A DNA stretch of 42,749 nt. Origin: Algicola sp. (GTDB taxonomy: Bacteria; Bacteroidota; Bacteroidia; Flavobacteriales; Flavobacteriaceae). Made by a program: the position numbers and the translations under genes. This document shows positions 1 through 42,749 of the stretch, piece after piece. The DNA lies in the NCBI GenBank assembly GCA_018222835.1, contig JAAEZN010000023.1, positions 1-42,749 of the forward strand. Reading direction: 5' to 3'. The stretch's first letter is position 1; each line of letters opens with the position of its first letter. The notes under the pieces were generated by a model. That model made no database searches. It had not been told where the DNA came from and saw only the letters and a list, made by a program, of their open reading frames with translations.

Positions 1-63
1 TAAGCAGTAAGCAGTAAGCAGTAAGCAGTAAGCAGTAAGCAGTAAGCAGTAAGCAGTAAGCAA
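1..63. repeat. 7-bp tandem repeat (TAAGCAG), nine units
   Basis: Eight exact head-to-tail copies of TAAGCAG fill 1-56, and a ninth unit, TAAGCAA, ends at 63. The array touches the window edge, so its true length is unknown. It lies 75 bp before the pgl start and is rich in TAA stop codons, so it is not coding in at least one frame. Such short arrays commonly change copy number by slippage; any effect on pgl or on the gene before it is inference. Positions 64-137 hold nothing else that I recognise except a short fragment (94-106) resembling the extragenic repeats at 14678-14893. Confidence 0.95.
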
Positions 64-137
64 TGGACAATTCTCTGTTCAGAATGCCATACAGAGCGCA
101 GTCGAAGGAAAAGTCGCGAACCAAAAACTAATTTAAG

Positions 138-863
138 ATGGAGTTAAAAATATATAAGGACAAACAAGAAGTTGCAGAAAATTTTTCGGACTATTTTATA
201 AAGAAAGTCAAAGAGGCAGGTACTTTTCATGTAGCCTTGTCGGGAGGTAGTACACCTAAAATAGTTTTTGATGTATTGGCCCAGAAATATGCCGGCGAAG
301 TGGATTGGTCCAAAGTACATTTTTATTGGGGCGATGAGCGTTGTGTGCCACCAACCGATGATCAGAGCAATTATAAAATGACGGTTGAGCATCTTTTCTC
401 CAAAATAGAGGTGCCCAAGGAGAACATCAATCGTATTTTGGGTGAAAAAGACCCAGTAAACGAAGCGATGCGGTATGCCAATCTGTTGGAAATTAATTTG
501 GACAGAGTGGATGAGGTTCCTCAATTCGACTTGGTAATATTGGGAATGGGAGATGATGGGCATACTGCTTCAATATTTCCGCACGAGATAGAACTGTGGG
601 AGTCGCAAGACCATTGTGTTGTCGCGAATCACCCCGAATCCGGTCAGAAACGGGTTTCCATAAATGGAAAAGTGATCAATACGGCCAAAGAGGTGGCCTT
701 TTTGGTCACAGGGGCTTCAAAAACCGAAAAAGTGGAAGCTGTGATAGAGAAAACCAAGGGATCCGAGCAGTACCCGGCATCTTTGGTGAACCCTATCTCT
801 GGAAATTTAGTTTGGTTCTTGGACGAGGAAGCAGCGGCAAGGCTTAATCAAAATCCATCTTAA
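138..863 (+). CDS. pgl: 6-phosphogluconolactonase
   Basis: This is the second enzyme of the oxidative pentose phosphate pathway, hydrolysing 6-phosphoglucono-1,5-lactone to 6-phosphogluconate in the cytoplasm. The 241-residue protein has the family motifs in order: SGGSTP at residues 35-40 (phosphate-binding loop), GDERCVPP at 65-72 and GMGDDGHTASIFP around 136-147. The length is normal for bacterial Pgl of the NagB/SugarP isomerase fold. In Bacteroidota this gene usually follows zwf, which would lie left of the window. The last 20 bases overlap the end of the convergent thioesterase gene. No terminator separates the two. Confidence 0.95.
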   Translation: MELKIYKDKQEVAENFSDYFIKKVKEAGTFHVALSGGSTPKIVFDVLAQKYAGEVDWSKVHFYWGDERCVPPTDDQSNYKMTVEHLFSKIEVPKENINRILGEKDPVNEAMRYANLLEINLDRVDEVPQFDLVILGMGDDGHTASIFPHEIELWESQDHCVVANHPESGQKRVSINGKVINTAKEVAFLVTGASKTEKVEAVIEKTKGSEQYPASLVNPISGNLVWFLDEEAAARLNQNPS

Positions 864-1389
864 CATTTTCACCGTCCAAGAACTCTAAATATTCGTTTAC
901 CTTAAAGTTGTTGGATTCGTACTTGCTATCACGTTTAAATGCTGATTGTTTGCGTTCCTTACTTCGAGAAAAGCGACGTATATCTTGTTTTGTCTTTAAA
1001 ATAAGCCCTGGTATCGTTTTGTTCTTGCCATCTTTTCCTTTGGCGACCATGGTAAAATAGGAAGAGTTGCAATGCTTTACTTCTCCTGTGGTCACATTTT
1101 CGGACTCAACACGCACCCCGACGACCATAGATGTTTTTCCGGTATAGTTGATGGACGCTTTTAGAGTGGCCAGTTCGCCAACTTCAATCGGGTTTAGAAA
1201 ATCCACCCGGTTTACGGAAGCTGTAACGCAATAGCTTTGTGAATGTTTGGAAGCACATGCAAAAGCGATTTGATCCATAAGGTTTAAAATGTGTCCTCCG
1301 TGTACTTTTCCTCCAAAATTGGAATGGGAGGGCAACATGAGTTCGGTGATGGACACTCTACTTTCTCTGGAAGATTTGAATTTTTTCAT
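844..1389 (-). CDS. acyl-CoA thioesterase, hotdog fold
   Basis: This cytoplasmic 181-residue protein probably hydrolyses acyl-CoA thioesters to free acid and CoA. The hotdog signature GGKVHGGHILNLMDQ at residues 26-40 carries the catalytic-type Asp39, and a second strand region (VDFLNPIEVGEL) follows, as in the YciA/BACH group. The C-terminal 40 residues are basic and lie beyond the usual hotdog core, a common extension in Bacteroidota members. The substrate chain length cannot be read from the sequence. The 3' end overlaps pgl by 20 bases in convergent orientation. Confidence 0.88.
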   Translation of the reverse strand: MKKFKSSRESRVSITELMLPSHSNFGGKVHGGHILNLMDQIAFACASKHSQSYCVTASVNRVDFLNPIEVGELATLKASINYTGKTSMVVGVRVESENVTTGEVKHCNSSYFTMVAKGKDGKNKTIPGLILKTKQDIRRFSRSKERKQSAFKRDSKYESNNFKVNEYLEFLDGENVKMDFD

Positions 1390-1461
1390 AGCTTATTGTT
1401 ATCTCGCCCTTTTTAAAGAGAAAAGATGCTTCCCTTTGTATGTGGTCGTAGAAAGACGGTT

Positions 1462-1827
1462 TTAATTTCTAAAAATTGGTGATTTTTCAGATTTTACCTC
1501 GGTGATAAAATATTTGGTGTCGCCCAACCAAAAAAAGGTAGCGTAGCGTTCTTTGTAGGTTATTTTAATGTATTGGCCTTGATATTCCTTCATTTTTTCA
1601 ATAATATCCTTTTCTCCGTCTTCAACCGAAAAGGAGAACACATTGGTTCCGGACAATCCTTGACTTATCTGTCCTTCCCAAGTTTTCACCAAAACCCCTT
1701 TTCTGCTAAATTTGATCAGTTCCCCGGAACGATATCCTTCACTGTAAGGCACATAGTATATAAAAGCAAAATATCCTAAAACACCAACTAAAATAACAGT
1801 AATAAAAATGGTCAGGAATTTTTTCAT
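1462..1827 (-). CDS. small membrane-anchored protein, unknown function
   Basis: I do not recognise a characterised family. The 121-residue product starts with a basic tip and one hydrophobic helix (about residues 3-23), followed by a soluble beta-rich domain of about 95 residues predicted to lie in the periplasm. The frame extends three codons upstream to a TTG at 1836, but the ATG at 1827 (KKFLTIF follows) gives a better signal anchor. It lies 12 bp after the rmuC stop and is probably co-transcribed with it. Similar small proteins in flavobacteria are sometimes misnamed 6-phosphogluconate dehydrogenase by proximity; nothing here supports that activity. Confidence 0.75.
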   Translation of the reverse strand: MKKFLTIFITVILVGVLGYFAFIYYVPYSEGYRSGELIKFSRKGVLVKTWEGQISQGLSGTNVFSFSVEDGEKDIIEKMKEYQGQYIKITYKERYATFFWLGDTKYFITEVKSEKSPIFRN

Positions 1828-1839
1828 GATCCGCAATCT

Positions 1840-3174
1840 TTAGTTTAGTTCTTCAAAATCGTCCTCGTGGGCACGTTTTAAAATAGGCTCGGGAAGCGAT
1901 TTTTTAGCTTTAGCTCCCATTTTCTTTAATTTTTCAATAGTTGTAACAATATTTCCACGGCCTTCTACCAATTTATTCATGGCTCCTCGGTATTCGGTTT
2001 TGGCCTCGTCCATTTTTTTGCCCACTTTGGTCAAGTCGCTTACAAAACCTTCAAATTTATCATAAAGCGCTCCCGCTTGTCTTGCAATTTCAATAGCGTT
2101 GCGTTGCTGTTTCTCGTTGCTCCACATCGAATCTATGGTTCTAAGGGTAGCCAATAGTGTAGAAGGGGTTACAATAACAATATTTTGTTCAAAGGCTTTG
2201 TTGTACAGGGAGTTGTCTTCATTTACGGCGATAGCAAACGCAGGTTCTATCGGGACGAACATCAAAACAAAATCAGGACTTTCCATCTCGTAGAGGTCTT
2301 CGTATTTTTTCGAGGAAAGCTGTTCTACGTGTCTGCGTAGCGAGTTAATGTGGTCTTTAAGAAATTTTGGTCTGTCTTCTTCTTCCGCGTTGGTGTATCG
2401 TTCGTAATCCGTTAAAGAAACCTTGGAGTCCACCACCATTTTTTTGCCATCGGGTAGGTGAATAATAACGTCGGGCATTACCCGAGTACCGTCTTCGCGC
2501 TTGAAGCTTTGTTGCACACTATATTCGCGATCTTTTTCCAATCCAGATTTCTCGAGAACCCGCTCCAAAACCAATTCGCCCCAGTTCCCTTGCATTTTGC
2601 TGTCACCTTTGAGGGCTTTGGTCAGGTTTTCTGCTTCTTGGGTAATTTTTAGGTTTTGCTGTTGGAGACTTTCCAATTGTTGCTTTAAGGAGGAGTTGAT
2701 GCTGATGCTCTCTTTTTGTGATTTTTCAACTTTTTCCTCGAACTCCTTTATTTTTTTATTGAGAGGGGTAAGGATGTTTTCTATGTTTTCTTTGTTGCTC
2801 TTGGTGAATTTTTCACTTTTTTCGTCCAAGATCTTATTGGCCAGATTCTCAAATTCTTTGGTGAACTTTTCCTGAAGTTGTTCAACCTCTTCCTTTTGCT
2901 CCTTGTTTTTTGCTTGAAGGTTTTCCAGATCTGCTTGGTAGCGAACAATTTGGTTGCTTTGTTGCTCTTTTTCGTGCTGTAATTGTTTTTGTTCCTCGCT
3001 GTTGAGTTCTAATCTATGGTTTAGGGATTGGATGGTAGAGTTTAATTGTTGCTCTCGCTCTCCCCAGACACTTTCGTTCGATTTGGTTTTCAGTTTTTGG
3101 ATATAGATGCCACCCATAAGCCCCAAGGCCAATGCTATGACACCAATAATCAAATAGATAAGTACTGTGCTCAT
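1840..3174 (-). CDS. rmuC: DNA recombination protein RmuC
   Basis: RmuC limits recombination between short inverted repeats and has a PD-(D/E)XK-like nuclease core; its biochemical role is poorly defined. The 444-residue product shows an N-terminal membrane helix (about residues 3-22), a long Gln/Glu/Lys-rich coiled coil (about 30-185) and the conserved RmuC domain with GNWGELVLERVLE, MPDVIIHLPDGKKMVVDSK and FVPIEPAFAIA. The frame is open to 3300, but I start at the ATG at 3174: the membrane helix begins there, and the extra 42 residues have no family equivalent. A TATCTTTG box upstream fits this start. Confidence 0.93.
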   Translation of the reverse strand: MSTVLIYLIIGVIALALGLMGGIYIQKLKTKSNESVWGEREQQLNSTIQSLNHRLELNSEEQKQLQHEKEQQSNQIVRYQADLENLQAKNKEQKEEVEQLQEKFTKEFENLANKILDEKSEKFTKSNKENIENILTPLNKKIKEFEEKVEKSQKESISINSSLKQQLESLQQQNLKITQEAENLTKALKGDSKMQGNWGELVLERVLEKSGLEKDREYSVQQSFKREDGTRVMPDVIIHLPDGKKMVVDSKVSLTDYERYTNAEEEDRPKFLKDHINSLRRHVEQLSSKKYEDLYEMESPDFVLMFVPIEPAFAIAVNEDNSLYNKAFEQNIVIVTPSTLLATLRTIDSMWSNEKQQRNAIEIARQAGALYDKFEGFVSDLTKVGKKMDEAKTEYRGAMNKLVEGRGNIVTTIEKLKKMGAKAKKSLPEPILKRAHEDDFEELN

Positions 3175-3208
3175 TAAATTGTTTATTGAAGATAAAGATA
3201 GCTGATTA

Positions 3209-3216
3209 CAAAGATA
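3209..3216 (-). promoter_or_regulatory. putative -7 box (TATCTTTG) for rmuC
   Basis: Read on the minus strand, TATCTTTG matches the Bacteroidota housekeeping -7 element TAnnTTTG and lies 34 bp before the rmuC ATG at 3174. A TTTG that could serve as the -33 element exists at 3232-3235, but the 15-nt spacing is shorter than usual. The box supports the shorter rmuC start, because it would lie inside the coding region of the longer frame. Confidence 0.45.
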
Positions 3217-3273
3217 AAATGTCATTTGTACCAAAGCAGTAATCCACAAAATAAATGTTGAAATTTGGGTTCC

Positions 3274-3303
3274 GGACCTTACTTCGACTTCGTTCAGCAT
3301 CCG
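3274..3303. repeat. fragment of a CTTCGACTTCGTTCAGCA-type extragenic element
   Basis: The stretch between btuD and rmuC contains ACTTCGACTTCGTTCAGCA. It resembles the short palindromic extragenic sequences common in flavobacterial genomes and, loosely, the gcagtcga-containing pieces at 94-106 and 14860-14893. Only half an element is visible and no mirrored arm is present here. It occupies the place where a terminator for the btuFCD operon would be expected, but it is not followed by a T-run. Confidence 0.35.
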
Positions 3304-3322
3304 TGCGGAATGGCATCAATTC

Positions 3323-4102
3323 CTATTTTGAAACTTTATACGTGCCGGTTTTGGCATCAAACTTTACCATTTCTGAGGGAAACAAACGGTCAAAATGCTG
3401 TTGTTCGATCAATGTGCATGGATCTCCAAAAGGATGGTCTTTTCCGTCCAGAATCAATATACGGTCACACAATTGAATGGCCAATTCGATTTCGTGAGTG
3501 GTGAACAGTATGGTTCTTTGTTTGTTGTGGGCCAGTTCCTGAAGCATTTTTAAAATCTGCACTTTGTGGTACAGGTCCAGGTGTGTGGTGGGTTCGTCCA
3601 GCAAAATTATAGAAGTATCCTGCGCCATAGCTCGTGCCACTAATACCCGTTGTAGTTGGCCATCACTGAGTTCGTGGCATTTTCGGTGTTTAAGGTCTTC
3701 CAGTAAAAAAGCCTTTAAACTAGCTTGAACCTGTTCCTTGTCGTACTTGGTTAGGGTGCCCAACCAATTGGTGTATGGTTGTCGGCCCAAAGCGATCAGT
3801 TCTTGTACCGTTAGGTTTTTAGAGGCGGGTTGCTCTGTTAAAACAATGCTCAATTCTTTGGATAAATCGGAGGAGGTGAACTCTTTCAGGTTTTGATTGT
3901 TCAGCAAAATATCGCCAGATAGTTTGGGTTGGAACCCGCCCAAGGTGCGAAGTAGGGTCGATTTGCCAATACCATTAATGCCCACAATTCCGCAGAGCAT
4001 TCCAGAGTGTAAATTAAAATCAATGCCTTTTGCAACAGTTTTGGAGTTGTAGCCAATGGCCAGATTTTTAACGGATACTATGTTTTCGTCAATTTTTGCC
4101 AT
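3323..4102 (-). CDS. btuD: cobalamin ABC transporter ATP-binding protein (BtuD/FecE-like)
   Basis: This is the cytoplasmic ATPase of an importer that moves a corrinoid across the inner membrane. The 259-residue protein has Walker A GINGIGKS at 41-48, the ABC signature LSDGQ at 145-149, Walker B SIILLDE at 164-170 and the switch His in FTTHE. It is the third gene of the btuF-btuC-btuD operon; its ATG shares one base with the btuC TAA stop (TAATG), implying translational coupling. The family also serves iron siderophores and haem. B12 is inferred from the divergent riboswitch-controlled btuB, not from this protein itself. Confidence 0.88.
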   Translation of the reverse strand: MAKIDENIVSVKNLAIGYNSKTVAKGIDFNLHSGMLCGIVGINGIGKSTLLRTLGGFQPKLSGDILLNNQNLKEFTSSDLSKELSIVLTEQPASKNLTVQELIALGRQPYTNWLGTLTKYDKEQVQASLKAFLLEDLKHRKCHELSDGQLQRVLVARAMAQDTSIILLDEPTTHLDLYHKVQILKMLQELAHNKQRTILFTTHEIELAIQLCDRILILDGKDHPFGDPCTLIEQQHFDRLFPSEMVKFDAKTGTYKVSK

Positions 4103-5133
4103 TAGAATATCATTTTACGTTTGCGCACCAAAATCCAAATAACAACCGGTGCCCCTACCAAAGAGGTGATGGCGTTTATGGGCAGGACACTCGCCGAGTT
4201 GGGCAATTGGGCCAAGGTATCGCACAACAGCATTAAAATGGCTCCGTACAGCATTACGGCCGGGATCAATACTTTGTGCTCCATGGTGTCAAAAATTTGA
4301 CGGGTAAGGTGTGGAACTGCCAATCCAACAAAGGCTATGGGGCCGGCAAATGCCGTGATGCCCCCGGCCAGCAATCCAGTGGCAATGATAATGATCAAGC
4401 GCGATTTCTTTAAGGATATCCCTAGGCTTTGAGCATAATTTTCGCCCAGCAAAAAAGCGTTCAATGATTTAATGGAGCGTACACTGAGCAAAACTCCCAC
4501 AACAACAATGCTTCCTAAAAGCAACAATTGGTCAGTGGATAGGTTCCCCACGCTTCCGAACGACCAAAAAATAAAGCGTTGTAAATCTTCTGCGCTCGAA
4601 AAATAAGCAAGTACACTAACTATGGCCGAAGTAATACTGCCGAACATCAAACCAATAATCAATAAGGCCATGGTATCTTTTACCCGTTGAGCGACGAGCA
4701 TAACAACAAAGAGGACCAAAAAACTGCCAATACTGGCGGCGATGGCAAGCGAAACATTGCTCAAAAAAGCAAATGAGGTATAGCCTGTCAGCAGGGACGT
4801 ACCCATTAAAAGTAATGCAGCGCCCAAACTGGCTCCTGAACTAATCCCCAGCACAAAGGGACCTGCCAGAGGATTCCTAAATAAAGTTTGCATTAAGAGG
4901 CCGCTCAAGGATAATCCTGCTCCAACCAATATGGAGGTGAATGCTTTCGGAACTCGATAGTCCCAAATAATGTATTCCCAAGAGGTTATCTTTGGGAGTT
5001 TTCCGAACAAAATGGATAACACATCCGCAAAAGGAATGGAAACGGAACCAGAACTCACATTCAATAGCCAAGAACATAATAGTGCAATCAACAATAACAA
5101 AAAGGAAATGCGATATGTTCTTGCCAATTGCAT
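4102..5133 (-). CDS. btuC: cobalamin ABC transporter permease (BtuC/FecCD family)
   Basis: The inner-membrane permease has 343 residues with about ten hydrophobic helices, the normal size for FecCD-family subunits, which work as dimers with two ATPases. Family landmarks include RVPKAFTSILVGAGLSLSG near residues 65-83, NPLAGPFVLGISSGASLGA around 87-105 and, near the C-terminus, GPIAFVGLAVPHLTR, the coupling loop that contacts the ATPase. It starts at the base directly after the btuF stop and overlaps btuD by one base, so the three genes form one tight operon. Substrate assignment comes from context. Confidence 0.9.
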   Translation of the reverse strand: MQLARTYRISFLLLLIALLCSWLLNVSSGSVSIPFADVLSILFGKLPKITSWEYIIWDYRVPKAFTSILVGAGLSLSGLLMQTLFRNPLAGPFVLGISSGASLGAALLLMGTSLLTGYTSFAFLSNVSLAIAASIGSFLVLFVVMLVAQRVKDTMALLIIGLMFGSITSAIVSVLAYFSSAEDLQRFIFWSFGSVGNLSTDQLLLLGSIVVVGVLLSVRSIKSLNAFLLGENYAQSLGISLKKSRLIIIIATGLLAGGITAFAGPIAFVGLAVPHLTRQIFDTMEHKVLIPAVMLYGAILMLLCDTLAQLPNSASVLPINAITSLVGAPVVIWILVRKRKMIF

Positions 5134-6285
5134 TTATTTTACGGGTTTAATAAATTGGAGCTGGTGTTCCGGTAATAGCTCTGGATGCAATATTTTAATA
5201 AAATCCCTTAAGACCACGTCGGGACGGTGCGGTGCCGATTCGTAGAAAATAAGCCCTCCGGTTTCACCTTTTTCAATGGCATTGGAGTAAACCTTTTGGT
5301 TTGTAAAAGCCGAAAATTCGTTATAATGGATATTTGCCGCTTTCATTTCATCGTAAGTGATTTGTGCTGATGGATTAAACCAAAATTCGGCATTCTGAGC
5401 TTTTTCCAAAACCGATTCGAGACTAAGACCTATACTTCCTGTTTCGGGAGTGGAAGACCATGCATAATCGGCATTTGCATCCTGTATAAACTGAGCCATC
5501 CAACTTTTGCCCCCGGCCACATACCACACATCTTTGTATAGTCCTCCTGTTAATACGGTAGGTTTGGATTTTGCTTTTTTTGCAATCTCTTTTGCTTGTT
5601 TGTATGATGATTCTACTTCGGTGAAAATACTATCTCCCAAGGTTTCTTTATTGAAGAATGGTGCAAAAAACTTGATCCATTCTGCTTTACCGAGAGGCGT
5701 ATGTTCCACCCAATCTCCATTGTACACAACTGGGATTCCGGCTCTCTTTATAATATCGTAGGCCTTGTTTTCTTCATTTATGCTAAATCCAATAATCAGT
5801 TCAGGGTTAAGGGCCAAAACCATTTCGGTATTGAGCACATCGTTCATTCCCAAATCAGTAATGTGTCCTTCGGAAATACGTTTTCTTGCTTCGGGCGATG
5901 AAATGTAATCCGTATTTGGGAAACCGACCACAGAATTTAGCTCTCCTAGTTGTTGTAGCGGTTCTATGTGAGTGGTAGAAGTAAGTACCACTTTTTCTAC
6001 AGGGGTGGCGATTATGGCATCATAAGCATCTCTTGGTAAGGTAATGGACGGTAGCTTTTCTTTAGGAACCAAAGCATATTTAAAACTTTTTGCCCCGGGC
6101 CAAGCTCCAGTAACCTCTACTATTGTAAGATTAGTCTCTTTGGTTACTTTAAATCCGGTTGCATACGTAACCGTAGGGGGTAATTCCTTTTTTGAAACTA
6201 CTTGTGCTTCTTTCTCACCTTTACAGCCTACGAGTAGCAACAAAAAAAGACTGAAGAGTAGAATTAACTTTTGTGTATGTGCCAT
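5134..6285 (-). CDS. btuF: cobalamin-binding periplasmic lipoprotein (BtuF-like)
   Basis: This substrate-binding component of the importer would capture B12 in the periplasm and deliver it to BtuC. The 383-residue protein has a lipoprotein signal with the lipidated cysteine at residue 21 (LLLLVGC), so it is tethered. The body has the two-lobed helical-backbone fold: AIIATPVEKVVLTSTTHI starts lobe one and NPELIIGF is typical of the hinge-proximal strand. It is longer than E. coli BtuF (about 266 residues), as is usual for Bacteroidota homologues. It is first in the leftward operon. A TACTTTTG box lies only 5 bp upstream of the ATG. A siderophore-binding role cannot be excluded from the protein alone. 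Confidence 0.87.
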   Translation of the reverse strand: MAHTQKLILLFSLFLLLLVGCKGEKEAQVVSKKELPPTVTYATGFKVTKETNLTIVEVTGAWPGAKSFKYALVPKEKLPSITLPRDAYDAIIATPVEKVVLTSTTHIEPLQQLGELNSVVGFPNTDYISSPEARKRISEGHITDLGMNDVLNTEMVLALNPELIIGFSINEENKAYDIIKRAGIPVVYNGDWVEHTPLGKAEWIKFFAPFFNKETLGDSIFTEVESSYKQAKEIAKKAKSKPTVLTGGLYKDVWYVAGGKSWMAQFIQDANADYAWSSTPETGSIGLSLESVLEKAQNAEFWFNPSAQITYDEMKAANIHYNEFSAFTNQKVYSNAIEKGETGGLIFYESAPHRPDVVLRDFIKILHPELLPEHQLQFIKPVK

Positions 6286-6289
6286 GGCT

Positions 6290-6297
6290 CAAAAGTA
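6290..6297 (-). promoter_or_regulatory. putative -7 box (TACTTTTG) for btuFCD
   Basis: On the minus strand TACTTTTG matches TAnnTTTG and ends 5 bp before the btuF ATG at 6285. If used, transcription would begin at or within a few bases of the start codon, giving a leaderless or nearly leaderless message without room for a riboswitch. There is no clear TTTG at the usual -33 distance, so the box may be fortuitous. Confidence 0.3.
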
Positions 6298-6338
6298 AGA
6301 TTATTTAATTTTTGAGGAAAAAGATTAAACATTATGAT

Positions 6339-6346
6339 TAGATTTG
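6339..6346 (+). promoter_or_regulatory. putative -7 box (TAGATTTG) for the btuB riboswitch transcript
   Basis: TAGATTTG is an exact TAnnTTTG match, placed about 40 bp before the first conserved aptamer block. A TTTG at 6311-6314 could be the -33 element, although the 24-nt gap is slightly long. Transcription from here would start near 6350 and produce a leader of about 250 nt holding the whole aptamer. Confidence 0.55.
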
Positions 6347-6351
6347 ACCTC

Positions 6352-6560
6352 GAATTTTGGTTCTCACGGTTTTTCCGTGGGATTAAAAGGGAATCCGGTG
6401 CAAATCCGGAGCTGTTCCCGCAACTGTAAGTTGTGCCCTATAAATACTGGTTCTTTTTAGCATTGGTATGTAATGGGCGATTGTCTCATCTTCTAAAACC
6501 ACTGCCCAAGGGGTGGGAAGGTAGGAGGCAAAACACAAGTCAGGAGACCTGCCAGATTCA
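6352..6560 (+). promoter_or_regulatory. cobalamin riboswitch
   Basis: The conserved cobalamin aptamer core is present in order: GGGAATCCGGTGCAAATCC from 6389, GCTGTTCCCGCAACTGTAAG (6411-6430), and the B12 box AAGTCAGGAGACCTGCC at 6537-6553. Between them lies the variable peripheral domain (6431-6536). Downstream there is no Rho-independent terminator. Instead AAGCCTT (6574-6580) can pair with AAGGTTT (6588-6594) just before the btuB ATG at 6601. This points to control of translation initiation, with B12 binding repressing btuB and the following lipoprotein gene. Aptamer limits are approximate because P1 was judged by eye. Confidence 0.95.
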
Positions 6561-6573
6561 AACAAATATTGTT

Positions 6574-6594
6574 AAGCCTTCGGGATAAAGGTTT
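6574..6594 (+). promoter_or_regulatory. hairpin before the btuB start, possible expression platform
   Basis: AAGCCTT and AAGGTTT form a seven-pair stem (one G-U) around the loop CGGGATA. The 3' arm contains the only purine-rich AAAGG resembling a ribosome-binding site, 9 bp before the ATG. It follows the B12 box by 20 bases, so it could be formed or excluded depending on ligand binding. The pairing is visible; the switching role is inferred. Confidence 0.45.
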
Positions 6595-6600
6595 ACAGTT

Positions 6601-8433
6601 ATGGCAAAACATTTTTTCTCCATAGTATTGGGATTTTTATCCTTTTATGTGCCTTGTGTGGCGCAGCAGGGCCCTACTTATCAATTAGATGAAGTAGTGG
6701 TTTCCGATAACCGTTTATTGGATTTTGGCGAGGGGCACAAGGTCGAAAAGCTAAACGATAGTGTAATCCGAAAAAATGGTGCTCTACTTACCTCTTTGTT
6801 GGCTTTTAACAGTACTATTTATTTTAAAGAAGAAGGTTTTGGAATGGTGTCTTCTCCTTCTTTTAGAGGAACCAATGCTTCGCATACAGCTGTAATTTGG
6901 AATGGTATCAATATCAACTCTCCATTAAATGGTCAGGTAGATTTTAACACGGTTCTTCCCTTAAATTATAACGATGTGTCGGTAAGAAGCGGAGGAGGGA
7001 GTGTTCAATATGGTACTGGTGCTATTGGTGGGAGTGTGCATTTGAACAATGTTCTGAGCTTTAGGGAGCATTTCGACAATAAGATAGTTCTGGGTTATGG
7101 AAGTTTTGATACCCGTTCAGTGAGCTACAATCAGGATTATGGAAAAGGAAGATGGTCTTATAGCTTTGGAGCGAACCACGTAGGTTCCGATAACGATTAT
7201 AAATATCTGGATACTGACCAACGAAATGAAAATGGAGGCTTTGAACATTGGTCCGCAAATGTCAATGCTGGATATCGGTTAGGGGATGCACAGTTATTGA
7301 GACTGTATCATCAAAGTCATTTTGGAGACCGTAATTTTAGTGGGACCCTTGTTTCTCCGGGAAGAAGTAGGTACGAGGATACTCGACATCAGACACAATT
7401 GCATTACCAGTTGTATCACGGGAAGGCCAATTCGCAAATACGAATCGCTCATTTATATGAGAGGTTTAAATATTTTGAGAATAAGGAATCTGACTTTTTT
7501 ACTTTTGGCAAGGTACATACGCTTTTAGCTCGGTACCAATTAGATGCGACAATTTCTGAATCGTTTAGAGTCAATTCTTTTTTACAATATTCCAACCTAA
7601 AAGGAGAAGGGGGCAGTTTTGGAGAGCCCTCCCGAAATGATTTTTCATCGACCTTGGTCCTTAAGCATAAGTTGGCCACTAACATTGTGTACAACGTTAA
7701 TCTAAGAAAAGATTTCAACTCGGATTTTGATACACCATTGGTCTATGGGTTGGATTTTCAATATGCAATTTTGCCGGAATATTCTGTAAAGGTTAATGCT
7801 TCGAGAAATTTTCGTTTGCCCACTTTTAATGATTTGTACTGGCAGCCGGGCGGCAATTTGGATTTGGTGCCGGAAACTTCCCATCAAATTGATGTAGGTC
7901 AGGAATTGGGAATAGGAAGCTTTAAAGCTACACTTAATGGTTATTATATAGAGACCGAGGATATGATAAAGTGGTTGCCCGGAAACTCTGGTTTTTGGTC
8001 TCCGGTAAATATCAATTCGGTTACCATTTATGGTCTGGAAGGTGGATTTACATTTTCAAAGCAAATAACTGGGAATAGGGCTTTGGAGCTAAACCTCAAT
8101 TATGCCTACACTGTATCCAAGGACAATGAGACTGATGCACAATTGATTTTTGTTCCCTATCATAAAGCCACTGGTGCATTAGCATACAAGACTGGAGCTT
8201 TTCATGTTTTTTATCAGCATTTATATAATGGCAAGGTTTCCATTATCGGGGGAGAGTTGGACGGTTATCAAGTGGCTAATTTGGGTGTTGAATTTGATTC
8301 CAAACCAAAGAAAGGATTCGGCTATAGTCTAGGGGTAACCTTAAATAATGTGTTTAATGCATATTATGAAAACGTTCCTATAAGACCCATGCCCAACCGA
8401 AATATACAAACACGAATAACACTTAAATTTTAA
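6601..8433 (+). CDS. btuB: TonB-dependent cobalamin receptor (BtuB-like)
   Basis: This outer-membrane receptor of 610 residues would bind and import B12 using TonB energy. It has a Sec signal peptide (about residues 1-21, ending CVAQQ), a TonB-box-like DEVVVSD near residues 30-36, a plug domain with SPSFRGTNASHTAVIWNG and GSVQYGTGAIGGSV, and a barrel that ends in Phe (ITLKF), as is normal for Omp85-assembled barrels. It lacks the CarboxypepD-like N-terminal domain of SusC-type receptors. The length matches E. coli BtuB (about 594 mature residues). The riboswitch leader makes the substrate assignment strong. The next gene starts 2 bp after the stop, so the two are co-translated. Confidence 0.93.
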   Translation: MAKHFFSIVLGFLSFYVPCVAQQGPTYQLDEVVVSDNRLLDFGEGHKVEKLNDSVIRKNGALLTSLLAFNSTIYFKEEGFGMVSSPSFRGTNASHTAVIWNGININSPLNGQVDFNTVLPLNYNDVSVRSGGGSVQYGTGAIGGSVHLNNVLSFREHFDNKIVLGYGSFDTRSVSYNQDYGKGRWSYSFGANHVGSDNDYKYLDTDQRNENGGFEHWSANVNAGYRLGDAQLLRLYHQSHFGDRNFSGTLVSPGRSRYEDTRHQTQLHYQLYHGKANSQIRIAHLYERFKYFENKESDFFTFGKVHTLLARYQLDATISESFRVNSFLQYSNLKGEGGSFGEPSRNDFSSTLVLKHKLATNIVYNVNLRKDFNSDFDTPLVYGLDFQYAILPEYSVKVNASRNFRLPTFNDLYWQPGGNLDLVPETSHQIDVGQELGIGSFKATLNGYYIETEDMIKWLPGNSGFWSPVNINSVTIYGLEGGFTFSKQITGNRALELNLNYAYTVSKDNETDAQLIFVPYHKATGALAYKTGAFHVFYQHLYNGKVSIIGGELDGYQVANLGVEFDSKPKKGFGYSLGVTLNNVFNAYYENVPIRPMPNRNIQTRITLKF

Positions 8434-8435
8434 AT

Positions 8436-9854
8436 ATGAAACTTAAACATTTTCTTTTTGCGGCTGGTTTTGCTACGCTTTTTATGACTTCCTGTTCCAA
8501 CGATGACAACGGAGGCATTCCTATGGATGGTACAATTAGCGCCAGTGTTTCCAGTACAGATTTAACAGAGGATGCGGGGACCGTTACGGTAACGTTTAGC
8601 ACTACTGAAGAGTTTGATACGGATGTTCAGATTTCTTACTCCGTTGAAGGAAGCGCCACTTCTGGTGCGGATTACGAAGCTTTGCCAGGTTCGGTCACCT
8701 TGACCGCAGGCGAGACAAGTATAACCCAAAATTTGGTGGTTATCGATGATGATGAAGTTGAAGAGGAAGAAACTATTGTTCTGACCATAACTGGAGTTAC
8801 AGGTGTGGATGATATTTCCTTTGCCTCTACTGCCATAACATTGACCATTTCAGATAACGACAGTTATCCGTACGAAAATGGAGTTTTAGTTCTACACGAA
8901 GGTAACTTTGGAGCTGGTAATGCTTCAATTTCGTTTATTTCCAATGATCTTTCTATTGTGGAAAATGGAATTTTTTCTACAGCCAATGATGTAAACAACT
9001 GGGGAGATACTGCCCAAGGTATGGCTTTTGATGGTGACCTTGCTTACATTATTTTGCATAACTCGCAAAAGATAGAAGTGGTCAACCGTTACTCTATGGA
9101 ATCTGTGGCAACTATCGATGGGGGCGGATCCAGCGACTTTCTTAATCCACGTTACATGGCCATTGCTGGCGGCAAAGGCTATGTGAGTAATTGGGGAGAT
9201 GGTTTTTCGGCTGAGGATGACTTTGTTACCGTGATTGATTTGGCGACCAATACTGTGGAAACCACTATACCTGTAGAAGAAGGGCCAGAACGTATTTTAG
9301 CTTATAATAATAAAGTTTATGTAGCTCATCAGGGTGGGTATAGCCAAAATAACCTTGTCTCGGTAATAGATGCTTCCGATAATTCTGTTGAAACAATCAT
9401 TGTTGGTGATGTGCCAAATTCTCTACAAGTAGATGCCGGTGGTAACCTATTTGTACTTTGTGGAGGAAATCCTTCATACGTGGAAAATGAAACTGCCGGT
9501 TCTTTGGTAGTGGTTGATACGGAAGATAACACGGTACTGAATACATTTGAGTTTGGAGCTACCGAGCATCCAGGTTATCTTTCCAAAGATGGAGATGTTC
9601 TGTACTACTATTTAGGGGGCAGTGTGTATGAAATAGCGGTGGATGCTACTGAATTACCTGTTACTGCCGAAATATCCGGATTGAGTTTTTACGATATGGC
9701 CGTGAACAATGGAAGGCTTTACGGTGTGGACGCTAAAGATTTTGTTAGTAATGGTAGCTTGGAGGTATATGACCTTTCTGATAATTCTTTGCTGGATTCA
9801 AAAGAAGTATCCATTATACCCGGAGAAATATATTTTAATGGTACACCTGAATAA
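8436..9854 (+). CDS. BtuG-like surface lipoprotein: Calx-beta domain plus beta-propeller (DUF5074/YncE type)
   Basis: Probable B12-capturing lipoprotein that caps the receptor on the cell surface. The 472-residue product has a lipoprotein signal with Cys20 (FMTSC) followed by S-N-D-D-N, an acidic stretch like those that direct Bacteroidota lipoproteins to the surface. Residues about 30-145 form a Calx-beta domain (acidic strand pair, ending TLTISDND). Residues about 150-472 are repeating propeller blades, starting GVLVLHEGNFGAGNASISF and then GKGYVSNWGDG, VTVIDLATNTVETTI and VSVIDASDNSVETII. Bacteroides BtuG is a seven-bladed propeller lipoprotein that binds B12 very tightly and partners BtuB; the btuB-linked position and riboswitch control fit that role. 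The Calx-beta addition is not part of BtuG as I know it. B12 binding is inferred. Confidence 0.8.
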   Translation: MKLKHFLFAAGFATLFMTSCSNDDNGGIPMDGTISASVSSTDLTEDAGTVTVTFSTTEEFDTDVQISYSVEGSATSGADYEALPGSVTLTAGETSITQNLVVIDDDEVEEEETIVLTITGVTGVDDISFASTAITLTISDNDSYPYENGVLVLHEGNFGAGNASISFISNDLSIVENGIFSTANDVNNWGDTAQGMAFDGDLAYIILHNSQKIEVVNRYSMESVATIDGGGSSDFLNPRYMAIAGGKGYVSNWGDGFSAEDDFVTVIDLATNTVETTIPVEEGPERILAYNNKVYVAHQGGYSQNNLVSVIDASDNSVETIIVGDVPNSLQVDAGGNLFVLCGGNPSYVENETAGSLVVVDTEDNTVLNTFEFGATEHPGYLSKDGDVLYYYLGGSVYEIAVDATELPVTAEISGLSFYDMAVNNGRLYGVDAKDFVSNGSLEVYDLSDNSLLDSKEVSIIPGEIYFNGTPE

Positions 9855-9879
9855 TCTTTGAATATTGTAATGATAAAAT

Positions 9880-9907
9880 AAAAAACCGGCCAATTGGCCG
9901 GTTTTTT
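9880..9907. terminator. bidirectional Rho-independent terminator
   Basis: The perfect palindrome CCGGCCAATTGGCCGG (9886-9901) is flanked by A6 on the left and T6 on the right, so it can stop transcription in both directions. It closes the btuB-lipoprotein operon and lies immediately after the stop codon of the leftward S41 protease gene. Confidence 0.95.
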
Positions 9908-9908
9908 A

Positions 9909-11375
9909 TTAGTTGTTCAATTGCAATGGTTTATCCAAATACATATTGTCTTTTAATGGAGTTTCCAATCTAGAAGATGTAAAAGACTCTGCAGGCATTT
10001 TTACTGTAAAGTCGATTTTAGCAGTCCCTGATGAAATTTCCTCCAAAGCACGTGCCAGTAAAGGCTCATTTACATTGCCCAAAACACCAAAATTGGTCAA
10101 ATCTTCTTGAAGAGTAATGTCTGGGGTTAAACCATTGGTGTAGTCATAAAACCCATCCGCATTTTCATTTCTTCCTACCAAAGGTTGTAATCCCCAAGAA
10201 TTTTCAGCATTAATATTGTCTTCACGGTCACTATTATATATATAAGAGTTTGCAGGATCATCTACCAAGGTAATGGAAAACTCATTTTTACCACGAGTAG
10301 TTTCTCCAATATGGATTACATCGATGTAAGGGGCAAGACCATTCATTACCAGCTCACTTGCCGAGGCAGAGTCTTCTGTGGCAATAACAAAAACACGATC
10401 TAAATTTAAGGAGTTGATGGCGCTTGTACCCGTGGAACTCGCAAAATAGTCAGTTAGGAACTCATCCGAAAACTCCGCTTGAACCTTATCGTTCCAACGC
10501 TGTTTAATATAAACTTTACTGGTGTTGGTTCCATAGATCATACTTGCTAACAGACGTGAAGTATTTACTGAGCCTCCAGGATTGTAACGCATATCCAAAA
10601 CAAGTTCTGTTGCTCCATCTGCTTTAAATTGGGCGAACACATCATTAAGCTGCTCATTAAAACTACTTAAAAAACGGTTGTACATTAAATAGGCAACGAT
10701 AGTTCCGTTTACATCTAAAGTCTCGGCAATTAAGATAGGATCTTCGACTTGGTTTTCTATTTTGGTAAGTTCTACTTCTTTGGCGCTATCAGAAATGGTA
10801 TTATCGGTAATGGTGGCCATTCCCAGAGTGTAAGTGCTGTTTTCGCCAAATAAAAGATTCCTATAATTGTTAACGGTAAGTTGCGTCCTATCGACCCTGG
10901 TGAAAAACTCACCTCTTTGGATGTCTTTTGTAGAGGCATCGGAATCTGGCCATATATATAGTACATAACCGAAAACATTGTCCGTATTTCCAATTCTACT
11001 TAATCTAAATTCAACCCCATTGCTTTGCGATATTCCAGATAGGCCACTTACCAGTTCCGAGTAATCTTCATTGGCAAAGCTAAATCGATCTGTAGCCAAA
11101 TCTTCGCCAACTATTCTACTATGATTGTTACATATGCTGTAGTAAAAGGTCTCAGGATCGGTATTGGCTTCTAAAAAAGCAGTGTACTCGGCATTTGTGG
11201 AAAACCTGTCATCTGCCAGAACATCTACTTCGCCTTGCCAAAAGTACCATTGATTCATTGCTCTCCACATAAAGTTTTGAGCGTCAATATTCGCTGGTAT
11301 GTTGCCATCGTCATCGTTGCTACATGAGGTAAAAAGGAAGGATGCTCCCAAAAATAGATATAGGTACTTTTTCAT
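9909..11375 (-). CDS. S41 family (C-terminal-processing type) peptidase, lipoprotein
   Basis: This secreted serine protease of 488 residues has a Ser/Lys dyad. The signal peptide ends in a lipobox (LFTSC, Cys18) followed by S-N-D-D-D, suggesting export to the cell surface. An N-terminal helical region and a PDZ-like segment precede the catalytic domain, where DMRYNPGGSV precedes the nucleophile motif DSASASE (probable Ser338) and RGKNEF holds the probable general base Lys363. Such Bacteroidota S41 lipoproteins are widespread, but their substrates are mostly unknown. It is monocistronic and ends at the bidirectional terminator shared with the B12 operon. No recognisable promoter box was found in 11376-11588 on this strand. 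Confidence 0.9.
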   Translation of the reverse strand: MKKYLYLFLGASFLFTSCSNDDDGNIPANIDAQNFMWRAMNQWYFWQGEVDVLADDRFSTNAEYTAFLEANTDPETFYYSICNNHSRIVGEDLATDRFSFANEDYSELVSGLSGISQSNGVEFRLSRIGNTDNVFGYVLYIWPDSDASTKDIQRGEFFTRVDRTQLTVNNYRNLLFGENSTYTLGMATITDNTISDSAKEVELTKIENQVEDPILIAETLDVNGTIVAYLMYNRFLSSFNEQLNDVFAQFKADGATELVLDMRYNPGGSVNTSRLLASMIYGTNTSKVYIKQRWNDKVQAEFSDEFLTDYFASSTGTSAINSLNLDRVFVIATEDSASASELVMNGLAPYIDVIHIGETTRGKNEFSITLVDDPANSYIYNSDREDNINAENSWGLQPLVGRNENADGFYDYTNGLTPDITLQEDLTNFGVLGNVNEPLLARALEEISSGTAKIDFTVKMPAESFTSSRLETPLKDNMYLDKPLQLNN

Positions 11376-11512
11376 AGCTTAATTTTAATTGGATTTACTC
11401 AAATTTTGTTCCAAACTTCAATAAAAGTGAGGTGGATAGGAGCAAAATCAAACGTTATATCATATAAATTTACCTTGCAAAATAGCTTTATCTGAGGAAA
11501 TCGCAAATTTTT

Positions 11513-11538
11513 TGTAACAATATTCGACATGTATCGTC
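11513..11538 (+). promoter_or_regulatory. putative ECF-type promoter TGTAACA-N15-CGTC (first ECF operon)
   Basis: TGTAACA at 11513-11519 and CGTC at 11535-11538 are separated by 15 bases, matching the AAC...CGT layout of ECF sigma promoters. Transcription would start near 11546, about 43 bases before the sigma factor ATG at 11589, implying autoregulation. The same element with the same spacing occurs at 37232-37257 on the minus strand. Confidence 0.6.
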
Positions 11539-11588
11539 GTGATAGTGTAGGTCGATAAGAAAGACCATAAAACAACTAAGACAACCAA

Positions 11589-12098
11589 ATGAAACAAGCA
11601 GAATTTTTAAATGTGGTTTTGCCTTTTCAGGACAAACTTTACAGGCTCGCTAAGCGTCTGTTGGTCTCCAGGGAAGAAGCCGAAGATGCCACTCAAGAAA
11701 TTTTGTTGAAGCTTTGGTCTAAAAATGAGTCCATGTCAAAATATAAAAATGTAGAAGCTTTTGCCATGACCATGACCAAAAACTTTTGTTTGGACCGCTT
11801 AAAGTCCAAGCAAGCAGGGAACTTAAAATTGGTCCACAGTAATTACAGTGACGAAACCACCTCGCTACAAAAAAAAATAGAGGCCGAAGACAGTGTAAGT
11901 TGGATGGAACGAATTATGAAGGAGCTGCCAGAACAACAAAAAATGATATTGCAGCTACGTGATGTAGAACAATATGAGTTCGAAGAGATATGTGAACTAA
12001 TGGATATGAAGCCCACAGCAGTGCGTGTAGCATTGTCGAGGGCAAGAAAAACAGTAAGAGAAGAATTGATTAAAAAACATAACTATGGAATTGGGTAA
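11589..12098 (+). CDS. ECF-type RNA polymerase sigma factor
   Basis: The sigma-70 family extracytoplasmic-function sigma factor has 169 residues. Region 2 (LYRLAKRLLVSREEAEDATQ onward, about 17-80) would bind core polymerase and the -10 element. Region 4 (about 105-160), with LPEQQKMILQLRDVEQYEFEEIC then PTAVRVALSRARK, is the helix-turn-helix that reads the -35. It heads a four-gene operon, and its last 14 bases overlap the membrane-protein gene that follows, the usual arrangement for a sigma factor and its regulator. The upstream TGTAACA-N15-CGTC suggests that it drives its own transcription. Confidence 0.93.
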   Translation: MKQAEFLNVVLPFQDKLYRLAKRLLVSREEAEDATQEILLKLWSKNESMSKYKNVEAFAMTMTKNFCLDRLKSKQAGNLKLVHSNYSDETTSLQKKIEAEDSVSWMERIMKELPEQQKMILQLRDVEQYEFEEICELMDMKPTAVRVALSRARKTVREELIKKHNYGIG

Positions 12099-12519
12099 CA
12101 TAGAAAAGATATTGGAAAGGTATTTCGAAGCCACTGCCACGGTGGACGAAGAAAGAATGCTAAGGGCATATTTTTCACAAGATGAGGTTGCACCCCATTT
12201 GGAACAGTACAAGCCCATGTTCAACTACTTTTCCATGGCCAAGGAAGAAAAGTACACCAAGCAGGTACCATTAAAACCTAGAGTAAACTATTACAAGTGG
12301 CTATCCGTTGCGGCAGCAGTAGTTTTAACCTTTGGCATTTATTTTGGTAATCAGTACCAAGAAACAAAGCGTTTGGAGGAACAAAAAGCGGAGTACGCTT
12401 ACCAAGAAACCAAAAAAGCATTTGAGCTCTTGGCAGAAAACTTTAGCAAAGGCACGGAAAAAGTGGCCTATTTAAAAGAGTTCGAAGAAACAAAACAAAA
12501 AATTTACAACAACAATTAA
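12085..12519 (+). CDS. single-pass membrane protein, probable anti-sigma factor
   Basis: The 144-residue protein starts with an acidic helical cytoplasmic part (ILERYFEATATVDEERMLRAYF, residues about 7-28, a pattern seen in Bacteroidota sigma partners), has one membrane helix at about 72-89 (WLSVAAAVVLTFGIYFG) and a Lys/Glu-rich tail of about 50 residues, likely periplasmic. It has no cysteines, so it is not a zinc-binding anti-sigma factor. It overlaps the sigma gene by 14 bases and precedes two DUF4252 genes. The anti-sigma role is inferred from position and topology; I recognise no anti-sigma domain with certainty. Confidence 0.7.
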   Translation: MELGNIEKILERYFEATATVDEERMLRAYFSQDEVAPHLEQYKPMFNYFSMAKEEKYTKQVPLKPRVNYYKWLSVAAAVVLTFGIYFGNQYQETKRLEEQKAEYAYQETKKAFELLAENFSKGTEKVAYLKEFEETKQKIYNNN

Positions 12520-12532
12520 AAAACGTATCAAA

Positions 12533-13072
12533 ATGAAGAAGTATATTTTAATCACACTGATCGCATTATTGCCAATTGCCGGATTTTCCCAATCCCTTTT
12601 TGACAAGTTTGAAGATTTGGACGAAGTAACCGCGGTAGTGGTAAACAAAAGCATGTTCAATCTATTGTCTAAGATCGATGTAGATGTGGACGATCCCGAA
12701 GCAAGAGATTTTATGGATATAGCGAAAAGTCTTCAAAGCTTGAAGGTATTCACTACTGATAACGAGAAAATCGGATCTCAAATGAAGTCTTCTGTAACCA
12801 GCTATTTGCAATCCTCTAAAATGGAAGAGTTAATGCGCGTGAAGGACAAAGATGCCAACGTGAAGTTCTACATTAAACAAGGTAAGGATGAAGACCATGT
12901 AAGTGAACTGTTGATGTTGGTCACAGGGATGCGTGATGTGGAAGCGGATGGAAGAAAATTCGAAACCGTACTGTTGTCTTTAACCGGGGATATCGATTTG
13001 AACAAAATCAACTCCTTGACCAAAAAGATGAATTTGCCCGAAGAACTTAACGAGGCAGGTAAGAAAAACTAA
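12533..13072 (+). CDS. DUF4252-containing secreted protein
   Basis: The 179-residue protein has a cleavable signal peptide (KKYILITLIALLPIAGFSQS) and no lipobox. The mature part has the DUF4252 pattern: LFDKFEDLDEVTAVVVNKSMF at the start, then a central segment about expression-like test values (DIAKSLQSLKVFTT) and a C-terminal helix. The family is confined largely to Bacteroidota and has no established function, but it repeatedly lies next to ECF sigma genes. It begins 13 bp after the membrane-protein gene, so it belongs to the operon. It is shorter in hydrophobic content than the lipidated paralogue that follows. Confidence 0.82.
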   Translation: MKKYILITLIALLPIAGFSQSLFDKFEDLDEVTAVVVNKSMFNLLSKIDVDVDDPEARDFMDIAKSLQSLKVFTTDNEKIGSQMKSSVTSYLQSSKMEELMRVKDKDANVKFYIKQGKDEDHVSELLMLVTGMRDVEADGRKFETVLLSLTGDIDLNKINSLTKKMNLPEELNEAGKKN

Positions 13073-13188
13073 ATATGAATATCGGGTGGCAATAATCGGT
13101 TGGAAATTGTAACAAAATACAAAACCCTCCAACTAATTATTGTCACCAGATAGTTAGGTAACAGTATCAATCAAAAAAGTTTAAAAAG

Positions 13189-13728
13189 ATGAAACATATA
13201 ATTAAGACCATGTTGGTGGCAGGAGCTGTTCTATTGGCTTCATGTGCTTCGCAGCCTACCTTGCAAGAGTATTATGTGGACAATTCGGAAAACCCGAATT
13301 TTTTATCCATCGATGTTCCGGCAAGTATCCTTAAAATGGATGAAGTTGAATTGACCCCTACCCAAAAGGAAGCAATCGAATCATTAAGAAAATTCAACTT
13401 ATTGGCCTTTAAAAAGAATGCCGATAATGCTGCCGAATATGAAATTGAAAAGAAGAAGGTGAGTGAGATCCTAAAAGGTGACGATTTTGTTGAATTAATG
13501 AAGATAAATTCAAAATACGGCAAAGGTGTTATCAAGTATTTGGGAGATGAGGATGCCATTGACGAAGTGATTATTTACGGAGACAGTAAGGAAAAAGGCT
13601 TTGCCTTGGTACGTGTGCTCGGCAAGGATATGAACCCTGCCCATATTATGCAGTTGATGCAGGCCATTCAAAAATCCGATTACAAAGGTGAAGGATTAGG
13701 TGAAATCGGCGATTTTCTAAAGGGCTAA
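13189..13728 (+). CDS. DUF4252-containing lipoprotein
   Basis: This second DUF4252 protein, again 179 residues, carries a lipobox (VLLASC, Cys19), so it is membrane-anchored. The mature protein contains VPASILKMDEVELTPTQKEAIESLRKFNLLAF and a C-terminal helical PAHIMQLMQAIQ segment. It differs clearly in sequence from the preceding paralogue, so this is an old duplication. It is separated from it by 116 bp that contain no terminator. It ends the operon before a strong terminator at 13754-13777. The molecular role is unknown; a sensor or effector for the upstream sigma system is only a hypothesis. Confidence 0.8.
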   Translation: MKHIIKTMLVAGAVLLASCASQPTLQEYYVDNSENPNFLSIDVPASILKMDEVELTPTQKEAIESLRKFNLLAFKKNADNAAEYEIEKKKVSEILKGDDFVELMKINSKYGKGVIKYLGDEDAIDEVIIYGDSKEKGFALVRVLGKDMNPAHIMQLMQAIQKSDYKGEGLGEIGDFLKG

Positions 13729-13753
13729 GACCAATTATCATACTTTTTACGGA

Positions 13754-13777
13754 GGGCAACATTTGTTGCCCTTTTTT
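13754..13777 (+). terminator. Rho-independent terminator of the first ECF operon
   Basis: GGGCAAC (13754-13760) pairs with GTTGCCC (13765-13771) around the loop ATTT, followed by six T. It lies 26 bp after the DUF4252 lipoprotein stop. Confidence 0.9.
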
Positions 13778-13852
13778 GTTGATAGCAAAAAAAGTGACTT
13801 GGTTTAGTATCTTAGTGTCTCAGAGTAGGAACACTAACTAAACTATCACATT

Positions 13853-14668
13853 ATGGAAAAAGCACAGGAATGGTTCGATTACGGTATTGAATTGGCCAAA
13901 GAATTCGGCCCTAAATTGGTTACCGCACTCATTATCTACATTGTTGGTATGTGGGTGGTCAAAAGGATAATTGGAGGTACAAGAAAGGTAATGTCCAAAA
14001 GTAAGTATGATGAATCCCTTCAAAAATTCCTGTTGAATCTTTTCTCATGGGCATTAAAGGTGTTTTTGATTATTATCGTAATCTCGCGCCTAGGAGTGGA
14101 TGTTACCACTTTTGCCGCAGTAATTGCCGCTGCCGGTTTAGCTGTGGGACTTGCTTTGCAAGGCTCGTTGTCCAATTTTGCCGGAGGTGTACTCATAATG
14201 ATTTTTAAACCTTATAAAATTGGTGACCTCGTAGAGGCACAGGGTGTTTTGGGGAATGTTAAGGCCATCGAAATATTTACAACTAAATTGGTTACCCCGC
14301 AGAATAAATTGGCTATTGTCCCGAACGGCGCCATGGCCAATGGAAACATCATCAACTACACGGCAGAAGGTAAAATGCGGGTAGATACCGTTATTGGCGT
14401 AGGTTATGGCGAAGACATTAAAAAGACCAAAGAAGTGCTGTTGAACGTGCTCACTTCCAACCCAAAAGTGTTGCAGGACCCTGCACCATCCGTTAATGTG
14501 ATGGAATTGGCCGATAGCTCGGTAAATTTTGCTGTGCGACCGTTTTGCAAGCCTGAGGATTATTGGGATGTCTATTTCTCCACTTATGAGAATTGTAAGC
14601 TTGCCCTTGATGAAGCAGGTATTGAAATACCATACCCACACCAGGTGGAGATACATAAAGAAGCTTAA
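13853..14668 (+). CDS. mscS: small-conductance mechanosensitive channel MscS
   Basis: This inner-membrane channel opens under hypo-osmotic tension to release solutes. The 271-residue protein is close to E. coli MscS (286). It has two N-terminal helices and then the pore-lining TM3 with the Gly/Ala-packed AAAGLAVGLALQGSLSNFAGG segment around residues 95-117, followed by the beta domain (FKPYKIGDLVEAQGVLGNV, PNGAMANGNIINY) and the alpha/beta C-terminal vestibule. It appears monocistronic, located between the upstream terminator and a repeat-rich region. Confidence 0.95.
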   Translation: MEKAQEWFDYGIELAKEFGPKLVTALIIYIVGMWVVKRIIGGTRKVMSKSKYDESLQKFLLNLFSWALKVFLIIIVISRLGVDVTTFAAVIAAAGLAVGLALQGSLSNFAGGVLIMIFKPYKIGDLVEAQGVLGNVKAIEIFTTKLVTPQNKLAIVPNGAMANGNIINYTAEGKMRVDTVIGVGYGEDIKKTKEVLLNVLTSNPKVLQDPAPSVNVMELADSSVNFAVRPFCKPEDYWDVYFSTYENCKLALDEAGIEIPYPHQVEIHKEA

Positions 14669-14677
14669 GTGTAGTAA

Positions 14678-14757
14678 TTGTCATTTCGAAGGAGTAAAAC
14701 GACTGAGAAATCTTATTTGGATTTCTCACACTCCCTTCACTCGGTTCGAAATGACAA
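14678..14757. repeat. large imperfect palindromic extragenic element
   Basis: The outer arms TTGTCATTTCGAA (14678-14690) and TTCGAAATGACAA (14745-14757) are perfect complements. Inside them TGAGAAATC (14704-14712) and GATTTCTCA (14720-14728) also pair. The whole 80 bp can fold as one long interrupted hairpin. Sequences of this type recur between genes in many flavobacterial genomes. It starts 9 bp after the mscS stop. Confidence 0.85.
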
Positions 14758-14763
14758 CTCTAG

Positions 14764-14893
14764 GTCATTTCGATATGAGGAGCTGTGCGACGATTGAGAA
14801 ATCTATTAAATTCGGAATTACCCTTTTATTGTCCTCTGAGGCGCCTAAGACCATAACGTCATATCGAATGCAGTCGAGATGTCATTTAGAATG
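14764..14893. repeat. degenerate copies of the same extragenic element
   Basis: GTCATTTCGA (14764-14773) followed by ATTGAGAAATCT (14793-14804) repeats the left half of the element at 14678-14757. A further decayed piece, GTCATATCGAATGCAGTCGAGATGTCATTTA, spans 14858-14888. These copies lack complete mirrored arms. Together with the intact copy they fill almost the whole 291-bp gap between mscS and purB. I see no gene in that gap. Confidence 0.6.
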
Positions 14894-14932
14894 ATTGGCC
14901 TTAACTTGTTTCAGGGGCTCATTACATTTGGA

Positions 14933-14950
14933 TTCTTACATCCGTAAGAA
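14933..14950 (-). other. short hairpin downstream of purB without a T-run
   Basis: TTCTTAC (14933-14939) and GTAAGAA (14944-14950) flank the loop ATCC, 10 bp past the purB stop. It lacks a following T-tract on either strand, so it is at best a weak terminator or an RNA 3'-end stabiliser. Confidence 0.4.
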
Positions 14951-14959
14951 AGACAAAGT

Positions 14960-16303
14960 CTATACCCCGGTATAATTCGCTGGGGTTATTTGTTTCAATT
15001 CAGCTTTGATCGCATCCGAAACATCCAAGGTTTCAATAAAATCGGCGATGGATTTCTGGTTTATTTTCTCATTGGTACGAGTCAAACCTTTCAAAGCTTC
15101 GTACGGGTTAGGGTAGCCCTCCCTTCTCAAAATGGTTTGGATGGCCTCAGCGACCACGGCCCAGTTATCCTCCAAATCCCTTTCAAACTTTTCTTGGTTC
15201 AATACCAATTTGTTCAAACCTTTTAAAGTGGATTGGAACCCTACAAGGGTGTGGGCAAATGGTACCCCAACATTGCGTAAAACGGTGCTGTCAGTTAAGT
15301 CACGCTGCAAACGGGAAATAGGTAATTTGGCAGATAAATGCTCAAAAATGGCATTGGCCAATCCCAAATTCCCTTCAGAATTTTCAAAATCGATAGGGTT
15401 TACCTTGTGTGGCATGGCCGAAGAACCAACTTCCCCTTTTTTGATTTTCTGTTTAAAATAATCCATGGAGATGTACGTCCAAATATCCCTGTTCAAATCA
15501 ATTAAAATGGTGTTGATGCGCTTAAGGCAGTCGAACAAGGCAGCCATGTGGTCGTAATGCTCAATTTGTGTGGTAGGGAAGGAGTGGTGCAATCCCAACT
15601 TGCCCTGCACAAACTGTTGCCCAAAAGCTCTCCAGTCGTTGTTTGGATACGCTACTTTGTGAGCATTATAGTTTCCTGTTGCACCTCCAAATTTGGCCGC
15701 ACTGGGAATATCGTTCAATAAATTGAACTGCTCCTTAAAGCGCTCTACAAAAACATCGATTTCCTTGCCTAAACGGGTAGGGGAGGCAGGCTGACCGTGC
15801 GTACGGGCCAGCATAGGTATGTTTTCCCATTCTTTTGCCAATTCCTTTAGTTTCTCAAAAACTTCTAAGTAAGAAGGCACATACACATCGTTCATGGCTT
15901 CTTTAATGGAGAGAGGAATAGCCGTGTTGTTGATATCTTGGGAAGTCAATCCAAAGTGGATAAACTCCTTATATTGTTCAAGGTTCAATGCATCAAACTT
16001 TTGTTTGATGAAATATTCCACGGCCTTTACATCGTGGTTGGTCGTTTTTTCAATATCCTTGATGGCCTGCGCGTCTTCCGCTGAAAAATCTTGGTAGATT
16101 TTCTGCAATTCGGGAAACAATGCTTGGTTGAAATCGGCCAATTGTGGCAACGGAATTTCACAAAGAGCGATAAAGTACTCGATCTCTACCTGAACACGAT
16201 ACTTGATCAGGGCCTCTTCGGAAAAGTAATCTTTAAGGTTCTCGGTTTTGTTTCTGTATCTACCGTCAATCGGCGAAATGGCATTAAGTGGTGTCAACGA
16301 CAT
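14960..16303 (-). CDS. purB: adenylosuccinate lyase
   Basis: PurB cleaves SAICAR to AICAR plus fumarate and adenylosuccinate to AMP plus fumarate in purine synthesis. The 447-residue protein has the superfamily signature SSAMPHKVNPIDFEN, plus TNHDVKAVEYF, HFGLTSQDINNT and ARTHGQPASPTRLGKE, which place active-site His and Ser/Thr residues. The reading frame is open to 16423, but the ATG at 16303 (SLTPLNAISPIDGRY follows) matches the family N-terminus. The additional 40 residues would have no family counterpart. It follows the 190-residue helical protein gene by 46 bp, probably in one operon. Confidence 0.96.
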   Translation of the reverse strand: MSLTPLNAISPIDGRYRNKTENLKDYFSEEALIKYRVQVEIEYFIALCEIPLPQLADFNQALFPELQKIYQDFSAEDAQAIKDIEKTTNHDVKAVEYFIKQKFDALNLEQYKEFIHFGLTSQDINNTAIPLSIKEAMNDVYVPSYLEVFEKLKELAKEWENIPMLARTHGQPASPTRLGKEIDVFVERFKEQFNLLNDIPSAAKFGGATGNYNAHKVAYPNNDWRAFGQQFVQGKLGLHHSFPTTQIEHYDHMAALFDCLKRINTILIDLNRDIWTYISMDYFKQKIKKGEVGSSAMPHKVNPIDFENSEGNLGLANAIFEHLSAKLPISRLQRDLTDSTVLRNVGVPFAHTLVGFQSTLKGLNKLVLNQEKFERDLEDNWAVVAEAIQTILRREGYPNPYEALKGLTRTNEKINQKSIADFIETLDVSDAIKAELKQITPANYTGV

Positions 16304-16349
16304 GGTCAAGAAAATTTTGAAAGGAACAAAGATACTTAAACCCTTCAGT

Positions 16350-16922
16350 TTAGACGCCCAATTTTGCCAACTTATCCAGAGTTTTTTTCGCCCTGTTTTT
16401 GTAACCAGTAGTTCCAGAGGCATAGGTGTTCTCCAGTACCAGTTTCAATTCGGGGTGAACCCAATCAAATTTTAGACCTAGGTAGTACAGACTTGTCATG
16501 GAAAAAACCTTAGGGGCCATGTTCATCGGTCCAATTAACCAATCAAAACAAGAAGCCAATATTTTTTCCAGCTGTTCGTCGGTAATGTTTTTAATAAAAA
16601 CAGGATCTTTTTTCTTAAAATAGGCTTCGCAGACCATTTCGCATATATGGGCAATGGGGCGGATGCAAGATTCTGACTTAATTTTGGGAAGGTTGGTCGT
16701 GAAAGTTTCGAAAAATGGCAGCAGGTAAGTCAGTTGTTTGCGCATTAAATGATCAAAAGTCCAGCTTGCATTAAAGGTTCCTGCTTTATCTTCCAGCAAC
16801 ACTTCTTTAAAAAGAACCTCTGCCAATTGCGGCTCTTTAACCAATTCTTGTACCAATCCATCAATTTGGGATTTTGATATTCTGCCAGAATTAAGTGCGA
16901 TATGAAGTTGTGCTTCGGTCAC
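16350..16922 (-). CDS. alpha-helical (HEAT-like) protein of unknown function, purB-linked
   Basis: The 190-residue cytoplasmic protein has no signal peptide or membrane segment. The sequence reads as consecutive amphipathic helices, with paired-helix spacing reminiscent of HEAT repeats, and no catalytic motif that I recognise. It lies just upstream of purB and is probably co-transcribed. Flavobacterial homologues are, as I recall, sometimes labelled adenylosuccinate lyase; none of the lyase motifs is present here, so that name would be transferred from its neighbour. It starts 36 bp from the divergent haem-binding-domain gene. Confidence 0.75.
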   Translation of the reverse strand: MTEAQLHIALNSGRISKSQIDGLVQELVKEPQLAEVLFKEVLLEDKAGTFNASWTFDHLMRKQLTYLLPFFETFTTNLPKIKSESCIRPIAHICEMVCEAYFKKKDPVFIKNITDEQLEKILASCFDWLIGPMNMAPKVFSMTSLYYLGLKFDWVHPELKLVLENTYASGTTGYKNRAKKTLDKLAKLGV

Positions 16923-16958
16923 AAAAAAATCTATATATTTACTGAAACCCTGTTTGTG

Positions 16959-17411
16959 ATGAAAATAGTAAAAAAAATAGCAATAGCCTTATTGGTAGTT
17001 TTGATTGGAATGCAATTTTACCGACCTGCAAAAAATATCTCTGAAGGTGATTATGTAGCTGCTTTTGAAACTGAAACGAAACCTTCCCAAGAGGTGAAGC
17101 AAATTCTAAAAACAGCTTGCTACGATTGTCACAGTGCCCATACCGAATATCCATGGTACAACAACATTGCACCAGTTTCCTATTGGTTGGCCGACCATAT
17201 TGAAGATGGGAAAAAGCATTTGAATTTTTCCGATTGGGAAAATTATGAGGTCAAGAAAAAAGACCATAAAATGGAAGAACTGATTGAGGAAGTTAAAAAG
17301 GGAGGAATGCCACTTAACGAATACACTTGGACACATGCCGATGCAAAATTGTCCCAGGAACAAATCAGTGCCCTTGTGGCTTGGGCCGAGAAAACCAGAG
17401 CTACCTACTAG
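16959..17411 (+). CDS. haem-binding-domain protein with a c-type CxxCH motif
   Basis: The 150-residue protein has an N-terminal signal anchor (IAIALLVVLIGMQF, residues 7-20) and one CYDCH motif at residues 54-58, the covalent c-haem attachment form, followed by NIAPVSYWLADHI and a C-terminal helix (QISALVAWAEKTR). This matches the Haem_bd domain found in many Bacteroidota periplasmic proteins. The frame opens at 16902, but the ATG at 16959 places the signal anchor at the N-terminus and avoids overlap with the divergent gene. The last 11 bases overlap the convergent sirtuin gene. Its electron-transfer partner is unknown. Confidence 0.87.
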   Translation: MKIVKKIAIALLVVLIGMQFYRPAKNISEGDYVAAFETETKPSQEVKQILKTACYDCHSAHTEYPWYNNIAPVSYWLADHIEDGKKHLNFSDWENYEVKKKDHKMEELIEEVKKGGMPLNEYTWTHADAKLSQEQISALVAWAEKTRATY

Positions 17412-18093
17412 AAAGCTGTTCTACCAAAGTCGGGATGCCCTCGGCTGCGGTTTTTGGAATTAAGGTGAGATTTTCAAAATCCGATGAACGGATGTTAGGT
17501 TTTGGATCTATAAAATACATTGGGACTTGGTTTGGGGCATAATGTATTAAACTGGCAGCTGGATATACCTGCATGGAAGTGCCCACGATAATTAAAATAT
17601 CGGCTTGTTGTGTAATTTGTGCAGCAGTTTCCAACATAGGGACCATCTCTCCAAACCAAACAATATGTGGGCGCAATTGATGCCCATTTTCGTCGGTATC
17701 ACCTAGTACTAGGTCTTTTTTCCAATCTAGAATATAATTGTCGTTCACCGTGCTCCTCACTTTGAACAATTCCCCGTGAAGGTGAACCACATGTGAACTC
17801 CCGGCCTGTTCGTGCAAATTGTCAACGTTTTGTGTTACAATGCTTACATTAAAGGTTTGCTCCAAATGGGCCAACGCCAAATGGCCTTGGTTTGGTGAGA
17901 CCTCGAGCAATTGACGCCTTCTTTGGTTATAGAATTCCAATACCAATTCAGGATTTTGGGCAAAACCTTCGGGAGATGCTACTTGCATTACGTCGTGACC
18001 TTCCCAAAGGCCATTTTCATCACGGAAAGTTTTTAGCCCGCTTTCGGCACTCATTCCAGCTCCGGTAAGCACTACAATTTTTTGCTTCAACAT
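17401..18093 (-). CDS. cobB: SIR2-family NAD-dependent deacylase, CobB/SIRT5 type without zinc cysteines
   Basis: This cytoplasmic 230-residue sirtuin removes acyl groups from lysine using NAD+. The motifs are GAGMSAESGLKTFRD (10-24), TQNVDNLHEQAG (87-98), HLHGE with the probable catalytic His106, and GTSMQVYPAA. Tyr55 and Arg58 in FYNQRRR match the pair that gives CobB and SIRT5 preference for succinyl and malonyl lysine. The protein has no cysteine at all, so the four-Cys zinc site of typical sirtuins is absent; the segment after HGELFKVRST is shorter than in E. coli CobB. It ends 11 bases inside the convergent haem-domain gene. Confidence 0.92.
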   Translation of the reverse strand: MLKQKIVVLTGAGMSAESGLKTFRDENGLWEGHDVMQVASPEGFAQNPELVLEFYNQRRRQLLEVSPNQGHLALAHLEQTFNVSIVTQNVDNLHEQAGSSHVVHLHGELFKVRSTVNDNYILDWKKDLVLGDTDENGHQLRPHIVWFGEMVPMLETAAQITQQADILIIVGTSMQVYPAASLIHYAPNQVPMYFIDPKPNIRSSDFENLTLIPKTAAEGIPTLVEQLSSR

Positions 18094-18130
18094 TTCTTAA
18101 TTGGTATTCGCACTTGAAAGACTGCTCAAT

Positions 18131-18138
18131 CAAATCTA
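18131..18138 (-). promoter_or_regulatory. putative -7 box (TAGATTTG) for the sirtuin gene
   Basis: Minus-strand TAGATTTG is an exact TAnnTTTG match 37 bp before the sirtuin ATG at 18093 and is identical to the boxes before btuB and the small secreted protein at 22388. No convincing -33 TTTG is seen at normal spacing. Confidence 0.5.
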
Positions 18139-18175
18139 TGGATTACAATCAAAAATAAATGATTTTCGAGTATAA

Positions 18176-20374
18176 TCAGATGTTGAGCCAGTAGGTCAAC
18201 TTAAGGTTGATGGACCGGCTTCTTGGCATAAAGGAATTTACAAAGTAATTGTCGTTATATACCAAAAATAGGTCGGAGAGTGGAGCAAATCTCCACTGTA
18301 ATCTCGAATTGAACCCTAGGTTGTCCAGTTGGTTTCCGTACTGAATCAAAGTTGACCAAAAAATAGATTTGTTGAATGTTATATTTATTCTTGGGCTCAA
18401 CAATAGAATATCTTCACTCTCATAAGGTTCTGGCAGCTTTATACTATTGTAGATCAATCCTAAAGAAAGAAAAACCGTTGGTTGGAGCCTTAGGCTCATG
18501 TCGCCTTCGAACACATATCGAGTGCCATTGTAAAATTCACCATAGCCAGGTTCAATATTATAAGAAAACACTTTTCTACGGTCGCTTTCGAAAGATAACT
18601 CAAAATTGGTGTAGTAGAATCCTGTTTCATCTGGTAGTTCCACCCCGCCATCCGTCCCAGTTGGGTCAAAGGTATCGGTGAGGTAGGTGTACCTGTTGAA
18701 CATACGGAACCCTAGTTTTTCTTGAGTAACAAATTCTGCTTGCCATTGGGTAAATATGCTGAAGTCGGTGTTTTGGTAATCCAAGGTCGGTCTCCAAATA
18801 AAATTGGGACTAAACCGAAAGCCATGCGTATTCAATCTTCCTTTTTTTGGCCAAAAGTTAAATTCCACAAAGGGTCTTGCGGCCACAATGTCCTGTCTTC
18901 GGATAAAGCCTAGGTCTGACCTAAAATCATCGCCAACAAAATTGCCCCGTAACCCAAAATTGAAGTATCTCGAGTTGTATTGGAGGTCCATTCCCCCAGA
19001 ATCGTTTCGGTCACCGATATCGTGGGCGAAGGCTCTGTGATAGAAAAATTTGCCTGTCCAGATGTTGCTTTTTGATGCAAGGTTATAATCTAGCCCTACC
19101 ACACGGTTATAGCGATCCATAGCTTCCACGAAGTCGTAATCCCCAAAGGTTTGACGGTTTACAAAAATGAAACTTAGGTTGGATCGCGAAAACATTTTTT
19201 TCTGCAGCGCGAGTACGGTATTGTTGTTACTGGGGATTTCATTGACCTCATCTTCTTCGGTTTGAATGTTCAGTAAACCGAGTCTCCAATTATTGTTTAG
19301 TTTGCCACTCAAGCGAACTCCCCCGATAATTCCATTTTCTGTGGTCTCGCCATCCTTGTCTTCGGCAATTCCGATTCTTCTGGAGAAAAATGGATTGGCA
19401 TCCCTTTCATTTCCAAAGGAACCAAAAAGGTCGCTATTGTCGATAAAAAACTGTCTTCTTTCTGGCAATGAAACTTCAAAACGTGTTAAGTTGGTTACAA
19501 AATTGTCAACTTCCACGTTGGAGAAATCCGGATTTAGGGTAACATCGAGATTCATACCATTTCCAATAGAAATTTTTGCATCTCCACCAAAGCCCATTTT
19601 GCTCAGATCCTGGTCGTTTTCGTAATCTTTGGCAAGTATGCCGTTTGCGTATGGGATCAGTGCCATCGGTGTTCTGGATTTTCCCAAAGGTTTTTCAAAG
19701 ACCATATCGCCCATAAATGCCAAACTGTACACCAGCTGGTTTTGTGGAATTTTTATCCAAGTGCTCGTTTCGTTGGCCTGCATGTCAAAACGATAACTGT
19801 TAAAGCGCCATTTGGTCTCTCCCTGTTTAAATTTGAAAGAAGTTAAGGGAATGGCCAGTTCGCAGACGTAGTAACCATCATACAACTTGGCCTCTCCTTG
19901 CCATTTTACATCCCAAGAAGTAGTGAACCCACTTGGACCTGATCCACCATTGGAAATCAAGGCTTCTCTTCTAACACCATAGGGATTCATCCCAAAAAGG
20001 AAGGCATTGGTGCCATCGTTAAAAGTATCGAACATTAAACTGATGTTGTCGTTTCCTCCGGCCCTGTAATCCCTTTGCAGTGAGGGGATCACGTAGTCAT
20101 CGCCTTTGGTCTGTAATTTGATGCCAACAAAAAGTGTAGTGCTGTTGTAGGCCATTTTAATTTGGGTCTGTTGGAATGCGAGGGTAGTGTCGGATGGAAA
20201 ATATTGATTAAAATCACCCGCACTTTCTGCAATCTCCCATACACTTTCATCCAGAATACCATCTACCTTAATAATGTCATCGACATATCTTACGGTAAAG
20301 CTTTTATGGTTTGATTGTGATAATAAGGTAAACGGTAGGAGAATTGCAGCTAGTACAATACATTTTTTTAACAT
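18176..20374 (-). CDS. DUF5916 outer-membrane protein with CBM9-like domain
   Basis: The 732-residue secreted protein has a signal peptide (residues 1-20, ending LLSQS). A carbohydrate-binding family 9-like domain (about 25-200; VDGILDESVWEIAESAGDF opens it) is followed by the DUF5916 region. The C-terminal half has alternating-residue beta strands typical of an outer-membrane barrel and ends KLTYWLNI. Such proteins are common in Bacteroidota, often annotated as hydrolases, but no enzyme activity is established and I see no catalytic motif. The gene is monocistronic. A TAAATTTG box lies 22 bp before the ATG. Confidence 0.85.
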   Translation of the reverse strand: MLKKCIVLAAILLPFTLLSQSNHKSFTVRYVDDIIKVDGILDESVWEIAESAGDFNQYFPSDTTLAFQQTQIKMAYNSTTLFVGIKLQTKGDDYVIPSLQRDYRAGGNDNISLMFDTFNDGTNAFLFGMNPYGVRREALISNGGSGPSGFTTSWDVKWQGEAKLYDGYYVCELAIPLTSFKFKQGETKWRFNSYRFDMQANETSTWIKIPQNQLVYSLAFMGDMVFEKPLGKSRTPMALIPYANGILAKDYENDQDLSKMGFGGDAKISIGNGMNLDVTLNPDFSNVEVDNFVTNLTRFEVSLPERRQFFIDNSDLFGSFGNERDANPFFSRRIGIAEDKDGETTENGIIGGVRLSGKLNNNWRLGLLNIQTEEDEVNEIPSNNNTVLALQKKMFSRSNLSFIFVNRQTFGDYDFVEAMDRYNRVVGLDYNLASKSNIWTGKFFYHRAFAHDIGDRNDSGGMDLQYNSRYFNFGLRGNFVGDDFRSDLGFIRRQDIVAARPFVEFNFWPKKGRLNTHGFRFSPNFIWRPTLDYQNTDFSIFTQWQAEFVTQEKLGFRMFNRYTYLTDTFDPTGTDGGVELPDETGFYYTNFELSFESDRRKVFSYNIEPGYGEFYNGTRYVFEGDMSLRLQPTVFLSLGLIYNSIKLPEPYESEDILLLSPRINITFNKSIFWSTLIQYGNQLDNLGFNSRLQWRFAPLSDLFLVYNDNYFVNSFMPRSRSINLKLTYWLNI

Positions 20375-20396
20375 TGTTTGAGTTTAGTTGGTGCAT

Positions 20397-20404
20397 CAAA
20401 TTTA
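20397..20404 (-). promoter_or_regulatory. putative -7 box (TAAATTTG) for the DUF5916 gene
   Basis: Minus-strand TAAATTTG matches TAnnTTTG, 22 bp from the start codon at 20374, giving a predicted leader of about 15-20 nt. No clear -33 TTTG was found at the usual distance. Confidence 0.45.
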
Positions 20405-20526
20405 ACAGATACATAGTTAAAAAATTATTAAAGTTTTAAAATATGTTGCTGTTTGGTAAATCATTACGAAAATTAGTGCTAAGAATTTCCCCCAAGCCTT
20501 TCTTCTTAATTAAAGGACGTTAAAAA

Positions 20527-21297
20527 ATGAAAAAAACCTTATTCTTATTCTTATTTTTTCCGGTTATTGTTTTTGGTAACACGATTTGGGGTAAAACGGG
20601 CCATCGGGCCACAGGTCAAATTGCAGAAAGCCATTTGTCCGGGAAAACAAAGCGTGCAATAAACGACTTATTGGATGGGCATAGCTTAGCTTTTGTGTCC
20701 ACATTTGCCGATGATATAAAGGCTGACCGGGCCTATTCCAAATATTCGGCATGGCACTATGTCAATTACCCTCTGGGTTTGTCGTACAAGGACTCCGATA
20801 AAAGCGAACATGGCGATATTGTCACCGCTATTGAAACGTGCATCTCTGTAATCAAGAATAAAAACAGCTCCAGAAAGGATCGGGTCTTTCATTTAAAAAT
20901 GCTGATTCATTTAATAGGAGACCTGCACCAGCCCATGCATGTGAGCAGAGCAGAGGACAAGGGGGGCAATACCATACAGGTACAGTGGTTTGGTGAAGGA
21001 AGCAATTTGCACAGGGTTTGGGACAAAAACTTGATAGAGTCATATGGTATGACCTACACTGAACTCGCTTCGGAGTTGGAAAATGTTAGTAGAAAAAAAC
21101 GCAAAGAACTCCAGATGGGAACAATTTACGATTGGGTGGATGAATCCCACAAGATTTGTGAAGGTCTATATAATTCTGTTGAGGTTGGCGAAAAGTTGGG
21201 ATACCGCTACTCCTACGATTATAATGATCTGCTCTTAGATCAATTACAGAAAGGTGGTCTGCGACTAGCTAAAATATTGAACGAGGTTTTTGGATAA
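20527..21297 (+). CDS. S1/P1 family nuclease, secreted
   Basis: This zinc-dependent single-strand nuclease/3'-nucleotidase has 256 residues. The signal peptide (about 1-17) is followed shortly by WGKTGHRATGQIAE, in which the near-N-terminal Trp and the His are metal ligands in the family. Further ligand motifs are FADDIKAD, HYVNYP, HLIGDLHQPMHVSR and NLHRVWDKNLIE. All residues of the tri-zinc centre that I can identify are present, so it should be active in the periplasm or outside the cell, probably scavenging phosphate or nucleosides. Its stop lies 5 bp from the stop of the convergent AraC gene. Confidence 0.92.
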   Translation: MKKTLFLFLFFPVIVFGNTIWGKTGHRATGQIAESHLSGKTKRAINDLLDGHSLAFVSTFADDIKADRAYSKYSAWHYVNYPLGLSYKDSDKSEHGDIVTAIETCISVIKNKNSSRKDRVFHLKMLIHLIGDLHQPMHVSRAEDKGGNTIQVQWFGEGSNLHRVWDKNLIESYGMTYTELASELENVSRKKRKELQMGTIYDWVDESHKICEGLYNSVEVGEKLGYRYSYDYNDLLLDQLQKGGLRLAKILNEVFG

Positions 21298-21302
21298 TCG
21301 TT

Positions 21303-22175
21303 TCACGACTGCAGGACCGTCTTTAATTGGTTTCGGTATTCCGAAGGATTTTGCCCTGTGAACGCTTTGAACGATTTGTTGAAATGTGAAAAGTTGTTGA
21401 ACCCACTATCATAACAAACTTGGGTTATACTGATGGGTTGCTCCGCCAAAAGTTTGGATGCATGTACCAAACGATATTCGTTTACAAACTGTGTAAATGT
21501 TTTGTTGGTAATTTTTTTAAAATACCTGCAAAAAGAAGGAACGGTCATGCTGACCATATCGGCTATTTGTTCGAGCCTAATATCTTCTTTAAAATTGGTC
21601 TTTACATAATTGAACACGATATTGATCCGGTCGTTGTCCTTTACTTCGGTTTCCATGGAAAAACCTTCGGCGTTCAATACGTGCATTTCATTGGATGTGG
21701 CCAAGATGTTGAATATGTTAAGGATGGATAATAATCGCTGAAAATCTGTTTGATATTCCAAGATTTCCATTTTCTCACCCACCTTCATTTTGGTCTTTCC
21801 GGAAAAAGCGATTCCCCCTTTGGCAACTTCGAACAACTTTTGGATATTTTTCATTTCGGGAATATTGAAAAAGTCACTTCCCAAAAAGTCAGCTTTCATT
21901 TGGATGAGGGTCTCGCTCTTGTTTCCTGTAAGCTTATCGGTAAAACCACAATGCGGTAGGTTGGATCCAATTAATATAAGATCACCGTTCCTAAAATAGG
22001 AGACGTGGCTTCCAATTTGTCTTTTTCCAGAACCACCATTTACATATACCAGTTCCAGTTCGGGATGGTAGTGCCAACCAAAGTTTTTGTTCTCATGGTT
22101 TTCATTGAATTTCTGAAAAGTGAACGAGTGGCCAAAACTTGGGGCTATTGCTTCAAATGCTGGTTTTTGAATCAT
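21303..22175 (-). CDS. AraC-family transcriptional regulator with cupin domain
   Basis: The 290-residue DNA-binding regulator has an N-terminal cupin-like ligand domain (about residues 15-120; NFGWHYHPELELVYVNGGSG) and a C-terminal pair of helix-turn-helix motifs (about 190-285; IRLEQIADMVSMTVPSFCRY, then ITQVCYDSGFNNFSHFNKSF and the family end TGQNPSEYRN). Proteins of this layout often sense sugars. It is divergent from the small secreted protein gene at 22388, and the 212-bp gap carries inverted and direct repeats that may be its operator. Confidence 0.92.
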   Translation of the reverse strand: MIQKPAFEAIAPSFGHSFTFQKFNENHENKNFGWHYHPELELVYVNGGSGKRQIGSHVSYFRNGDLILIGSNLPHCGFTDKLTGNKSETLIQMKADFLGSDFFNIPEMKNIQKLFEVAKGGIAFSGKTKMKVGEKMEILEYQTDFQRLLSILNIFNILATSNEMHVLNAEGFSMETEVKDNDRINIVFNYVKTNFKEDIRLEQIADMVSMTVPSFCRYFKKITNKTFTQFVNEYRLVHASKLLAEQPISITQVCYDSGFNNFSHFNKSFKAFTGQNPSEYRNQLKTVLQS

Positions 22176-22253
22176 GTACTGCTTTTTTCTTTTGCCTATA
22201 CTGGCATAGACCTGTACGTATTATGTAAATATCCACAATGTTACCGCAAAGTT

Positions 22254-22307
22254 ATGCTATTTTATCATTAATACTATGTTAAAACAATTACTATGTTAAA
22301 ATAGCAT
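22254..22307. promoter_or_regulatory. candidate operator: nested inverted and direct repeats
   Basis: ATGCTATTTTA (22254-22264) and TAAAATAGCAT (22297-22307) form a perfect 11-bp inverted repeat. Between and overlapping them, TACTATGTTAAAA occurs twice in direct orientation (22272-22284 and 22289-22301), 17 bp apart. The cluster lies 79-132 bp before the AraC-type regulator ATG and 81-134 bp before the divergent secreted-protein ATG. AraC proteins commonly bind direct repeats about two helical turns apart. The repeats are seen; binding by the adjacent regulator is inferred. Confidence 0.5.
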
Positions 22308-22351
22308 ATAAACTGGAAAATAGAGTGGTGTTTTGGAGGATTGTTGGGGCA

Positions 22352-22359
22352 TAGATTTG
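22352..22359 (+). promoter_or_regulatory. putative -7 box (TAGATTTG) for the small secreted protein
   Basis: TAGATTTG matches TAnnTTTG 28 bp before the ATG at 22388, with a possible -33 TTTG at 22332-22335 (16-nt gap, slightly short). The repeat cluster at 22254-22307 ends just upstream of it, a suitable activator position. Confidence 0.55.
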
Positions 22360-22387
22360 CATTGTAATCTTAAAAAAACGAAGTGTT

Positions 22388-22765
22388 ATGAAAATAGTAA
22401 AGAACTTAGCAGTAGCAGTAGCCTTGTTGATTAGTGCGATTGGGATGGCCAATACAGAAACGATTGAATCTGGAAAAAAGGCAGTAGCGAAGTATGAGGT
22501 TGAAAAGAACTTGGTAAAAGTTAACCTTGACCCCGTATTTATCAAAAAAGGTCAAAAGGTAATGATGAACCTTTTGAATATTTCTCAAGGCAAAGTACTT
22601 CTTAAGGTGTACGATAGCAAGAATCGATTGGTTTTTGATGAAGCTATCGATGGAAAAGTTGTAGTAGAAAAAGCTTTCAACTTTGAACAGGCGTTCGAAG
22701 GCGAATATACCATAGTCGTAGTGGACAAGTTCGGGACCTACACGGAAACTATGGAAGTAAGATAG
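22388..22765 (+). CDS. small secreted beta-sandwich protein, unknown function
   Basis: The 125-residue product has a signal peptide (VKNLAVAVALLISAIGMA, about 1-21) and a short Lys/Glu linker. A domain of about 80 residues follows with strand patterns such as VLLKVYDSKNRLVFDEAI and GEYTIVVVDKFGTYTETMEV. This resembles the fold of Bacteroidota secretion-system C-terminal sorting domains, but there is no cargo domain before it, so that function is unlikely. It is divergent from the AraC-type regulator and ends at its own terminator. I do not recognise a named family. Confidence 0.7.
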   Translation: MKIVKNLAVAVALLISAIGMANTETIESGKKAVAKYEVEKNLVKVNLDPVFIKKGQKVMMNLLNISQGKVLLKVYDSKNRLVFDEAIDGKVVVEKAFNFEQAFEGEYTIVVVDKFGTYTETMEVR

Positions 22766-22792
22766 TTTGTTTAGTTAATTTTTATGTGCATG

Positions 22793-22814
22793 GGGGTCGA
22801 GAGACCCCTTTTTT
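22793..22814. terminator. Rho-independent terminator between convergent genes
   Basis: GGGGTC (22793-22798) pairs with GACCCC (22803-22808) around the tetraloop GAGA, followed by six T on the plus strand. It ends the small secreted-protein gene and overlaps by 2 bases the stop codon of the leftward MOSC gene. The minus strand has no T-run beyond it. Confidence 0.9.
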
Positions 22815-23445
22815 ATCTCCACTTTTTTAGTTTCTCTCTTTTACTGATCGGTATGGCTTGGTTTTTCAGTGCCAATTGCAGCACATCATTATTTTTGGTT
22901 TTGGCATACAGTAAATCATAGAATTGTTTTACCGTTAAAGGGCTTTCCGATGTTTTTACAAGCTCCATAACATCGCCCGTTTTTACGGCCCCTGGTTCCA
23001 AAATCCGAACATAGGTGCCAGGAAACCCATGGTCTATAAATTGCTTGATAATGTTTTGGTCCTCAAAACGAATCCCTAGTTTGTAACAGGGTTCTCTGGG
23101 CTGAGTTATTTGTACCAGAGCAGAACCTAGTTGATAAGTGCTTCCGATTCTAATTTGAGATTCGTCCAACCCCTCAACGGTTAAATTTTCGCCAAACATG
23201 CCCCAGTTCCATTCCAGATGCGGATATTTTTCTTTCCAATACGCGTAACGATCGGAAGAAAACAGATAAGCAGCCTTGTAGATGCCGCCATGGTATTTTC
23301 TATCTACTACTGTATCACCTTGAACATCCGTACTCTCCAGCAAAATAGGTTCGTCAACAGGGTACTTGTAAATGCCGGTGGTTGTTTCTTTGCCGTTCCA
23401 TACTATTTTAGTGGGATTGCCGAGGTTGGTGGAAATTATTTTCAT
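22813..23445 (-). CDS. MOSC domain protein (YiiM-like)
   Basis: The 210-residue cytoplasmic protein has the MOSC (molybdenum cofactor sulfurase C-terminal) fold and is close in length to E. coli YiiM (224). Landmarks are DVQGDTVVDRKYHGG, where the family binds the cofactor phosphate, WGMFGENLTVEGL, and the conserved cysteine in ITQPREPCYKLG. YiiM homologues reduce N-hydroxylated bases using molybdenum cofactor; that activity here is inferred from family membership. It begins 67 bp after the DUF6249-like gene, with a terminator between, so it needs its own promoter, which I could not identify. Confidence 0.88.
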   Translation of the reverse strand: MKIISTNLGNPTKIVWNGKETTTGIYKYPVDEPILLESTDVQGDTVVDRKYHGGIYKAAYLFSSDRYAYWKEKYPHLEWNWGMFGENLTVEGLDESQIRIGSTYQLGSALVQITQPREPCYKLGIRFEDQNIIKQFIDHGFPGTYVRILEPGAVKTGDVMELVKTSESPLTVKQFYDLLYAKTKNNDVLQLALKNQAIPISKREKLKKWR

Positions 23446-23456
23446 AATGGCAAGTT

Positions 23457-23484
23457 ATAAAAAACCACCGCTTATAACGGTGGT
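23457..23484 (-). terminator. Rho-independent terminator of the DUF6249-like gene
   Basis: Read on the minus strand, ACCACCG (23478-23484) pairs with CGGTGGT (23464-23470) around a 7-base loop, followed by a T-run at 23458-23463. It sits about 30 bp beyond the stop of the gene at 23513 and only 12 bp before the MOSC start codon. Confidence 0.88.
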
Positions 23485-23512
23485 CCTCAATTTTAATTTA
23501 GAAAAGAAAATT

Positions 23513-23866
23513 TTAATCGTTCTTTTCCAATTTTTTGGTCATGTTAAATCCTACCATTAGGCCAACTCCGGCCAACAGGAAGATTGTTCCCGGATAGGCG
23601 ACTTCTTCATCCACGCCCAAGCTGTAGTGCAAAATGGACGCCACAAAAATGGCAATTCCGATACCCATCAACAATAAGGAAAGGTTTAGAATGATGATTT
23701 TCCAGAACGGTGCTGCACCTTCTTGTCTTCCTTTCATAAAAATACTGGCGTCGGCACCTTTTTCTATAAGGGCCAATCGCTCTTTGTTCCTTGTTGAAAA
23801 ATAGAGGTATGCAATGGCAAAAAAGACTCCAAAAATTATTGGTAAAATGATTACTTCAGATCCCAT
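23513..23866 (-). CDS. small membrane protein, DUF6249-like
   Basis: The 117-residue inner-membrane protein has three hydrophobic segments (about residues 5-23, 52-76 and 88-108), with a basic cytoplasmic loop between the first two that contains NKERLALIEKGAD, a motif seen in the DUF6249 family. Function is unknown. It is transcribed away from the second ECF sigma gene, and its upstream region carries TGTAACC-N16-CGTC in exactly the form found in front of that sigma gene, so it is probably a target of that sigma factor. It has its own terminator. Confidence 0.78.
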   Translation of the reverse strand: MGSEVIILPIIFGVFFAIAYLYFSTRNKERLALIEKGADASIFMKGRQEGAAPFWKIIILNLSLLLMGIGIAIFVASILHYSLGVDEEVAYPGTIFLLAGVGLMVGFNMTKKLEKND

Positions 23867-23914
23867 AACAGTTCGTTTTAATGATTGTTCATAATTTATT
23901 TGTTCATAACCTAT

Positions 23915-23941
23915 GACGATGGTTTTCTGAATTAGGTTACA
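23915..23941 (-). promoter_or_regulatory. putative ECF promoter TGTAACC-N16-CGTC, leftward
   Basis: On the minus strand TGTAACC (23941-23935), 16 bases and CGTC (23918-23915) fit an ECF promoter. The predicted transcript starts near 23907, about 40 bases before the ATG at 23866. It is the mirror partner of the element at 23966-23992. Confidence 0.65.
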
Positions 23942-23975
23942 TATTTTTAGAAATATTATTTTACGTGTAACCTAA
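23932..23975. repeat. 10-bp perfect inverted repeat TTAGGTTACA / TGTAACCTAA
   Basis: The arms 23932-23941 and 23966-23975 are perfect complements separated by 24 bp. Each arm is the -35 part of one of two divergent ECF-type promoters. The spacer holds an additional small palindrome, ATATTT-TTAG-AAATAT (23941-23956). Confidence 0.9.
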
Positions 23976-23992
23976 GTAGCGTTTTTAGCGTC
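23966..23992 (+). promoter_or_regulatory. putative ECF promoter TGTAACC-N16-CGTC, rightward
   Basis: TGTAACC at 23966-23972, a 16-base spacer and CGTC at 23989-23992. The predicted start of transcription is about 23999-24001, at the ATG of the sigma factor (24002), so the message would be leaderless or nearly so. It suggests autoregulation of the second ECF sigma gene. Confidence 0.6.
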
Positions 23993-24001
23993 CAATGAGC
24001 A

Positions 24002-24580
24002 ATGCTGACCAACAAGGAAAAAGAACTGATCTCGAAAATACGCAAGGGCAATACCCGTGCGTTCTCGGATTTTGTGGACAGTTATAAGGATTTGGTGTTT
24101 ACATTGTCCATTAGGATGCTTGGCAGTAGGGAAGAAGCAGAAGAAGTGTCGCAAGATGTATTTATTAAGGTATATAAATCCTTGTCTAATTTTAAAGGAG
24201 ATTCCAAATTATCCACATGGATTTATAGAATTGCATACAACTCGTGCTTGGATAGAATCAAGAAAAATAAAAAGAAAAGAATATATAGCGAGTTGGATCA
24301 GGTGGACCAAATTGCCTATGCAGAGATTGATACGGCCTTGGATAATATGATGAGGGCAGAAAGAAGCAGATTAGTAGAGCAATGCCTATTGCAATTATCT
24401 ACAGAAGATGCTGGAGTCCTTACTTTGTTTTATCTTGAGGAGAAGAGTCTACAGGAAATGGAGGAAACTACAAATCTTCCGGTAAATACATTAAAAGTGA
24501 GGTTGTTTAGGGCCAGAAAAAGATTGGCCTCGATTATGGAAAAAAATTTAAACAAAGAAATATTGCAGAGCAATGGATAA
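24002..24580 (+). CDS. ECF-type RNA polymerase sigma factor (RpoE-like)
   Basis: The 192-residue extracytoplasmic-function sigma factor has region 2 around residues 20-90 (DLVFTLSIRMLGSREEAEEV then FKGDSKLSTWIYRIAYNSCLD) and region 4 around 125-180 (LPVNTLKVRLFRARKRL at its end). It resembles the RpoE-type group more closely than does the sigma factor at 11589. The stop overlaps the next gene by 8 bases, the usual coupling of sigma and regulator. No other in-frame ATG gives a complete region 2, so this start is firm. The upstream region holds a divergent pair of ECF promoter elements. Confidence 0.94.
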   Translation: MLTNKEKELISKIRKGNTRAFSDFVDSYKDLVFTLSIRMLGSREEAEEVSQDVFIKVYKSLSNFKGDSKLSTWIYRIAYNSCLDRIKKNKKKRIYSELDQVDQIAYAEIDTALDNMMRAERSRLVEQCLLQLSTEDAGVLTLFYLEEKSLQEMEETTNLPVNTLKVRLFRARKRLASIMEKNLNKEILQSNG

Positions 24581-24983
24581 GCAAGAAGATAAAAAACTGG
24601 AGGCTTTGATCGATAAATTCATGGAAGAGGTCCCGATGGAGTCACCTTCTGTAGATTTTACACAAAACGTACTGCAAAAACTAAAGGACGAAGCCCCTAA
24701 AGAAGTTTTTAAGTACAAACCGATTTTATCTGGAAGAACTTTGTTCTTCGGGTTTATTGCATTTGTAGCGTTGCTGGTGTTTACAGGTTCGCAATTAGGA
24801 TTGGACAGTGACCAAGGTTGGTTTAAAAACATAAAGATGGATGCTTGGTTCCAGATGGACTGGCGGTGGATGGGCGGTTTTTCATCTTCCAAAACCATGG
24901 TATATGCATTTTTATTCCTTGGACTATTATTTTTTGTCCAGGTACCTTGGTTAAAAAAACAGCTGGATAGTAAGGTTTTTTAG
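24573..24983 (+). CDS. two-helix membrane protein, probable anti-sigma factor
   Basis: The 136-residue product has an acidic cytoplasmic N-terminus (DKKLEALIDKFMEEVPMESP, residues about 6-25, then FTQNVLQKL), a membrane helix at about 55-72, a Trp-rich external loop (WFKNIKMDAWFQMDWRWMGG) and a second helix at about 108-125. There are no cysteines. The N-terminal helix motif followed by a membrane anchor is typical of regulators encoded directly after Bacteroidota ECF sigma genes. The anti-sigma role is inferred from the 8-base overlap and topology. Its end overlaps the convergent DoxX gene by 4 bases. Confidence 0.72.
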   Translation: MDKQEDKKLEALIDKFMEEVPMESPSVDFTQNVLQKLKDEAPKEVFKYKPILSGRTLFFGFIAFVALLVFTGSQLGLDSDQGWFKNIKMDAWFQMDWRWMGGFSSSKTMVYAFLFLGLLFFVQVPWLKKQLDSKVF

Positions 24984-25336
24984 AGGTAAGCGTAAAAATA
25001 TGCCCAATACATCAAAAAGAATTGAAGAGGGATTCGAAGAGCCAATATCCACTTGGGAATGCCTGCAGATGCCTTTTGGCCAGATAGCATGTAAAAATGA
25101 ACCATTAAGAACACGGCCAACATTAAAATAATGCCAAAGGAACTTAATTTTCTTGTGCTATCGAAGCAAAGACCTATGCCCAATAAAATTTCGGAAATGC
25201 CACTTAAATATACCAAAAGTTTATGCTTGGGCAGATAAAGGGGCATAATCCGCATGTACATTTTAGGTTTTATAAAATGCATGGTTCCGGCAAAAACATA
25301 CATTCCGGCCATTGCATAAAGGTGCCATGGAATCAT
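24980..25336 (-). CDS. DoxX-family membrane protein
   Basis: The 118-residue inner-membrane protein has four hydrophobic helices and the DoxX/MauE-like pattern: an early FAGTMHFIKP, SGISEILLGIGL in helix two and a Tyr/Trp-rich final helix. The function of such small DoxX proteins is not settled; links to quinone chemistry or thiol redox have been proposed for relatives. It starts 5 bp after the stop of the 456-residue membrane protein gene and is co-transcribed with it. It meets the ECF operon tail-to-tail, with a 4-base overlap and no terminator. Confidence 0.82.
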   Translation of the reverse strand: MIPWHLYAMAGMYVFAGTMHFIKPKMYMRIMPLYLPKHKLLVYLSGISEILLGIGLCFDSTRKLSSFGIILMLAVFLMVHFYMLSGQKASAGIPKWILALRIPLQFFLMYWAYFYAYL

Positions 25337-25341
25337 AATAC

Positions 25342-26712
25342 TTAGTTTTTAAAATACCAAAACGGCAATATGGCATCGGTAACTGTAACAATGGAATCTT
25401 TCTCCTTTCGTTTTCGTCTTAAACGAATCATATGTTTACCTTCCTCAAGGGTTGAGATTTTAAGATAGGTCTCAAACCCAAGAATGTTGTTTATTCCGGT
25501 GGTTACTATAAAGTCTTCGTCCATATCGAGAGTGTCGATTCGGAAGGAATATATTTCGTTGAATGTTTTTAAGTATATTTTACGAATACTGTCTTTTTGA
25601 CGGGTACTGGTAATCTCGTCGCTCCAGTTTGAGGTTATTTTTATGCTGCTGGTAAGTCCTCTGCGGTCTTTTTCCGGAGTCAATGAATCGTTGAAGGCAA
25701 ATACGCGGTCTTCCAGATTTTCTGAAAATGGCACAAAAACATTCAAATAGGGTTCGGTAATAACTTTGGAAGGGATAACGATGCGACCAGGAAAATCCCC
25801 TTCTTCTGTCATCATGTCCAAATAGTTTTCCTTTTTGGCAAATATGCTGGACGACCTTTGATCTTTATCCAGATAGTTGGACTGTCTGTATTCTAAACTG
25901 GTTATCAGTAAAATTGCGATATAGATCGGTGCTAAAAGCAGGGTCAACCTTTTACCGAACCGGTTGTCCAAAAAATTATATACCAACGGACGGTAAAGAA
26001 AGGATAGGGTAAGAAAACTAAAGACCCAGTAAATGGGAAAATATATTAGCGAGATCCATTTCTTCTTTTTTAACCAGCCTTGGGTAATAAAATCGAAAAA
26101 GGTCAGAAACATGCCGAAAACAATAAAGACAATCAATATGGCACCGAATGTACTGGCAAATTTTTCGGGCAAAATATCGCTTTCAATGATATAGTTGGCC
26201 ACTAATACAATCGAAATAATGATCATGGTCATGGCAAGCACGTAGAAAATCAACAGGAAGGATATAGCGAACAATACACTGCAATAATTTTCCAGATTGG
26301 CAATGTAGCGATCAAAAGAAACGATCCGTTTTTTTAGGTATTTGGTAAAACGCTCGGAATAGCGTAGCCGCTCAAATTCAATGTCACCGGATACATAGCG
26401 GAGACCAAGCGCTCCGATCCATAACCCTCTTAGGATTACGTGTAACAATAGGTTGAACAACAAGATGGAACAGGCAATGTTTAAGATAAAATAAAATACC
26501 AAGCGATAGATTTGGTCTTCGTTTTGGGCATTGACCATTTCTATCCGAAGTGGTTCGTAGGCCGTAAAGAGCCCAAAAATGGCAAAACCAGAAATAATAA
26601 GTTCCAGTTCCCAGCTTTGCTGCTGTAAGGAGTCCAGAAGCTTTTTAAAAGTTGGACTATTGTAATCGTTGTTGCCCACGGTTTGATCGGTTTGTTGATC
26701 CAAGATAGGCAT
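25342..26712 (-). CDS. large multi-pass membrane protein, unknown function
   Basis: I do not recognise the family of this 456-residue protein. The N-terminal two thirds contain about six hydrophobic helices (near residues 35-55, 70-98, 145-175, 185-210, 225-245 and 260-275). The last 180 residues are soluble, strand-rich and probably periplasmic. Its ATG directly follows the T-run of the htpG terminator, so its 5' leader is that terminator or a promoter inside it. It is the first gene of a two-gene unit with the DoxX gene. The first ATG is needed to include the first membrane helix. Confidence 0.72.
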   Translation of the reverse strand: MPILDQQTDQTVGNNDYNSPTFKKLLDSLQQQSWELELIISGFAIFGLFTAYEPLRIEMVNAQNEDQIYRLVFYFILNIACSILLFNLLLHVILRGLWIGALGLRYVSGDIEFERLRYSERFTKYLKKRIVSFDRYIANLENYCSVLFAISFLLIFYVLAMTMIIISIVLVANYIIESDILPEKFASTFGAILIVFIVFGMFLTFFDFITQGWLKKKKWISLIYFPIYWVFSFLTLSFLYRPLVYNFLDNRFGKRLTLLLAPIYIAILLITSLEYRQSNYLDKDQRSSSIFAKKENYLDMMTEEGDFPGRIVIPSKVITEPYLNVFVPFSENLEDRVFAFNDSLTPEKDRRGLTSSIKITSNWSDEITSTRQKDSIRKIYLKTFNEIYSFRIDTLDMDEDFIVTTGINNILGFETYLKISTLEEGKHMIRLRRKRKEKDSIVTVTDAILPFWYFKN

Positions 26713-26745
26713 AAAATAAAAAAGTCGCTCATTTTGAGCGACTTT
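26713..26745 (-). terminator. htpG terminator abutting the next start codon
   Basis: On the minus strand AAAGTCGCTCA (26745-26735) pairs with TGAGCGACTTT (26731-26721) around a 3-base loop, followed by T-rich TTTTTATTTT that runs to the ATG at 26712. The stem is strong. The following gene has no other leader. Confidence 0.9.
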
Positions 26746-26772
26746 GCTAGATTGTTTGTAAATATGATCAAA

Positions 26773-28659
26773 CTATTTGATCATATCGTAGCTGCGGGAA
26801 ATAAACTTGGTAAGTTCCTCTCCTTTTAGGAGTCCTTTGGATAATCTTGCCAAATCCAAGGATTGATTGATCAGCCTTTCCCGCTTTTTTGCAGTTTTGG
26901 TATTCAGGATTTCGCCCACCAATTCGTGGTTGGTGTTTACGATAAGATTGTACATATCGGGCATGTTCCCCATACCAAACATACCACCGCCACCAGTTTG
27001 CTGCATCTCTTTCATTCGGCGCATAAATTCGGGTTCGGTGATAATAAACGGTGAAGCGCTGCTTTCCATGGCTTCCAATTGAATAGTATATCCCTTATCG
27101 GAAATTACTTTTTCCAAATCAGCCTTTAGGTTGTCCTTTTCCTCATCGGACAATTTGGAAATGGCCGTCTCCTCTTTTTTGATAAGGTTGTCTATATGGT
27201 CCGAATCCACACGCACAAAGGATAGGTTCTCTTTGGAGGTTTCCAACTTCTGCATCAAATGCGGAACAATTGGAGAGTCCAAAAGCAATACTTCGTAACC
27301 TTTTGCCTTGGCAGCTTCGATATAGCTATGCTGTGCCTCTTTGTCGGAGGTGTACAGAACCACCAATTTATCATCCTTGTCGGTTTGGTTGTCCTTGATC
27401 TTGGCTTCCAGTTCTTCAAAAGTAAAGTAGTCGCCATCAACTGTAGGATAGAGTGCAAACTTGTCCGCCTTTTCAAAGAATTTATCTTCGGAAAGCATAC
27501 CGTATTCGATCACAACTTTAATATCGTTCCATTTTTGCTCAAAATCCTCACGATTGTTTTTAAAGAGGGAGCTCAATTTATCCGCTACTTTTCTGGTGAT
27601 ATAGGACGATATCTTTTTAACGGCGCCATCTGCCTGCAAATAAGACCTTGAAACATTCAATGGGATATCCGGAGAGTCTATGACCCCTTTTAACATGGTC
27701 AAAAACTCTGGCACGATGCCTTCAACATTATCTGTTACGAACACTTGGTTCTGGTATAGTTGAATTCTGTCCTTTTGGATGTTAAGGTCGTTCGATAACT
27801 TGGGGAAGTACAAAATACCCGTTAAGTTAAAAGGGTAATCTACATTAAGATGTATGTGGAACAGGGGTTCCTCGAACTGCATCGGGTATAGTTCCCTGTA
27901 AAAACTTTTGTAGTCATCATCACTTAAATCCGTAGGCTGTTTGGTCCATGCTGGATTTGGGTTGTTGATGATATTGTCCATCTCTTGGGTCGGTGCAGGG
28001 TCCTCTTCTTTTGCGTCTTCTGGTTTAGGAAGTGTCTCGGTTTTTGTTCCGAATTTAATCGGAATGGGCATAAACTTGTTGTACTTCACTAAAAGCTCCC
28101 GGATTCTGGCATCTTCCAAAAACTCGGTGGAATCTTCGGCAATATGAAGAATAATTTCCGTTCCTCTATCTGCTTTGTCACTAGGTTCAAGCGAGAATTC
28201 GGGAGAACCATCACAGCTCCAATGAACTGCCGGTTCATCTTTGTGGCTCTTTGTTAGGATCTCCACTTTCTCCGCAACCATAAACGCAGAGTAGAACCCA
28301 AGGCCAAAATGCCCAATGATCCCAGCATCTTTGCCAGCATCTTTATACTTGTCCAAAAATTCTTCAGCACCGGAAAAAGCTACTTCGTTGATGTACTTTT
28401 TCACTTCATCCTCCGTCATCCCAATACCTTGGTCGATTATATGGATACGTTTATTGTCCTTGTCCACTTTTACCTCGATCATTGGGTTGCCATATTCTAC
28501 CTTGGCCTCACCAATAGATGTAAGGTGTTTTAGTTTGAGGGTCGCATCCGTAGCGTTGGAAATAAGTTCCCTTAAAAAAATCTCGTGATCACTGTATAGA
28601 AATTTTTTGATCAAAGGAAAAATGTTCTCTACTGAAACATTGATTTTACCTGTTGCCAT
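26773..28659 (-). CDS. htpG: molecular chaperone HtpG (Hsp90)
   Basis: This cytosolic ATP-dependent chaperone is a homodimer of 628 residues, similar to E. coli HtpG (624). The N-terminal GHKL ATPase shows ELISNATDATLKLKHL, the ATP-lid region IDQGIGMTEDEV and HFGLGFYSAFMVA. The middle domain includes RDNVEGI-type TDNVEGIVPEFL and the catalytic-loop Arg in LNVSRSYLQ. The C-terminal domain carries a Gly/Met-rich insert (TGGGGMFGMGNM) before the dimer helices. It is followed by a strong terminator. No heat-shock operator (CIRCE) is visible upstream. Confidence 0.97.
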   Translation of the reverse strand: MATGKINVSVENIFPLIKKFLYSDHEIFLRELISNATDATLKLKHLTSIGEAKVEYGNPMIEVKVDKDNKRIHIIDQGIGMTEDEVKKYINEVAFSGAEEFLDKYKDAGKDAGIIGHFGLGFYSAFMVAEKVEILTKSHKDEPAVHWSCDGSPEFSLEPSDKADRGTEIILHIAEDSTEFLEDARIRELLVKYNKFMPIPIKFGTKTETLPKPEDAKEEDPAPTQEMDNIINNPNPAWTKQPTDLSDDDYKSFYRELYPMQFEEPLFHIHLNVDYPFNLTGILYFPKLSNDLNIQKDRIQLYQNQVFVTDNVEGIVPEFLTMLKGVIDSPDIPLNVSRSYLQADGAVKKISSYITRKVADKLSSLFKNNREDFEQKWNDIKVVIEYGMLSEDKFFEKADKFALYPTVDGDYFTFEELEAKIKDNQTDKDDKLVVLYTSDKEAQHSYIEAAKAKGYEVLLLDSPIVPHLMQKLETSKENLSFVRVDSDHIDNLIKKEETAISKLSDEEKDNLKADLEKVISDKGYTIQLEAMESSASPFIITEPEFMRRMKEMQQTGGGGMFGMGNMPDMYNLIVNTNHELVGEILNTKTAKKRERLINQSLDLARLSKGLLKGEELTKFISRSYDMIK

Positions 28660-28988
28660 CGTTTTGTTGTTTTATTCTTTTTATTGCTTATTGGTCAAAA
28701 AAAATACCAGAATGATAAATATGACAAACTGACATTTGAATGTAAAAGATGCTATGGATATCATTTTTTAACAAAACTTTGTTTATTAAATATTAAAAAA
28801 GATTAAACAAAACGTGTATCTTTACTTTGTTATGGGATAATTGCTATGAAATAGTATTACTATAACAAGTTTATTTATTGGTTAGGTTGTGAAAATGCAC
28901 TTTCGCTCGGAAGTGCATTTTCTTTGAAAGTTCGATTTATCACCGGCCAATACCATATTTTAAAGAACCTTTTTAAAAACACATCAAA
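28660..28988. other. 329-bp divergent gap between htpG and the TetR-like gene
   Basis: The gap is AT-rich and must contain the htpG promoter (leftward) and the promoter of the regulator-kinase pair (rightward). I find no exact TAnnTTTG on the proper strand; TTACTTTG (28822-28829, plus) is one base off. A 12-bp perfect hairpin is at 28891-28922. No open frame with gene-like features is present. Confidence 0.6.
28891..28922 (+). other. strong hairpin in the leader of the TetR-like/AarF operon
   Basis: GAAAATGCACTT (28891-28902) is perfectly complementary to AAGTGCATTTTC (28911-28922), with the loop TCGCTCGG. It is followed by TTTG, a short T-run. It lies 66 bp upstream of the first gene of a rightward operon, with no gene before it, so it would be an attenuator, an RNA leader structure or the end of a small RNA. 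Confidence 0.7.
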
Positions 28989-29645
28989 ATGGCAAATACT
29001 TCAAAATCCAAAATTACCGAAGATAAAATTGTTGACTTGTTCATGGAATCTGTATTGGAGCATGAAAAGATGCCTAGTTCGATATATAAATTTTGTAAGG
29101 AGAACAAAATAAAGGAAGAAGAGTTCTATGCTTTTTTTGGCTCGTTGGATACACTCCAGAAATCAATATGGAGCAAATTTTTTGATAGTAGTTTTGAGTT
29201 GATCCAAAAAAGCAAGGATTACCCAGAAATGACAAACGAGGAGAAGATGCTTACTTTTTTCTACACCTTCTTCGAAAATTTGACACTTAATAGAAGCTAT
29301 GTTCTTTTTATAATGAAGGAACATAAATATTCCTTGGAAGGATTGAATCAGTTAAAAGGACTTCGCAAACGCTTCAAGGATTTTGCATCCACATTGATCG
29401 AGGAAAGAAATGAGGAGAAGAATCTAAAGATTTTAAAATTTAACGCTCCATTATTTTCTGAAGGGGCTTGGCTGCAATTTTTGTTCATTTTAAAGTTTTG
29501 GGCCGAAGATGGGTCGCCCGGATTGGAGAAAACAGATATTGCCATAGAGAAATCCGTGACTACCATTTTCCAGATTTTTGAGAACACATCTTTGGAAAAA
29601 ATTGTTGACCTAGGAAAGTTTCTATATAAAGAAAAATTCGTGTAA
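28989..29645 (+). CDS. TetR/AcrR-like regulator (Bacteroidota type)
   Basis: The 218-residue all-helical protein has a divergent N-terminal helix-turn-helix segment (about residues 10-60: ITEDKIVDLFMESVLEHEKM, IYKFCKENKIKEEEFYAFFG) and a helical C-terminal domain without recognisable ligand residues. The fold fits the TetR group, but the helix-turn-helix is atypical, so DNA binding is likely rather than certain. The gene ends 5 bp before the AarF-like kinase gene, forming a two-gene operon. A leader hairpin lies upstream at 28891-28922. Confidence 0.72.
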   Translation: MANTSKSKITEDKIVDLFMESVLEHEKMPSSIYKFCKENKIKEEEFYAFFGSLDTLQKSIWSKFFDSSFELIQKSKDYPEMTNEEKMLTFFYTFFENLTLNRSYVLFIMKEHKYSLEGLNQLKGLRKRFKDFASTLIEERNEEKNLKILKFNAPLFSEGAWLQFLFILKFWAEDGSPGLEKTDIAIEKSVTTIFQIFENTSLEKIVDLGKFLYKEKFV

Positions 29646-29650
29646 CGCTT

Positions 29651-30961
29651 ATGAAAACACTGGACACCATACCCACCGGTAAAATTGAGCGGGCCGGGAA
29701 ACTTGTAAAAACAGGCGTTAAAATAGGCGGTAACTATGTGAAGTATTATGGGAAAAAATTGGTCGATCCACAGATTTCCAGAGATACCTTGAACCAAGAC
29801 AATGCAGAGGACATTTATGATGGCTTAAAAAGTTTAAAGGGGAGTGCCCTAAAAGTAGCGCAAATGCTAAGCATGGAGAAAAATCTTTTGCCACGGGCTT
29901 ACGTGGAAAAGTTTTCCCTGTCGCAATTTTCAGTTCCGCCCTTGTCCGCCCCTTTGGTGCGTAAGACTTTCAAAAAATATTTGGATAAATATCCAGAACA
30001 GATTTTTGATGAATTTGAGAAGGATTCCGTTAATGCCGCAAGTATTGGTCAAGTGCATCGAGCCCAAAAGGACGGAAGGAAGTTGGCGGTCAAAATCCAA
30101 TACCCTGGAGTGGCCGAAAGTATAAGCAGTGATTTGGCGCTGGTAAAACCCGTGGCCATTAAAATGTTCAACTTAAAGGGCAAGGATTCAGAGAAATATT
30201 TTAAAGAAGTAGAGCATAAGCTTAAGGAGGAAACCGATTACATATTGGAACTGGAACAGAGTAGCGAAATAACTGCCGAATGCTCCGTAATCCCCAACAT
30301 GAAATTTCCAAAATATTATCGCGAACTCTCCAGCGAACGAATTCTGACCATGGATTGGATGGAGGGTGTCCATCTTGGTGAGTTTACCCAAAAAGAGTTT
30401 GATGCCCGACTAGGCAATACTTTAGGACAGGCACTTTGGGATTTTTATATGTTCCAGATTCACAAATTAAAGCGGGTACACGCCGATCCCCATCCGGGAA
30501 ATTTTTTGGTAAGTGATGAAGGTAAATTGATCGCCATCGACTTTGGTTGCATTAAACAAATACCGGATGATTTTTATGTGCCTTATTTTGAATTGGCCAA
30601 ACCGGAAAATATAAATAACGATGAGGTTTTTATGGAGAAACTCTATGAGCTCGAAATCCTGACGCCTACAGATTCGGAAGAGGAGCTCCGGTTTTTTACA
30701 GCCTTGTTCAAGGAAATGTTGACTATTTTTACATCACCTTTCCATAAGGAAACCTTCGATTTTGGTAATGAAGATTTCTGGACCAAAATTGCAAACTTGA
30801 GCGAGCGTTATTCCAAGGATGAACAGATTCGTAAAATGAACGGTAATCGAGGGTCGAAACACTTTTTATACATCAATCGTACATTTTTTGGACTTTACAA
30901 TCTCTTGCATGACCTAAAAGCAAGGGTAAATGTTAATTCCTACGAAGAATTTTTAGATTGA
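29651..30961 (+). CDS. ABC1/AarF (UbiB)-family atypical kinase
   Basis: The 436-residue member of the UbiB/ADCK protein-kinase-like family acts in isoprenoid-quinone or lipid biology in better-known organisms. The family KxGQ-like region KGSALKVAQMLSMEKNLLP is at about 60-80. The nucleotide-binding segment VNAASIGQVHRA and KIQYPGVAES follow, then the catalytic-loop equivalent HADPHPGNFLV and the metal-binding IDFGCIKQIP. No membrane helices stand out at the C-terminus, unlike E. coli UbiB. It is coupled to the TetR-like gene. The substrate is unknown. It ends at a bidirectional terminator. Confidence 0.9.
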   Translation: MKTLDTIPTGKIERAGKLVKTGVKIGGNYVKYYGKKLVDPQISRDTLNQDNAEDIYDGLKSLKGSALKVAQMLSMEKNLLPRAYVEKFSLSQFSVPPLSAPLVRKTFKKYLDKYPEQIFDEFEKDSVNAASIGQVHRAQKDGRKLAVKIQYPGVAESISSDLALVKPVAIKMFNLKGKDSEKYFKEVEHKLKEETDYILELEQSSEITAECSVIPNMKFPKYYRELSSERILTMDWMEGVHLGEFTQKEFDARLGNTLGQALWDFYMFQIHKLKRVHADPHPGNFLVSDEGKLIAIDFGCIKQIPDDFYVPYFELAKPENINNDEVFMEKLYELEILTPTDSEEELRFFTALFKEMLTIFTSPFHKETFDFGNEDFWTKIANLSERYSKDEQIRKMNGNRGSKHFLYINRTFFGLYNLLHDLKARVNVNSYEEFLD

Positions 30962-30978
30962 CTTTATGTTCAAATAAG

Positions 30979-31019
30979 AAAAATCCCGTTCGAAAGAAAA
31001 CCTTGGAACGGGATTTTTT
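30979..31019. terminator. bidirectional terminator between aarF-like and S9 peptidase genes
   Basis: AAAAATCCCGTTC (30979-30991) pairs perfectly with GAACGGGATTTTT (31006-31018) around a 14-base loop. It has A-rich left and T-rich right flanks, so it can serve both convergent genes. Confidence 0.9.
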
Positions 31020-31039
31020 ATGCGTAAAAAGTAAATGGA

Positions 31040-33457
31040 TTACTTTTTCTGCTTTACATATTTTTCCAGCCATTGGTCTTGTTCCCAAAGCATGTGCAAA
31101 ATACTTTCCTTGCCTCGGTAGCCATGACTCTCTTTAGGTAGCATAACCAGTCGAACTGTGGCGCCCAAGCCCTTTAGGGCATTAAAATAGCGCTCACTTT
31201 GCATAGGGTAAGTACCAGAGTTATTGTCCGCTTGGCCGTGGATCAATAATAAAGGTGTTTTCATTTTTTCCGCATGCATAAATGGAGACATGGTGTAATA
31301 TACCTCAGGGGCTTCCCAATAATTTCTTTCCTCACTTTGAAAACCAAATGGGGTCAAAGTTCTATTGTAGGCGCCGCTTCGGGCGATACCTGCAGCAAAT
31401 AGGTCCGAATGGGAAAGCAGGTTGGCCACCATAAAGGCTCCATAACTGTGCCCGCCCACTGCAATACGGTCGCGATCAATGTAGCCTAGGGCATCCACTG
31501 CATCGATGGCGGCTTTGGCGTTGGCCACTAATTGGCTTCTAAAGCTGTCGTTGGGCTGTTCGTCACCTTCACCAATAATAGGGAAGGCGGCTCCATCCAA
31601 TACAACATAACCTTTGGTTACCCAGTAAATTGGTGATCCCCAAAATGGGTAAGTAAACTCATTCGGGTTGGAGGTATTTTGCGATGCACTGTTCTTATCC
31701 TTGTATTCTCTTGGGTATGCCCATAAGATCATCGGCATTTTTTCTTTTTTCTCCATATCATAACCAACAGGCAGATATAAGGTTCCGGAAAGTTCCAATC
31801 CGTCTTCCCTTTTATAGGTAATTACCTCTTTGTGCACATTTTGAATGCTTTTGTACGGGTTTTCAAAATCTGTCAACTGAACCGGTCCTTTTCTTTTGAT
31901 CAAACTTTTATAATAGTAGTTTGGATATTCGCTTGCAGATTCTATACGAACCAACAGTAGGTCTTTGTTTGGGTCGTACTCAATCAGGTTTTCAAGCTTA
32001 CTTTCTAGTTTGGATGTGTACAGCCTTGTTTTCTTAAGGGCTTTTAAATCCATTTTTTCAACAAAAGGAAACTGTCCCTCTTCTGTATATCCATCTCCGA
32101 TCAGGTAGGCATTGTTGTTTTTGTCCAAAGACAGTACCCAACTTCCGTTTTCGTCCCTTTTGGTGACAAAACTTCCAGGGTCGCTATACACATCTTGATA
32201 GTTTCGGTCTTCGATAATTTGGGCTCCTTTTTCTGGATTGGAAGGATCAAAAACATAAGTTTTGGTGTTTCTGTTGTTCCACCAGCGGTCGTGGGCAATG
32301 GCAAGATTGTCGTTGCCCCATTGTATGTAGTTAAACCTGTTTTTAGTTTTTAGAATAGATTTGCCCTCACCATTAAAAGGCGCTTCCAGTTCAAAGACTT
32401 CGTCACGGAAAGGTACTTCGTTTTCTGGATCACCGCCATCTAAAGCCTCAACATAAGTTATAGTTGCAGGCTTATCGTTTCTCCACCTTATGTTTCGCAT
32501 ACCGGTTCTGGTGGCCATAAAGCCTTTGGGAAGATCTTCGATAAGAGGAACTTGTAACAAAGTCTTAACCTCGCTACCATTATTCCTGTACACAGTGGTA
32601 GTGTTCGGAAATCTATAATAAGGCACCAAGTAGGAGAAAGGCTTGTCCAGGGTTACCGTCATTACATATTCGCCATCTGGTGAAAAGTTGATGCTCGTGT
32701 ACAGGTTTGCATCTTTCCACTTGGTCTTGCTGCCATCCAACTTTACTTTATAAAGCTCTGAACGGGCCAATTGTTCAAAATTAAATTCATCGTTAGGGTT
32801 CTTTAACAGGTCCTGATAGGTTCTGTTCTGAGCTTTTTTGCCATCGTTGGTGGAAATGGTAGGTCCCTCTGGAACAGCTTCGTCCACATTGATCAACGGT
32901 TTTCTGTCGGAAGGCAACATTTTTACCAAAATGGATTCTCCATCCTTGAACCAATTGATGATGTCTCTCATGTTGGCATTCACATTGGTGTCCGTAATCG
33001 ATTTAACGGAGGCGGATTTTAAATCCAAAACCATAACCTCCACACCTTTTGGAGTTGTGTTGGTAAATGCTATTTTGGATTGGTCGGGAGACCAATTAAA
33101 GTTTGCCAATCGTGGATTTTTGGGCATTCCTGTAACTTGGGCACCATCTTTTTTCCCAATTTCCTTTACCAAAATATTGTTGAAGTAATTGGTGCGGCTT
33201 CCAATGTTGGTTTTAGGATTGATTCGCAGGCCGGCAAGCCTAAGTTCTGTTTCCGATAATTCCGCAATGGTCTTATAGTAATCTCTATAAAGCAATACCA
33301 TATATTTGCCATTGTCGGATATAAGGACACTGGGGGCCAATGGAGCATTGACAAGTTCTAAAATTTCATCTGAGGGTTCCTGATAGGTAAGTTTTTCCTG
33401 GGCTTGCGTTAAGTTTATCGTAAAAGCAGCCAAGAATAACCAAAGATATTTTTTCAT
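31040..33457 (-). CDS. S9 family prolyl-oligopeptidase-like peptidase, secreted
   Basis: The 805-residue exported serine peptidase has a signal peptide (about 1-19, ending NLTQAQ). A beta-propeller-type N-terminal part of about 540 residues precedes an alpha/beta-hydrolase domain. The triad is readable: Ser671 in GGHSYGAF, Asp744 in HGQADNNSG and His778 in ESHGYRGKES. The oxyanion-side motif PMILWAYPREYKD is also present. The architecture and length fit the group that includes plant chloroplast glutamyl endopeptidase, so Glu-specific cleavage is possible but unproven. It is monocistronic with a terminator shared with the kinase gene. Confidence 0.9.
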   Translation of the reverse strand: MKKYLWLFLAAFTINLTQAQEKLTYQEPSDEILELVNAPLAPSVLISDNGKYMVLLYRDYYKTIAELSETELRLAGLRINPKTNIGSRTNYFNNILVKEIGKKDGAQVTGMPKNPRLANFNWSPDQSKIAFTNTTPKGVEVMVLDLKSASVKSITDTNVNANMRDIINWFKDGESILVKMLPSDRKPLINVDEAVPEGPTISTNDGKKAQNRTYQDLLKNPNDEFNFEQLARSELYKVKLDGSKTKWKDANLYTSINFSPDGEYVMTVTLDKPFSYLVPYYRFPNTTTVYRNNGSEVKTLLQVPLIEDLPKGFMATRTGMRNIRWRNDKPATITYVEALDGGDPENEVPFRDEVFELEAPFNGEGKSILKTKNRFNYIQWGNDNLAIAHDRWWNNRNTKTYVFDPSNPEKGAQIIEDRNYQDVYSDPGSFVTKRDENGSWVLSLDKNNNAYLIGDGYTEEGQFPFVEKMDLKALKKTRLYTSKLESKLENLIEYDPNKDLLLVRIESASEYPNYYYKSLIKRKGPVQLTDFENPYKSIQNVHKEVITYKREDGLELSGTLYLPVGYDMEKKEKMPMILWAYPREYKDKNSASQNTSNPNEFTYPFWGSPIYWVTKGYVVLDGAAFPIIGEGDEQPNDSFRSQLVANAKAAIDAVDALGYIDRDRIAVGGHSYGAFMVANLLSHSDLFAAGIARSGAYNRTLTPFGFQSEERNYWEAPEVYYTMSPFMHAEKMKTPLLLIHGQADNNSGTYPMQSERYFNALKGLGATVRLVMLPKESHGYRGKESILHMLWEQDQWLEKYVKQKK

Positions 33458-33554
33458 TATCTTTTTTTAAGTTTATTGAGTGATTTTTTAATGTTTTTTA
33501 AAAGTACAACTTTTAAAAAGTTTTATTTTGCCGATATCTTGAAAATTTGGCATG

Positions 33555-33562
33555 TATATTTG
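33555..33562 (+). promoter_or_regulatory. putative -7 box (TATATTTG) for the ketoacyl synthase III gene
   Basis: TATATTTG matches TAnnTTTG 44 bp before the ATG at 33607. The nearest upstream TTTG (33527-33530) is 24 bases away, a little long for the -33 element. Confidence 0.5.
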
Positions 33563-33606
33563 CTAATTTTCAAATTCTAACTATCTTTTTATTTAAAACA
33601 TAATAC

Positions 33607-34614
33607 ATGTACAATTCCAAGATTGCCGGACTAGGTTTTTACGTCCCCGAAAATGTGGTCACTAACGATGATCTATCCAAAGTAATGGATACCAATGATG
33701 AATGGATACAAGAGCGTACCGGTATAAAGGAAAGACGCCATGTAATTAAAGGTGCCGATACCACTACATCTATGGGGGTAAAGGCCGCCCAAAAGGCAAT
33801 TGAACGTGCTGGAATAGATAAAAATGATATTGATTTTATTGTTTTTGCCACATTGAGCCCGGACTATTATTTTCCTGGCCCAGGGGTCTTGGTACAAAGG
33901 GATTTGGGCCTTAAGACAGTTGGTTCCCTGGATGTACGAAACCAATGTTCCGGTTTTGTGTACGGAATATCCGTTGCGGACCAATATATTAAAAGCGGTA
34001 TGTACAAAAATGTCCTTGTAATTGGTTCCGAGCTCCACTCACATGGTTTGGACATGACTACAAGAGGCAGGGGAGTGTCCGTGATTTTTGGCGATGGTGC
34101 CGGCGCTGCGGTTCTTACCCGTGAGGAAGATACTTCCAAAGGAATTCTGTCCACGCATCTGCACTCAGAAGGCCAGCATGCCGAAGAACTTTCGTTGATT
34201 GCCCCTGGAATGGGTAAACGTTGGGTTACAGATATTATTGAAGATGCCGATTCTGAGGATACTTCATATTTTCCTTATATGAACGGACAGTTTGTGTTTA
34301 AAAATGCAGTGGTTCGGTTTAGTGAGGTAATTATGGAGGGTCTGCAAAAGAATCATTTAAAACCCGAAGATATTGATATGTTGATTCCGCATCAGGCCAA
34401 TTTGCGTATCTCACAATTTATACAAAAGAAATTTGGATTGAGGGACGATCAGGTATTCAACAATATTATGAAATACGGAAACACTACGGCTGCATCCATT
34501 CCCATTGCCTTGACCGAGGCTTGGGAAGAAGGGAAGGTTAATGAGGGCGATTTAGTAGTACTGGCTGCTTTTGGTAGTGGCTTTACGTGGGGCAGTGCCA
34601 TAATTAGGTGGTAA
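33607..34614 (+). CDS. 3-oxoacyl-ACP synthase III family protein (FabH-like)
   Basis: This cytoplasmic condensing enzyme has 335 residues, joining an acyl-CoA starter to malonyl-ACP if it is a true FabH. The catalytic triad is visible: Cys114 in RNQCSGF, His262 in IPHQAN and Asn292 in YGNTTAAS. WIQERTGIKERRH at about 33-45 is the family N-terminal motif. It stands alone and not beside plsX/fabD, and Bacteroidota usually carry several FabH paralogues, so this may be a specialised copy rather than the housekeeping one. It ends at a strong terminator. Confidence 0.9.
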   Translation: MYNSKIAGLGFYVPENVVTNDDLSKVMDTNDEWIQERTGIKERRHVIKGADTTTSMGVKAAQKAIERAGIDKNDIDFIVFATLSPDYYFPGPGVLVQRDLGLKTVGSLDVRNQCSGFVYGISVADQYIKSGMYKNVLVIGSELHSHGLDMTTRGRGVSVIFGDGAGAAVLTREEDTSKGILSTHLHSEGQHAEELSLIAPGMGKRWVTDIIEDADSEDTSYFPYMNGQFVFKNAVVRFSEVIMEGLQKNHLKPEDIDMLIPHQANLRISQFIQKKFGLRDDQVFNNIMKYGNTTAASIPIALTEAWEEGKVNEGDLVVLAAFGSGFTWGSAIIRW

Positions 34615-34635
34615 TTTCTATTTATAATAAAAGTT

Positions 34636-34667
34636 AAAACCCCGATTCTTTAGAATCGGGGTTTTTT
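34636..34667. terminator. bidirectional terminator after the ketoacyl synthase III gene
   Basis: AAAACCCCGATTC (34636-34648) pairs with GAATCGGGGTTTT (34653-34665) around the loop TTTA, followed by T-rich sequence. The A-run on the left lets it also work for the leftward receptor gene, which ends at 34727. Confidence 0.93.
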
Positions 34668-34726
34668 ATTGATGCCCTCACAAGATAGATAACCAACCAA
34701 CACTCTAATATGAAGCATCAATATGT

Positions 34727-37177
34727 TTAAAGAATTCCGCCACCACCTTGCTTGGTGTTGTCGTCTCTTCTTTTACGTTGCTTGGCGCGATATTTTCCAC
34801 TTCCAAAACGGTAGGATAACCCTACATAAACGTTGTTGCTTTCCCAATTAAAGGCACCTTCCTGTGCATAGGGGAAGTCTCCATCAAAAGCGAAACGCAT
34901 GGTATTAAAAATGTCGTTGTAATTAAAACTAAGGGTGCCTTTTCCTTCGGCAAAGCTGTAGCGTGCGCCCAAGTTCACAAAATACATGGGTTCTGCATCA
35001 AACTGTATGCTTTTGTTTCTTCCGCGGTAGAATCCAAAGGCTTGTAGTGTTAACTTTTTTGTTACTGTAAAGCTATTGTTCATCCGTAGGTTCCAAGCAG
35101 TGTTGTCAACTTCTACTCTTTGTTCCACGATATCCTCCTCGCTAGGTGTTGGTCCGGTAGTGTTCAATGTTTCGGTAATTCCTCTTTGTGTTTGCGAAAA
35201 AAGGTCAAAACTACCATTAATGTTCCACCACTTTGCAGGACGATAATTGGTTGATAGCTCAATTCCGTAGGCCGAAGTTTTATCGAAATTATCGAAAGTC
35301 AGGATGGTTTTGTTCAGATCCAGACGATCAATATAAACTGCTCTATTGATCTCGTCGGTTATACTTCGATAAAAGACCCCACCTGTAACACTGCCGTTCT
35401 TTAATCTTTTGGTGTAATTGGCTTCGTAGGAACTGGTAAACTGTGGTACCAAATTTGGGTTTCCGAACGAAGATATCAGTGGTGTGGCAAATTCCCTGAT
35501 AGGGTTTACTTGTTGTAGGCCTGGGCGATCCACTCTTCTGCTGTAGCTTACTTGAATCTGGTCTTTTTCGTTGGGTTTGTACGTAACAAAAGCAGATGGG
35601 TAGATCTCTGTATAATCATCGGTAAAGGCACGTACGGCATTGGTATCCGCTTTTACCTGAACATCCTCTATGCGCACGCCCACTTGGTAGGACCAACGCT
35701 CGTAAGATTGACCAAAAGTGGCGTATGCGGAATAAATATCCATATCGTAAATAAACTTTGTGGATGGTGTTGGCACCAAATTACCATTGTTGTTAAACGA
35801 CTGCCCGGTTGAGGAATAATCCACTTCGGTCTCAAAATTTCTGGATTCCAGCCCTAATTCAAGTTTAGAAATGCTGTCCAGAGGATTTACATAATCCAAA
35901 TTGGCCGTGGTCTGAGTTCTCTCTGTATCCACAAAATCCTTGTAATTTGGATAGGTAGATGCACCTGTTGAGCTAAAATCGGCATCTTGTTCGCTTTCAA
36001 ATTGGTTGTGGTCTATTTCCAATTCAATATTGTGCCCCTCCTTGTTAAAATCCAGTTTATAATCAAAATTGTACTGTTCGCTCCGGTTATTGGAGTCATC
36101 TAAGAACAATTGTGCTACATTACGAGATGGATCGTTAAAATAGGATACCACAGTACTTCCGTTTCCTTTGCCCTCAAAAATATTTTGGTTCGTGAAAAAG
36201 GAAATGGTGTTTTTGTCATTCAGATAAAAATCAACTCCTAATTTGTAGAGGTGCGATTTGTTGTTGTTGAAAAAATCAAACTTTTGATGGGAGTTTTCCT
36301 TTTTACGTAGAATACTTCCATCATTGACCCATTTGCCAATATTGTTTCCGTAGTTCCCGTACAAATTGAATTTTCCGTTGCGGTAGTTCATATCTATGGA
36401 ACTATTGAATTTGGCCTCGATGGCTTTGGTAAGACCCAAATTTATGTTTCCGTTGAAGCCGATATTGGCATTTTTATGCAGCACAATATTAATGATACCG
36501 CTCATGCCTTCTGGATTGTATTTGGCAGACGGATTGGTAATCAGTTCTATGGATTTAATGGCAGTGGAAGGAATCTGTCTTAGCAATTGCGCCACTGGCA
36601 CGTTGGACAATTTACCATCTACCATTACCCGTACATTGGAATTTCCTCTCAGGCTAATATCCCCGGTTTGGGAATCCACATTCACGGAGGGTATGTTGTT
36701 CATAATGTCTGAAGCTGTTGCGCCTGCAGTGGTCAAATCTTTGCCTACATTAATAACTTTCCGGTCCACGCGCTGTTCTATGGTAGTTCGTTCGGCTACC
36801 AGTTCTACGCCGTCCAATTCCTCATTTTCTTCGGTCAAGGTTACGGTACCTATATTTAGGTTGCGTTTTCCTTTGGCGATGACCAATTTCTGGGAATGTG
36901 TCTTATAGCCAATAAATTGAACTTCGAAAAGGAAAGTACCGTCAGGAAGTTTATCTATTTCAAAGTTTCCGTTCTCGGAGGTGATGCTACCGGTAATGGT
37001 CTCGGTGCCGTCTTCAGATTTAATCACCACGGCCGCATAGGCCACGGGCTGTTTTGATATTTCGTCAACCACGGTTCCGCTTATGGAGCCCAAAGCGTTA
37101 CTGGGGTCGTTGGCCGATAAATTTTTTGGGAATGCCAAGCACAGGAAAAGTGCAAAAAGAAGGCTCACGTTTTTCAT
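34727..37177 (-). CDS. outer-membrane beta-barrel receptor (TonB-dependent receptor-like)
   Basis: The 816-residue outer-membrane protein has a signal peptide (about 1-22) and a carboxypeptidase-regulatory-like beta-sandwich (about 30-110, GSISGTVVDEISKQPVAYA). A plug domain (about 115-230, ATASDIMNNIPSVNVDSQTG, SIELITNPSAKYNPEGMSG) and a long barrel follow. It belongs to the Bacteroidota group in which the usual TonB box is weak. The last residues are basic and Gly-rich (GGGGIL) rather than the normal aromatic end, which lies earlier at YVGLSYRFGSG. Substrate is unknown. A TGTAACA-N15-CGTC element upstream suggests control by an ECF sigma factor; no sigma gene is adjacent. Confidence 0.88.
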   Translation of the reverse strand: MKNVSLLFALFLCLAFPKNLSANDPSNALGSISGTVVDEISKQPVAYAAVVIKSEDGTETITGSITSENGNFEIDKLPDGTFLFEVQFIGYKTHSQKLVIAKGKRNLNIGTVTLTEENEELDGVELVAERTTIEQRVDRKVINVGKDLTTAGATASDIMNNIPSVNVDSQTGDISLRGNSNVRVMVDGKLSNVPVAQLLRQIPSTAIKSIELITNPSAKYNPEGMSGIINIVLHKNANIGFNGNINLGLTKAIEAKFNSSIDMNYRNGKFNLYGNYGNNIGKWVNDGSILRKKENSHQKFDFFNNNKSHLYKLGVDFYLNDKNTISFFTNQNIFEGKGNGSTVVSYFNDPSRNVAQLFLDDSNNRSEQYNFDYKLDFNKEGHNIELEIDHNQFESEQDADFSSTGASTYPNYKDFVDTERTQTTANLDYVNPLDSISKLELGLESRNFETEVDYSSTGQSFNNNGNLVPTPSTKFIYDMDIYSAYATFGQSYERWSYQVGVRIEDVQVKADTNAVRAFTDDYTEIYPSAFVTYKPNEKDQIQVSYSRRVDRPGLQQVNPIREFATPLISSFGNPNLVPQFTSSYEANYTKRLKNGSVTGGVFYRSITDEINRAVYIDRLDLNKTILTFDNFDKTSAYGIELSTNYRPAKWWNINGSFDLFSQTQRGITETLNTTGPTPSEEDIVEQRVEVDNTAWNLRMNNSFTVTKKLTLQAFGFYRGRNKSIQFDAEPMYFVNLGARYSFAEGKGTLSFNYNDIFNTMRFAFDGDFPYAQEGAFNWESNNVYVGLSYRFGSGKYRAKQRKRRDDNTKQGGGGIL

Positions 37178-37231
37178 GAGTAGTTCGTTTTTTGATTGAT
37201 GATTAGATTGATTGATTGATGATACATTTAA

Positions 37232-37257
37232 GACGCCTATAGTCGGAGAATGTTACA
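37232..37257 (-). promoter_or_regulatory. putative ECF promoter TGTAACA-N15-CGTC for the receptor gene
   Basis: On the minus strand TGTAACA (37257-37251), 15 bases and CGTC (37235-37232). The predicted transcript starts near 37224, about 47 bases before the ATG at 37177. Element and spacing are identical to those before the sigma gene at 11589. Confidence 0.6.
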
Positions 37258-37357
37258 CGTTAATTTTTAACATTCTTTAACAAGTCGAAAGCGGGGCAAA
37301 GGTCTTTGTAAGGTGTTCTACTTTGGTGAGACTATAGATTGAGGGATTAAAAGAAGA

Positions 37358-37381
37358 AACCCCGGTAAAGTTACCGGGGTT
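37358..37381. other. orphan GC-rich hairpin
   Basis: AACCCCGGTAA (37358-37368) is perfectly complementary to TTACCGGGGTT (37371-37381), with a two-base centre, so a stable stem with a slightly larger open loop. It looks like a terminator stem, but it has no T-run on the plus strand and only TTTCTTCTTTT on the minus strand, and it lies between two divergent genes where none is expected. Confidence 0.65.
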
Positions 37382-37522
37382 GTACATTGATAAGCTATAC
37401 TAAACACTAACCATTAACTATAAAAATACAGTCTTACCAATGAAGTTTAAGATATAAAAAATAGACGAGTATATTTATCAAAAATTACAGTCTATATTAA
37501 AGTTTAACACAAAAATTAACAA

Positions 37523-37882
37523 ATGCAAAAAACACTTGTTGTAGGGGCTTCTACAAACCCGGAAAGATACAGTAACACAGCAATTCGTAGGTTGGTTGAT
37601 AACAAAATTGAAACAACCGCATTTGGGATACGTGGGGGAACTGTATCAGGGGTGCAAGTTAAGAATAACTGGAGTGATTTTCAAAATATTGACACAGTAT
37701 CTTTATATCTAAACCCAAAAAATCAAAAAGAATACTACCAACAGATCATAGATCTTAACCCAAAAAGGGTCATTTTTAACCCTGGCACCGAGAATCCAGA
37801 GTTCTATCAAGTGCTTCAAAATGAGGGTGTAGAGGTGGAAGAGGCCTGTACTTTGGTACTACTTGCTACAGGGCAGTACTAG
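37523..37882 (+). CDS. CoA-binding protein (Rossmann fold, YccU-like)
   Basis: The 119-residue cytoplasmic protein is a single CoA-binding domain like that of succinyl-CoA synthetase alpha. The N-terminal [19 protein letters not shown] (about 6-24) is the nucleotide/CoA-binding loop and [13 protein letters not shown] (about 90-102) is the second conserved loop. It lacks the His and other catalytic parts of acyl-CoA synthetases, so it is probably a sensor or binding protein with unknown partner. The last 17 bases overlap the convergent symporter gene. Confidence 0.88.
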
Positions 37883-39347
37883 AAGACGGCTCTTTTTTTC
37901 GTATTAACCATAAACCGATAAATGTCAACAGTCCATTTAGCGGGAGCAGCTCATAACCTACTTGGTAACCACCTAAGTAAGAAGCGGGGATGTTGGCGAT
38001 ACATACTATGGTGATTACAGATGCTAGAGCAACGATCCATACATAGCTGTCCTTGATTTTGTGTTTGGTGAGAATACCGAAGGCAAAGAGTCCCAGCAAT
38101 GGACCATAGGTGTAACCTGCAACGGTCAGCAGACTATCTATTACATTGCTGCTCAATATATATTTAAAGGCTATGATCACTAAGATCAACATAATACTCA
38201 TTACAATATGGGTTCGTTTACGAATCTTTTTTTGTTCTTGATCCGCCTTTTGTTGCACATTTAAAAAGTCCACACAGAAAGATGTTGTCAAAGAAGTAAG
38301 GGCGCTATCTGCGCTACTGTATGCCGCTGCGATCAATCCCAACATAAAAGTAATGGACAATGCCAGTCCCAGACCACCGTTCAAGGCAATTTCCGGAAAT
38401 AAAAGGTCGGTTTTTGGAGTGCCGTCCATTAATGGAATGCCAATGCCCTCTCGTTGTGCAAAAATGTAGAGTAAGGCTCCCAGGAGCATAAACAAAAATG
38501 TTACCCCGACCAGCACAAAACTAAAAGAGACCATGTTTTTTTGTGCATCCTTCAGCGACTTGCAGGTAAGGTTCTTTTGCATCATATCCTGATCCAAACC
38601 GGTCATACAAATGGTGACGAACATTCCACCAACAAAAGATTTAATAAAATAACTCCTATCTAGGAAACTGTCGGTCACCCAAAAGTCATTATAATTTTTT
38701 AACTCTTCTGAAGCCAAAAACTCACCAAAGCTCCACCCTAGTTCTTGGTTGATCATGATTATGGAGAGAATCACGGCCAAAATCATGAAAAGAGTTTGCA
38801 GGGTATCGGTCCAAACAATGGTTTTGATGCCGCCTCGATTAGTGTAGATCCAAATCAGCAAAATGGAAATTATCACCGTAAATTCAAAACGGACTCCAAG
38901 GTCATCAAAAACAAATTGCTGCAGAACAATGGCTACGAGATATAATCTAAACGCAGCCCCCAAAACTCTAGAGATGAAAAAGAAAAACGCACCGGTTTTA
39001 TGGCTCACTTTGCCAAAACGTTCCAATAGATACTCATAAATAGAGGTTAGGTTCAGCTTATAGTACAGAGGCAAAAGCACATATGCGACCACAAAGTAAC
39101 CGACCAAATAGCCCAAAACTACCTGCATGTAGGTCAATTGACTATCGCCAACCCAACCTGGAACCGAAATAAAAGTAACCCCTGATAAAGATGCGCCCAC
39201 CATTCCAAAGGCAACAACATACCATGGAGATTGCTTTCCGGCCTTAAAAAAATCGGCATTGGAATCGTTTTTACCAGTAAAGAAAGAGATAAGGATAAGC
39301 ACCAAAAAATATGCGCCTATCAACAACAGAATTTGGGTTGCTGACAT
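37866..39347 (-). CDS. sodium:solute symporter (SSS family)
   Basis: The 493-residue inner-membrane transporter has about 13 hydrophobic helices and a LeuT-type fold. Family landmarks are [20 protein letters not shown] (about 49-68), [15 protein letters not shown] in the middle and [21 protein letters not shown] (about 338-358), which contains the sodium-site serines. The substrate cannot be read from sequence; sialic acid, sugar and amino-acid transporters share these features. It is monocistronic and starts 76 bp from the divergent recR. The stop overlaps the CoA-binding gene by 17 bases without a terminator. Confidence 0.9.
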
Positions 39348-39399
39348 AATTGTGATTTGAATTGCAAATTAAGAAAGTAAATTGATAATAGTAAAATCG

Positions 39400-39407
39400 T
39401 AATTTTG
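39400..39407 (+). promoter_or_regulatory. putative -7 box (TAATTTTG) for recR
   Basis: TAATTTTG matches TAnnTTTG and lies 16 bp before the recR ATG at 39424, giving a leader of about 10-15 nt. The same 76-bp gap must hold the divergent symporter promoter; TTAATTTG (39365-39372, minus) is one base from consensus. Confidence 0.5.
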
Positions 39408-39423
39408 CAGAAGAATTGATTGT

Positions 39424-40044
39424 ATGGAATTTTCGTCTAAGCTATTGGAAAATGCAGTTTACGAGATGTCGCAGTTGCCGGGAATTGGTAAACGAACGGC
39501 ATTGCGCTTGGTGCTGCACCTTCTAAAACAGCCAGAGGAAAGAACCGAACTTTTGGTCAATGCCTTGCAAAAATTGAGAAACGAGGTCAACTTTTGCAAG
39601 AACTGTCACAATATTTCCGATACAGAGGTGTGCGAAATTTGCGCCAATCCCAAGCGGGACGAAACCATGGTTTGTGTGGTGGAAGATATTAGGGATGTGA
39701 TGGCCATTGAGAACACTTCGCAGTACAACGGGCTTTACCATGTACTTGGAGGGAAAATTTCTCCAATGGAAGGTGTTGGTCCACAAGATTTGAATATACC
39801 GTCCCTGATAAAAAAAGTGAAGGATGGAACAGTCAAAGAATTAATTTTGGCCCTGAGCTCCACAATGGAAGGAGATACGACCAATTTTTATATTTACAAA
39901 CAATTGGAAGGGCTGAAAGTTACCACTTCTACGATTGCAAGGGGGATTTCGGTAGGTGATGAATTGGAATATGCAGATGAAGTAACTTTGGGAAGAAGTA
40001 TCATTAATAGGGTTCCTTTTGAAACCTCTATTAAAGCAAATTAA
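39424..40044 (+). CDS. recR: recombination mediator RecR
   Basis: RecR works with RecO (and RecF) to load RecA on gapped DNA. The 206-residue protein is of normal size. The N-terminal helix-hairpin-helix ([17 protein letters not shown], about 18-34) is followed by a four-cysteine zinc finger (C58, C61, C70, C73) and a Toprim domain starting [14 protein letters not shown]. The C-terminal [27 protein letters not shown] region is conserved. It has its own -7 box and is followed by the E2 gene after 79 bp with a separate promoter-like box. Confidence 0.96.
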
Positions 40045-40078
40045 TGAACATAAATCAAAAATAAGTCGATTTCTTTAG

Positions 40079-40086
40079 TATTTTTG
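40079..40086 (+). promoter_or_regulatory. putative -7 box (TATTTTTG) for the E2 gene
   Basis: TATTTTTG matches TAnnTTTG 37 bp before the ATG at 40124. There is no TTTG at the normal -33 distance; this AT-rich gap makes chance matches easier. Confidence 0.4.
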
Positions 40087-40123
40087 AAAAATATAAATCA
40101 AAATCTCTTCGATAAATACGAAT

Positions 40124-41488
40124 ATGTCAAAATTTGAATTGAAATTACCGCAAATGGGTGAGAGTGTGGCAGAAGCTACACTGACAACTTGGCTTAAGGA
40201 AGTAGGCGATACAATAGAGATGGACGAAGCCGTCTTTGAAATTGCCACGGACAAAGTAGATTCCGAAGTTCCCAGTGAAGTGGAGGGGGTGTTATTGGAA
40301 AAGCGGTTCGATGTAGATGATGTTATTAAAGTGGGTGAAGTTGTTGCCGTAATCCAAGTGGAAGGAGAGGTTGATAGCGTGTCCGATGATACTGCCCCAA
40401 AAGAAACACAGATAGAAGAATCTGCCGAGGCCCCAGCAATGGAGTTGGAAGCTCAAATGGCAGGGGTAAAGGAATCTGTTTCCGCTACTGTTCCCGATTT
40501 TTCAAATTCCGACAGATTCTATTCGCCTTTGGTGAAAAATATAGCTAAAGAAGAAAAAGTTTCCATGGATGAATTGGAAGCTATTGTGGGCACCGGAAAA
40601 GAAGGTAGGGTGACCAAAAACGATATTATGGCCTATTTGGAAAATCGTTCCAACAGTGGCAAAGTAAAGGTGGCAACTGCACCACAGCCACAGGCCAAAG
40701 CAGAAAAAGTTACAGCCTCGCAACCAGTCCAAACTAAGTCGGAGGATAAGCCATTGGCTGCCAAAGTGCCGGTTAAAGCAGGTGATGAGATAATCCCTCT
40801 TTCCCGAATGGGTAAATTGATCGCCCATCATATGGTGGAAAGTATCTCCACATCGGCCCACGTGCAAAGTTTTGTCGAGGTGGACGTAACCAATGTGGTC
40901 AACTGGAGAAACAAAGTAAAGAATGCTTTCCAACAACGAGAAGGAGAGAAATTGACATTTACCCCAATATTTATGGAAGCTGTGGCCATGGCCCTAAAAA
41001 AGTTTCCAATGATGAACATTTCGTTGGATGGGGACAACGTCATTAAAAAGAAGAATATCAACCTAGGTATGGCAGCTGCCCTGCCCGATGGAAATTTGAT
41101 TGTACCCGTTATCAAAAATGCCGATCAATTAAACTTGGTAGGTATGGCCAAAACAGTTAATGATTTGGCCAACAGAGCAAGAAATAATCAATTAAAACCG
41201 GATGAGATCAAGGATGGAACCTACACCGTGACCAATGTAGGCTCTTTTGGAAGTGTTTTTGGAACACCGATCATAAATCAACCACAAGTTGGAATCCTTG
41301 CATTGGGAGCGATTAGAAAAATACCTTCGGTAATAGAGACCGATCAAGGCGAGTATATTGGAATTCGCAGTAAAATGTACCTTTCGCACAGTTACGATCA
41401 CAGGGTTGTAAATGGAGCTTTAGGAGGGATGTTCGTAAAATCGGTGGCCGATTATTTGGAAGCTTGGGACATAAACAGGGAAATATAA
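40124..41488 (+). CDS. 2-oxo acid dehydrogenase E2 component (dihydrolipoamide acyltransferase)
   Basis: This core subunit of a 2-oxo acid dehydrogenase complex transfers acyl groups from E1 to CoA. The 454-residue protein has a lipoyl domain (1-80; Lys44 in ATDKVDSE is the attachment site), a linker, an E3/E1-binding domain (about 132-174, GKEGRVTKNDIMAYL), an Ala/Lys/Pro/Gln-rich linker and the catalytic domain (about 220-454). The active-site motif reads YDHRVVNGALGG, with His426 in place but Asn430 where the family has Asp (DHRxxDG). The single lipoyl domain and FEIATDKVDSEVPS favour the branched-chain type. The genes for E1 and E3 are not adjacent. Confidence 0.92.
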   Translation: MSKFELKLPQMGESVAEATLTTWLKEVGDTIEMDEAVFEIATDKVDSEVPSEVEGVLLEKRFDVDDVIKVGEVVAVIQVEGEVDSVSDDTAPKETQIEESAEAPAMELEAQMAGVKESVSATVPDFSNSDRFYSPLVKNIAKEEKVSMDELEAIVGTGKEGRVTKNDIMAYLENRSNSGKVKVATAPQPQAKAEKVTASQPVQTKSEDKPLAAKVPVKAGDEIIPLSRMGKLIAHHMVESISTSAHVQSFVEVDVTNVVNWRNKVKNAFQQREGEKLTFTPIFMEAVAMALKKFPMMNISLDGDNVIKKKNINLGMAAALPDGNLIVPVIKNADQLNLVGMAKTVNDLANRARNNQLKPDEIKDGTYTVTNVGSFGSVFGTPIINQPQVGILALGAIRKIPSVIETDQGEYIGIRSKMYLSHSYDHRVVNGALGGMFVKSVADYLEAWDINREI

Positions 41489-41561
41489 CGCAAAACCGAT
41501 TGTATTCCTTTCACTATGCTTAATTTAGGAGCCGAGTGAATTTTTATAAAAAAATCCCCAC

Positions 41562-42335
41562 ATGCAATTACAATTGACCAAACCTATCTGTTTTTTCGAT
41601 TTGGAGACCACTGGTACCAATGTCGCAAAAGATAGAATTGTTGAAATCTCCATTTTAAAGGTATATCCAAATGGGAATAAAGAAAGTAGAACTTGGTTGG
41701 TGAACCCGGAAATGCCGATACCGGCAGAATCGGAGGCCATTCACGGAATTTCTGATGAAAAGGTAGCCAACGAACCTACTTTTAAACAATTATCCAAGGA
41801 TATTTACGCGATTATACGTGATAGCGATTTGGCAGGATTTAATTCAGATAGGTTCGATATCCCATTGCTGGCCGAGGAAATGTTGCGCGCCGGTGTAGAT
41901 TTTGATATGAAGAGCATGGTTTCTGTAGATGTGCAGACCATTTTCCATAAAATGGAAAAAAGGACCTTGGAAGCCGCGTATAAATTCTATTGCGATAAAA
42001 ATCTGGACGATGCCCATAGTGCAGAAGCTGATACCTTGGCCACATATGAAGTGTTATTGGCACAATTGGAGCGTTACCCAGAATTGGAAAACGATATTAA
42101 AAAGTTATCGGAGTTCACTACCAGAAGGCAAAATCTGGATTTTGCAGGCTTTATAGGACTGGATGAAAACGATAATCCCATATTTGCGTTTGGAAAGCAC
42201 AAAGGTAAAACCGTGGAAGAGGTTATGGAAAAAGAGCCCGGTTACTTTGGATGGCTTTTAAATGCCGATTTCCCCTTGTACACCAAAAAAGTACTTACCC
42301 AGATTAAGTTGAGCAAGCTCAATAATAAATTTTAA
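41562..42335 (+). CDS. DEDDh 3'-5' exonuclease (DnaQ-like) with a C-terminal exonuclease-associated domain
   Basis: The 257-residue nuclease has the four catalytic acids and general base of the DnaQ group: Asp13 and Glu15 in FFDLETTG, Asp99 in DRFDIPLL, and His152 with Asp157 in AHSAEADTLA. Residues about 200-250 (FAFGKHKGKTVEEV, PGYFGWLLNADFP) form the small domain that also occurs at the end of exonuclease X-type proteins and in DUF3820. It could act in proofreading or repair; it is not fused to a polymerase. It begins 73 bp after the E2 gene and is followed after 33 bp by the FAH-family gene. Confidence 0.92.
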   Translation: MQLQLTKPICFFDLETTGTNVAKDRIVEISILKVYPNGNKESRTWLVNPEMPIPAESEAIHGISDEKVANEPTFKQLSKDIYAIIRDSDLAGFNSDRFDIPLLAEEMLRAGVDFDMKSMVSVDVQTIFHKMEKRTLEAAYKFYCDKNLDDAHSAEADTLATYEVLLAQLERYPELENDIKKLSEFTTRRQNLDFAGFIGLDENDNPIFAFGKHKGKTVEEVMEKEPGYFGWLLNADFPLYTKKVLTQIKLSKLNNKF

Positions 42336-42368
42336 GATACATTCCCGATAACCCTAATAGCACAAATT

Positions 42369-42749
42369 ATGAAGCTGATTTGTATTGGACGTAATTATGT
42401 GGATCACATCAATGAGTTGAGCAACGAACGCCCAGATGAACCTGTGGTCTTTATAAAACCCGATTCCGCTATTTTACCTAAAGAACAGGATTTTTATATT
42501 CCGGAGTTTTCAGAAGATGTGCATTATGAAGTGGAAGTCCTGGTGAAAATCAAAAAAGTGGGAAAACACATTTCCAAAGAGTTTGCCCACAAGTATTTTG
42601 ATGAAGTGGGACTGGGCATCGATTTCACAGCAAGGGATCTTCAGGCCAAATTAAAGGCAAAAGGCTTGCCGTGGGAGAAAGCAAAAGGGTTCGATGGTGC
42701 TGCCATAGTTGGAAAATGGGTCTCCAAAGGCCGTTTTAAAGATATGGAC
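42369..42749 (+). CDS. fumarylacetoacetate hydrolase family protein, partial (cut by window end)
   Basis: The first 127 codons of an open frame run to the window edge. The product begins MKLICIGRNYVDHINELSNE, then has PVVFIKPDSAI and VHYEVEVLVKI, where the Glu residues are metal ligands in the family, and VGLGIDFTARDLQ with GFDGAAIVG. These match the FAH/2-hydroxyhepta-2,4-diene-1,7-dioate isomerase-like family, which cleaves or isomerises C-C bonds in keto acids. It starts 33 bp after the exonuclease stop and is probably co-transcribed with it. About 80 residues are missing if it has the usual length of about 205. Confidence 0.88.
   Translation, partial: MKLICIGRNYVDHINELSNERPDEPVVFIKPDSAILPKEQDFYIPEFSEDVHYEVEVLVKIKKVGKHISKEFAHKYFDEVGLGIDFTARDLQAKLKAKGLPWEKAKGFDGAAIVGKWVSKGRFKDMD

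Follow-up and report, generated by a model that had tools for sequence, protein, structure and literature searches.

The locus analysed here raises the question of why a BtuG-like lipoprotein, encoded directly behind a receptor gene of the btuB type, should carry a Calx-beta domain between its lipid anchor and its propeller. The window, by which we mean the whole stretch of DNA that was analysed, comprises 42,749 nucleotides from Algicola sp.; the features of the locus are collected in Table 1.

The btuB-btuG locus and its lipoprotein product

According to the preliminary description, a lipoprotein gene follows btuB by 2 bp under a cobalamin riboswitch, and its product consists of a Calx-beta domain (residues 30-145) and a propeller (residues 150-472). 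ORF analysis, cmscan, Pfam and phmmer confirmed all of this, with two base pairs between the btuB stop codon and the ATG of the gene, and Pfam and phmmer placed the domain borders within a few residues of those claimed. The architecture matches were judged to be well beyond chance by the E-values of the tools and by curated cut-offs.

Table 1. Coordinates, strands and supporting evidence for the features of the btuB-btuG locus in the window.
Feature	Position	Strand	Basis
Divergent genes resembling binding protein, permease, ATPase	3323..6285	-	Peripla_BP_2 (first gene); permease, ATPase by eye
Cobalamin riboswitch aptamer RF00174, upstream of btuB	6341..6570	+	cmscan 98.2 bits, gathering 31.5
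btuB, TonB-dependent receptor, Bacteroides BtuB2/3 type	6601..8433	+	Plug and barrel Pfam domains, PDB matches
BtuB residues 455-470, EL8-like motif MIKWLPGNSGFWSPVN	7963..8010	+	alignment, positions counted on 8p98 numbering
btuG-like lipoprotein gene, 472 aa	8436..9854	+	ORF, Pfam, phmmer
Signal peptide, lipobox Cys20 (8493-8495), acidic SNDDN, export-signal-like	8436..8510	+	sequence; most relatives laid out similarly
Calx-beta domain, residues 35-141	8538..8858	+	PF03160 46.9 bits, cut-off 27
Candidate Ca2+ ligands E45, D79, D104, D105, E109, E112, D140, D142	8568..8861	+	alignment to NCX1 CBD1
BtuG-type beta-propeller, residues 147-468	8874..9839	+	phmmer; Foldseek on template-free model
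Codons of Y302, Y348, H378, Y419, F436, aligned to BtuG2 pocket residues	9339..9743	+	alignment; BtuG2 numbering checked
15-pair palindrome with T tails, terminator-like	9877..9910	. (listed on -)	between btuG and convergent S41 peptidase gene

The top PDB matches of the btuB product are the BtuB chains of Bacteroides BtuBG complexes (8p97_A, 8p98_A and 8bmx_C; E 6e-48 to 5e-46). For the comparison of its EL8-like motif, the role of Tyr538 was taken from a figure legend in PMC10404256. A cobalamin riboswitch was present in 17 of 17 loci scanned (L037 and L199 are the same place), a scan that covered ten Calx places, that of L197 not among them. The divergent genes are probably btuFCD; for the first of them the name btuF is tentative, its NCBIfam BtuF match reaching only E 0.028. 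The region holds 5 terminator-like sites, versus 2.7 in shuffles.

Inspection by eye placed Cys20 in an MTSC lipobox followed by the acid-rich SNDDN, and an acidic tail in this position has been put forward as an export signal in the available part of PMC6143338. In a search of PDB chains the Calx part matched NCX1 CBD1 structures, and it is the sole PF03160 match at E 0.001 in the window genome. DUF5074 matched residues 148-366 (57.4 bits; Pfam cut-off 27.2), while residues ~147-465 matched PDB chains of nine distinct sequences by phmmer (E 5.8e-23 to 1.2e-22), most of which are named BtuG entries (8baz and 8puj are not among the named). The protein ends a few residues past the propeller, and the C-terminal BtuH domain of ~250 residues is absent. 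The mature protein (8493-9851) is very acidic, with a net charge of about -65, to which the Calx-beta domain contributes about -24 and the propeller -39; the propeller part of BtuG2 has -16.

A template-free model was built from two sequences, the window protein and one distant relative. When this model was compared by Foldseek, ranks 1-16 were all BtuG or BtuG-homologue entries, a result that is not fully independent of the sequence because Foldseek also uses the letters. Since mean pLDDT was 60, pTM was 0.54 and much of the joint between Calx-beta domain and propeller lay below 50 pLDDT, the model, which extends neither to the placement of the domains nor to a count of the propeller blades, does not establish the geometry of a strut.

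The aromatic residues named for the B12 pocket of BtuG2 in the available part of PMC10404256 are W194, Y239, W272, Y316 and Y335. They correspond to Y302, Y348, H378, Y419 and F436 in the window protein, so that four of the five are still aromatic, the exception being W272. Relatives are aromatic at the positions of W194, Y239, Y316 and Y335 in at least 104/110, 85/94, 100/111 and 103/109 cases, respectively, these counts being lower bounds drawn from the four commonest letters of each column. At the position of Trp272 the commonest residue is His (87 of 111 relatives). His378 (9567-9569) thus occupies the place of Trp272 in the upper-ligand cavity, where it might bind cobalt from above. BtuG2 has the same residue at many of the positions that 85% or more of the relatives conserve, among them G149, E155, G156, N184, P238, R239, Y249, D261, E285 and D435.

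Of the 104 propeller rows in the family sample, 96 are directly preceded by a btuB of the window type. The other eight are L037 and L060, which stand behind another BtuB type, three second copies, the fragment L107, and L108 and L109, beside which no receptor gene was seen. It is very improbable that the protein is a propeller lipoprotein with some other ligand that merely lies beside btuB: the one differing pocket residue (W272 to H378) would fit such a protein, but the riboswitch, the type of receptor, the homology, the pocket residues and the fold all indicate B12, as does this placement behind btuB. The BtuG-type identity proposed beforehand was borne out by riboswitch, btuB neighbour, lipobox, DUF5074 and BtuG homology. 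Because of the propeller homology, the four retained aromatics and the BtuB2/3-type partner with a similar EL8 loop, the window protein is, by its sequence, a BtuG with an inserted domain. From the homology and the pocket residues we infer that its propeller catches B12.

Distribution and origin of the Calx-beta insert

Among the 299 genomes of the family sample, 107 had a match, five of these to the Calx part only; the seven Calx-part-only matches were left out of the counts. The 100 loci retrieved yielded 104 propeller rows including the window, of which 103 were counted, L107 (a 140-aa fragment) having been excluded from alignments and trees. Pfam detected DUF5074 in 97 of these rows, Calx-beta in 7, PKD_3 in 1 and a T9SS sorting tail in 3. 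The same domain order is thus found in 7 of 103 rows, in keeping with the earlier claim that the Calx-beta domain is an addition absent from most relatives. Six weaker family matches outside the counts (L176-L181) showed no Calx-like N-terminus.

A lipobox was called by pattern in 83 rows; the pattern missed 21 of 104, most of which show the Cys by eye. In 74 of the 83, 13-28 residues separate the Cys from the propeller, and the nine longer spacers belong to seven Calx-beta rows (123-127 residues), the PKD_3 row L077 (94) and the Pro/Glu row L036 (35). At the place of the Calx insert, L077:3671-4963(+) carries a PKD-like domain (PKD_3 26.4 bits, cut-off 26.3) and L036:1501-2622(-) a Pro/Glu-rich stretch of 35 residues.

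Genus-level searches, which covered genera other than those of G164 and G087, added Calx-BtuGs in G301, G719, G729, G734 and G730, bringing the total to 12 genomes. The share of genomes with a Calx-BtuG was 2/60 in the window's genus and 2/3, 4/18 and 2/4 in other genera. The two in the window's genus are the only ones there with this btuB and btuG, and the locus is therefore patchy in the genus. In the second of these genomes, G301, btuG stops early at a stop codon (genus G299-G356; L174:1627-2889).

Of the 395 genomes of the order sample 179 had a match, and among the matches listed only those in the window's family covered most of the Calx-beta domain. A Calx-BtuG as a rule of the class was not supported: with 395 genomes searched and 228 matching, only the window's own match, among those listed, covers most of the Calx-beta domain. 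A single-protein scan of genome contigs found one relative, and a profile search of viral contigs found none.

A tree built from the propellers alone (87 rows) places 11 Calx rows in three separated groups. The first contains the window, L032, L196, L033 and L174 together with the Calx-free L034 and L035 (support 100/97); in the second, L038, L042, L195 and L194 stand among Calx-free rows (100/100); in the third, L037 and L060 stand beside the Calx-free L192 (100/99). The trees leave out five long-branch rows (L113, L126-L129) and L197, which is cut at the contig end, and the 87-row tree omits 24 further rows. On this tree the presence of the Calx-beta domain requires at least 7 changes, a count that does not separate gain from loss. 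A single origin of the Calx form was also considered and rejected: a tree forced to group all Calx rows together is worse by 263.7 log-likelihood units (p-AU 3.7e-40). Since the domain is absent from the close kin L034 and L035 within the window's own supported group, it is dispensable. The proposed marine-flavobacterial variant needed correction in one respect: the Calx form is rare and repeatedly gained or lost, and at 7/103 in the family and 2/60 in its own genus it is not a family rule. The Calx insert is a minority, labile feature of BtuG.

BtuG-like propellers also occur with a T9SS sorting tail: L062:1246-2532(-), L073:5076-7046(+), L081:5000-6289(+), L162-L169 and L173. By eye, these have a plain signal peptide without a lipobox Cys. 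Por_Secre_tail was found in 9 of 9 order-sample proteins picked for a C-terminal extension. A second BtuG-type gene lies beside the T9SS-tailed one in L062, L073, L081 and L167-L169, and in L163-L166 no BtuG-type gene other than the T9SS-tailed one was seen with btuB.

In 10 of the 12 Calx loci a complete Calx-BtuG adjoins the receptor gene and is the only btuG seen there, an arrangement that fits a lid; the remaining two are L197, cut by the contig end, and L194. At L194:1501-6014(-), btuB, an ordinary btuG and a Calx-btuG lie in a row, with the Calx copy on a long branch. As an ordinary btuG precedes it there, this second copy may not be a lid.

At L199:6845-10279(-) and L200:7923-11362(-), both with a cobalamin riboswitch, an E. 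coli-type BtuB lies ahead of the Calx-BtuG, and no window-type BtuB was found in either stretch. These receptors scored 188 and 184 bits with TIGR01779, below its curated cut-off of 599.7, as do BtuBs of the window type; the best PDB matches of the L199 receptor are 3m8b and 1nqe. An E. coli-type receptor is also present at L107 (G036), together with only a btuG remnant of 140 aa.

Calcium positions, receptor partners and the role of the arm

The candidate Ca2+ ligands of the Calx-beta domain (Table 1) were identified by alignment to NCX1 CBD1, using the ligand list given in the available part of PMC3386913. In the aligned part the ligand numberings agree once a constant offset of 10 is applied; D140 and D142 were paired with CBD1 D498 and D500 by motif only, the middle residue being Asn in the window protein. 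Across the 12 BtuG Calx domains, the positions of E45, D105, E109, E112 and D140 are acidic in all, that of D142 is D or E in all, that of D79 is D in 11, and that of D104 is D or E in 9 and D, E, N or Q in 12. Seven invariant columns fall inside the Calx-beta domain in an 11-protein alignment, and five of them are candidate Ca2+ positions. Acidic Ca2+ positions are usually kept in Calx-beta domains, and their conservation here is no proof that they serve the lid.

At the junction, about five residues separate D140 and D142 from the propeller. For CBD1 of NCX, the accessible text of PMC3386913 reports that the linker leading to the following domain is restricted by the Ca2+ sites at that end. 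By analogy, Ca2+ may stiffen the BtuG Calx arm in a similar way.

The explanation that we favour, at somewhat better than even odds (roughly 0.57), is that the protein is a BtuG whose Calx-beta arm, set between lipid anchor and propeller, serves as a rigid, Ca2+-loaded strut of Ig-like fold for the B12 lid. The propeller would capture B12 and act as a lid on the BtuB encoded just upstream, with the Calx-beta domain inserted where the acidic export-signal linker would otherwise meet the first blade of the propeller. Ca2+ would be bound at the end of the sandwich beside the propeller joint, stiffening both domain and joint, and the lid would then swing on an arm longer and stiffer than the ~15-residue tether of ordinary BtuGs. 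The apparent repeated gain or loss of such blocks in related bacteria suggests that it matters how long and how stiff the arm is.

The preliminary description had also allowed that the domain contacts the loops of the receptor, and it is unlikely, though conceivable, that the Calx-beta domain is a docking module which packs on extracellular loops of BtuB (e.g. EL2, EL11) and steers the opening of the lid. The tether of BtuB2G2 follows EL2 and is kept in position by that loop and EL11 (available part of PMC10404256); the insert occupies the place of this tether, and the EL2 motif SDNDYKYL is kept in the window BtuB. We aligned 103 BtuBs, nine of them partners of Calx-BtuGs, comparing loop lengths rather than loop residues, and no loop length tracked the Calx-beta domain throughout. 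An insertion of 7 residues at window BtuB position 390-391 is common to the partners in L038 and L042; none of the 94 BtuBs without a Calx partner has more than 2 residues there, and in that pair the insertion could contact the Calx-beta domain. However, it is absent from the other 7 of 9 partners, including those in L195 and L197, which belong to the lineage of L038 and L042, and the remaining length differences (at 489-494, at 569-574 and in a short loop near 552) are common to the Calx-free kin L034 and L035. In the same-genus pair L032/L196, moreover, the Calx-beta domain evolves faster (dN 0.25, dS 1.21, dN/dS ~0.20) than the propeller (dN 0.14, dS 1.72, dN/dS ~0.08), a contrast that comes from a single pair with dS above 1. 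This faster evolution, the lack of a consistent loop length and the pairing with E. coli-type BtuBs in L199 and L200 favour the strut over a specific contact with BtuB. Of the two roles proposed at the outset, the calcium-stiffened spacer is hence the better supported, given also the Ca2+ positions and the other spacers found at the same place.

The arm might instead make BtuG a stand-off collector, which would take up B12 at a distance from the barrel and then hand it over, the acidic domain adding to an attracting electric field. We consider this doubtful. Simulations reported in the available part of PMC10404256 describe electrostatic attraction of B12 by BtuG2, the net charge is -17 to -25 in all 12 BtuG Calx domains, the Calx-BtuG of L194 is an additional copy, and the T9SS-tailed propellers show that other modes of display recur; but bound Ca2+ and salt would screen the charge, and in most Calx loci the Calx-BtuG is the sole btuG adjoining the receptor gene. 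Still less probable is a near-neutral passenger, gained and lost with little effect. The rarity and lability of the insert, and the fact that ordinary BtuGs manage without it, are what one would expect of a passenger, yet the acidic Ca2+ positions are kept, dN/dS of about 0.2 in the one pair points to constraint, and the domain sits at the same place in 12 of 12 proteins. In addition, the BtuG copy is the sole Calx-beta match in the genomes of G000 and G087, and PKD-like and Pro/Glu-rich spacers recur at that same place. A broader reading, which we regard as possible but tentative, takes the tether as a swappable module (Calx strut, PKD-like domain, Pro/Glu rod or T9SS tail, the last at the other end of the protein and without a lipid anchor), with the Calx form a Ca2+-dependent lid that reaches a foreign BtuB in L199 and L200 or a separate collector in L194.

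The Bacteroides BtuBG complexes described in the available part of PMC10404256 are closed, with the tether proposed as a hinge. The mechanism by which a BtuG lid opens is unsettled, and the Calx-BtuGs, together with their Calx-free close kin L034 and L035, are natural tests of tether length and stiffness, since the tether of these BtuGs carries a rigid domain that is possibly switched by Ca2+. The pairing of Calx-BtuGs with E. coli-type BtuB further raises the question of whether the lid needs its own receptor.

Comparison with known systems

We asked whether Calx-beta fusions are already described as a standard BtuG architecture. A literature search of largely open-access papers, bioRxiv preprints excepted, brought up none that mentions both BtuG and Calx-beta, and among the further papers listed no title or opening of an abstract described such a fusion.

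The closest known system is that of Bacteroides thetaiotaomicron BtuG2 and BtuG3 (available parts of PMC6143338 and PMC10404256), with which the window protein shares the propeller, most pocket aromatics, the lipobox with its export-signal-like tail, the btuB neighbour and the riboswitch, while the partner BtuB shares the EL8-like loop. Unlike BtuG2 and BtuG3, which have a linker only, it carries the Calx-beta domain between anchor and propeller, and His378 replaces Trp272 of BtuG2. An extra domain is also present in BtuG1, a fusion of BtuG with BtuH (BtuGH) according to the accessible parts of PMC10404256 and PMC12751083; there it is C-terminal and binds B12, whereas the window protein has its extra domain, a Calx-beta, on the N-terminal side.

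With CBD1 and CBD2 of NCX1 (3us9, 2dpk) the insert shares the Calx-beta fold family and the acidic Ca2+ positions, but those domains are regulatory Ca2+ sensors of an exchanger, and here a single domain of a lipoprotein adjoins a propeller. A propeller next to an Ig-like domain is likewise seen in 1l0q, an archaeal surface-layer protein with a YVTN propeller and PKD domains; judged by the title of that entry alone, its domain order and context differ. We know of no link between 1l0q and B12. The BtuG class is thus a known one, and the N-terminal Calx-beta arm is a new, rare and labile form of it.
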